A DNA stretch of 38,427 nucleotides, taken from contig WTFW01000137.1 in NCBI GenBank assembly GCA_011523785.1, positions 1-38,427 of the forward strand, in the 5' to 3' direction. A program made the position numbers and the translations under genes. The stretch comes from Chloroflexota bacterium. Lineage in GTDB: Bacteria > Chloroflexota > UBA11872. Below are positions 1-38,427 of this stretch, one piece after another. How positions within the stretch are numbered: the first letter of the stretch is position 1; each line of letters starts with the position of its first letter. Below the pieces are notes generated by a model, which saw nothing but the letters and a program-made list of their open reading frames with translations, was not told where the DNA came from and searched no databases.

Positions 1-2
1 CC

Positions 3-3000
3 GGGGGGCTGGCGGCGGTGCTGGGCGCGACGTTGCTGTGGGCGCTGGCCTTCGCGCAGATCTACGGCCGCGACCACACCCGGGTTGCAGCGTCCGACTT
101 CATCTATGAAAACGTGGCGCCCGGATCCACGATTGCCGTGGAGCACTGGGACGACGCGCTGCCCCTGCCGCTCGATGGACGAAATCCGCAGCTGTTCGAG
201 CGCGTGCAATTGCGGGTCTACGACCCGGACCGCGAGGCGAAACGCGCGCGCCTGATTGAGACCCTGAGCCGGACGGACCTGGTGGTCCTGGCCAGCGACC
301 GGGGCGCGACCACCATTCCCCGCATGCCGCAGCGCTACCCGTTGACCGGCCGGTACTACGCGGCCCTGAATGACGGCTCGCTCGGGTTCGACCTGCTGGC
401 GCGGTTCGAGTCGCGCCCCTCTCTCGGTCCCTGGACCATTGACGACCGGGCGGCCGAAGAGGCGTTTAGCGTCTACGACCATCCCACGGTCTCGATCTAC
501 GCACGGCGAGGCCTCGAGACGTCGATCGCCATCCAGCGGGAGCTCAGCGCCGTTGACCTGCGCGGCGTCATTCAGGTGCTGCCCAAGGACGCCGTCACGC
601 GCCGCACCGACCTTGGGACGGCCGAGGCGGCCCGCGTCGAAGCGGACGCAGGCTGGCCCGCTCAGTTCCAGGAGCGGCCGCTGGGTGGCGCGGGCTCCGT
701 CGTGGCCTGGTTCGCGGCGGTGTGGCTGGCTGGGCTGCTGGCCTGGCCGCTGATCTGGCCGGCACTACAGGGGCTGCCCGACCGCGGATATGCGGCGGCG
801 CGGGTGCTGGGACCGGCCGCGGTGGTGTTTCCGGCCTGGTGGCTGGCCAGTACGGGGGCGACGCGCTTTGACGTACCGGCGATTCTGGCCGGGGCGGGTC
901 TTCTGGCAGCCGCTTCAAGCGCGGTGCTGTGGCGCCGACGGGCCAAGCTGCGTCGCTCGTTGGCGGGGGCCGTGGCGCCGATCCTGGGAACCGAGGCGCT
1001 GATTCTCCTGGCCTTTGGCGCCATGCTGATGCTGCGGATGCGCAACCCGGACCTCTGGCACCCGGTCTTCGGCGGCGAAAAGCCCATGGACTTCGCGCAC
1101 CTCAACGCCGTGATTCGCGCCCCGGAGTTCCCGCCGCACGATCCCTGGTACGCGGGCAGCCGGCTGAACTACTACTACCTGGGCCACGTGCCCACGGCCG
1201 CGCTGGCTAAGACGCTGGGCGTAGTTCCGGCCACGGCCTACAACCTGGCGGTGACCGGCGCGTTCGCGGCGGCGGTGGCGGCCGTCTTTAGCGCGGCCTC
1301 GGGTTTCTGGTCCTTGCTGGGCCGGCGCTGGCCCGAGGCGGTGGCCGTCGGCCTTGCGGCCGTGGCGCTGGTGTTGCTGGCCGGCAACCTGCACGTGGCC
1401 CTGCAACTCGTGGTGTTCGCGCAACTCAAGGCAGGCGATACCGGGATTGCCCTGCTGGAAGTACCAGGACTTCTCCTGGGCGGCGGCCTGAGCCAGTCCT
1501 TCGACTTCTGGGCTGCGACTCGCGTGATCCCGCGAACGGTCAACGAGTTCCCCTGGTTCACCTTCATGTATGGCGATCTGCACCCACATCTGCTGAACTT
1601 CGCCAACACCGGGGCGGCGCTGATCGGGGCTGCGGCCATCCTTGGGCTCGGCGAGGCGACAAAACGGCGGCCCGAGATCGGGTGGCGTCCCTGGGCCGCC
1701 GCACTGGTGTTTCAGACCTTCGTGCTGGCACTGCACCGGGTCGTCAACCCCTGGGACTACCCGACGTATGCCGTGATCACCCTGTCGGCGCTCGCCTACG
1801 CGCTCTGGCGCAGCGGCCGGCTCGAGACGCGAGCGCTGGCCGCGACCTTGCTGGGCATTGGCGCGGCCCTGACGGCTGCATCGCAGCTGCTCTTCCAGCC
1901 GTTCCACGCGGCCTACGTGGACTTCTACGGAGGTCTGAACCCCACGCCGGGAACGACGCCCGCCGCGCAGTGGCTGCTCATCTTCGGGCTGCCCGTGGCC
2001 GTGCTGACCACGTACGCCGCGCTGCGCCTGCGTGAGAGTTTGAGGGAACAGCCGCCGCGGCTCGCGTTGCAAGCTGCCGCCGTCGTTGCCGGCGCGCTGT
2101 TGCTGGCGGGCGTGCTTGGCGCCGGGGCCGACTGGTCGACCCGCGCGCTTATCGTCGGCCTGCTCATCCTTGGCGCCGCCGCGGCCAGGCCGCTTCGAAG
2201 CGAGCCGAAGAAGTTAGCGCCCCTGGCCCTGCTGCTGGCGGGCGTGGGACTTACCGCGGCGCCTGAGTTCATCGTGGTGCGCGACGACATCGGGCGGCTC
2301 AACACCATCTTCAAGTCCTACCTGCAAGCGTGGACCCTGCTAGGTCTCGGTGCGGCGCTGGCTGTGCCGTACCTGGTTCGGGTGCTTCGGCCTCGACGCG
2401 GCAGGCGATTCAAGACGGCGCGCGTGGCCTGGGCCGCTGGTCTGGCGCTGCTCGCCGCCACCGCCCTGTCGTATCCGCTGCTGGCCACGCCGCACAAGCT
2501 GGATCTGCGCATCCAGGCGCTGCCGGCAACGCTGGACGGCGAAGCCTTCATGGACGGCGGCGTCATCTACGACCAGGGTGTGCCGATTGACCTCAGCGCC
2601 GACCGTCGAGCTATCGAGTGGCTGCGCACTCATGTGGACGGGGCGCCCGTGGTGGCGGAGACGCCCACGACCATCTACCGCTGGGGCGGTCGAATCTCCG
2701 TGTATACCGGCCTGCCAACCGTTATGGCCTGGGACTGGCATGCCAAGCAGCAGCACTGGGGCTATGTGCACGAGGTCGAGGCCCGGTTTGACGACGCCCG
2801 CGAGCTGTTTGCAACCCGGGACATCCGGCGCGCGCGGGCCTTGCTCTCGACCTTCAACGTCGGTCTGATCTACGTTGGCGAACTGGAACGGAGCATCTAT
2901 GCGGCTGAGTCACTGGCCAAGTTCGACCGCATGCAGGCTCTGGGCGTACGCGAGATCTATCGGGACGGTGATACGGTGATCTATCGCGTAGACCCCAGCA

Positions 3001-3023
3001 GCCTGTCCCTGCCTGCCGGATGA
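3..3023 (+). CDS. DUF2298 (YYY) family multi-pass membrane protein, 5'-truncated by window edge
   Basis: The frame is open to the left edge, so the true start lies outside; the first GTG (18) is inside the protein. The visible part begins with a segment containing EHWDDALPLPL, which in related proteins follows an N-terminal glycosyltransferase-39-like membrane module. An extracytoplasmic stretch comes next, then many hydrophobic helices. DUF2298 hallmarks are clear: GGEKPMDFAHLNA, RLNYYYLGH, FMYGDLHPH, NPWDYPTY and RLNTIFKSYLQAW. A soluble C-terminal domain (about residues 850-1000) carries the conserved SVYTGLPTVMAWDWH block. The family is thought to handle polyprenyl-linked sugars at the membrane, but no reaction is established for this protein. 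It sits 37 bp upstream of the next gene on the same strand. The family call is firm; the function is inferred only. Confidence 0.85.
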   Translation, partial: GGLAAVLGATLLWALAFAQIYGRDHTRVAASDFIYENVAPGSTIAVEHWDDALPLPLDGRNPQLFERVQLRVYDPDREAKRARLIETLSRTDLVVLASDRGATTIPRMPQRYPLTGRYYAALNDGSLGFDLLARFESRPSLGPWTIDDRAAEEAFSVYDHPTVSIYARRGLETSIAIQRELSAVDLRGVIQVLPKDAVTRRTDLGTAEAARVEADAGWPAQFQERPLGGAGSVVAWFAAVWLAGLLAWPLIWPALQGLPDRGYAAARVLGPAAVVFPAWWLASTGATRFDVPAILAGAGLLAAASSAVLWRRRAKLRRSLAGAVAPILGTEALILLAFGAMLMLRMRNPDLWHPVFGGEKPMDFAHLNAVIRAPEFPPHDPWYAGSRLNYYYLGHVPTAALAKTLGVVPATAYNLAVTGAFAAAVAAVFSAASGFWSLLGRRWPEAVAVGLAAVALVLLAGNLHVALQLVVFAQLKAGDTGIALLEVPGLLLGGGLSQSFDFWAATRVIPRTVNEFPWFTFMYGDLHPHLLNFANTGAALIGAAAILGLGEATKRRPEIGWRPWAAALVFQTFVLALHRVVNPWDYPTYAVITLSALAYALWRSGRLETRALAATLLGIGAALTAASQLLFQPFHAAYVDFYGGLNPTPGTTPAAQWLLIFGLPVAVLTTYAALRLRESLREQPPRLALQAAAVVAGALLLAGVLGAGADWSTRALIVGLLILGAAAARPLRSEPKKLAPLALLLAGVGLTAAPEFIVVRDDIGRLNTIFKSYLQAWTLLGLGAALAVPYLVRVLRPRRGRRFKTARVAWAAGLALLAATALSYPLLATPHKLDLRIQALPATLDGEAFMDGGVIYDQGVPIDLSADRRAIEWLRTHVDGAPVVAETPTTIYRWGGRISVYTGLPTVMAWDWHAKQQHWGYVHEVEARFDDARELFATRDIRRARALLSTFNVGLIYVGELERSIYAAESLAKFDRMQALGVREIYRDGDTVIYRVDPSSLSLPAG

Positions 3024-3060
3024 CGGATGCGGCAGCGCCGATGCGGAGGGAAGACGTGAC

Positions 3061-3429
3061 ATGGCAACCCAACTACTGAGCCGCGTGGTCCTGCAGCAGG
3101 TCACGCAGCAGGTTCTGCCGCGGGTGCTCCAGCAACTGCCCGAGCTCATGGCACGGACCCAGCCCGGCTCGCCGCAGCAGGCGCCGATTTCAGATATCTC
3201 ACGCATGAACGCGCTGGCGATTGGCGAACTGCGCGCCGAGGTCGGCCAGGCCCGGGCCAATACCGAGCGCGACGCCGCCCGCCTGGACCGCCTGGAAGCC
3301 CGCATGACTCGTCTGGAGCAGCAGACCCGGTGGCGGCGAACCGCGCTGACGTTTGCCACAGCCGTCGTGGCCTATGGCATTGGCCTTGGCACGGCGGTGG
3401 TGCTCGCCCTACTTGGCGCGTTCGGTTAG
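3061..3429 (+). CDS. Small coiled-coil protein with C-terminal membrane anchor
   Basis: This 122-aa protein belongs to no family I recognise. The N-terminal 35 residues are glutamine- and leucine-rich and probably helical. Residues about 55-95 form a charged heptad-like helix (ELRAEVGQARANTERDAARL), and residues about 98-118 are one hydrophobic transmembrane segment. The layout suggests a tail-anchored or cytoplasm-facing structural protein. The ATG is preceded by a good ribosome binding site (GGAGGG, about 8 bases upstream). It lies 37 bp after the DUF2298 gene and may share its transcript. Codon use matches the neighbours, so it is probably real. Confidence 0.7.
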   Translation: MATQLLSRVVLQQVTQQVLPRVLQQLPELMARTQPGSPQQAPISDISRMNALAIGELRAEVGQARANTERDAARLDRLEARMTRLEQQTRWRRTALTFATAVVAYGIGLGTAVVLALLGAFG

Positions 3430-3503
3430 GTCGCGGGACGTCATGCATAGCGCAGCCGCTGGATTCCGCGAAGGGCGTACGACCTCGTTGACGGAGCCTC
3501 ATC

Positions 3504-4226
3504 GTGGCCGCTGATCTTTCGGTCGCCTTCACGCGAGTGACGAGCGACCTCGGAGACAACCCCAATCTGATTGCCACGCTAGAGGTCGTCGACACGCTCA
3601 ACGTGATGGTCGAGGGCGCGCATCCCATCCTGCGCTGCCCCAGCGGCTGCGCCCGTTGCTGTCATCAGCAGGTGTATATCAGCGAGGAGGAGTGGGCCAT
3701 CCTGCTCCCGGCCCTGCACCGGGGCTCCACGGCCGACGAGCGGCGCCGAATCGTCCGACGCGCCCGCCGCCTGCTGGACCGCAAGCGCGGTCCGTTTCGC
3801 CGGGCCTTGCGTGCGCGCAACCTGGAGGAACTGAGCCGACTGATGCAAAACGTCGATCGGCGACGCGTCCAGCGCTGCGTGCTCCTGACCAGCGACAACC
3901 GCTGCGCCGGATACGAAGGCCGACCCATGATCTGCCGGGCATTCGGACGCGTCGCGCACACCGTCAATCTTCCAATGTTGTGCAAGATCTTCTTTGATCG
4001 GCTGCGGGACGAGGGGGAATCGCACGAGTCCCTACAGTTGGCGGACTTTGCCCCGGTGCGCCAGGCCTATCTGCAGGGTGGCGCCGAGGATCTTCGCTGG
4101 AGTCTGCTGCCGGTCTTTGTGGTCCTGCACGCCGATGACGACGGCGACCTGGTGCGCGAGCCGCGGCCGCTGCCCCGCGACGGCTCCTGGCCGACGATGA
4201 CCCGCGAAGACATGGAACACTTCTGA
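3504..4226 (+). CDS. YkgJ-type cysteine-cluster (Zn/Fe-chelating) protein
   Basis: This 240-aa protein carries the family signature: C45, C49, C52 and C53 in CPSGCARCC, then C125, C134, C144 and C160, including RPMICRAFG. Such UPF0153/YkgJ proteins are predicted to bind a metal or an Fe-S cluster through these cysteines, but their cellular role is poorly defined. A basic helical region lies between the two clusters (about residues 78-120). The GTG start is supported by GGAG nine bases upstream. The gene is 26 bp upstream of selB on the same strand, so co-transcription is likely; a link to selenium metabolism is not shown. Confidence 0.8.
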   Translation: MAADLSVAFTRVTSDLGDNPNLIATLEVVDTLNVMVEGAHPILRCPSGCARCCHQQVYISEEEWAILLPALHRGSTADERRRIVRRARRLLDRKRGPFRRALRARNLEELSRLMQNVDRRRVQRCVLLTSDNRCAGYEGRPMICRAFGRVAHTVNLPMLCKIFFDRLRDEGESHESLQLADFAPVRQAYLQGGAEDLRWSLLPVFVVLHADDDGDLVREPRPLPRDGSWPTMTREDMEHF

Positions 4227-4252
4227 CCATCTCCTCTGACGCGCTGGCCCCC

Positions 4253-6133
4253 ATGACGGTGGGCACGGCCGGTCACGTGGACCATGGCAAGTCCACGCTG
4301 GTGGAAGCGCTGACCTCGATCTTCCCGGATCGGCTGGCCGAGGAGCGCGAACGCGGTCTGACCATCGATCTCGGCTTCGCCTGGTTCACGCTGCCCAACG
4401 GGCGCAAGGTTTCCGTGGTCGACGTGCCGGGGCACGAGCGCTTTGTGTCCAACATGCTGGCCGGCGTCGGCGGCATCGACGCGGTGCTGCTGGTCATCGC
4501 GGCCGACGAAGGCGTGATGCCGCAGACGCGCGAGCACCTGGACATTATCGATCTGCTGGAAATCGACACCGGTGTGGTAGCGCTGACGAAGTCCGACCTT
4601 GTCGACGACGAGTGGGTGGAGCTGGTCGAGGAAGACGTGCGCGATGCCCTGGCGGGCAGTGCGCTGGCCGCTGCGCCGATCGTGCCTGTGTCGGCGCAGG
4701 ACCGAACCGGGTTGGACAGGCTGGTTGAGACTCTCGACCGGTTACTGGCCCGCCGCTCCGGGCGCCCCGACAGCGGAGGCGCGCGCATACCGATCGACCG
4801 CGTGTTCACGATGCCGGGCTTCGGCACCGTCATCACCGGCACGCTCACGGGCGGGCCGCTACACGTGGGCGATCGGCCTAACCTCTATCCGAGTGGACGT
4901 GGCGTTCGGATCCGGGGCTTGCAGTCGCATCAAGCGACCATCGACGCCGCGCAACCCGGATGCCGGGTGGCGGTAAACCTTGGCGGCGCGAACCCCTCGC
5001 AGACGCGCCGCGGTGACGTGCTGGCGGTAGAGGGGGCCGTGTTCGAAACCCGCCGCATCGACGCCCGGCTGCGCATGTTGCCCTCGGCCGCGCGGGCGCT
5101 GAAACCAGGCGAGGACGTGGCGCTGCACATCGGCGCGGCGGCGCGTGTTGCCAGGCTCCGGCTGCTGGAGGCGGATCCCATCCCGCCGAGCGGCTCGGGC
5201 TGGGTTCAATGGCGTCTGGACGCCCCAATCGCGGCGCGCCGCGGCGACCGTTATGTGATCCGGAGGCTCTCGCCGGCAGCCACAATTGGCGGCGGCCGCG
5301 TGGCCCGCGCCCTGGCGCGGCATGCGCCACGGGGCGACCGAGCGGTGCTGGACGCCCTGGCGCGAGCGGCAGCCGGCGATCCCGCCAGCCTTGTCCGTGA
5401 CGCCCTCACCGACGGGCTGGTGACGCTGGCCCAACTGGCGCGGCGAACCGAGCTGGACAATGCGACGACGGAACAGGCGATCGCCGACCTCGCCGCTGCC
5501 CACGAGGCGCGGACGCTCCGCAGCTATGTGGGCAGCGTGCAAGAAATCGAACGTCTGACCTCGGATCTCCTTAGCGCTCTCCGGGCACACCACGGGTCCG
5601 ATCCTGGAGCGCTGGGCCTCAGGACGTCGGACCTTGCCCACTCGCTGGACGCGCCAGCCGATGCGATCGGTGAGCTAGCGGCCGCTGCGGCTACCCGGGG
5701 ATTGGTTCGCCTGGAGGGGCCCCGCATTGTTCTGGCCGGACACACGGTCGAACTCACCGAGGCCGAGAGACACGCGGCGCCTCGACTACTCGCGTGCCTC
5801 GACCAGGGCGGATCGACGCCGCCGTCGCTCAGCGAAGCCCTGACGGCCACAGGTGGGAGCCGCCGCCTGACCGCGGCGCTGGCGCAGGACGGGCGGCTGG
5901 TAATGCTGGCGCCCGATATCGCGCTCTCGCGCGGCACCTATGACGCGTGGCTGAGCGCCGTACACGGCCTATTTGACGCAGGACCCACCGTGACGGTTCG
6001 CGAGGTGCGGGACGCGCTGGGCACCAGCCGCAAGTTCGCGCTGGCGCTGCTGGAATACCTGGACAGTCGCGCAATCACTCGGCGCGTGGGCGATGCCCGC
6101 CTCTGGCTGGGTGAGGACTCGGAGCGCGACTAG
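4253..6133 (+). CDS. selB: Selenocysteine-specific elongation factor SelB
   Basis: SelB is a GTPase that delivers selenocysteinyl-tRNA to the ribosome at UGA codons with a downstream SECIS hairpin. The 626-aa length fits bacterial SelB. The G domain is at the N-terminus: GHVDHGKS (P-loop, about residue 7), DVPGHE (G3), TKSD (G4) and SAQ (G5). EF-Tu-like domains II and III follow to about residue 340. The rest is winged-helix repeats that bind SECIS RNA, ending in the typical block TSRKFALALLEYLDSRAITR. No ribosome binding site is obvious at the ATG. selA, selD and the Sec tRNA are not visible in the window. It converges on pgk with only 2 bp between stops and no clear terminator. Confidence 0.95.
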   Translation: MTVGTAGHVDHGKSTLVEALTSIFPDRLAEERERGLTIDLGFAWFTLPNGRKVSVVDVPGHERFVSNMLAGVGGIDAVLLVIAADEGVMPQTREHLDIIDLLEIDTGVVALTKSDLVDDEWVELVEEDVRDALAGSALAAAPIVPVSAQDRTGLDRLVETLDRLLARRSGRPDSGGARIPIDRVFTMPGFGTVITGTLTGGPLHVGDRPNLYPSGRGVRIRGLQSHQATIDAAQPGCRVAVNLGGANPSQTRRGDVLAVEGAVFETRRIDARLRMLPSAARALKPGEDVALHIGAAARVARLRLLEADPIPPSGSGWVQWRLDAPIAARRGDRYVIRRLSPAATIGGGRVARALARHAPRGDRAVLDALARAAAGDPASLVRDALTDGLVTLAQLARRTELDNATTEQAIADLAAAHEARTLRSYVGSVQEIERLTSDLLSALRAHHGSDPGALGLRTSDLAHSLDAPADAIGELAAAAATRGLVRLEGPRIVLAGHTVELTEAERHAAPRLLACLDQGGSTPPSLSEALTATGGSRRLTAALAQDGRLVMLAPDIALSRGTYDAWLSAVHGLFDAGPTVTVREVRDALGTSRKFALALLEYLDSRAITRRVGDARLWLGEDSERD

Positions 6134-6135
6134 CC

Positions 6136-7314
6136 TCAGGCCTCGGGCAGCGCGGCCAGCCCAGGGAGATCGCGGCCTTCCAGGAACTCCAGCGTGGCGC
6201 CCCCGCCGGTGCTGAGGTGGCCCATCCGATCCGCCACCCCGGCGGCCTGTACCGCGGCCAGCGCATCCCCGCCCGCGATCACCACGAAGGCGGGGGACTC
6301 AGCCAGCCCACGTGCGACGGCCAGCGTGCCCCGCGCGAACGGTGCGTATTCGTAGACACCCAACGGCCCATTCCAGACCACAGTGCGCGCCTCGGCCAGC
6401 ACCTCCAGGTAAGTGGCCGTCGTGGCGGGACCGATGTCCAGCGCCATCTGGTCGTCGGGAACCTGACCGGCCTGAATGACGGATGTGGCGGCGTCGGGGT
6501 CGATTGTGGCGGCGGTTACCGCGTCAGCCGGTAGCAGGATTCGACAGCCCGAAGCCGCTGCGGCCGCCCGCACGGCGCCTACAGTCTCGCCCTGCCCGGG
6601 CTCGACGAGCGAACGTCCCAATGCGCCGCCCGCGTTGGCCACGAATGTGTTGGCGATGCCGCCACCCAGCAGCAGCGCGTCCACCTGCGTCGTCAACTGG
6701 CGTAGCACGCCGATCTTGTCCGAGACCTTGGCCCCGCCCAGGACGGCCACGTAGGGACGGGCCGGGTCGCGGGTCAATCTGTCCAGAGCCTGTATCTCAG
6801 CGTGCATCAACGGCCCGGCGGCCGCCGGCAGCATCTGCGCGACGCCCACCGTGCTGGCATGGGCCCGGTGAGCCGTACCGAAGGCGTCGTTGATGTAGAC
6901 GTCCGCCAGCCTGGCCAGCGCGGCGGCATGCGAGGGGTCGTTTTGCTCCTCGCCGGGGTGGAAACGGAGGTTCTCCAGCAGCAGCACCTCGCCGTCGGCC
7001 AGACGCCGTGACCGGGCTTCCACGTCGGGGCCAACGCTATCCGGGGCCAGCGCCACGACGCAGCCCAGCAACTCGCTCAGGCGCTCGGCCACCGGGGCCA
7101 GGGATAGCGCCGGATCGGCCTGCCCCTTCGGCCGTCCGAGGTGCGAGGCCACGACCAGGCGCGCGCCCCTGGCTCGCAGGTCGGCCAGCGTGGGCGCGAC
7201 GGCCCGAAGGCGGGTGTCATCACGAATCGCGCCGCCCTTCAACGGCACGTTGGCGTCGACTCGCACGAACACGCGCCGGCCGCGGACGTCCAGCCCCTGG
7301 CTGCCGCGTTTCAC
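6136..7314 (-). CDS. pgk: Phosphoglycerate kinase
   Basis: Catalyses the ATP-forming step of glycolysis, 1,3-bisphosphoglycerate plus ADP to 3-phosphoglycerate plus ATP, in the cytoplasm. The 392-aa length is normal for the family. Visible signatures include RVDANVPL near the N-terminus, ASHLGRPKG, LLENLRFHPGEE, YINDAFGTAHR, LGGAKVSDKI, VVWNGPLGVYE and the nucleotide-binding STGGGATLEFLEG near the C-terminus. The usual GGGDS is GGDAL here, a minor variation. The start is GTG (7314) with a weak AGGTG upstream. It lies 128 bp downstream of gapdh on the same strand, so the two consecutive glycolytic enzymes probably share a transcript; the gap contains a parS-like site. Confidence 0.96.
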   Translation of the reverse strand: MKRGSQGLDVRGRRVFVRVDANVPLKGGAIRDDTRLRAVAPTLADLRARGARLVVASHLGRPKGQADPALSLAPVAERLSELLGCVVALAPDSVGPDVEARSRRLADGEVLLLENLRFHPGEEQNDPSHAAALARLADVYINDAFGTAHRAHASTVGVAQMLPAAAGPLMHAEIQALDRLTRDPARPYVAVLGGAKVSDKIGVLRQLTTQVDALLLGGGIANTFVANAGGALGRSLVEPGQGETVGAVRAAAAASGCRILLPADAVTAATIDPDAATSVIQAGQVPDDQMALDIGPATTATYLEVLAEARTVVWNGPLGVYEYAPFARGTLAVARGLAESPAFVVIAGGDALAAVQAAGVADRMGHLSTGGGATLEFLEGRDLPGLAALPEA

Positions 7315-7407
7315 AGCGCTACACCTGCGGCAGCGTCTTTATGCGACGACGCCAAGATCAGCCACCACGTCCGTCCATCAGACACTCGACTGGTCGGCCG
7401 CCGCGGA

Positions 7408-7423
7408 TGCTTCACGTGAAACA
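7408..7423. promoter_or_regulatory. parS-like ParB binding site
   Basis: The 16-mer TGCTTCACGTGAAACA matches the widely conserved ParB site TGTTTCACGTGAAACA at 15 of 16 positions, with the only change at position 3. The inner ten bases TTCACGTGAA are a perfect palindrome. It lies in the 128-bp gap between gapdh and pgk, outside coding sequence. parS sites nucleate ParB spreading for chromosome segregation and usually sit near the replication origin. No parA or parB gene is in the window and I saw no second copy, so the role rests on the motif alone. Confidence 0.7.
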
Positions 7424-7442
7424 CTGGGCAACCGCAACCGGC

Positions 7443-8462
7443 TCAAACCCCGGCAGGCGCTCCGACACGCTCGCCTATGGCCATCGCCACGTCGCCGATC
7501 CGGCAGGCATAGCCCCACTCGTTGTCGTACCAGGCCGCAACCTTCACAAGGTCGCCGCCAATCACCATGGTCGAGCCGGCGTCCACGATGGACGAGCGGG
7601 TGTCGCCCTTGAGATCAATCGAGACCAGCGGCTCGTCCGACACGCCCAAAATGCCGTCCAACCGCCCGGCCGCCGCGGCGCGCAGTGCGTCGGTGACCTC
7701 GCCCTCGTCCACCGGTCGCTCCAGGTGCGCGACGAACTCAACGATGGAGACGGTGGCCACCGGCACGCGGTAGGCCGCGCCGTGCATGCGCCCGTCCAAC
7801 TCCGGGATCGCCAGCCCAATCGCGCGAGCGGCGCCGGTGCTGGCCGGCACGATGCTGAGGGCGCTGGCACGAGCTTCGCGCAGATCGCCGATGGCGGTGT
7901 CCACCAGGCTCTGCGAGGCCGTGTAGGCGTGGATGGTGGACATGAGCCCTTTGCGCACGCCGAACTCGCGATGCACCACGTCCAATGGCGGCGCCAGGCC
8001 GTTGGTGGTGCAGGAGGCGTTGCTGACAACGTAGTGCGCGGCCGGGTCGAACTGGTCGTCGTTGACGCCCAGGACCACGGTGAGGTCGGCATCGCTGGAT
8101 GGCGCCGAAATCAGGACTCGCTCAGCGCCGCCGTCCAGGTGCGCCGCGGCCCGGGCGCGCTCGGTGCCCACGCCGGTCGACTCTACGACAAGGTCAGCGC
8201 CCAGATCACCCCAGGGCATGGTTGCCCAGTCACGGACGGAGTAGTACGGGATCGACGTCCCGCCCACAACCAGCCCGCCGGCCGTGGCCTCCACGCTTTG
8301 ACCGAAGCGGCCGTAGTTGCTGTCGTACTGCAGCAGATGCGCGGAGGCGCGTAGCTCGGCCAGATCGTTGATCCCGACAACCTCGGCCTGGGGATGGCGC
8401 TCCAGCAGCGCCCGCAGGGCCAGGCGTCCGATCCGCCCAAACCCATTGATTCCAATTCGCAC
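7443..8462 (-). CDS. gap: Glyceraldehyde-3-phosphate dehydrogenase (type I)
   Basis: Oxidises and phosphorylates glyceraldehyde 3-phosphate to 1,3-bisphosphoglycerate. The Rossmann motif GINGFGRIGR is at the N-terminus. The acidic residue in GINDL suggests NAD preference. The catalytic cysteine is in SNASCTTNG (about C151) and the family C-terminal motif WYDNEWGYACRIGD is present. The second cysteine of the usual CTTNC is replaced by glycine. An in-frame ATG lies at 8483, but the GTG at 8462 gives a canonical N-terminus and is preceded by GAGGAGA at proper spacing, so I chose it (339 aa). It is the first gene of a probable gap-pgk operon, divergent from the hopanoid cluster. Confidence 0.95.
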   Translation of the reverse strand: MRIGINGFGRIGRLALRALLERHPQAEVVGINDLAELRASAHLLQYDSNYGRFGQSVEATAGGLVVGGTSIPYYSVRDWATMPWGDLGADLVVESTGVGTERARAAAHLDGGAERVLISAPSSDADLTVVLGVNDDQFDPAAHYVVSNASCTTNGLAPPLDVVHREFGVRKGLMSTIHAYTASQSLVDTAIGDLREARASALSIVPASTGAARAIGLAIPELDGRMHGAAYRVPVATVSIVEFVAHLERPVDEGEVTDALRAAAAGRLDGILGVSDEPLVSIDLKGDTRSSIVDAGSTMVIGGDLVKVAAWYDNEWGYACRIGDVAMAIGERVGAPAGV

Positions 8463-8811
8463 GATGGCTCTCCTCGGTGTCATGGCGTAGAGATTGACTG
8501 GCCGTCATGGCCGGCCCGACCGCTTCCGATCACCGTCGATTTGCGGCGACGACGGTCGACGTAACTGGCCGTCGCCGCGCGGGCGGGGTATCGGGACGAC
8601 GCAGCCGGGCGCTGATCTTACGCGACGGGCGTTGGCGTTGGGCGGACGCCGGTTCGTTCGAAGGAGTTGCAGCGGATGCGGACAGTCTCCCAATCGCGGC
8701 GTGGCCTAAACTTCACGGTGGCGGGGCGCGTGGCGGCGGCCCCTGAATCAAAAGACTGGAGCGTGCGTGCGATGACCTCTGCAACGCCCGCGTCTCTTCG
8801 GCCATGAACCC
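8463..8811. other. Divergent intergenic region between gap and hpnC
   Basis: About 350 bp separate the divergent gap and hpnC genes, so promoters for both should lie here. It contains the gap ribosome binding site at its left end. I could not find a convincing pair of -35 and -10 boxes, and the short open frames here have no protein-like character. No ribosome binding site is obvious before the hpnC ATG. Confidence 0.5.
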
Positions 8812-9672
8812 ATGACCACCACGTCGCCGCCCACGTCCGTACCCTCCCTTGCCGCGGTCATGCAACGGGCGGGCGGCGAGAATTTTCCCGTGGCGTCGCG
8901 GCTGTTACCCGGTCACCTGCGGCGACACCTGCACAACATCTACGGCTTCGCGCGCCTAACCGATCAACTTGGCGACTACGCCGAAGGGGACCGGCTGGCG
9001 TTGCTGGACTGGCTGGATGGCGAGGTCGACGCGGTCTATTGCGGCGGCTTGCCCAGCCATGACGTGATGCGGCGCATCGTGCCCACGGTGCTGCGGTACT
9101 CGATTCCGGAGGCGCCCTTCCGGGCGCTCATCAACGCCAACCGCCAGGACCAACGCGTCACGCGCTACGCGACCTACGAGGAACTGGCCGCCTACTGCGC
9201 ACTCTCCGCCGACCCCGTCGGCCACCTGGTGCTCTACGTCTTCGAGGCGGCGACGCCGGAGCGGTTCTGGCTTTCGGACCTGATCTGCACGGCCTTGCAA
9301 CTGACCGAGCATTGGCAGGACGTGGCCGAGGACTACCAGATGGACCGGGTGTACCTGCCGCTGGAGGACCTGGACCGCTTCGACTGCTCGGTCGACACGA
9401 TCGCCCAGCGCCAGCCGACCAGCGAGTTTCGGGCGTTGATGCAGTTCGAGGTGGACCGCGCCTGGGACCTGTTCGATGAGGGCGCAACGCTGGTGCGGAC
9501 GCTGCCCGGCGTGCGCGGCATGGCCATCGCGGCCTTCATCGAGGGCGGGCGGGCGGCCTTGCACGCGATCCGCCTCGCGGACTACAACGTGCTGACCGAC
9601 AGTCCTCGGCCAAACGCCCGCGCGAAGGCTCGCGCGGCGCTGCGGGTATTGCGACTGGCGCTGGACTGGTAA
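8812..9672 (+). CDS. hpnC: Hydroxysqualene synthase HpnC
   Basis: HpnC converts presqualene diphosphate to hydroxysqualene in the bacterial three-enzyme squalene route (HpnD, HpnC, HpnE). The 286-aa protein belongs to the squalene/phytoene synthase fold. The HpnC-type opening GGENFPVASRLLP (about residues 21-33) is followed by the first aspartate motif at D51-D55 (DQLGD) and the second at D170-D174 (QDVAED), which bind Mg-diphosphate. RVYLPLEDLDRFDC follows. It is the first gene of the plus-strand hpnCDE-shc cluster, and hpnD starts 3 bp after its stop. The lack of a clear ribosome binding site leaves the start moderately certain. Confidence 0.92.
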   Translation: MTTTSPPTSVPSLAAVMQRAGGENFPVASRLLPGHLRRHLHNIYGFARLTDQLGDYAEGDRLALLDWLDGEVDAVYCGGLPSHDVMRRIVPTVLRYSIPEAPFRALINANRQDQRVTRYATYEELAAYCALSADPVGHLVLYVFEAATPERFWLSDLICTALQLTEHWQDVAEDYQMDRVYLPLEDLDRFDCSVDTIAQRQPTSEFRALMQFEVDRAWDLFDEGATLVRTLPGVRGMAIAAFIEGGRAALHAIRLADYNVLTDSPRPNARAKARAALRVLRLALDW

Positions 9673-9675
9673 CCG

Positions 9676-10512
9676 ATGGACGCGGCCGCGGCCTACGCCC
9701 ACTGCGAGCACATCACGCGCACGCAGGCCGGCAACTTCTACTGGGGCATCCGGCTGCTGCCCGGGCCGAAGCGACGGGCGCTCTGCGCCGTCTATGCGCT
9801 GGCGCGCGAGATCGACGACATCGGCGACGGCGACCTGCCAACCGAAGCCAAGGCGAACGCGCTGGGCGAGGCCCGAGAACGCCTGGCGGACATCAGTCCG
9901 GATGCGGACCAACCCGTGCTCGCCGCCCTTGGGCACGCGTCTCGCCAATTGCCGATTCCGCTGGAGGCCTTCGGCGAACTGATCGATGGCGTGGAGATGG
10001 ACGTACGAGGCACGGACTACGAGACCTTCGACGACCTGGTGATCTACTGCCGCCGCGTGGCGGGCACCATCGGCCGGCTGTCGCTGGGCGTGTTCGGCGC
10101 CGAGAACATGCAGCGGGCGTCCCCCCTGGCCGACGCCCTGGGCGTGGCGCTGCAGCTCACCAACATCCTGCGGGACGTGCGGGAGGACTTTCTGAACGGC
10201 CGCATCTACCTGCCGCAGGAGGATCTGCGCCGCTTCGACTGCACGCTGGACCCGGACGCTCCGCCCGCGCAAAGGTTTCCGGAGATGATTCGCTTCCAGA
10301 CCGGCCGCGCCGCCGAGTGGTTCGACGAGGGCCTGCGGCTGCGGCCGATGCTGGACCCGCGCAGTTCCGCCTGCGCCGGGGCAATGGCGGGCATCTACCG
10401 GCGACTGCTGCGGCGCATCGAACGCGACCCGGCCGCCGTCTTGCGCGGCCGGGTGGCGCTGCCGGCCTGGGAGAAGGCGCTGGTCGCCGCGCAAAGCCTG
10501 GCGGGCGGGTGA
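9676..10512 (+). CDS. hpnD: Presqualene diphosphate synthase HpnD
   Basis: HpnD condenses two farnesyl diphosphates to presqualene diphosphate, the first committed step to hopanoids. The 278-aa protein has the squalene/phytoene synthase motifs: FYWGIRLLP, first aspartate motif D47-D51 (DDIGD), CRRVAGTIG, second motif D167-D171 in LRDVREDF, and GRIYLPQEDLRRF. HpnD and HpnC are paralogues and sit side by side here as in other hopanoid clusters. Its stop overlaps the hpnE start by GTGA, implying translational coupling. The farnesyl diphosphate may come from the prenyl synthase encoded about 9 kb downstream. Confidence 0.94.
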   Translation: MDAAAAYAHCEHITRTQAGNFYWGIRLLPGPKRRALCAVYALAREIDDIGDGDLPTEAKANALGEARERLADISPDADQPVLAALGHASRQLPIPLEAFGELIDGVEMDVRGTDYETFDDLVIYCRRVAGTIGRLSLGVFGAENMQRASPLADALGVALQLTNILRDVREDFLNGRIYLPQEDLRRFDCTLDPDAPPAQRFPEMIRFQTGRAAEWFDEGLRLRPMLDPRSSACAGAMAGIYRRLLRRIERDPAAVLRGRVALPAWEKALVAAQSLAGG

Positions 10513-11861
10513 GCGGCTCGCCGGTCGTGGTGGCTGGCGGCGGGCTGGCCGGGATCAGCGCGGCCCTGGCGCTGGCGGACGCGGGCCTGCGGGTCACACT
10601 GCTGGAAGCGCGCGGACGCCTGGGCGGGGCCACCTACTCATTTCAGCGCGACGGGCTCTGGCTCGACAACGGCCAGCACGTCTTTCTACGTTGCTGCACG
10701 GCCTATCGAGCGTTCATCGAGCGCATCGGGTCCGGCGACCTGGTAACGCTCCAACGCCGGCTCGACATCCCCGTGATTCACCCAGACCGCGGGGTCAGCC
10801 GGCTGGCTCGCTCAGATCTGCCGGCGCCCCTGCACCTGGGACCGCGCCTGGCGGCCTACCGGCACCTCAGCCGTTGGGACAAGCTGCGCATCGCGCGCAC
10901 GGCGGCGGCGCTGGCGCGGTTGGACCTCGGCGACCGCAGCCTGGACCAGCAGACCTTCGGCGGCTGGCTGCGCAAGTTCGGCACGTCGCCGCGAGCGCTG
11001 GAAGCGCTCTGGGACCTGATCGTCCTCCCCACCTTGAATCTGACCTCCGACGAGGCCTCGCTCTGGCAGAGCGCCATGGTGTTCCAGGTTGGGCTGCTGA
11101 CCGACGCGCCGGCCGCGGACCTCGGCTACACCACGGTGCCGCTGGGCGAGGCGCACGGCGCCCGAGCGGCGGCCGCGCTGGCGGCGGCCGGCGTCGACGT
11201 GCGACTCAACGCCGCGGTATCCGGTATCGAGCGGCGGGATGGTGCGGATGTCCATGTGCGGGTAGGCGGTGAGTGCCTCCGGGCGTCGGCCCTGGTCCTG
11301 GCCGTCCCGCACGAACCGGCGGCCCGACTGGTGCCGACCGAGATTCATGCGAACGCAGAGAGCTTCGCCCACCTGGGGCACAGCCCGATCGTCAACCTGC
11401 ACGTGATCTACGACCAGCCCGTCATGGACCACGCCTTCGCCGCCGGCGTGGGCACGCCGGTGCAGTGGGTGTTTGACCGCAGCGCCGCGGCGGGTTTGAC
11501 TATGGGCCAGTGTCTGGCCGTTTCGCTTTCGGGCGCCACGGCGTACGCCGCGCGCCCGACGGAGGAGTTGCGCGCGATGTTCGTTCCTGAACTCGCGCGG
11601 CTGTTCCCCAGGGCTGCCGAGGCGCGCGTGACCGCGTTCTACGTCACTCGAGAGCACGGCGCTACCTTCCGACCATCTCCCGGCACGCTGCGGCTGCGTC
11701 CGCGCGCGACCACGTCCGACCCGCGCATCGCCCTGGCCGGCGCGTGGACCGATACCGGCTGGCCGGCCACGATGGAAGGCGCGGTGCGCAGCGGCCGCCA
11801 GGCGGCCCGTAGCCTGCTGCTGGCCCTCGGCCGCGAACGGGATCTGCCGACGGCCGCATGA
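10509..11861 (+). CDS. hpnE: Hydroxysqualene dehydroxylase HpnE
   Basis: HpnE is a flavoprotein of the amine oxidase/phytoene desaturase family that reduces hydroxysqualene to squalene. The N-terminal FAD-binding motif is VVVAGGGLAGISAALALADA, followed by LLEARGRLGG. The C-terminal flavin motif AGAWTDTGWPATMEGAVRSG is conserved. The frame is open further upstream to 10317, but that part overlaps hpnD and has no family character. The GTG at 10509 gives a canonical FAD-binding start and overlaps the hpnD stop as GTGA, so I chose it (450 aa). Its end overlaps shc by ATGA. Confidence 0.94.
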   Translation: MSGSPVVVAGGGLAGISAALALADAGLRVTLLEARGRLGGATYSFQRDGLWLDNGQHVFLRCCTAYRAFIERIGSGDLVTLQRRLDIPVIHPDRGVSRLARSDLPAPLHLGPRLAAYRHLSRWDKLRIARTAAALARLDLGDRSLDQQTFGGWLRKFGTSPRALEALWDLIVLPTLNLTSDEASLWQSAMVFQVGLLTDAPAADLGYTTVPLGEAHGARAAAALAAAGVDVRLNAAVSGIERRDGADVHVRVGGECLRASALVLAVPHEPAARLVPTEIHANAESFAHLGHSPIVNLHVIYDQPVMDHAFAAGVGTPVQWVFDRSAAAGLTMGQCLAVSLSGATAYAARPTEELRAMFVPELARLFPRAAEARVTAFYVTREHGATFRPSPGTLRLRPRATTSDPRIALAGAWTDTGWPATMEGAVRSGRQAARSLLLALGRERDLPTAA

Positions 11862-13753
11862 GCGTTGAAGTCTCCGCGCGCCCGAACGCGCTGGCCAGCG
11901 CCATCGAACGGGCGCGTCGCCACCTCATTGGCCTGCAGCACCCCGAGGGCTGGTGGAAGGGCGAGCTGGAAAGCAACGTCACCATCGAGGCCGAGGACCT
12001 GTTCCTACGGCGCTTCCTGGGCATCCTGGATGCCGGGACAACCGAGCGAACCGCGCGCTGGATTCGCTCGCGTCGACAGCCCGACGGGACCTGGGCCAAC
12101 TTTCACGGCGGGCCGCCCGACCTGCACACCACCACCGAGGCCTACGTGGCGCTGCGGCTGGCCGGCGACCAGCCCGACGACGCGCTCATGCAACAGACCG
12201 CCGCCTGGATCCGGGAGCAGGGCGGCGTGGAGGCAACCCGCACGTTCACGCGCTTCTGGCTTGCGCTCAACGGCTGGTGGTCGTGGGACGACGTGCCGGC
12301 CATGCCGCCGGAGGTCATGCTGCTGCCGCCCTGGTGGCCGCTGAACATCTACGACTTCGCCTGCTGGGCGCGCCAGACCTACGTGGCGCTGACGATCGTC
12401 CGCTCCCATGAGCCCGTGTGCCCCGCGCCATTTCCGATTGACGAAATCCGTACGTACCGCGCGCCGCAGATGGACCAATCGCTCCGGAGCTGGACGGGGA
12501 TCTTCAACCAGGTCGACCGATTGTTGCGCTGGTACCAGAAGCGTCCAATTGGCTGGTTGCGCAAGGCCGCGCTGAGCCGCGCCGAAGCCTGGATCGTGCG
12601 GCGACAGGAGCGTGATGGGTCCTGGGGCGGCATCCAGCCGGCGTGGGTCAACTCGATCATTGCGCTGACGCTGCGCGGCTATGCGTTGGACCATCCGATG
12701 ATCGCGCGGGCCCTGGATGGACTTGACACGTTCACCATTGACGATGGGCACACGCGTCGCCTGGAAGCCTGCCAGTCACCGGTATGGGACACCGCAATGG
12801 CCATCGAGGCGCTCACCGACTCCGGCACGCCGGGCGACGATGCCCGGCTCGTTCAAGCGGCGGACTGGCTCCTGGACCAGGAAATCCGCGTGCAAGGGGA
12901 TTGGAGCGTCCGCCGGCCCCACCTCGCGCCGGGCGGCTGGGCCTTCGAGTTCGCCAACGACAATTATCCCGACGTGGATGACACCGCCGAAGTGGGGCTG
13001 GCGCTGCGGCGGGTCGTTCATCCCGATCCCGACCGTGTCGACGCCGCCCTGGTCCGCGCTCGGGGTTGGCTGGAAGGCATGCAATCGCGCAACGGTGGCT
13101 GGGGCGCCTTTGACGCCGACAACACCAACACGCTGTGCCGCCAGCCTTCGTTTCGCGACTTCGGCGAGGTCATCGACCCGCCGGCGGCGGACGTGTCCGC
13201 ACGTGCGCTGCACTTCTTGGCGCAGGAAGACGCCCTGGACACCGAAACGGGGCGACGAGGACTGGCCTGGGTGCGAGCCGAGCAGGAAACCGACGGCTCG
13301 TGGTTCGGCCGCTGGGGCGCCAATCACATCTACGGGATAAGCGTCGTAGTTCCGGCGCTGGTTGCCGCCGGTACATCAACCGAGGATCCCGCGCTCCGTC
13401 GAGCCGTGGCCTGGCTGGAAGCCCACCAGAACGCCGACGGCGGCTGGGGCGAGGACTTGCGCTCGTACAGCGACCCGGCCTGGATCGGTCGCGGCGCCAG
13501 CACCGCCTCCCAGACCGCCTGGGCCCTGCTGGCCCTGCTGGAGGCGGACGACGAATCGCCGGCCATCCAACCCGGCATCGAGTTCCTGGTTCGCACCCAA
13601 CGCGAAGACGGGAACTGGAACGAAGACCTCTACACCGGCACCGGCTTCCCGGGCGCCTTCTACATCAACTATCACCTCTATCGGCTGCTATTTCCGTTAA
13701 TGGCACTCGGGCGGTACGCCAGGAAAGCGGGGCGGGACGAGGACGGCATGTGA
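11858..13753 (+). CDS. shc: Squalene-hopene cyclase (HpnF)
   Basis: A monotopic membrane-bound cyclase that turns squalene into hopene and diplopterol. The 631-aa length is typical. The catalytic acid motif DXDDTA is present as DVDDTA with D372, D374 and D375. QW repeats that brace the alpha-alpha barrels are visible, including QSRNGGWGAFDADN, QETDGSWFGRWG, QNADGGWGED and QREDGNWNED. The typical C-terminal block GTGFPGAFYINYHLYR is present. The start overlaps hpnE by four bases, completing the coupled hpnCDE-shc unit. All key residues I can check are present, so the enzyme is probably functional. Confidence 0.97.
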   Translation: MSVEVSARPNALASAIERARRHLIGLQHPEGWWKGELESNVTIEAEDLFLRRFLGILDAGTTERTARWIRSRRQPDGTWANFHGGPPDLHTTTEAYVALRLAGDQPDDALMQQTAAWIREQGGVEATRTFTRFWLALNGWWSWDDVPAMPPEVMLLPPWWPLNIYDFACWARQTYVALTIVRSHEPVCPAPFPIDEIRTYRAPQMDQSLRSWTGIFNQVDRLLRWYQKRPIGWLRKAALSRAEAWIVRRQERDGSWGGIQPAWVNSIIALTLRGYALDHPMIARALDGLDTFTIDDGHTRRLEACQSPVWDTAMAIEALTDSGTPGDDARLVQAADWLLDQEIRVQGDWSVRRPHLAPGGWAFEFANDNYPDVDDTAEVGLALRRVVHPDPDRVDAALVRARGWLEGMQSRNGGWGAFDADNTNTLCRQPSFRDFGEVIDPPAADVSARALHFLAQEDALDTETGRRGLAWVRAEQETDGSWFGRWGANHIYGISVVVPALVAAGTSTEDPALRRAVAWLEAHQNADGGWGEDLRSYSDPAWIGRGASTASQTAWALLALLEADDESPAIQPGIEFLVRTQREDGNWNEDLYTGTGFPGAFYINYHLYRLLFPLMALGRYARKAGRDEDGM

Positions 13754-13823
13754 CAGCGTCACCGCGCCGGAGACCCAGTTCAGAGATCAAGTTGGCGTCG
13801 CGAATCGCCCGTAAGCTAGTGGC

Positions 13824-14114
13824 ATGAGCAACGTTCAATCCCTGCACACCAGATGGCTCCGCGATCCGGCCTATCGAGAGGCCTATGCTGAACTCGCGCC
13901 AGGATTCCGGCTTGCCCGGGCCCTGATCGAGGCGCGTGTCAACGCGGGACTGACCCAGGCGCAGATGGCCGAACGCATGCAGACCACCCAGTCGGTCGTG
14001 GCCCGTCTCGAGAGCGGCCGCGCGCATCCGTCCACCCGCACCCTTGAAAAGTTCGCAGAGGCCGCCGGCACCCAACTCAAGATCAGCTTCGAGCCGATGG
14101 AAGGCACGGCTTGA
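13824..14114 (+). CDS. XRE-family HTH protein, HigA-like orphan antitoxin
   Basis: This 96-aa protein has an N-terminal helical part and an XRE helix-turn-helix at about residues 43-66 (LTQAQMAERMQTTQSVVARL). The tail GTQLKISFEP resembles HigA-type antitoxins of RelE/HigB toxin systems. In those systems a toxin gene of about 100 codons normally lies directly upstream. Here only 70 bp separate it from shc and no toxin is visible on either side. It may be an orphan antitoxin or a small transcriptional regulator. It sits in the middle of the hopanoid region, but regulation of that region is not shown. Confidence 0.8.
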   Translation: MSNVQSLHTRWLRDPAYREAYAELAPGFRLARALIEARVNAGLTQAQMAERMQTTQSVVARLESGRAHPSTRTLEKFAEAAGTQLKISFEPMEGTA

Positions 14115-14595
14115 TTCGAGCGCGCATGGGAACCAAAGACCGGACCGGCAATTGACCTGCGCTGGGTTGCCGCCTGACGCTCAGTTCCCGACGGCCGATG
14201 AGCCAGCCGGTAATCTGGGCAATTCGCGCGGGAGCGAACGTCCGCGGGCGGTATCCGAGTGCCGCGCCCGGCGCCGCGACGAACAGATCACGGCCAAGCT
14301 GGACGACGTCTATCGTCGGCACCCGAGCGGGCTGGATCCGAGGTTGCGCTGGATACAGGGACGCAGCCTCTCAGCGGCCGAGTGGTAGCCGGGCTTTCCG
14401 GCGCCTAGCCACAACTCCGAATCTCATCCGCCAGCAGGGTCGTTGACAGGTCCGCGCAGCATCCGGCGTTGGCGTCAATTCGTTTAGCCCGATTCTGTCG
14501 AGAGGTCCTTGTGCTCCTCGGCCAATAGGTCTCTGGACGCCCGCTGGCTCCCGTCGTAGGTTTGGCGGCCGCCGCTCGAAGGTGAACGGTTTTTC
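14115..14595. other. Intergenic region between the XRE gene and hpnH
   Basis: A 481-bp stretch without an intact gene. Its middle holds an antitoxin-like fragment, annotated separately. The final 200 bp before hpnH have lower coding character and presumably contain the hpnH promoter and leader, but I could not pick convincing promoter boxes. No tRNA or known riboswitch fold was recognised. Confidence 0.45.
14245..14388 (+). pseudogene. Possible remnant of a small antitoxin C-terminus
   Basis: The last 47 codons of an open frame ending at 14388 encode RRRDEQITAKLDDVYRR, LDPRLRWIQ and SLSAAEW. This resembles, from memory, the C-terminal tail of ribbon-helix-helix antitoxins (pattern ITAKLdeVY, sLDP, W at the end). 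The expected N-terminal DNA-binding part is not recognisable upstream in the same frame, and no start codon with a ribosome binding site is evident. With the orphan XRE gene just upstream, it may be debris of a toxin-antitoxin locus. The resemblance is by eye and could be chance. Confidence 0.35.
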
Positions 14596-15606
14596 ATGGG
14601 CGTTCCGCTGCGTCAGAGCCTGGCGGTGGGGTGGTACCTGTTCCGTCAGCGGCTGCAGGGGCGGGACAAGTTCCCGCTGATCGTGGAACTCGAGCCGCTC
14701 TACGCCTGCAACCTGGCCTGCGAGGGCTGCGGCAAGATCCAGCACCCCACCGAAACGCTGCGACGGCGCATGCCGGTGGAGCAGGCGGTGGCGGCGATCG
14801 AGGAGAGCGGCGCGCCGATGGTCTCCATCGCCGGCGGCGAGCCGCTGATCCACCCCGAGATCGACCGCATCGCCGAGGAACTGGTGCGCCGGCGCAAGTT
14901 CGTGTATCTGTGCACCAACGCAATCATGCTGGAGCAGAAGCTGCACCTGTTCACGCCCTCGCCCTACTTCGCCTTCGCCATACACCTTGACGGCCTTCAG
15001 GAGCGGCACGACCAGTCCGTGGCTCGCGAGGGCGTGTTTGAGGTGGCTGTCGCGGCCATCAAGGCGGCGCAAAGGGCCGGCTTTCGGGTCACAACGAACA
15101 CGACGTTCTTCACCCACGATTCAGCCAAGGACGTGCGGGCGGTGCTGGACTTCCTGAACGACGAGTTGGAAGTCGACAGCATGATGATCTCGCCGGGCTA
15201 CGCCTACGAGAAGGCGCCCGACCAGGACCACTTTCTTCCCGTGGATCGAACGCGCGCCGTCTTCAGCGAGGCCTTTGCCGACGGGCGGCGCGATCGCTGG
15301 CGCCTGAACCACAGCCCGAGGTTCCTGGACTTCCTCGAAGGCAAGGTCGACTACCAGTGCACCGCCTGGGGAATCCCCAGCTACTCGATCTTCGGCTGGC
15401 AGCGGCCCTGCTACCTGATGGCCGACGGCTATGCGGCGTCGTACGCGGAGTTGCTGGAAACGACGGACTGGGAAGCCTATGGCCGCGGCAGGGACCCTCG
15501 CTGCGCCAACTGCATGGCGCACTGCGGATATGAGCCGACGGCGGTGCTGGATACGGCGTCGTCAGCCAGGGAGTCGGTTCGCGCCCTCGCCGGCGCGCTG
15601 CGCTAG
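14596..15606 (+). CDS. hpnH: Adenosyl-hopene transferase HpnH (radical SAM)
   Basis: HpnH adds the 5'-deoxyadenosyl group of SAM to hopene, giving adenosylhopane, the precursor of side-chain-extended hopanoids. The 336-aa length is normal. The radical SAM cluster motif CNLACEGC uses C38, C42 and C45. SIAGGEPLIHP is the SAM-contacting GGEP motif, and SPYFAFAIHLDG is typical of HpnH. A second cysteine group near the C-terminus (CANCMAHCGYEP) is present. The start is ATG. It is separated from shc by the XRE gene and an intergenic stretch. Genes for later side-chain steps (hpnG, hpnI, hpnJ, hpnK, hpnO) are not in the window. Confidence 0.95.
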   Translation: MGVPLRQSLAVGWYLFRQRLQGRDKFPLIVELEPLYACNLACEGCGKIQHPTETLRRRMPVEQAVAAIEESGAPMVSIAGGEPLIHPEIDRIAEELVRRRKFVYLCTNAIMLEQKLHLFTPSPYFAFAIHLDGLQERHDQSVAREGVFEVAVAAIKAAQRAGFRVTTNTTFFTHDSAKDVRAVLDFLNDELEVDSMMISPGYAYEKAPDQDHFLPVDRTRAVFSEAFADGRRDRWRLNHSPRFLDFLEGKVDYQCTAWGIPSYSIFGWQRPCYLMADGYAASYAELLETTDWEAYGRGRDPRCANCMAHCGYEPTAVLDTASSARESVRALAGALR

Positions 15607-15615
15607 CGCGCCCGC

Positions 15616-16368
15616 CTAGCCAAACCAACGCTCCAGGCGTCCGTACAACCCTGGCAGCGTGGACTGCAGCCAGATCGGAATCCGCAGCCAGCCTGGAACC
15701 ACGACCTCCGACCGATCTCGGGCTATGGCCCGCATGATGGCCCGCGCCACGCGCTCCGGCGGCAGAGGCCGCGGCCAGCCCCGGTCGTAGGGCGCGCCCC
15801 GACGTTCGAAGAAGGACGTCTGCACGACACCGGGAATCACCACAGTCACACCAACGCCAGTTCCCGCCAGTTCCGCATCCAGGGCCCGGCTGAACACCGC
15901 CAACGCGCCCTTGGTCGCGCTGTAGACCGTCTCGTTCGGTACACCCAGGCGACCCGCGATCGAGGCCACATTCACCACGCGACCGCGACCGCGTTGCCGC
16001 ATACCGGGCAGCACCGCCTTCGCCAGCGCAATCGGAGCGCGCACGTTCACATCCAGCAGCCGGTCGATGTCCCTCGCGCTGTGCTCGGCCAGCGGCGCGA
16101 AGCGTCCGGACCCGGCGCAGTTCACCAGGATGTCGACCGGCGGAAGGTCCGGCAGCGAGTGTTCGACGAAGTGCTGCAACTCATCCGCGGGCTCAAGGTC
16201 TACTGGCAGCATGGTGATGCCGTTGGTTTCGGCGAGCGAGCGAAGGGCCGGCACGTCCCGGCCAAGTCCGACGACCTGGGCGCCGGCTTGGCTCAGGGCG
16301 ATAGCCACGGCGCGTCCGATCCCGCTGCTGGCGCCCGTAACGAGGGCGGTGGAACCGGCGATATTCAT
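15616..16368 (-). CDS. Short-chain dehydrogenase/reductase (SDR)
   Basis: A 250-aa classical SDR with the NAD(P)-binding motif TGASSGIG (residues 11-18), NCAGSG, and the catalytic triad S136, Y149 and K153 (YSATK). A more hydrophobic tail follows (WLRIPIWLQSTLPGLYGRL), which may associate with the membrane. The substrate cannot be read from the sequence. It lies on the opposite strand between hpnH and dxs, converging on hpnH with 9 bp between stops. A role in lipid or isoprenoid metabolism is suggested only by the neighbours. Confidence 0.88.
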   Translation of the reverse strand: MNIAGSTALVTGASSGIGRAVAIALSQAGAQVVGLGRDVPALRSLAETNGITMLPVDLEPADELQHFVEHSLPDLPPVDILVNCAGSGRFAPLAEHSARDIDRLLDVNVRAPIALAKAVLPGMRQRGRGRVVNVASIAGRLGVPNETVYSATKGALAVFSRALDAELAGTGVGVTVVIPGVVQTSFFERRGAPYDRGWPRPLPPERVARAIMRAIARDRSEVVVPGWLRIPIWLQSTLPGLYGRLERWFG

Positions 16369-16446
16369 GCCAGATCGACGTCAGGCAGCTCGTGGGACGG
16401 GGGCGCAAGTATTGCGCGAATCACCGTCTAACGGGCACTATCGAAG

Positions 16447-16467
16447 AACACCCGCGGCTCGGGTGTT
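16447..16467 (+). promoter_or_regulatory. Hairpin in the dxs leader
   Basis: An 8-bp perfect inverted repeat (AACACCCG and CGGGTGTT) with a five-base loop ends about 7 bases before the dxs ribosome binding site GGGGGAG. It could modulate dxs translation or mRNA stability, or be an operator. It lies in the divergent gap between the SDR gene and dxs. Only the repeat is visible; the function is a guess. Confidence 0.35.
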
Positions 16468-16484
16468 TGCAAAGGGGGAGTGTG

Positions 16485-18350
16485 GTGGACCGCATGCTTG
16501 ATCGGATTGCGGATCCATCGGATCTGCGTGCAATGACGGACGCGGAGCTCGACCGCCTGGGCGACGAGATTCGCCAGGTCATCATTGAAACGGTCGACGC
16601 GAACGGCGGCCACTTGGCCAGCAATCTCGGTGTGGTCGAGATCACCCTGGCGCTGCACCGTGTGCTCGAGAGTCCCAGCGACAAAATCGTCTGGGACACC
16701 AGTAATCAGACCTACCCGCACAAGCTGGTGACGGGCCGCGCCAACGACTTCCCAACGCTGCGGCAGCCCGGCGGCCTGTCCGGGTTCGCCGCGCGCGAAG
16801 AGAGCCCGCACGACGTGATGGGGGCCGGGCATGCCGGTACGGGCGTGTCGGCGGGTGTTGGGATTGCCGTCGCCGCCCAGCTTCGAGACGAAGCGTCAGC
16901 CACAGTCGCCGTTATCGGCGATGGATCCTTTACGTCAGGCGTGGTCTTTGAAGCCCTCAACCAGGCCGGCGACCTTGGGCTGCCGTTCGTCGTGCTCCTC
17001 AACGACAACGGCATGTCGATCTCGCCCAACGTCGGAGCGCTAAGCCGCAACATGGGTCGTGGACGCCACACCTGGCAGCCGGGCGACCCCGACGCCCAGG
17101 CACGCTTTACCGCAACGCAGATGGCTTCGAATCCGACCGAACCCTACGCCGACGCGGCCGACTTCTGCGCGGCGTTCGGATTCGAATACGTCGGACCGGT
17201 GGACGGCCATGACCGACCGGAACTGGAAAACGTCATTCGCACCGCCGTCGAACGCCGGCGGCCCGTGCTGATCCACGCCTTCACGCGCAAGGGCAAGGGT
17301 CTGCCGGCGGCCGAAGACGATCCGGTCACGCTGCACCAACCCGGCACCGCGCAGGCGGTTGGGGCCGCCAACGCCACCAGCTATAGCAAGGTATTGGCCC
17401 GCACGCTGACCGACCTGGCCCGCGAGGATGACCGCATCGTGACCATCAGCGCGGCGATGTGCGAGGGCACCGCCCTGGCCGACATGCAGCGCGAGCTGCC
17501 GGAGCGGGTCTTTGATGTCGGCATCGCCGAGGGCCACGCCGTGGCCATGGCGGCCGGCCTGGCCACCCAGGGGCTGCGGCCCGTGGTCTGCATCTACAGT
17601 ACCTTCCTGCAGCGGGCCTTCGACCAGATCGTGCATGACGTTGCGATCCAGAACCTGCCGGTGATCCTGGGCGTGGACCGCGCGGGAATCGTTGGCGACG
17701 ATGGGCGTACGCACCACGGCGTGCTGGACTTGGCCTATTTGCGGGCGATTCCCAATTTCGTCGTGGCGGCGCCCAAAGACGAGGACGAGCTGCGCCACCT
17801 GTTCCGCACGGCGCTGGCCAGCGATCGGCCGTTCGCGGTCCGCTATTCGCGAGGCTCCGGCGTCGGAGTTCCGCTGTCAGGCCCCCCACGCGTCTTGCCC
17901 ATCGGCCGATCCGAGATGCTGCGCGATGGGTCGGATCTCGCCATCATTGCCCTGGGGTGGGGCGTGGCCCCCGCTCTCGAAGCTGCCGAGCGGCTCGAAC
18001 AGCTGGGCGTGCAGGCCGCGGTCGTCAACGCCCGCTTCGTGAAGCCACTGGACCGAGAGCTGATCTGCGAGCTTGCCGCGCGCACCCGGTCCGTCATCAC
18101 GGTCGAAGATCACAACTTGATGGGTGGCTTCGGCAGCGCCGTCGTCGAGTTGCTGGCCGACAACGATCTGGGCGACGTGCAGGTTCGCCGGATCGCCATG
18201 CCCGACATGTTCCACGAGCACGGGCCGGCCGACAGCATTCGGGCCGCGCACGGCGTCAGTGCGTCCGGCATCGTGGATGCGGCCTGCGCCCTCACCGACC
18301 ATGCCGTCGCGGTTCGCATCGACGCGGGACGACTGATCGTCGGATCGTGA
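16485..18350 (+). CDS. dxs: 1-deoxy-D-xylulose-5-phosphate synthase
   Basis: DXS condenses pyruvate and glyceraldehyde 3-phosphate using thiamine diphosphate, the entry step of the MEP isoprenoid pathway. The ThDP motif begins at G145-D146-G147 and continues to NDNGMSIS. The catalytic glutamate is E349 in GIAEGHAV. FLQRAFDQIVHDVAIQNLP, DRAGIVGDDGRTHHG and the C-terminal transketolase domain are well conserved. The usual DVGHQ is DTSNQ (71-75) and GHSSTS is GHAGTG (from about 115), so the N-terminal active-site region is divergent. The open frame extends to 16392, but GGGGGAG just upstream supports GTG 16485; ATG 16494 is an alternative. It supplies precursors to the downstream prenyl synthase and the hopanoid genes. 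Confidence 0.92.
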   Translation: MDRMLDRIADPSDLRAMTDAELDRLGDEIRQVIIETVDANGGHLASNLGVVEITLALHRVLESPSDKIVWDTSNQTYPHKLVTGRANDFPTLRQPGGLSGFAAREESPHDVMGAGHAGTGVSAGVGIAVAAQLRDEASATVAVIGDGSFTSGVVFEALNQAGDLGLPFVVLLNDNGMSISPNVGALSRNMGRGRHTWQPGDPDAQARFTATQMASNPTEPYADAADFCAAFGFEYVGPVDGHDRPELENVIRTAVERRRPVLIHAFTRKGKGLPAAEDDPVTLHQPGTAQAVGAANATSYSKVLARTLTDLAREDDRIVTISAAMCEGTALADMQRELPERVFDVGIAEGHAVAMAAGLATQGLRPVVCIYSTFLQRAFDQIVHDVAIQNLPVILGVDRAGIVGDDGRTHHGVLDLAYLRAIPNFVVAAPKDEDELRHLFRTALASDRPFAVRYSRGSGVGVPLSGPPRVLPIGRSEMLRDGSDLAIIALGWGVAPALEAAERLEQLGVQAAVVNARFVKPLDRELICELAARTRSVITVEDHNLMGGFGSAVVELLADNDLGDVQVRRIAMPDMFHEHGPADSIRAAHGVSASGIVDAACALTDHAVAVRIDAGRLIVGS

Positions 18351-18360
18351 GACGGGACCG

Positions 18361-19407
18361 CTGAGCACGCGGCCGTCGGCGACAATTCCGGCGCCAGCGG
18401 TTCTCGACCGCTATCGCGAGCGCATCGACGCGGAACTCCACCGCGCCGTCGCAGGGCCCAACCTCCCCCTGTACACCATGGCCCGCTATCAGCTGGGCCA
18501 AGTCAACGCTGACGGATCCCCCGCCACCACCGACCGGGGCAAGGCCGTCCGCCCCACGCTGTGCCTGCTCATGTGCGAGGCGCTGGGCGGCGATCTGGAG
18601 GCGGCGCTCCCGGCGGCGGCCGGGCTGGAACTCCTGCACAACTTCACGTTGGTCCATGACGACGTGATGGATGACGATGAGACGCGCCGGCACCGTCCAA
18701 CCGTCTGGGTGGTCTGGGGACGCGCGCAAGCCATCGACGCCGGCGACCTTCTCCACGTGCTGGCGACGCTCAGCGTGCTGCGGAGCGGAGGCAACAACAC
18801 CTCGCCGACGCTGGCCAAGGACGCCGCCGAAGTGGTCACGGAGGGATGCCGCCGGGTAACCGAAGGTCAGCACCTGGACATCGCGTTCGAGACGGCCCCG
18901 AACGTCGGCGTGGCCGACTACCTGGACATGATTGCCCGCAAGTCGGCGGCATTGCTCGCCGTAGCTTTTGAACTCGGGGCCATCTTTGCCGGCAACGACC
19001 CGGCCACGCGGGACGCCTGCCGCGCCTACGGCCGGGAGCTGGGCATCGTCTTCCAAATCCGCGACGACGTGTTGGGCATCTGGGGCGATCCCACGGTTAC
19101 CGGGAAACCGGTGGGGGCGGACATTCAGAAGCGGAAGAAGACCCTACCCGTCATTCACGCACTCGAATCGTCCGCAGGACCTGACCGGGCCCGCCTCCGT
19201 TCCATGTTCAGCGACGACAGCAGACCGCCCGACGTGAAATCAACCATGGAGATTCTGGAACGGGCCGGGTCTCGAAACTTCACGGAGGAACAGATTCGCA
19301 AACACGGGAACCTGGCCAGCCAGGCGCTGGCGCGGCTCCCCGTGAACGCGTGGGGTCGCCGCAACCTGGAGGCGGTGGCAACCTACATCGCAGCACGCGA
19401 CCGCTAG
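18361..19407 (+). CDS. Polyprenyl diphosphate synthase (GGPP/FPP-type)
   Basis: Elongates allylic diphosphates with isopentenyl diphosphate, feeding squalene synthesis or longer prenyl products. The first aspartate motif DDVMD is at about residues 100-104 in FTLVHDDVMDDDE. The second region is RDDVLGIWGD with D235 and D236, followed by TGKPVGADIQKRKKTLP. The second motif is DDxxG rather than DDxxD, as in many short-chain synthases. Phenylalanine five residues before the first motif fits a C15-C20 product, but length cannot be fixed by eye. The first ATG (18478) would cut into the domain. Homologous-looking sequence (LDRYRERIDAEL) extends upstream, and the only plausible start before it is CTG 18361, 10 bp after dxs. 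The start is therefore uncertain. Confidence 0.88.
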   Translation: MSTRPSATIPAPAVLDRYRERIDAELHRAVAGPNLPLYTMARYQLGQVNADGSPATTDRGKAVRPTLCLLMCEALGGDLEAALPAAAGLELLHNFTLVHDDVMDDDETRRHRPTVWVVWGRAQAIDAGDLLHVLATLSVLRSGGNNTSPTLAKDAAEVVTEGCRRVTEGQHLDIAFETAPNVGVADYLDMIARKSAALLAVAFELGAIFAGNDPATRDACRAYGRELGIVFQIRDDVLGIWGDPTVTGKPVGADIQKRKKTLPVIHALESSAGPDRARLRSMFSDDSRPPDVKSTMEILERAGSRNFTEEQIRKHGNLASQALARLPVNAWGRRNLEAVATYIAARDR

Positions 19408-19426
19408 GTCAACAGCGGGACTCGTG

Positions 19427-19446
19427 CGAGGGGCTCGTGCCCCTCG
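19427..19446. terminator. Bidirectional terminator-like hairpin between convergent genes
   Basis: An 8-bp perfect stem (CGAGGGGC, loop TCGT, GCCCCTCG) lies between the stop of the prenyl synthase gene and the stop of yvcK on the other strand. It is GC-rich with only a short T-run, so intrinsic termination would be modest. The position between convergent genes supports a shared terminator. Confidence 0.55.
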
Positions 19447-20763
19447 TTAGTAACGTGCCGCGGCCAGCGGCGTCGGCGTCTTCTGCGAGGCTTCCTCGTA
19501 CAATTGCACCAGTGCATCGGCGAGAGTCTTCGAGTCGTGGTGGCGCGGATCGTTGTGGTCAACCACGTCGGCCATCACGGCCTGCACGCCCGTTTCCAGC
19601 AACTCAACCTGCACTGCCGGGTCACATTCAACGATCCGCGACCCGCTGCCCGGCTGCACGCCGAGGTTGGTGTTGTTGTTGACCAGCGTGTACTGAAAGA
19701 GGCCCGGCCCGACGTTTGAGGTAAGCGAGGTCACGTGGTCAGCCAGGCTGTAGCCGTCGGTTTCCCCAGGTTCAGTGGCGACATTGCAGACATAGACCTT
19801 CACCGCGTTTGACGCGCGCACCGCGGCGGCGATGTCGCCGACGAGCAAATTGGGCAACACGCTGGTGTGCACACTTCCCGGCCCCAGCACAATCATGTCG
19901 GCGGCAAGCAATTCCTTGACCGCTTCCTCGTTGGCCGCCACATAGCGGGGCTCGATCAGGACCCGGCGAATCGGCTTGCCGGCGGAGCGAATGCGCGATT
20001 CGCCGCGCACGATGGACCCATCGGTCATCTGGGCCGCCAATCGCACATCGGTGAGGGTGGACGGCAGGATGCGCCCGCGTATCCGAAGCACCCCGCTCAA
20101 GTCGTTGACGCCGCGCTCGAAGTTGCCCTGGTTCAGATCGGTCATGGCGGCTATCAGCAGGTTCCCCAGACTGTGCCCCTGCAACCCCTGACCGCGGCTG
20201 AAGCGGTATTCCATGACGTCCTGCATCAGCGACTCGGAATCGGCGAGCGCGGCCAGGCACTGGCGGATGTCTCCAGGGGGCATTAGGCCCAACTCCTCGC
20301 GCAAACGCCCGGAACTCCCACCGTCGTCGGCCACCGTCACTACGGCCGTTATGTTGTTGGTGTAGCCCTTCAGACCGCGCAGCAACACACCCAAACCGGT
20401 TCCGCCGCCAATGGCGACGACCCGCGGTCCGCGTTGCAGGCGCCTGTTCTGATACAGAATCTCCGCGAGGTCATCCTTTGGATCCACCACGACCGATAGA
20501 ACGCTGCGACCGAGCAGGAATGCGCCCGAGGCCGCGATGACCAGGCCCAGCGCACCCACGGTCAGTTCGCGCACGGGGTGGGCCAGGAACTGAAGGGTGA
20601 CGTAGTAGACCACCGTCCCCGCCGGTCCGGGAATATCGATCGTGCGATAGACGAAAGCCAGGAACATGGCCATGGCCAGCGCCAGGACGACAGTCCCGAG
20701 AAAGATCAGCAGCAGATAGCGTTTGACGCCGATTCCAAGCGTCAGCCAGCGGCGGGAGCGCAT
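19447..20763 (-). CDS. yvcK: YvcK/CofD-like UDP-GlcNAc-binding regulator with N-terminal membrane anchor
   Basis: YvcK-family proteins bind UDP-GlcNAc and influence cell-wall precursor flux and growth on gluconeogenic carbon. The nucleotide-binding motif GGGTGLG (about 119-124), DDGGSSGR (about 146-152), MPPGDIRQCLAAL, HSLGNLL and LGPGSVHTSVLPNL are all family hallmarks. The 438-aa protein has about 110 extra N-terminal residues with two hydrophobic segments (about 14-38 and 68-86), so the domain is probably tethered to the membrane on the cytoplasmic side. YvcK often neighbours rapZ and whiA, but neither is here. It is divergent from the HAD phosphatase gene. Confidence 0.9.
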   Translation of the reverse strand: MRSRRWLTLGIGVKRYLLLIFLGTVVLALAMAMFLAFVYRTIDIPGPAGTVVYYVTLQFLAHPVRELTVGALGLVIAASGAFLLGRSVLSVVVDPKDDLAEILYQNRRLQRGPRVVAIGGGTGLGVLLRGLKGYTNNITAVVTVADDGGSSGRLREELGLMPPGDIRQCLAALADSESLMQDVMEYRFSRGQGLQGHSLGNLLIAAMTDLNQGNFERGVNDLSGVLRIRGRILPSTLTDVRLAAQMTDGSIVRGESRIRSAGKPIRRVLIEPRYVAANEEAVKELLAADMIVLGPGSVHTSVLPNLLVGDIAAAVRASNAVKVYVCNVATEPGETDGYSLADHVTSLTSNVGPGLFQYTLVNNNTNLGVQPGSGSRIVECDPAVQVELLETGVQAVMADVVDHNDPRHHDSKTLADALVQLYEEASQKTPTPLAAARY

Positions 20764-20908
20764 CTAAAAGCCGTGACGTCCGAAACTCATGCCAAGATTG
20801 GCCCGCCGTGTGCGCGGATACCAAGACGAGCCAAGTGCGTGACTGAAGCCGTAAGGCATTGGCCGAAAGTATATCCCCGCGTGGCGGCATGCGGACCGGC
20901 GGGGCACC

Positions 20909-21736
20909 GTGCCTGAGGCCGCAGACATCCGCATCATCGCCATGGACCTGGACGGCACGCTCGTCAAGGGCCAGCAGGGCATTACGCCGCGTGTTCGCCG
21001 GGCGATCGACGATGTACGCGCCGCAGGGATCGAAATCACCATCGCCACGGGACGAATGTTCCGCTCGGCCCGGCGCTTTGCCGCCGACCTGCAGGTCACG
21101 TTGCCGATCATTTGCTACCAGGGATCGCTGGTTCGGGACGCGGTCAGCGGAATCACCTACCAGCACGAGGTGCTGCCGACAGGGCCGGCGCGGGCGGCCG
21201 TAGAGTTTGCCCGCGCGCGCGGCCTGCACGTCAACGCCTACATCGACGATGAGTTGTACATGGAAGCCGACACGCCCGAGGGACGCTTCTACGCCGCCAG
21301 TTCCAACGTTCCCATCACCTTCGTCGATGATCTGGCTGTGGCCGTAACCGCCGGCAGCACCAAGCTGGTGTTCGTGATGGACGAAGACCGTGTGCTGGAC
21401 GCGGTCGCCGACATGGATGGCCGCTTCGGCCCAGCCGTCCAGGCCACCCGATCCCATCCGCGCTTCGCCGAAGTCGTCCGACGCGACGTCAACAAAGGTA
21501 CGGCGCTCGCGCGTGTCGCCAGCGTCGCCGACGTGCCCCTTGAGCAGACGATGGGGATTGGCGACAACCTGAACGACCTCGATCTGGTTCGAGCTGCGGG
21601 CATCGGCGTGGCCATGGGCGACGGTGATCCGCGCGTGTTGGCGGCCGCCGACTGGATTACCGGCAGCTACGAGGACGACGGCGTGGCCCAGGCGATCGAG
21701 CGACTGCTCAACGGACAGGCCACCCGCCAGGGCTAG
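20909..21736 (+). CDS. Cof-type HAD-superfamily phosphatase
   Basis: A 275-aa HAD-IIB (Cof) hydrolase that dephosphorylates small phosphorylated metabolites, typically sugar phosphates or cofactor-related compounds. The nucleophile motif is MDLDGTL with D13 and D15. The second motif (TIATGR) is followed by a C2 cap and then K in the VNKGTAL region. The metal-binding motif GDNLNDLDLVRAAG is conserved, followed by VAMGDGDP. The start is GTG with little ribosome binding site support. It is divergent from yvcK and converges on the histidine kinase gene. The substrate is not predictable from sequence. Confidence 0.9.
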   Translation: MPEAADIRIIAMDLDGTLVKGQQGITPRVRRAIDDVRAAGIEITIATGRMFRSARRFAADLQVTLPIICYQGSLVRDAVSGITYQHEVLPTGPARAAVEFARARGLHVNAYIDDELYMEADTPEGRFYAASSNVPITFVDDLAVAVTAGSTKLVFVMDEDRVLDAVADMDGRFGPAVQATRSHPRFAEVVRRDVNKGTALARVASVADVPLEQTMGIGDNLNDLDLVRAAGIGVAMGDGDPRVLAAADWITGSYEDDGVAQAIERLLNGQATRQG

Positions 21737-21755
21737 CCACCGGGGCCGGCTTCTT

Positions 21756-23948
21756 TCAGGCCGATGGCGTGAGCAGCGAGTCCGCTTCCTGCTCGGCCGT
21801 GTCCGATGGCGGTACCAGCGGCAGGTCAATGATCATCTCAGTACCCTCGCCTTCCTCGACGTCAACCCTGATGTGCCCGCCGTGCTGGCGCACGATGTCG
21901 CTGCACATGGCAAGGCCGAGCCCGGTGCCCTGACCCGTCGGCTTGGTCGTAAAAAACGGGTTGAAGATCTTTTCCACAACCTCCGGTGGCATGCCGCCGC
22001 CGTTGTCGCGGATGCGGACTTCAATGTGGTCCTCATGCCGCCGTGTGGCAAGCCAAACGATCGGCATGAACGGTTCCTGCCCGTCCTCCGCCTTGGCCGC
22101 TTCGCGGCGCTCGTCGGTCGCGTAGCAGGAATTGGCCACCATGTTCAGGAAGACGCGGCCCAAATCCTGAGACACGACGTTGAGCTCCCCAACGGCCTCG
22201 TCAAAGTCCCGCTCGATACTGAGTTGGAAGTTCTGATCGGTGCCCCGCGCGCTGTGGTAGGCCAACCGGGCGTACTCGTCCACCAGCTGGTTGATGTCGG
22301 TGGACGATCGGTCGCCGGAGCCGCGGCCCATCGACAGCATGTCTTGCACGATCCGGTTGGCGCGATCCCCGTGCGATCGAATGCGCTGCAGGTTGTCGGT
22401 CAGGTCCTGGGAGACCTCCTCGATAATCTCGCGGTCCGCCTCCGGCAGGCTGTCGCCGCTTTCTTCCAAGACCTCCTGGAACTCCTCCAGGAGCTCTTCC
22501 GAGGCCTCGGCGAAGTTCTTCACGAAGTTGAGCGGATTGCGAATCTCGTGGGCCACGCCGGCGGTCAACTCGCCCAGCGCCGCTAGCTTCTCGCGCATCA
22601 CGATCTGATCCTGGGCCTTTTGCAGGTCGCCCAACACGCTCTCCAGCTGCTCGTTCTTGTCCTGCAGTTCCGTCGCCAGTTTTTCGACCAGGTTCAGGCG
22701 CTGAACTTCCAGCGCGTGACGGCGAAAGACCTCCAGGGCCGCGGCCATATCGGCCACCTCGTCGCGGCCGCTCATCTCGACACGCGTCTCCAAATCGCCG
22801 CCGGCCATTTGGAGCATCCAGTCGGACAGCATCTGCAGCCGCCGCAACAGGAACCGGCCAACGAAGAGCCAGGCAATCAGGAGCGCGCCGCCAATGCTGA
22901 TGGCGCCGATGACCAGCAACAGGAAGCGTCCAGTGGCGATCGTGTCGGTCGAACTCTGGGTCGCCTCATCCGCGCTGGCACGGGCCGCGCTCACGAGGCC
23001 GTCGACCTCGGCCAGCAGTTCGACGGCCTGGGCGCGGTTCCCGTCCAGCAGATCCTGCTGGCGTTCCAGCAGCGTCAGCTCCTGTTCAAGCACATCGAAG
23101 CCACTGGGATCGCCCGTGCCAACTTCGAAGAGTCGATCGAACAAGGGGACCAGATCGGCGTGGAATGGGGACGCGGCCAGCCCGTTGAGATTCCGCTCGA
23201 TGCGGCGACTGGAGGCCTCGAACCGCTCGCGCAACGGCTCGATGAGCGCGGGACTGGACAAGGTGAACGCACTGGCCAGCAGCTGAGTCGCGATGTTGAC
23301 GTCCGACTGCAACTCCGCCAGGCGCCGGTAGAGATTGAGTTCGGACTCGGAGAAGTACACCCGGCGCATCGGCGGTTCTTCCTCCAACGTCCGGAAGCCC
23401 GTCATCGTGTAGAACAGCTGGTCGTCGAGAGCGGGGACGATCACACCCTCCAGGCTGCTCCGCAGATCTTCCAGTTCAATGCGGAGGGCCTGCCGCCTCG
23501 CGTTCAACTCGAAGAGATCGAACCGCTCGCGCCTGATGGTGTCGATGTTGGATAGCAGGGTGTCGGCAAAGCGTCGCAGGCGCTGAGTTCGCTCCGGGTC
23601 GGCGCTGCTGCGATTCAGGACCGTAAACAGAACCTCAAGATCCTGGCGCGAACTCTCGATGCTCTGGGCCAGGTCATTCACTTCGGCCACATCGGCGGCC
23701 GCCGCCAGTCGAGGCGCGGCCGCCACCAGTGTGCTGCTGTATTGAGCCACGCCAAAGGCGGCGGCCAATTCCGGCACGCTGCCTTCGTTGACCCGGCTCT
23801 GCGCCTCTCCGACCCGCGTGAACGATGCCAGCCCAACGACGCTGGCGGCCATCGTCAGCGCAACGGCGCCGCCAATGCCGAGATACAACTGCGTGGACAG
23901 CCGATACCGCGCTTCCAGCAGGCGCTTCAATCGGTCCAGCACGCTCAC
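21756..23948 (-). CDS. Membrane sensor histidine kinase with large helical periplasmic domain
   Basis: This 730-aa kinase has one transmembrane helix at about residues 20-46, then about 290 extracytoplasmic residues that look wholly helical, then a second helix at about 340-362. A HAMP linker, a coiled coil and a HisKA dimerisation domain follow, with the phospho-acceptor H467 in AHEIRNPLNF. An ATPase domain (NMVANSCYATDERRE, NGGGMPPEV, FFTTKPTGQGTGLGLAMC) ends the protein. No receiver domain is attached. The sensor region resembles the helical TorS sensor, which works with a periplasmic binding protein. The upstream gene encodes just such a protein and overlaps by GTGA. Likely targets are the two receiver proteins of the same operon. 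Confidence 0.92.
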   Translation of the reverse strand: MSVLDRLKRLLEARYRLSTQLYLGIGGAVALTMAASVVGLASFTRVGEAQSRVNEGSVPELAAAFGVAQYSSTLVAAAPRLAAAADVAEVNDLAQSIESSRQDLEVLFTVLNRSSADPERTQRLRRFADTLLSNIDTIRRERFDLFELNARRQALRIELEDLRSSLEGVIVPALDDQLFYTMTGFRTLEEEPPMRRVYFSESELNLYRRLAELQSDVNIATQLLASAFTLSSPALIEPLRERFEASSRRIERNLNGLAASPFHADLVPLFDRLFEVGTGDPSGFDVLEQELTLLERQQDLLDGNRAQAVELLAEVDGLVSAARASADEATQSSTDTIATGRFLLLVIGAISIGGALLIAWLFVGRFLLRRLQMLSDWMLQMAGGDLETRVEMSGRDEVADMAAALEVFRRHALEVQRLNLVEKLATELQDKNEQLESVLGDLQKAQDQIVMREKLAALGELTAGVAHEIRNPLNFVKNFAEASEELLEEFQEVLEESGDSLPEADREIIEEVSQDLTDNLQRIRSHGDRANRIVQDMLSMGRGSGDRSSTDINQLVDEYARLAYHSARGTDQNFQLSIERDFDEAVGELNVVSQDLGRVFLNMVANSCYATDERREAAKAEDGQEPFMPIVWLATRRHEDHIEVRIRDNGGGMPPEVVEKIFNPFFTTKPTGQGTGLGLAMCSDIVRQHGGHIRVDVEEGEGTEMIIDLPLVPPSDTAEQEADSLLTPSA

Positions 23949-25228
23949 CTGCCCGACAAGCTGCTGACGGAACGGTAGCGACCATCGGCGCCGATCACCG
24001 TCAGGAACACTGCGTCCGATCCTTGGTTGTCCGCGCTCTCAAATCGCAGCTTGAAGCCATCGATCTCCTCCGCACTGCGCAAGCTGTTCAGAAAGCAGTC
24101 ACGGCTCAGGTCGGCTCCGCACCGCTCCAGGCCCAGGATGGTCAGGCGGCCGGCCAGATACCCCTCAAAGGAGACAAAACCCGGCACGGCGTCCGAATCA
24201 AATGCGGCCAGCGCGCGATGGTAGGCCTGCACCACCGGCAGCGATGTGTCCGTGGGAAAGGGCACGACCTGCGTGACGAAAACGCCGGCCCCTTCCGGCC
24301 CAAGTTCCTGGGCCAGCGCGTTGCTGCCAACAAAGGAAATGGTCATGAATACGGGAATGAACCCCAGGTGCCGCGACCACGCCACCAGGGCGGCCACCGG
24401 TTCATAGGCGCCGACCATGATCACGGCTTCCGGCTGACCTTCACGTAAGTCCAGCAGCGCGGTCTTCACGGCCGTGGTGTTGCGCGGATACACGCCAACC
24501 GCGGCCAGCGTCATACCCCGGCGCTCGAGGGCGGCCTGCACGCCGTTATAGCCGGCCCGCCCGTAGGAATCGTCCTGGTACAGCAAGGCGATACGCGTGA
24601 TTCCCAGGTCCTTCGTCAGGCGATCCACCATCTCCTCGGTTTCCTGGTTGTACGAAGCCCGCAGATTGACCACCACGTTGTGGAGATCCTCGCCGCGCAG
24701 GAACCCCGCGCCGGTAAATGGCGCCAGGTACGGCGTATTTGCTTCCACGGCAACCGGCACGGCGGAGCGCGAGGTCGGCGTACCCACGGCGCCGATCAGG
24801 GCAAAGACGTTCTCTTGCTCAATGAGTTGCTTGGTATTCGTCACGGCCGCCTCGGGTTCGTAGGCGTCGTCAAGCGTGGTCAGTTCCAGGCGGCGTCCGT
24901 GCACGCCCCCCGCCTGATTCGCCTCCTCGAACGCGGCTTGGATGCCGAGTCGCATGTTCAGGCCCAACTCGCTGGCCGGACCGCTGAACGCGGCCGACTG
25001 GCCGAACAACACGCGCTCGGCGGAGACGCCGGGCGCGCCCGTGGGCGTCTGGGGGCTCGAGACGGCGACGGGTTCCACCGTGGCTGTGGCCACGGGCGGT
25101 TGGCCGTCTGTGGCTGTAGTAGCACCGCCGGCTGCCAGAACGGCCCACAGCACAATACTGAGGGCGACCAGCCCTCCGAGCCCCAGCACGACCAGCCACG
25201 CTCTGGGCGTCGCGGCGATCTGGTTCAT
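23945..25228 (-). CDS. Branched-chain-amino-acid-type periplasmic binding protein (type I fold)
   Basis: This 427-aa protein has an N-terminal hydrophobic segment (about residues 11-33) without a lipobox cysteine, so it is membrane-anchored or cleaved by signal peptidase I. A Pro/Thr-rich linker follows. The body is a Peripla_BP_6-like domain: FGQSAAFSGPASELG, GIQAAFEEANQAGGVHGRRL, ALIGAVGTPTSR, ALLYQDDSYGRAGYNG and FVSFEGYLAGRL. Such proteins usually bind amino acids or amides for ABC import, but no permease or ATPase gene is near. Its overlap with the histidine kinase (GTGA) and RsbW-like (ATGA) genes points to a sensing role. The ligand is unknown. Confidence 0.9.
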   Translation of the reverse strand: MNQIAATPRAWLVVLGLGGLVALSIVLWAVLAAGGATTATDGQPPVATATVEPVAVSSPQTPTGAPGVSAERVLFGQSAAFSGPASELGLNMRLGIQAAFEEANQAGGVHGRRLELTTLDDAYEPEAAVTNTKQLIEQENVFALIGAVGTPTSRSAVPVAVEANTPYLAPFTGAGFLRGEDLHNVVVNLRASYNQETEEMVDRLTKDLGITRIALLYQDDSYGRAGYNGVQAALERRGMTLAAVGVYPRNTTAVKTALLDLREGQPEAVIMVGAYEPVAALVAWSRHLGFIPVFMTISFVGSNALAQELGPEGAGVFVTQVVPFPTDTSLPVVQAYHRALAAFDSDAVPGFVSFEGYLAGRLTILGLERCGADLSRDCFLNSLRSAEEIDGFKLRFESADNQGSDAVFLTVIGADGRYRSVSSLSGR

Positions 25229-25644
25229 TCCGCCCGGTAAGCGACGAGCGTCAGGTGGTTGCGGCCTTCTTCCCGCCGGTAGGTCAATTCATCCATCAGC
25301 TTCCGCACCAGGAACACGCCCAGGCCGCCGATCGGCCGCTCCTCCATCGGCGCGTTCACGTCGGGAACGGGAGCGTCGGTCAGCGGGTCGAACGGTTTAC
25401 CGTCGTCCACCATCTCGATCGTCAGTGCATCCTCGGTGGAGCTAAATGTGAACGAGATGTCGTGCAGCCCGCCGTCGTGGCCGTGGTTGATGGTGTTAAT
25501 CGCCAACTCTTCCAGCACCAGGTTGACCTTGCCCACCAGGGCCGGCGACCAGTTGTCCTCCTCGCCCAGGTTCTCCACGGCCTCCGTCAGCCGGTTCAGC
25601 TCGTCCAGTCTCGTTTCGATCGTCAGGGTGCGCGTGAGACCCAT
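25225..25644 (-). CDS. RsbW-like serine kinase / anti-sigma factor
   Basis: A 139-aa GHKL-type ATPase of the RsbW/SpoIIAB group. Motifs are LVLEELAINTINHGH (N box), MVDDGKPFDP (G1 box) and IGGLGVFLVRKLMDEL (G2 box). Family members bind a sigma factor or another partner and phosphorylate a STAS antagonist on serine. Three STAS domains lie upstream in the operon and the opposing phosphatase is the adjacent gene. No sigma factor gene is seen, so the controlled partner is unknown. The start overlaps the phosphatase gene stop as TAATG and its end overlaps the binding-protein gene as ATGA. Confidence 0.92.
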   Translation of the reverse strand: MGLTRTLTIETRLDELNRLTEAVENLGEEDNWSPALVGKVNLVLEELAINTINHGHDGGLHDISFTFSSTEDALTIEMVDDGKPFDPLTDAPVPDVNAPMEERPIGGLGVFLVRKLMDELTYRREEGRNHLTLVAYRAE

Positions 25645-26813
25645 TACCCGTCTCCCGTACGGCGAAAGGTCAGGCAGGTAATGTCGTCCGACGCCGGGTT
25701 GTCGCCCACGAACTCGCTCACGGCGTCAAACACAACGTCGTTGGCAGCCTCCGCATCGCTCCCCGGGTCAGCCGCCAGCGCCGTGCGCAGCCGCTCCAGG
25801 CCAAACTGCTCCTCGGTGCTGTCCATGGCTTCGCTGACGCCATCGGTATACAGCACGATGGTGTCGCCCGGCTCCAGGAACACGCTGTTCTGCCGATATT
25901 CCAGGTCGGGCAACAGGCCCAAGGCAATGCCACCCGTCAGCGGAAGGTTCGTTGAACTGCCGTCGGGCTTCACCAGCAGCGGCGGGTCGTGCCCGCCGCT
26001 CGCGTAGACAAACTCACCGGTGTCCGGGTTGTATTCGGCGTAGAGCACCGTCACGAACATCTCGGTTTCGTTGTCTTCAAAAAGCAGGTTGTTGACCTCG
26101 CGCAGCACGTCGCCGGGTCCGCCGGACCCAATCGCGGCGCCTTTGATCAGGGTGCGCGTGGACATCATGAACAGGGCGGCGGGCACTCCCTTGTCCGATA
26201 CATCGGCGACGGTCATGCCGATGCACTCGTTTTCCAGCGACACGACGTCAAAAAAGTCGCCGCCAACGCTGCGCGCCGGTTCCATATTGGCGAAGATCTG
26301 GTAATGCGGGCTCTCTGGAAAATGGGTGGGGAGAATCGACTGCTGCATCTTGCTGGCGACGCTCAACTCGTTCTGCAGGGCCACCAGTTGATCGCGCGAC
26401 GCCAGGGCCTCCCGCCACTCCATCAGATGTTGCAGCGTCCGGTCGATCGTCACCCGCAGGTCGCGAAAATCAATGGGCTTGGTGACGAAATCAAACGCCC
26501 CGCGGTTCATCGCCGTCCTGATGTTCTCCATGTCGCCGTAGGCGGAAACGATGATGGATCGAATGTTGGGGTCGACCTTGGGGATCTGCTGCAGCAGCGT
26601 CAGGCCGTCCATCTCCGGCATGTTGATGTCCGACACCACCATGTCGATATCGTCTTCGGCGTGCAGCCGATCCAGGGCTTGGACGCCGTTGCGGGCAAAG
26701 ACGAACGTGTACTGACCGCGCCGGATATTGCGCCGCATGCGCTGCAGCATCAGCGGTTCCAGGTCCGGCTCGTCATCAACAACCAGGATCTTGTAGGGGG
26801 GCTTGACTACCAC
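25644..26813 (-). CDS. Receiver-PP2C phosphatase (RsbU-like response regulator)
   Basis: The N-terminal receiver (residues about 7-130) has the acidic pocket VVDDE, the phospho-acceptor D62 in VVSDINMPEMDG and K112 in TKPID. A coiled linker (about 130-160) follows. The SpoIIE-type PP2C domain begins with QQSILPT and has metal ligands in GGDFFDV (184-190), VADVSDKG (202-209) and, near the end, YTDGVSEAMD and DDITCL. The protein should dephosphorylate a STAS protein when its receiver is phosphorylated, presumably by the kinase in the operon. The GTG start, preceded by AGGGTG, overlaps the upstream gene by seven bases. Confidence 0.94.
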   Translation of the reverse strand: MVVKPPYKILVVDDEPDLEPLMLQRMRRNIRRGQYTFVFARNGVQALDRLHAEDDIDMVVSDINMPEMDGLTLLQQIPKVDPNIRSIIVSAYGDMENIRTAMNRGAFDFVTKPIDFRDLRVTIDRTLQHLMEWREALASRDQLVALQNELSVASKMQQSILPTHFPESPHYQIFANMEPARSVGGDFFDVVSLENECIGMTVADVSDKGVPAALFMMSTRTLIKGAAIGSGGPGDVLREVNNLLFEDNETEMFVTVLYAEYNPDTGEFVYASGGHDPPLLVKPDGSSTNLPLTGGIALGLLPDLEYRQNSVFLEPGDTIVLYTDGVSEAMDSTEEQFGLERLRTALAADPGSDAEAANDVVFDAVSEFVGDNPASDDITCLTFRRTGDG

Positions 26814-27778
26814 GATTTCACCCTATCGTTCCCAGCAGGCGGATCGGCGCCCACGGGGGCAAGCGGAATCTTGCTTGTGCAAGCGGCCAGCGCTTCGGCT
26901 TGGGTGTCACACACCGGAATGATCTGATCGAATCCGCTGACGTTAAAGACCCGGTGGACTTCTTCGGTGACCGAGCAAATGCCAAGCTCGGCGCCTTGCT
27001 GGCGCAGCGATTTGGCCAGGGCCAGCACGACTCGCAGCCCCGCACTGCTGATGTAGTCGAGCTGGCGGCAATCCAGAATCATCGCCGTTTCGCAGGCTTT
27101 TCTTACAACCGTCAGGGCCGTCTCGAACCGCCGGATGGTCGTGGCGTCCACGCGCCCTTCCACGGCGACCACGACCACCCCGTCGGGAGTCGCACTTAGC
27201 ACGGCAAGCTTGACTTGACCGCCGGAAGACGGCGCGCGTCCTTCCACGTCATCGGCGTACAGGCCGTCGGGTTCCATGTGGATCAAAACGGGAGACTCGA
27301 CCAACGAGTCGGCCGCCGTGGCCGGACGGGACTCCGGCATCCCCTCCGCGGAATCATCGCCTGCCGCCTTATGGCGCATGAGCGCCCGGTGTTCCAGGGC
27401 CCGCTCGATCGTGGCGCGCAAATCCTTGAAGTCGATGGGCTTGGTGACGAAGTCGAACGCCCCGCGGTTCATGGCCGACCGGATGTTGTCGATGTCCCCA
27501 TAGGCCGTAACGATCACTGAGCGTATGTCCGGGTCAACGTCCGGAATCTGCTGCAGCAGGGTCAGCCCGTCCATCTCCGGCATATTGATGTCCGAGAGGA
27601 CAATGTCGATGTCGTTCTCGCGCAGCCGCTCCAGCGCCTCCACGCCGTTGCGGGCGAAGACAAACTCGAACTGACCCTTGCGGACGCTGCGGCGCATCCG
27701 CTGCCGCATCAGGACTTCCAGGTCGGCCTCGTCGTCAACGACCAGGATCTTGGCAGGGGCGTCCAACGCCATGGTCAC
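26807..27778 (-). CDS. Receiver-STAS fusion (response-regulator anti-sigma antagonist)
   Basis: This 323-aa protein has a receiver at about residues 10-130 (D63 in LSDINMPEMDG, TKPID) and a low-complexity linker (about 135-205). A C-terminal STAS domain (about 205-312) contains the potential phosphoserine motif DYISSAGLRVVL. The receiver is roughly three quarters identical by eye to that of the receiver-PP2C protein next door, so the two arose by duplication. The STAS part ends in SGFDQIIPV and TQAEALAA, shared with the two small STAS proteins. This combines two-component and partner-switching inputs in one chain. The start is GTG 27778 or ATG 27772; neither has a strong ribosome binding site. 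Confidence 0.9.
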   Translation of the reverse strand: MTMALDAPAKILVVDDEADLEVLMRQRMRRSVRKGQFEFVFARNGVEALERLRENDIDIVLSDINMPEMDGLTLLQQIPDVDPDIRSVIVTAYGDIDNIRSAMNRGAFDFVTKPIDFKDLRATIERALEHRALMRHKAAGDDSAEGMPESRPATAADSLVESPVLIHMEPDGLYADDVEGRAPSSGGQVKLAVLSATPDGVVVVAVEGRVDATTIRRFETALTVVRKACETAMILDCRQLDYISSAGLRVVLALAKSLRQQGAELGICSVTEEVHRVFNVSGFDQIIPVCDTQAEALAACTSKIPLAPVGADPPAGNDRVKSW

Positions 27779-27839
27779 GCCCAGCGGCTCGCAGAGCGGT
27801 CGCCCGCACCGGGCGTCCTGGCCCGAATATCGGTGGCCG

Positions 27840-28196
27840 CTAGCGCGAACATGCGGCCAGAGCCTCGGCTTGGGAGTCGTGCACGGGAATAATCTGGTCG
27901 AATCCGCTCACCTCCAAGACCTTGCGGAGGGACTCCGGCACTGAGCAAACCGTCAGCATGCCGCCTTTCCGCGCCTGGGACTTCGTGAGTCCCAGCAGAA
28001 CGCGAAGCGCCGCACTGCTGATATACGTAAGGTTCTCGAGATCCAGCACCAGACCCTTCGTACCGGCGTCGGCCACGGTACCCAGCACGCGCTGGAATCT
28101 CGGGGCGGTGGAGCCATCCACCCGGCCCTCGATCGCGACGACCATCACCCCATTTCCGGTGACGTTCACCACGTTCACGTTCACTTGGTCTCTCAA
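27840..28196 (-). CDS. STAS-domain anti-anti-sigma factor (second)
   Basis: A 118-aa single-domain STAS protein of the SpoIIAA/RsbV type. Features are EGRVDGSTAPRFQ in the N-terminal half, the serine motif YISSAALRVLLG in the phosphorylation loop and SGFDQIIPVHDSQAEALAA at the C-terminus. It should be a substrate of the RsbW-like kinase and the PP2C phosphatase of the operon. The start is TTG 28196, or GTG 28184 a few codons in. It lies 61 bp upstream of the receiver-STAS gene and 103 bp downstream of the other STAS gene. Confidence 0.9.
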   Translation of the reverse strand: MRDQVNVNVVNVTGNGVMVVAIEGRVDGSTAPRFQRVLGTVADAGTKGLVLDLENLTYISSAALRVLLGLTKSQARKGGMLTVCSVPESLRKVLEVSGFDQIIPVHDSQAEALAACSR

Positions 28197-28299
28197 TTCC
28201 TACAGACACTTAACAGAACGCTCCCCGCGGCTGTCCTGGAGCGTTTCGCCCGGTCGCTCGCGGATCGGCCACGTCGCCGTCCGCCACGCACGCCGGGGC

Positions 28300-28644
28300 T
28301 CAGCTCTTGCGGGCGGCGAGCGCTTCGGCCTGGGTGGCGTGAATGGGGATGATTTGGTCGAAGCCGCTGACGCTGAAGATTTCGCGGATCGGGTCCGACA
28401 GCGAACAGATAGAAAGCGTGGCTTCCTTGCGCTGCAGGGACTTGGCCGCCAGCAGGATCACGCGCAGCCCCGCGCTGCTGATGTACGTCAGCCGCTCCAT
28501 GTCCAGAATCACCGCCTGGTCGCTGGCCTCGATCACGGCCTCCAGGGCGCTCTGGAAGTCGCGGGCGTTGGTGCCGTCCACTCGGCCATCCGCCGTCACG
28601 ACGATGGCGTTGTCGTTCCACGCCCACTCGGTGCTAACGCTCAT
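28300..28644 (-). CDS. STAS-domain anti-anti-sigma factor (first)
   Basis: A 114-aa STAS protein paralogous to its neighbour: ADGRVDGTNARDFQ, serine motif YISSAGLRVILLA, and SGFDQIIPIHATQAEALAA. The ATG at 28644 is preceded by AAGGAGA at seven bases, which decides the start against a longer in-frame version. It appears to be the first gene of the signalling operon, which runs leftward to the histidine kinase. By family it competes for the RsbW-like partner when unphosphorylated. Confidence 0.92.
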   Translation of the reverse strand: MSVSTEWAWNDNAIVVTADGRVDGTNARDFQSALEAVIEASDQAVILDMERLTYISSAGLRVILLAAKSLQRKEATLSICSLSDPIREIFSVSGFDQIIPIHATQAEALAARKS

Positions 28645-29096
28645 GGGATTCGTCTCCTTGCCTGCTCCAGCAGTCTCCCACGCTTGGGGGCCGAGTGCAC
28701 AATCTGATGAGGCAGCGCTTCGCCGGCCCATGTCGCGCAGAGTTCGAGGCCACCGCTGCCCACGGGCCCACTGCCTACCGCAACGCCCACGAAATCATGG
28801 CCCGAGACCTGAATCTCAGTATTAGATATCGGCATGGTAGACAGAACGATTTGGCCTTGGGCGGGCGACAGTACCGCCAACATGCGAATAAGTTCGCGTA
28901 GCCTAGCAGATACCAGTGCTCGCGGTTGCATGGCAAACCACCATGCTGCGGCATCCTGGCAAGGTACTCGCGGCGGCGTCCATTCGACGGTTCTGGCCGG
29001 CCGCGAAATATCATCTGGCATGGCAGAAGCGCCGCTGCCGGTGTGCGACCGGCCAGCGACCATTCGGCGTGCTCAGGAGTTCACTGGCCCACGCCC
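28645..29096. other. Divergent intergenic region between the STAS operon and the Sua5-like gene
   Basis: This 450-bp region is less GC-rich than the genes around it, especially about 28790-28900. It should hold the promoters of the signalling operon (leftward) and the Sua5 gene (rightward). I found no box pair I would defend. A minus-strand open frame (28641-29063, up to 140 codons) spans most of it and its stop overlaps the STAS start as ATGA. Its third-position GC is low for this genome and it has no recognisable motif, so I do not call it a gene. Confidence 0.4.
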
Positions 29097-29768
29097 ATGA
29101 CTGGACTTTCCATCCCGCCTGACGCCGAGTCCCAGGTTGACGAAATGTCGTCGACATGCGCCGTAGCCCGTTGCGCCAGGCTGCTGGCAGCGGGTGGGGT
29201 TGCCGCAATCCCAACGGACACCCTGTATGGACTGGCCGCCAGTATCCGCGCCCCCGAGGCTGTAGCGCGCATCCTTGGCATCAAGACCCGAGACCCCGGC
29301 GCCGGCATCCCGGTACTTGTCGAAAGCGCGGCGCAGGCCGGCGAGATCGCCGACCTGTCGCCCGAGGCGCGTCGCCTTGCCCGCGCCTTCTGGCCTGGCG
29401 CCGTAACACTGGTGCTGCCCGCCCGCTCGGGTGTCGATCGGCGGCTGCTTGGTCCTGGCGGAACGGTCGGCGTACGCGTTCCGGCTTCCGGCATCGTCCG
29501 CGATCTGATTCGCCTCGTCGGGGCGCCACTTACCGGCACCAGCGCCAACCTGCACAATCAGCCGCCGCCCATGACCGCCCAGGCAGCCGCGGACGCAGTC
29601 GGGCACGTGGTGGACCTGGTACTGGACGGCGGACCAGGCGCTGGCGCGCCCTCCACCGTAATCGACCTGGCGCAAGATCCTCCGCTTATCCTGCGTAACG
29701 GCGCCGTGGACGCGCCGACCATTCAGGCTGTCGTACCCGCCGTGCGTCCGTCCGTCGACGCTGGCTGA
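29097..29768 (+). CDS. Sua5/YciO/YrdC family threonylcarbamoyl-AMP synthase
   Basis: Makes threonylcarbamoyl-AMP from threonine, bicarbonate and ATP for the t6A modification of tRNAs at A37. The 223-aa single-domain protein has the family signature AAIPTDTLYGLAA, KTRDPGAGIPVLV in the lysine-arginine loop (usually KxRP..KPL), WPGAVTLVLPA, VGVRVPAS, LTGTSANLHNQPPP and GAPSTVID near the end. The open frame extends upstream to 28926, but that part is not conserved. I chose ATG 29097; ATG 29145 with a weak AGG is an alternative that still keeps the domain. Its stop overlaps the next ATG by one base. Confidence 0.9.
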   Translation: MTGLSIPPDAESQVDEMSSTCAVARCARLLAAGGVAAIPTDTLYGLAASIRAPEAVARILGIKTRDPGAGIPVLVESAAQAGEIADLSPEARRLARAFWPGAVTLVLPARSGVDRRLLGPGGTVGVRVPASGIVRDLIRLVGAPLTGTSANLHNQPPPMTAQAAADAVGHVVDLVLDGGPGAGAPSTVIDLAQDPPLILRNGAVDAPTIQAVVPAVRPSVDAG

Positions 29769-30178
29769 TGAGCAACGCGCCAGTCGAGCTGGTCGGCGGC
29801 TTCACTAGCGCCGAGGCGCGATTCCTCCGCGGCCAGTTCGACGACTGCCGGATTGACCTGATCGCCCGCTCGCTGCTCGACCAGCGCACCGCCCTGCTGC
29901 GCTGGCAGCCCGCCGCGGACATGCATCCACACGTTGTCGAAACCGCGTCGCCCCGCGTGACCGACCGTCGCCGCCGCCCGTCCGTCGCCTGGTACGTACT
30001 GGAACACGAACCGGATCTGCGCCTCGTCCCAATTGCCTCCGGCCCCGACCTGCGCGACAGCTACCCGGACCACTTCCCGGCCGATGCCGTGCCGGATCAG
30101 CCGACCGGCAAGGGCTGCTTGCCATTCAGCCGGTGGCTATGGCCCCTGGCAACGGCAGTCGCCCTGGCTTCAATCTGA
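29768..30178 (+). CDS. Hypothetical protein coupled to the Sua5-like gene
   Basis: This 136-aa open frame starts on the last base of the Sua5 stop (TGATG), which suggests translational coupling, and its codons have the high third-position GC of the neighbours. I recognise no family. The middle (RRRRPSVAWYVLEHEPDLRL) looks protein-like, and the C-terminus ends in a short hydrophobic stretch (WLWPLATAVALASI). The last codons lie inside a strong hairpin, which is odd for a conserved C-terminus and leaves some doubt that the whole frame is used. Confidence 0.55.
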   Translation: MSNAPVELVGGFTSAEARFLRGQFDDCRIDLIARSLLDQRTALLRWQPAADMHPHVVETASPRVTDRRRRPSVAWYVLEHEPDLRLVPIASGPDLRDSYPDHFPADAVPDQPTGKGCLPFSRWLWPLATAVALASI

Positions 30179-30192
30179 AGCCAGGGCGACCA
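30160..30192. terminator. Strong hairpin between convergent genes
   Basis: A perfect 15-bp inverted repeat (GTCGCCCTGGCTTCA, loop ATC, TGAAGCCAGGGCGAC) covers the stop of the hypothetical gene and lies 46 bp past the end of the leftward virion-like operon. It has no T-run on either strand. As it sits between convergent transcription units it may stop both, or protect the 3' ends of the mRNAs. Confidence 0.6.
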
Positions 30193-30238
30193 CGCCAGAG
30201 TGTCGCGCGGCGCAGCGTGCGCCCGCCGCGGATGCTCG

Positions 30239-30580
30239 CTATGCCGCCAGCCGGCCTTTGATCTGACCGAGCGAGTCCGCAATCGACGCCTGGTAGCGCG
30301 TCATTTCGGTGTGATGCGTCGTCAGGCTGCGGTCAATGCTCTCCAGCAACTGCAGCGCACGCGTTTCCGAGTCGGTGCCGCGGGAGCGGCTGCGCCAGCG
30401 CACCATCTCGTTGCGCACCGCGCGCGCGATATACACGGTCACGGCTGTAATGATGCCGATGGTTTCGGGTTCCAAGGCGTTTGCCTCCTTCGAGTGATTG
30501 ATGAAGCGGCCGGGAGCTGCCTCGGCCGGCGGGTCGAACAGGTTCGGCTCTGGTGAGCCAGGCAGGTCAGTGGCTCCCAT
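30239..30580 (-). CDS. Small one-helix membrane protein, holin position of the virion-like operon
   Basis: Last gene of the leftward virion-like operon. With ATG 30580 it has 113 residues and its start overlaps the tail-fibre gene stop as TAATG. A TTG at 30475, preceded by a perfect AAGGAGG at eight bases, would give 78 residues and is a strong alternative. The conserved-looking part is one hydrophobic helix (IGIITAVTVYIARAV), then a basic stretch, then a charged helix (ALQLLESIDRSL) that could coil. Size, single helix and placement after a tail-fibre gene recall phage holins or similar lysis proteins, but there is no sequence proof. Confidence 0.65.
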   Translation of the reverse strand: MGATDLPGSPEPNLFDPPAEAAPGRFINHSKEANALEPETIGIITAVTVYIARAVRNEMVRWRSRSRGTDSETRALQLLESIDRSLTTHHTEMTRYQASIADSLGQIKGRLAA

Positions 30581-31632
30581 TACACGGCCCCAATTGCCAG
30601 CCAATAGACCAGCCCGGGGTTCGTGTTGCTGAAGTTACGGCCGTCGCCCGTGGCGGCCTGTAGGGTGAAGCCGTTGACGCGCAGGTTGGTGCAGCGTGCA
30701 ATCACACGGCGGCCGCCGATATCCTCGCGCGGCGTGGCCAGGGCCGCGTAGACCGTGCGGAAGGCTGACTCGAATGTCACGTCAAGATCCGACCAGTTCT
30801 GCGAGGTCACGCCCGCCACCGAGGCCACGCCAACCTCCGCCCGCCACTGCCCCCGGTCAGTGTGGTTGGCGGGTGCGCTGTCCTGGAAGTTGGTCAGGCG
30901 CAGGGCCTGGTCCAGCGGACTGGGCGTAAACGCCGGCGCCAGCGTGCCTTCGGCCAGTTGCAGCCCGTCGAACCAGGCCGTGGTGTCGCCCTGCTTCAGC
31001 TTGCAGAGCGCCAGCAGCGCCGGTGCCGCGCTGTCAACGTCAATCGTCGCGGTCAGCCACTCCCAGGCCGAGCCGCCCGAGTGGTAGGCCGAGATGGACG
31101 TGGTCACACCGTCGCCCAGCTCCAGCCGCGCTCGATTGGGAACCGTTGCGTAGACCCAGCCGCCCAGGGTGAACGTGCGCCCCCGGAGGTAGGTCAGCCC
31201 GCCCACGTCATCGGCCAGGCCGCGGCGCAAATCGCAGTCGGCGCCCCGCCGCGTCAGCGACGTCGCGTAGCGTCCGTGCTTGACGACGGAAGTCGCGCGC
31301 GCGACCTGAGCGTCGCGTCCGGACAGCGACCAGCCATCCGGCGCCGCCAATCCACCCGCCGACCACGACTCAAAGCTGGCGTTGGGCAGGTGGTTGTTGA
31401 ACTGCTCCGCATGGAAGCTGTCCGGCGCCAGCTTGGCGGTGGTCACCGCGCCCGCGGCCAGCGCCGCCTCCGTCAGTTGGGGGCCTTCGCCCGCCCGGCC
31501 ACTGTGGTCGTGCCCGGTCGCGGCGTGGAAGCCGGCGTCGATCAGGTCGGCGTTGTTGTTGAACACGTTGATGTCGTATTGCTCGGCGCCCTCCGGCTTC
31601 GTCAGCCGCAGGTTCGCCGTGGTAGTTGCCAT
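30580..31632 (-). CDS. Tail-fibre-like protein with carbohydrate-binding-type domain
   Basis: This 350-aa protein opens with NLRLTKPEGAEQYDINVFNN, a pattern common at the N-terminus of phage tail fibre or baseplate attachment proteins. Next is ATGHDHSGRAGEG, typical of fibre repeats. Residues about 85-235 form a jelly-roll-like carbohydrate-binding segment (LPNASFESWSAGG, GWSLSGRDAQVAR, TFTLGGWVYAT, AWFDGLQLAEG). The last 80 residues (TSQNWSDLDVTFESAF, TNLRVNGFTLQA, VYWLAIGAV) resemble the short H-type lectin-like tip domain of fibres. ATG 31632 is fixed by AGGAGG at eight bases; a longer in-frame version is not supported. It probably binds surface glycans. Confidence 0.8.
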   Translation of the reverse strand: MATTTANLRLTKPEGAEQYDINVFNNNADLIDAGFHAATGHDHSGRAGEGPQLTEAALAAGAVTTAKLAPDSFHAEQFNNHLPNASFESWSAGGLAAPDGWSLSGRDAQVARATSVVKHGRYATSLTRRGADCDLRRGLADDVGGLTYLRGRTFTLGGWVYATVPNRARLELGDGVTTSISAYHSGGSAWEWLTATIDVDSAAPALLALCKLKQGDTTAWFDGLQLAEGTLAPAFTPSPLDQALRLTNFQDSAPANHTDRGQWRAEVGVASVAGVTSQNWSDLDVTFESAFRTVYAALATPREDIGGRRVIARCTNLRVNGFTLQAATGDGRNFSNTNPGLVYWLAIGAV

Positions 31633-31643
31633 ATCGCGGCCTC

Positions 31644-34022
31644 CTAAAGCCTGGCGAGTTGCGTGTGTAAGTAAGCGGCCTGTGTCGCATGCGCGTAGGC
31701 CGCCAGACGGTTGTGCGTGCCCGTGCCGGCGGTTGGCCGGTATTCCGTGGCGGTCACCGGCATCAGCCACTCCAGGTCGCGCCCGGCCTCGCTGCGACGC
31801 CCCTCGGCTTCGGCCCCGCGGACCAGCGCTTCGATGTGCTCGCCGTCCGGGCTGACCAGCACCACCGGTTCGCGCGTGGCGGCCGCGGCGGCAATGGCTT
31901 GCTTGATTGAGCGGCCCGACCGCCGATCGCGGCGCCCGTCGCGCAGTGGAGCCTGGTCCGCGATCCGCGCCACGAACTGGAACACCCGCTTGAAGTCCGC
32001 GCGAATGGCGTAAGCCAGCGAAACGGCGTGGACCACCGGCGTGGACGCGGGGTCGTCACTGTGCAGCGTCAGTCGCAGGTCGATAGCCGTCGCGGCGGCC
32101 TCCGAACCGAACTCAATGCGCTGACCGCTGGCTGCAAACCGTCCCAGTCGCTTGAACGGCCCGCCATCGGCCAGCCGATAGGCCGCATCCACCCAGCTGG
32201 AGGCCATCAGCCTCTCGCCGCTCAGCGTCAGGGCCAGGAAAGCCTTGGGCTGCGCCGCGAACGCCGCGTCGAAGCGCGATAGGTACACCTCCGCGCTGGC
32301 GGCGAAGCGACAGTTGGGATCGTGCAGTGGGTTGGCCGAGCCCCGCGGCAGCACGATCGTGGCCAGCGATCCGCCAGCCCCGGCGTACAACCGCGGATTC
32401 GGACCCGGCCGGTCAGACACCCACATGTGCCGGCAGTCCACTCGCCCAAGCTGCGCGAGCGGATGCCAGGACTGCTGGTCCGGGTTGAACGCCAGCAGCG
32501 CGGTCTGCCCGGTCTCGTCCCGCAGCGCCGCATACAGGAAGTGGGCGTCGCCGGCGCAGGCGGTGATACGGCCCCGGATTGGCGAGTCGTTCTCGCGCAG
32601 ACGTTCAGGGCCGGCGGGCGTTATGTCGCCGGATCGAAAGCGATAGAGCCCCTGCGACAGCGGGAGCCACAGATAGCCGCGCCACACCGCCGCGCCGCGG
32701 CCGCTATACGGACTGGAATGCCATGCGCGCCGGGACCACACGTGCTCCGCCACCGCGCCGCCCGCGCCGCCGGGCCGCAGCGCGTAAAGGCCGTCTTCCT
32801 TCACCACGTAGGCCGTGTCGCCCAGGCTCGCCAGCGCATTGGCGGCTGACGCGCCGTCCCCCACCGGCGCGCCGTCCGTCCAGGTGGAGTCCGCCCCACC
32901 GTCCACCGAAGTCGACAGCATCGGCCCGCCGGTCTCGCTGCTCACCCGCGCCAATTGCGAACCGATTACCAGAAACGCGTCGGCCTTCCGGACTTCGCGT
33001 ACCGCCAGTTCATTGATGCGGGTTGACGAGTCCAGGACCGAAGCAACGGTCAGCCGCAGCCAAAAGGCGTCCACCCCGTTGATGGTCGCCCGCCGCCAGT
33101 CCGCCGGTTCCTCGAACGACACATCGCCGTCGCGGGCCAGCGTCTTGCCGTCCTGCGCCGTGCCGTCGCTCAACTCACTCACGGTCGTCCAGGCCGAGCC
33201 ATTCCAGTATTCGGCCGCCAGTTCGGCCGCGTTGCCGTTCGCGGCGGCGTTCATCTCGATGGCCACCGCCGCGAACGGTGCCTGGCCGCCCACCAGCAGC
33301 CAGGCACCGTCGTTCACCGCGCCCAGCGAGTCCAGGTGCCCGTACGTTCCGGCGTCCCCGTCGCTGACGGCCTCGGTCAGATCGGCGTACGTCTGACCGC
33401 TGTCGCCGGTTCGCAGCACCGCCGTCGGGTTGGCGCGCTGGCCCGCGTGTTGCGTCCAGCTTGTGCCATCGAACGTCCAGAACGGCTCGTCGGCCGCCGA
33501 ACCGCCCACGGCCACGAACGCCGTCGGCCGCTCCGCGCGTCCCGCAAAGACCGCGGCGGACATCGCCGTAACCCCAGGCTCGAACGCCTTGGCCAGGCTC
33601 CAATTCCTGCCGTCCCGCGAGCGGTAGACGGCGGACCCCGCCAGCACGTAGACGACGCCGTCGAGTTCGAAGTGGTCAGAAATCTCTCCCGATGACGTAA
33701 TCGGCGCAATCGAGACTTCCGGCGGCAGGGTGACCTGGTGCGGGATGCGCGTGTCGGCCAGTCCGTGGGCGTAGCTGGTCGATCCGCCGCGCGGCACGAC
33801 CCGCTGGCCATACCCGCCCGAGAGGTCGTCCACCGCCCAGGTCGTCTCGTCTTCGGGCGGGAACTGGGCGTAAGACTGGTCGGTCTGGCTCACGCGCGGC
33901 GCAAAGAAATCCAGCTTGCGCTCGCGCCAGGCCACTGGGCCGTCGGCGCCGGTGCTCAGCATCAGGCCCGTCCCGTTCACCATGCAGTCGTAGGGATAGG
34001 GCGGACGGTTGCCACGTGGCAT
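31644..34022 (-). CDS. Large virion-like propeller protein (tail nozzle or adhesin candidate)
   Basis: This 792-aa protein has no confident family by eye. Residues about 100-580 carry repeated short blades with W/F-containing strands and Asp-box-like motifs (YRSRDGRNWS; STSVDGGADSTWTDG), suggesting a beta-propeller. The C-terminal 200 residues (FKRVFQFVARI, DGRRDRRSGRSIKQAI, EPVVLVSPDGEHIEALV, WLMPVTATEY) look like a phage minor tail protein domain. Its length and its place after an adaptor-like gene recall the propeller nozzle of T7-like podophages (tail tubular protein B, about 790 residues); that is an inference. The ATG follows directly on the stop of the preceding gene, and the tail-fibre gene begins 11 bp after its end. 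Confidence 0.7.
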   Translation of the reverse strand: MPRGNRPPYPYDCMVNGTGLMLSTGADGPVAWRERKLDFFAPRVSQTDQSYAQFPPEDETTWAVDDLSGGYGQRVVPRGGSTSYAHGLADTRIPHQVTLPPEVSIAPITSSGEISDHFELDGVVYVLAGSAVYRSRDGRNWSLAKAFEPGVTAMSAAVFAGRAERPTAFVAVGGSAADEPFWTFDGTSWTQHAGQRANPTAVLRTGDSGQTYADLTEAVSDGDAGTYGHLDSLGAVNDGAWLLVGGQAPFAAVAIEMNAAANGNAAELAAEYWNGSAWTTVSELSDGTAQDGKTLARDGDVSFEEPADWRRATINGVDAFWLRLTVASVLDSSTRINELAVREVRKADAFLVIGSQLARVSSETGGPMLSTSVDGGADSTWTDGAPVGDGASAANALASLGDTAYVVKEDGLYALRPGGAGGAVAEHVWSRRAWHSSPYSGRGAAVWRGYLWLPLSQGLYRFRSGDITPAGPERLRENDSPIRGRITACAGDAHFLYAALRDETGQTALLAFNPDQQSWHPLAQLGRVDCRHMWVSDRPGPNPRLYAGAGGSLATIVLPRGSANPLHDPNCRFAASAEVYLSRFDAAFAAQPKAFLALTLSGERLMASSWVDAAYRLADGGPFKRLGRFAASGQRIEFGSEAAATAIDLRLTLHSDDPASTPVVHAVSLAYAIRADFKRVFQFVARIADQAPLRDGRRDRRSGRSIKQAIAAAAATREPVVLVSPDGEHIEALVRGAEAEGRRSEAGRDLEWLMPVTATEYRPTAGTGTHNRLAAYAHATQAAYLHTQLARL

Positions 34023-35246
34023 TTACCAGCCTCCCCCCAGCATCACCCGCCGGGTAGCGCGCGGGCGGTAGAGACGGGACAGTTGCTGGAATTCCAGCGC
34101 CGCGTCGTGGTGCAGGGCCGCATAGCGCGCCACGTCGCCCGCCGGCGCGTCGCGGTGCAAGTGGCGGTAAACCTCCACCAGCGCGCCGTGCACAACCCAG
34201 TCCGCCGGAGCGTCGGTCACCGCCTCATCGCCGGCCAGCGGGTCGTAGGCCCGCAGCCCTTCGATCAGCAGCGTCTCGCCCAGGCTGGGCGGCGGGTCTG
34301 ATTCCAGCCACAATTCCGGCCCCGCCGGCCCCGGGTTGGCCGTGGTTCGCCACCACGTCACCGCCGACATCACGCGCTGCGGATTGGCTGCCGCTCGCCG
34401 CCAAACCTCCACCACTTGCTGCCGATGCGTGATCCAGGCGGGCAGGGGGAACCGGCGGCGGCCGGCCGCCAGCAGGATCACCTGGTCCCAGCGGGTCGCC
34501 GCCTCCGCCTCCGCGGCGCCCAGGCGGACCTCGATCTCCTCACATCCCTCGGGAATCACGAACGTCAGGCGTACCCGCCGCCAGGCTCGGCCCGTCGCCG
34601 TAACCGCGTCCAGGTCCACGCCGCCGGTCAGGTTGTGAACCGCCAGCCGCGACCTGGACCCGCCGGGCGCCACTGCCGCTTCCAGGGTGTACGGCTGGCC
34701 CGGCAGCACGGCCAGCGCGGTCGAGGCCGCGTACCCGCCCGCCGCCGTTGTGGTCACCTCCAGGCTGGCGGCTCCGCTGGCCGCGTCCGCGCCAGCCTCG
34801 ACCTTCGCCGCGCCGGCATTCCAGGTGCGCCAGGCCCGCGAGTCCGGCCGTTCCATCCCGCCGTCCGCCAGCATGGTCAGTGGCGAAAGCGTCTGGAACC
34901 AACAGCGCGTCAGCGTGGCGCTGATGGCCGTGTCGATCACGTCGGGCGCCACCAGCCGCGACAGCTCATAGGACGCCGCGTCGTCCAGTGCGTGCGGAAA
35001 CGCCCGACTGACGGTAATCGACCCGGCGGCCGGGTCATAAGCCGCCACGCGACGCGTCTCGCCGGCATTGGGACCGCCGAACACGTGAACCCAGCTATCG
35101 GTCCATAGGTCGGCCGAGGCCGTCGAATCCTGGAGTCGTGCCGCGTCCACCAGCGTCACCGTGGACCCGCCCTCGGCCGTGCCCGTCAGGAACGGCGCCA
35201 GTCGCTGGGCCACGCGATGGCGCAGCGCGCGCCGCGTGACGCTCAT
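34023..35246 (-). CDS. Neck/adaptor-like protein with inserted carbohydrate-binding-type domain
   Basis: This 407-aa protein starts with TRRALRHRVAQRLAPF and ends with a helical stretch (WVVHGALVEVYRHLHRD, DAALEFQQLSRLYRP), which resembles phage head-tail adaptor or tail tubular protein A subunits. Between them, residues about 118-260 look like a CBM4/9-type jelly roll (LADGGMERPDSRAWRTWNAG, GQPYTLEAAVAPGG, AWRRVRLTFVIPEGCEEIEV). Such an insertion would project sugar-binding domains from the neck. ATG 35246 has GGAGG at the right spacing and overlaps the preceding gene as ATGA, so I preferred it to an upstream in-frame start. The assignment is from layout and fold impression. Confidence 0.65.
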   Translation of the reverse strand: MSVTRRALRHRVAQRLAPFLTGTAEGGSTVTLVDAARLQDSTASADLWTDSWVHVFGGPNAGETRRVAAYDPAAGSITVSRAFPHALDDAASYELSRLVAPDVIDTAISATLTRCWFQTLSPLTMLADGGMERPDSRAWRTWNAGAAKVEAGADAASGAASLEVTTTAAGGYAASTALAVLPGQPYTLEAAVAPGGSRSRLAVHNLTGGVDLDAVTATGRAWRRVRLTFVIPEGCEEIEVRLGAAEAEAATRWDQVILLAAGRRRFPLPAWITHRQQVVEVWRRAAANPQRVMSAVTWWRTTANPGPAGPELWLESDPPPSLGETLLIEGLRAYDPLAGDEAVTDAPADWVVHGALVEVYRHLHRDAPAGDVARYAALHHDAALEFQQLSRLYRPRATRRVMLGGGW

Positions 35247-35497
35247 GGTCGGGCCTCCGCGCACTCGGTTTCACGCTGGTTCCACGCCGACCGCTGCGAA
35301 TCCAGGGCCTCCAAGTCGGGTGCCCCGTGCTCTCGCAGCCGCGCCGCCTGGCGCTCGCGCATGGCCAGCGCCGTGTCTTGCGCTTCCTGACGGTCGGGCG
35401 TGATCACCAGAATCTGGCGTCCGCCCGCCGCGCCCGGAAAGCGGTGGATCAGGCGCCGCGCCGGGCGACGCCTGATCCAGATGATTGGAGCGTGCAT
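35243..35497 (-). CDS. Small basic protein of the virion-like operon
   Basis: An 84-aa protein of unknown family. The N-terminus is arginine-rich (WIRRRPARRLIHRF). A short beta-like stretch (QILVITPD) is followed by a charged helix (QEAQDTALAMRERQAARLRE). AGGAGG nine bases before the ATG and an ATGA overlap with the following gene show that it is a real, coupled gene. Lying between the capsid-like and adaptor-like genes, it may be a head-decoration, head-completion or nucleic-acid-binding protein; none of these is proven. Confidence 0.6.
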   Translation of the reverse strand: MHAPIIWIRRRPARRLIHRFPGAAGGRQILVITPDRQEAQDTALAMRERQAARLREHGAPDLEALDSQRSAWNQRETECAEARP

Positions 35498-35529
35498 ATG
35501 ACGCTGCCTCCTCCTGGAACCGTCCGGGC

Positions 35530-36384
35530 TTAGCTGGACGGGGTGGACGCGTCGAAGTACATCTCCACGCCCCAGGCGTCCGCGTATTCGCCCAGGCCGT
35601 AGTCCGCCACCACGTTCAGTTCCCAGGCCCGCAGCGAGGCGTCCCGCTGCCGTTCCACCGCCCAGTCCTTGAACATCACCAGCACCAGCGCCTCCTTCGA
35701 GAACACCGCGCCCTTGGCGTCGTCGCTGCTGTCCACCGCCAGGTTTCCGGCCTGGAAGACGTCCACGCCGAACGCGCGCGCCACCCAGTGGTTTTCCAGC
35801 ACCGTCTGCGAGATGCCGGCCGGCACCGGATAGGTGCCCGTGGGCGAAATGTCCGCTGCCAGGTCGTGCGCCTGGTACGGGTGCAACACCGCGTGGAACG
35901 GCTGCGGCGCCGGTTCGTCTGCGCCATGCAGACGCGAAACCGCCGCCCGCAGGTGGCCCATCGAGATGTTCTTGCCGGCCCCGCCCAGCGACGCGCTGAA
36001 GCTGTCCAGCATCCCCAGCAGGTCCGTGTCCAGCTTGCGGGCGATCGCATCGCCCAGCACCCGCCCCGCGGCTCGGGCCATGTCTTCCTTGGCCGTGCGC
36101 AGCGCGCGGTCGGTCAGCACGATCTGCGCGCCCACCTCGGCCGGCGTAATGCTGACCTTGCTGGTGGTCAGCGTCTGCGGGTTCGTCATGTCCACGCCCT
36201 CGGTCAGGGCGCTCGCCGACACCGTGCCGAACTTGGGAATCTCCAGCCGGTCGCCGGCCCCGCGCGGAACCCGATAGGTCCGCACCAGCGGTTCCATCAC
36301 CGTCCGGTGCATCTGCGTGCGACGGGCTTCGGCAATTACCGTATCCACCACGTCGCCGATTGAATCAGTCTTCGTTATCGCCAC
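35530..36384 (-). CDS. Major capsid protein-like (HK97-fold candidate)
   Basis: This 284-aa protein resembles major capsid proteins of tailed phages in the central part: LEIPKFGTVSASALTEGVDM, SKVSITPAEVGAQIVLTDRA, GDAIARKLDTDLLGMLDSFS, then PFHAVLHPYQAHDLAAD and a C-terminal VVADYGLGEYADAWGVEMYF. The order of an N-terminal helix, an extended-loop-like strand pair, the TEVG-like block and a spine helix is typical of the HK97 fold. GTG 36384 preceded by CGGAGG at seven bases decides the start. No protease-cleavable delta domain or scaffold is obvious. It is the first gene of a six-gene leftward operon; encapsulin or a prophage remnant are alternatives to an active virus. Confidence 0.8.
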   Translation of the reverse strand: MAITKTDSIGDVVDTVIAEARRTQMHRTVMEPLVRTYRVPRGAGDRLEIPKFGTVSASALTEGVDMTNPQTLTTSKVSITPAEVGAQIVLTDRALRTAKEDMARAAGRVLGDAIARKLDTDLLGMLDSFSASLGGAGKNISMGHLRAAVSRLHGADEPAPQPFHAVLHPYQAHDLAADISPTGTYPVPAGISQTVLENHWVARAFGVDVFQAGNLAVDSSDDAKGAVFSKEALVLVMFKDWAVERQRDASLRAWELNVVADYGLGEYADAWGVEMYFDASTPSS

Positions 36385-36787
36385 TGCGTTGCCTCCGGAG
36401 CACCCGCGCATGCGGAGCGCTCGGTATGTCGTGAACCAGTGCGACGCCGCTCATGGGCGCCTGCTCGGCAAAGCCCCGCTTCGCCGGCGCTTGCTCTCGC
36501 GGGGCACACCGAGTTGTCTCCCGGCCCTGTCGAGGCGGCGGGATCGCACCCGTCCCGATATCCCATCGGTCGATGCGAGCGGTCCGTCGCCCCTCTGCTC
36601 CGCACAAGCGCACCGGGCGGTGATGACGCCACTCGGATGCCCGAGTTCCCGGCTGCCGACGCGCGGCCTTCGGTTGCCACGCGCCGCTGGCGGGAGTCGG
36701 ATCACCCAACGCGGGCCGCCACGGCCCCGCTTCGGCTGACCGCCGCTCGTCAGGCGAGTTCGATCAGATCCGAAGCGCTACACCGCT

Positions 36788-36816
36788 ATTGTACACGAGA
36801 AGCATACGCCTCGCAA
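36788..36816 (-). promoter_or_regulatory. Candidate sigma-70-type promoter of the virion-like operon
   Basis: On the minus strand TTGCGA (36816-36811) and TACAAT (36793-36788) are separated by exactly 17 bases, matching the -35 and -10 consensus at 4 of 6 and 5 of 6 positions. Transcription would begin near 36781, leaving a leader of about 400 bases before the capsid-like gene. It is supported by motif and spacing only. Confidence 0.4.
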
Positions 36817-36872
36817 CCCGTGCCGGCCGGGACCATCAAAGCCGTAAACCTGGCAGCCAGCGCCTTTTACTC

Positions 36873-36901
36873 TTTCCATGCCGGTAGCCTGCCGCTACGA
36901 T
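36873..36901 (+). promoter_or_regulatory. Candidate promoter of the secreted propeller gene
   Basis: TTTCCA and TACGAT with a 17-base spacer match the sigma-70 boxes at 4 of 6 positions each, about 36 bases upstream of the chosen start. This is weak, but the region is AT-rich relative to the surroundings. Confidence 0.25.
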
Positions 36902-36936
36902 GCTTATGTCTACCGGGTAGTCCATGGAGACGGCGG

Positions 36937-38304
36937 ATGCTGGCTATGCACTCCAATTTCAGGCAAATCACGGTCCGCAGACTGTTCGCAGGCGCGGCGA
37001 TTGCCACGGCTTTAATGCTTGCGCTTGTTGCCGCGCCGGCCTTAGCTCAATGGCCCACGACCTGTGTGGAATTGAACGATATCGTCGAGGCCGACCTGGG
37101 CAACAACCACAACGTCGGCATCTACCAGCGCGTATTCGGCGATCGGGCCGAGCAGGCTTGCCAGAACGACCATCGCCAGGATGTCCAGTCAACCTTCGCT
37201 TGGGCGATTCCCACCCCGACGCCAGCGCCTCAGCCGGCCCCAGCGCCCGCGCCCGCGCCGTTTCCCGCCTCGCCCCCGATTGGCGAAGTCACGGTAATGG
37301 CTGCCTCGCCGTTCGTCTTCCAGGATCACACCATCTGGCTCGGTACCTCCGGCGGCGGCATTCTCCGATCCACCAATACAGGCGCCACGTTTACTCAGGT
37401 CGTCAGCGGGCTGCCCAACCTCACCATCAACGCCATCCTGCCGTCGCCGAACGTGCATCTCGACGGCGTGGTCTTGGCTGCCACGGAAGCCGGCGTCGCA
37501 CGATCCACAAACGCCGGTGAGTCTTGGATGGCCGTGTCCGGCCTTCCCGCCGGCCGAATCGGCGGGTTGGCGGCTTCGTCGGACTTCGCCAACAACAACG
37601 CATTCTTTGCCGTTGCCGACGCTGGCGGTCTGTTCGAATCCACCGACGGCGGGGCAAACTGGTCGCCCGTACCCGCGCTTCATGGGAACGGCTTGAGGCC
37701 CGGTCGGTACCTCGGATTGGCCGCCGTCAATGGACGCGGAAGCTCAAGGCACGTGTTTGCCTGGACTTCCACCGACTTGCTCGGCAGCAACAACGATGGC
37801 CGAGGCTTCCAATCGCAGCTTGGGCGCGGGGCTTTGCCGAGTGATCTTCATATTTCGGCGGTTGCCTTCCACCCCGAGTTTCACAGCAAGCCGATCATTT
37901 TTGTCGGTTCCGTGCAGCACGGCGTCTACCGCTCGAGAAATGGGGGCGATGACTTCACGAAGGTGATTGAGAATCACAAGGATGAGTTGGGCCGCATCAA
38001 CACGATCGCCCTCTCGCCCAATATCACCCGTGACGGAACCGTCGCGGTCGGAACCACAAAGAAGGGGGTCTACATCAGCCGGAAGGTCGTTCGGCAAGGC
38101 ACCGTCACCGACCCGGGTAACAGATCGAACTGGGATCACCGCAGCGTGAACCTGAACATCTCGAAAGTTACGGGCCTCGCCTTCAGCAACAACTACCTGC
38201 AAGACCGGTCGCTCTGGGCCGCTGGCGAGGCCCAGTTCGCGTTTAGCCACTCCGGTGCGTCCGACTGGTTCACCTACCGCGATCCGGTAGGCCCCATCGG
38301 CTAG
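36937..38304 (+). CDS. Secreted Asp-box (BNR) beta-propeller protein
   Basis: A 455-aa exported protein. The signal peptide is RRLFAGAAIATALMLALVAA with cleavage expected after APALA (about residue 37). A short domain with two cysteines (C43, C75) follows, then a Pro-Ala linker (about 91-112). The rest is a propeller with repeated Asp-box motifs S-x-(N/D)-x-G-x-(S/T/N)-(W/F): LRSTNTGATF, ARSTNAGESW, FESTDGGANW and YRSRNGGDDF. Such folds occur in sialidases, Ycf48-like and Vps10-like proteins; no catalytic residues identify an enzyme. The open frame extends to 36439, but GGAG eight bases before ATG 36937 and the signal peptide decide the start. It is divergent from the virion-like operon. Confidence 0.85.
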   Translation: MLAMHSNFRQITVRRLFAGAAIATALMLALVAAPALAQWPTTCVELNDIVEADLGNNHNVGIYQRVFGDRAEQACQNDHRQDVQSTFAWAIPTPTPAPQPAPAPAPAPFPASPPIGEVTVMAASPFVFQDHTIWLGTSGGGILRSTNTGATFTQVVSGLPNLTINAILPSPNVHLDGVVLAATEAGVARSTNAGESWMAVSGLPAGRIGGLAASSDFANNNAFFAVADAGGLFESTDGGANWSPVPALHGNGLRPGRYLGLAAVNGRGSSRHVFAWTSTDLLGSNNDGRGFQSQLGRGALPSDLHISAVAFHPEFHSKPIIFVGSVQHGVYRSRNGGDDFTKVIENHKDELGRINTIALSPNITRDGTVAVGTTKKGVYISRKVVRQGTVTDPGNRSNWDHRSVNLNISKVTGLAFSNNYLQDRSLWAAGEAQFAFSHSGASDWFTYRDPVGPIG

Positions 38305-38328
38305 CGCGGTGTAACTGGCCTTATCCCT

Positions 38329-38362
38329 TTGGGGGGCGACGGGACAAGCCGTCGCCCCCCAA
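38329..38362 (+). terminator. Terminator-like hairpin after the propeller gene
   Basis: A 14-bp perfect stem (TTGGGGGGCGACGG, loop GACAAG, CCGTCGCCCCCCAA) lies 25 bp after the stop codon. There is no T-run, only CATTTAAG downstream. The strength and position make it the likely transcript end. The remaining 65 bases to the window edge show nothing recognisable. Confidence 0.65.
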
Positions 38363-38427
38363 GGCATTTAAGGCACCCGCCAATGCCTCGCTCGTAGCTC
38401 ATCCTCGCCGTGGGCTACGCTCCCACC

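What the first reader, a model, noticed from the sequence alone, without database searches (positions are those of the whole stretch)
30239..36384. Compact virion-like operon with capsid and tail parts but no terminase, portal, protease or integrase
Six leftward genes are joined by overlaps or tiny gaps (ATGA, TAAATG, TAATG), most with strong ribosome binding sites. They encode a capsid-like protein, a small basic protein, an adaptor-like protein, a propeller protein, a fibre-like protein and a holin-like protein. Both ends are bounded in the window by opposing genes and hairpins or promoters. A set able to build a shell and receptor-binding parts without visible DNA packaging could be a domesticated particle, a gene transfer agent with split loci, or a prophage remnant. 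Intact frames and ribosome binding sites argue against random decay.
Basis: partly seen in the sequence, partly recalled or inferred. Interest (0 to 1): 0.78.

Follow-up and report, generated by a model that had tools for sequence, protein, structure and literature searches.

The report
Domesticated short-tailed phage particle, likely GTA

Summary
The six-gene operon is real (MCP, small basic protein, adaptor-like, beta-propeller nozzle-like, fibre-like, holin-like). It is not a shell without packaging. The contig ends about 2 kb past the capsid start; on another contig of the same genome lie portal, small terminase-like and large terminase genes (L072). On long contigs of relatives both modules lie on one strand 8-13 kb apart, separated by cellular genes. 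The set occurs in 18 of 19 genomes of the family (two genera) and in no other of 121 relatives. It is single-copy for MCP, intact and under purifying selection (dN/dS 0.09-0.34). Main clades match the host tree. The exception, G003, keeps the neighbouring cellular genes but lacks every module. I found no integrase or replication genes. Promoters of the separated modules share operator-like palindromes found almost nowhere else in 756 kb. The capsid leader holds a covarying structured RNA without Rfam match, present exactly in the 18 carrier genomes. Best explanation: a domesticated podovirus-like gene transfer agent, new to Chloroflexota as far as I could search. Packaging and transfer are inferred. 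Nearest known analogue: FpGTA of Faecalibacterium (2026).

The parts
35530..36384 (-). major capsid protein (HK97 fold, podovirus/pelagiphage type), 284 aa, GTG start
   Evidence: Pfam Phage_capsid_4 E=5.7e-10, PHROG 544 E=4e-12; 36% to pelagiphage HTVC026P; family profile matches solved podovirus capsids, P-SCSP1u and T7 gp10A among them; 18/19 family genomes
35243..35497 (-). g2, small basic protein, 84 aa, unknown role
   Evidence: no family hit; conserved in 17 of 18 carriers' gene calls, median dN/dS 0.32 in genus g1
34023..35246 (-). g3, adaptor-like protein, 407 aa; in genus g1 carries an inserted carbohydrate-binding-module-like domain (about residues 129-266)
   Evidence: insert absent in genus g2; model's insert matches CBM structures, e.g. 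8xmz TMt 0.80; the adaptor role of the core is inferred from gene order, no sequence or PDB hit
31644..34022 (-). g4, nozzle-like beta-propeller tail protein, 792 aa
   Evidence: profile hits LME-1 phage portal-tail complex chain 9efk_M E=3.6e-5; Foldseek list includes P22 gp10, Sf6 gp8, Kp9 and LME-1 tail proteins, but the model is poor (pLDDT 51) and many unrelated propellers match too
30580..31632 (-). g5, fibre-like protein, 350 aa
   Evidence: weak Gp53-like_C 0.024 and CBM_4_9 0.11; N-terminus conserved in both genera, C-terminus replaced in genus g2
30239..30580 (-). g6, holin-like small protein, 113 aa (one weak hydrophobic stretch; role inferred)
   Evidence: no family hit; conserved in genus g1
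36385..36787 (-). conserved leader (5' untranslated) of the capsid operon, about 400 nt
   Evidence: aligned in 18 genomes; no Rfam match
36505..36617 (-). structured RNA core of the leader (model R1)
   Evidence: RNAalifold finds the same main stems with 8 covarying pairs; 94.9% of cells paired versus 87.0+-0.9 shuffled and under 50% when slid; exactly one copy in each of 18 carrier genomes, none in 43 others
36789..36807 (-). promoter/operator-like element GTATGC-n5-GTGTACAA(T)
   Evidence: same element upstream of portal and of the u243/scaffold-like module in g1 genomes
30158..30190 (.). perfect 15-bp hairpin (loop of 3) at the downstream end of the operon
   Evidence: sequence; no U-run, so not a canonical terminator

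Best explanation
The operon is the capsid and short-tail module of a domesticated podovirus-like particle, most likely a gene transfer agent, inherited vertically in a family of sponge-associated Chloroflexota. Separate modules in the same genome supply the motor (portal, TerS-like, TerL) and an accessory unit (Xre-type HTH regulator, a zinc-ribbon-like protein, a scaffold-like acidic protein). In part of the family a GH-M23-SLT or M23-SLT endolysin with holin-like proteins supplies lysis. Proposed mechanism: a shared operator switches the modules on together in a few cells; the structured leader tunes the capsid operon; MCP assembles a small head on portal and scaffold; TerL fills it with host DNA by headful packaging; adaptor, nozzle and CBM/fibre proteins close the head and bind the glycans of recipient cells; lysis releases the particles. 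Shown: gene content, conservation, purifying selection, co-diversification at clade level, shared promoters, covarying leader RNA, intact terminase motifs. Inferred: particle formation, random packaging, delivery.
For: MCP in 18/19 family genomes, single copy, 83-100% identity, none in other families. TerL in the same 18 genomes. Portal is PHROG 156 in 11/11 sequences tested; TerL is PHROG 2, E=1e-19. TerL ATPase Walker A and nuclease motifs (DPGYAGAY, IDxAGRQHHA, IDRDNHAIKAL) present in nearly all sequences; the Walker A misses are called starts that are too short. Modules interspersed with sulfatase, mandelate racemase and other cellular genes. dN/dS 0.09-0.34 for all modules. GTA and host trees share the main clades; distances correlate, Spearman 0.78-0.93 against DXS and RpoB, permutation p=0.001. 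Shared operators at separated modules: GTTACnnnnGTAAC only at MCP and portal in genus g2, GTAYKC-n-GWRTAYA at MCP, portal and u243 in g1, 12-mer GCCAGCGATGTC in portal and u243 leaders. Endolysin.
Against: No particle, packaged DNA or transfer has been observed. Phylogeny within genus g1 agrees only partly with the host tree (G009, G011 and others move; Mantel within g1 weak). No endolysin match was found in G000 or G004. The position of carrier-free G003 is unresolved with two markers, so late gain versus loss cannot be told apart. Genomes are nearly all metagenome-assembled. No ejection proteins were recognised.
Confidence: 0.7

Rival explanations
1. Domesticated particle with another job: a DNA-filled or empty killing or delivery particle (PBSX-like) or other host-serving capsid, not a gene transfer vehicle.
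For: Conservation, purifying selection and co-regulation fit any domesticated particle; the CBM insert and fast-changing fibre could aim at competitors or at sponge glycans.
Against: Terminase and portal are kept with intact motifs and low dN/dS (0.10 and 0.15), so DNA packaging is selected for; no toxin or effector was recognised among the genes examined in the locus.
Confidence: 0.15
2. A temperate or integrated podovirus (or a satellite) that happens to sit at one site in all genomes.
For: MCP, TerL and portal have caudoviricete relatives; an Xre-type HTH gene lies beside one module.
Against: No integrase or replication gene seen between or beside modules; cellular genes lie between modules; modules are rearranged between close species (G013: TerL and MCP about 38 kb apart and inverted; G000: accessory unit moved); no viral contig encodes a close relative (best 41-43%; none for the nozzle-like g4); distances track the host.
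Confidence: 0.1
3. Decaying prophage remnant.
For: Extra terminase copies and fragments exist at other loci in some g1 genomes.
Against: The operon genes and the portal/TerL module are intact across the family with dN/dS far below 1; promoter and leader RNA are conserved with compensatory changes.
Confidence: 0.03

Closest known systems
FpGTA of Faecalibacterium prausnitzii (PMC12946183, 2026)
   Same: Podovirus-like gene set, split into two operons (head plus packaging; tail fibre/receptor-binding plus lysis), near-ubiquitous in its genus, with TerS, TerL, portal, scaffold and MCP.
   Different: FpGTA particles (about 40 nm, about 9 kb DNA) were purified; here nothing is experimental. Different phylum; here modules are interleaved with cellular genes and share operators and a structured leader. 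Sequence relationship not tested.
Brachyspira GTA (BhGTA/VSH-1) (PMC9662315)
   Same: Structural cluster with the single terL outside it, vertical inheritance, weak resemblance to known phages.
   Different: BhGTA has a flexible non-contractile 65-nm tail; a podovirus-like short tail is inferred here.
RcGTA-type GTAs of Alphaproteobacteria
   Same: Vertical inheritance in a bacterial clade, dispersed loci, evidence of selection to keep the genes.
   Different: Siphovirus-like tail (from general knowledge) against podovirus-like tail here; unrelated host lineage.
Pelagiphages of the HTVC026P/HTVC111P type and phage DSL-LC06
   Same: Closest isolated-phage capsids (about 35%, full length); their TerL also matches weakly (E about 1e-13 to 1e-15).
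   Different: They have long-tail genes (tape measure and others) and a compact own genome.
LME-1, P22, Sf6 tail nozzle proteins
   Same: Propeller protein of a short tail; g4 profile matches 9efk_M at E=3.6e-5 over about 100 residues.
   Different: Only partial sequence match; g4 model is of low confidence.

Membership tests
Gene transfer agent (Kogay et al. 2022, PMC9662315) | uses caudoviricete-derived proteins | tested here: met
   MCP, portal, TerL, nozzle-like g4 and endolysin match caudoviricete families
Gene transfer agent (Kogay et al. 2022, PMC9662315) | encapsidates mostly random host DNA | not testable with these tools
   needs purified particles
Gene transfer agent (Kogay et al. 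2022, PMC9662315) | fully endogenized, often at several loci | tested here: met
   modules separated by cellular genes on a complete chromosome (G002) and on long contigs
Gene transfer agent (Kogay et al. 2022, PMC9662315) | own genome cannot be fully packaged | tested here: inconclusive
   modules span 17.5 kb (G004) to 22.8 kb (G010) with cellular genes between; head size unknown
Gene transfer agent (Kogay et al. 2022, PMC9662315) | vertically inherited, co-diversifies with host | tested here: met
   met at clade level; within genus g1 the agreement is only partial
Gene transfer agent (Kogay et al. 2022, PMC9662315) | packaged DNA is delivered to other cells | not testable with these tools
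   needs a transfer assay
Functional temperate prophage | integrase and replication/repressor region with phage genes contiguous | tested here: not met
   no integrase or replication gene among the gene calls of the locus in the genomes examined; cellular genes between modules
Encapsulin or empty shell | capsid-fold protein with cargo enzyme, no portal or terminase | tested here: not met
   portal and terminase conserved in the same genomes under a shared promoter type
Podovirus-type short-tailed particle | portal, adaptor, propeller nozzle, no tail tube or tape measure | tested here: inconclusive
   portal and nozzle-like hit positive; adaptor by position only; no tail-tube or tape-measure gene recognised in the locus

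The most novel reading that the evidence does not exclude
An independently domesticated, podovirus-type gene transfer agent in the phylum Chloroflexota, whose separated capsid, packaging and accessory modules are tied into one regulon by shared operators, with a new structured leader RNA on the capsid operon and possibly complementary leader sequences (GCCAGCGATGTC in the portal leader, GACATCGCTGGC in the accessory leader) coordinating expression at the RNA level.
Probability: 0.45. Interest if true: 0.87.

Novelty: new variant of a known kind. Interest (0 to 1): 0.74.

Why it matters
Few GTAs are known with their genes, mostly in Alphaproteobacteria, plus Brachyspira and, since 2026, a podovirus-like one in Faecalibacterium. 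A conserved one across a family of sponge symbionts would add a phylum, would show that short-tailed phages too are repeatedly domesticated, and would offer a gene-exchange route within dense sponge microbiomes. The dispersed but co-regulated layout, with a genome (G003) that lacks every module while keeping the cellular genes between them, makes the question of why GTAs are kept directly testable by comparative genomics.

Tried and rejected
Pfam portal PF04860 and terminase PF03237 searches gave almost nothing in the family and would have supported 'no packaging genes'; reading the upstream DNA of the complete genome G002 showed a divergent TerL, which reversed the conclusion. Capsid-only compartment: rejected because TerL and portal are conserved. 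G011's second set of tail and lysis genes on contig C24 is read as contamination from genus g2 (G011 is 8% contaminated; genes 88% like g2). LeuRS as sole host marker: conflicts with DXS on G003 and g2, so RpoB was added; G003 has no RpoB in its assembly. AlphaFold of g4 was poor (pLDDT 51), so its Foldseek hits are only supporting. Portal profile against PDB: no real hit. Nozzle profile in IMG/VR: none. Not tested: sequence relation to FpGTA (its proteins were not available here).

Full report
Observation. The six leftward genes are present with the junctions described. GC and third-position GC of the six genes (GC3 0.80-0.89) equal those of neighbouring host genes (0.80-0.84), so the block is well ameliorated. 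The capsid gene is significant by Pfam and PHROGs. Its nearest isolated-phage relatives are pelagiphages at about 35% over full length, and a family profile matches solved capsids of podoviruses such as P-SCSP1u and, weakly, T7 gp10A.

The missing packaging genes. Standard family searches for portal and terminase found only two isolated hits in 19 family genomes. Reading upstream of the capsid in the complete chromosome G002 (OY282448) showed a divergent TerL with Walker A and RNase-H motifs. A search with that protein found TerL in 18 of 19 family genomes. In the window's own genome it is on contig C209 together with a portal and a TerS-like gene. The portal is PHROG 156 in all 11 sequences tested, best E=9e-6; TerL is PHROG 2, E=1.4e-19. 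Viral contigs that encode the nearest TerL relatives (34-43%) mostly encode the nearest portal relatives as well.

Where they lie. In G010 one 35-kb contig carries everything on one strand: portal, TerS, TerL, a 462-aa gene, (HTH on the other strand), u243, scaffold-like protein, cellular genes including a sulfatase, the BNR gene, then MCP-g2-g3-g4-g5-g6. G004 and G002 are similar, and genus g2 as well, with sulfatase again between TerL and MCP. In G000 contig C209 ends in the sulfatase, and this window begins again at the BNR gene, so the window stops roughly 9 kb (plus an unknown gap) short of TerL. The intervening genes are cellular by Pfam: sulfatase, mandelate racemase, a 3-dmu-9_3-mt (glyoxalase-like) protein, HicB-like antitoxin, FGE; the downstream neighbour is Sua5/YrdC.

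Conservation and selection. MCP is single copy in 18 of 19 family genomes at 83-100% identity and absent from 102 other relatives in the same order, class and phylum (again by profile in 41 genomes of the class). The operon is syntenic in all carriers whose contig covers it. Nei-Gojobori dN/dS medians within genus g1: MCP 0.086, TerL 0.10, portal 0.15, g5 0.17, g4 0.19, HTH 0.20, u243 0.21, g3 0.21, g6 0.27, g2 0.32, scaffold-like 0.34; host DXS 0.055, LeuRS 0.17. A five-protein GTA tree and a DXS+LeuRS host tree share the genus g2 clade, the g1 core, the separate G002, and the pairs G000/G010 and G001/G007; some placements inside g1 differ. Distances correlate with DXS and RpoB (Spearman 0.78-0.93, permutation p=0.001). 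This fits vertical inheritance with some recombination among close species.

The carrier-free genome. G003 (2.1 Mb, 76% complete, GC about 55% here) has a 75-kb contig with the order MtnA, FGE, GH, mandelate racemase, sulfatase, Sua5 partner, Sua5, HAD, YvcK, DXS, and lacks portal/TerL, MCP-g6 and u243/scaffold-like/HTH. Its placement is unresolved, so this is either loss of all modules or the state before gain.

One regulon. Upstream of the MCP lies a palindromic promoter element and a leader of about 400 nt. In 756 kb of fetched sequence GTTACnnnnGTAAC occurs only upstream of MCP and portal in genus g2. The g1 element GTAYKC-n4-7-GWRTAYA lies upstream of MCP, portal and u243; of the remaining hits, one lies upstream of the displaced TerL of G006, one at the empty former u243 site of G000 (L202:5058), and three are opposite-strand matches overlapping the MCP operator in genus g2. 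The 12-mer GCCAGCGATGTC occurs in portal leaders and, in reverse orientation, in u243 leaders. The orphan terminase loci L073, L076, L077 and L080 show none of these.

Leader RNA. RNAalifold on 18 sequences returns stems with 8 pairs that change on both sides. Against shuffles 94.9% of cells are paired versus 87.0+-0.9 (0 of 500 shuffles as high), and slid versions fall below 50%. These sequences are related, so the shuffle count is not a probability. The covariance model hits once in each of the 18 carrier genomes, always just upstream of the MCP, and in none of 43 others. No Rfam match.

The tail. g4 (792 aa) matches chain M of the LME-1 phage portal-tail complex by profile over about 100 residues (E=3.6e-5), and Foldseek lists several phage tail proteins (P22 gp10, Sf6 gp8, Kp9, LME-1) among many propellers, on a poor model. 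g3 has an adaptor-like position and, in g1 only, an inserted CBM-like domain. No tape measure or tail tube gene was recognised. Hence a podovirus-like particle is the reading, with moderate confidence.

Lysis. An M23+SLT endolysin and holin-like proteins follow the fibre gene in genus g2 and G002. In g1 a fused 652-aa protein (M23+SLT by Pfam, with an N-terminal GH-like part by similarity) lies at another locus in most genomes, but no match was found in G000 or G004.

Comparison. By the published definition of GTAs (PMC9662315) the sequence-based features are met (phage-derived proteins, endogenized at separate loci, co-diversification at clade level), one is inconclusive (packaging limit) and the two experimental ones are untested. 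The nearest known system is FpGTA (PMC12946183), described there as the first podovirus-like GTA-like element. My paper searches found no report of a GTA in Chloroflexota or in sponge-associated Chloroflexota, within an open-access library only. I therefore call it a strong GTA candidate and a new variant, not a proven GTA.

Noticed in passing
window 36385-36787 (-), core 36505-36617: Structured, covarying leader RNA of the capsid operon without Rfam match, strictly co-occurring with the GTA modules.
   Followed up: yes
window 21756-28644 (-): By sequence reading, a signalling island (histidine kinase, binding protein, RsbW-like, SpoIIE-like phosphatase with receiver, three STAS proteins) lies between Sua5 and the HAD gene next to the operon. 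In carrier-free G003 Sua5 and HAD are adjacent and the island is absent from the 40 kb read. A predicted partner-switching system affects RcGTA production in Rhodobacter capsulatus (PMC3999984, title), so this is a candidate regulator; not tested.
   Followed up: partly
L073:441-1905, L076:10161-11628, L080:10133-11446, L077:17767-19234: Second TerS-like/TerL pair (about 64% to the main TerL; no separate TerS called in L080) among cellular genes in at least 7 g1 genomes (four loci read), without portal or capsid and without the shared operator.
   Followed up: partly
L174 (G011), L175 (G006), L173 (G008): TerL carries an N-terminal HTH-like extension (484 aa in G011 and G006) and other genes lie between TerS and TerL, in G011 a Type ISP-like restriction-modification gene.
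   Followed up: partly
L202:5058-5118 and L072:5212-7345 (G000): The HTH/u243/scaffold-like unit has moved in G000 (now beside MtnA); its old promoter and 12-mer remain at the original site.
   Followed up: partly
window 34023-35246: A CBM-like domain is inserted into the adaptor-like protein in genus g1 only, and the fibre C-terminus is replaced between genera: the likely recognition parts change while the head is nearly invariant.
   Followed up: partly
L072:13827, L072:6710 and equivalents: Portal and u243 leaders contain perfectly complementary 12-mers (GCCAGCGATGTC / GACATCGCTGGC): shared operator in two orientations or RNA-RNA pairing.
   Followed up: no
L203:8981-10147 (G003): A tyrosine integrase (PF00589) with restriction-like and helicase-like genes nearby in the carrier-free genome, an unrelated integrative element.
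   Followed up: no
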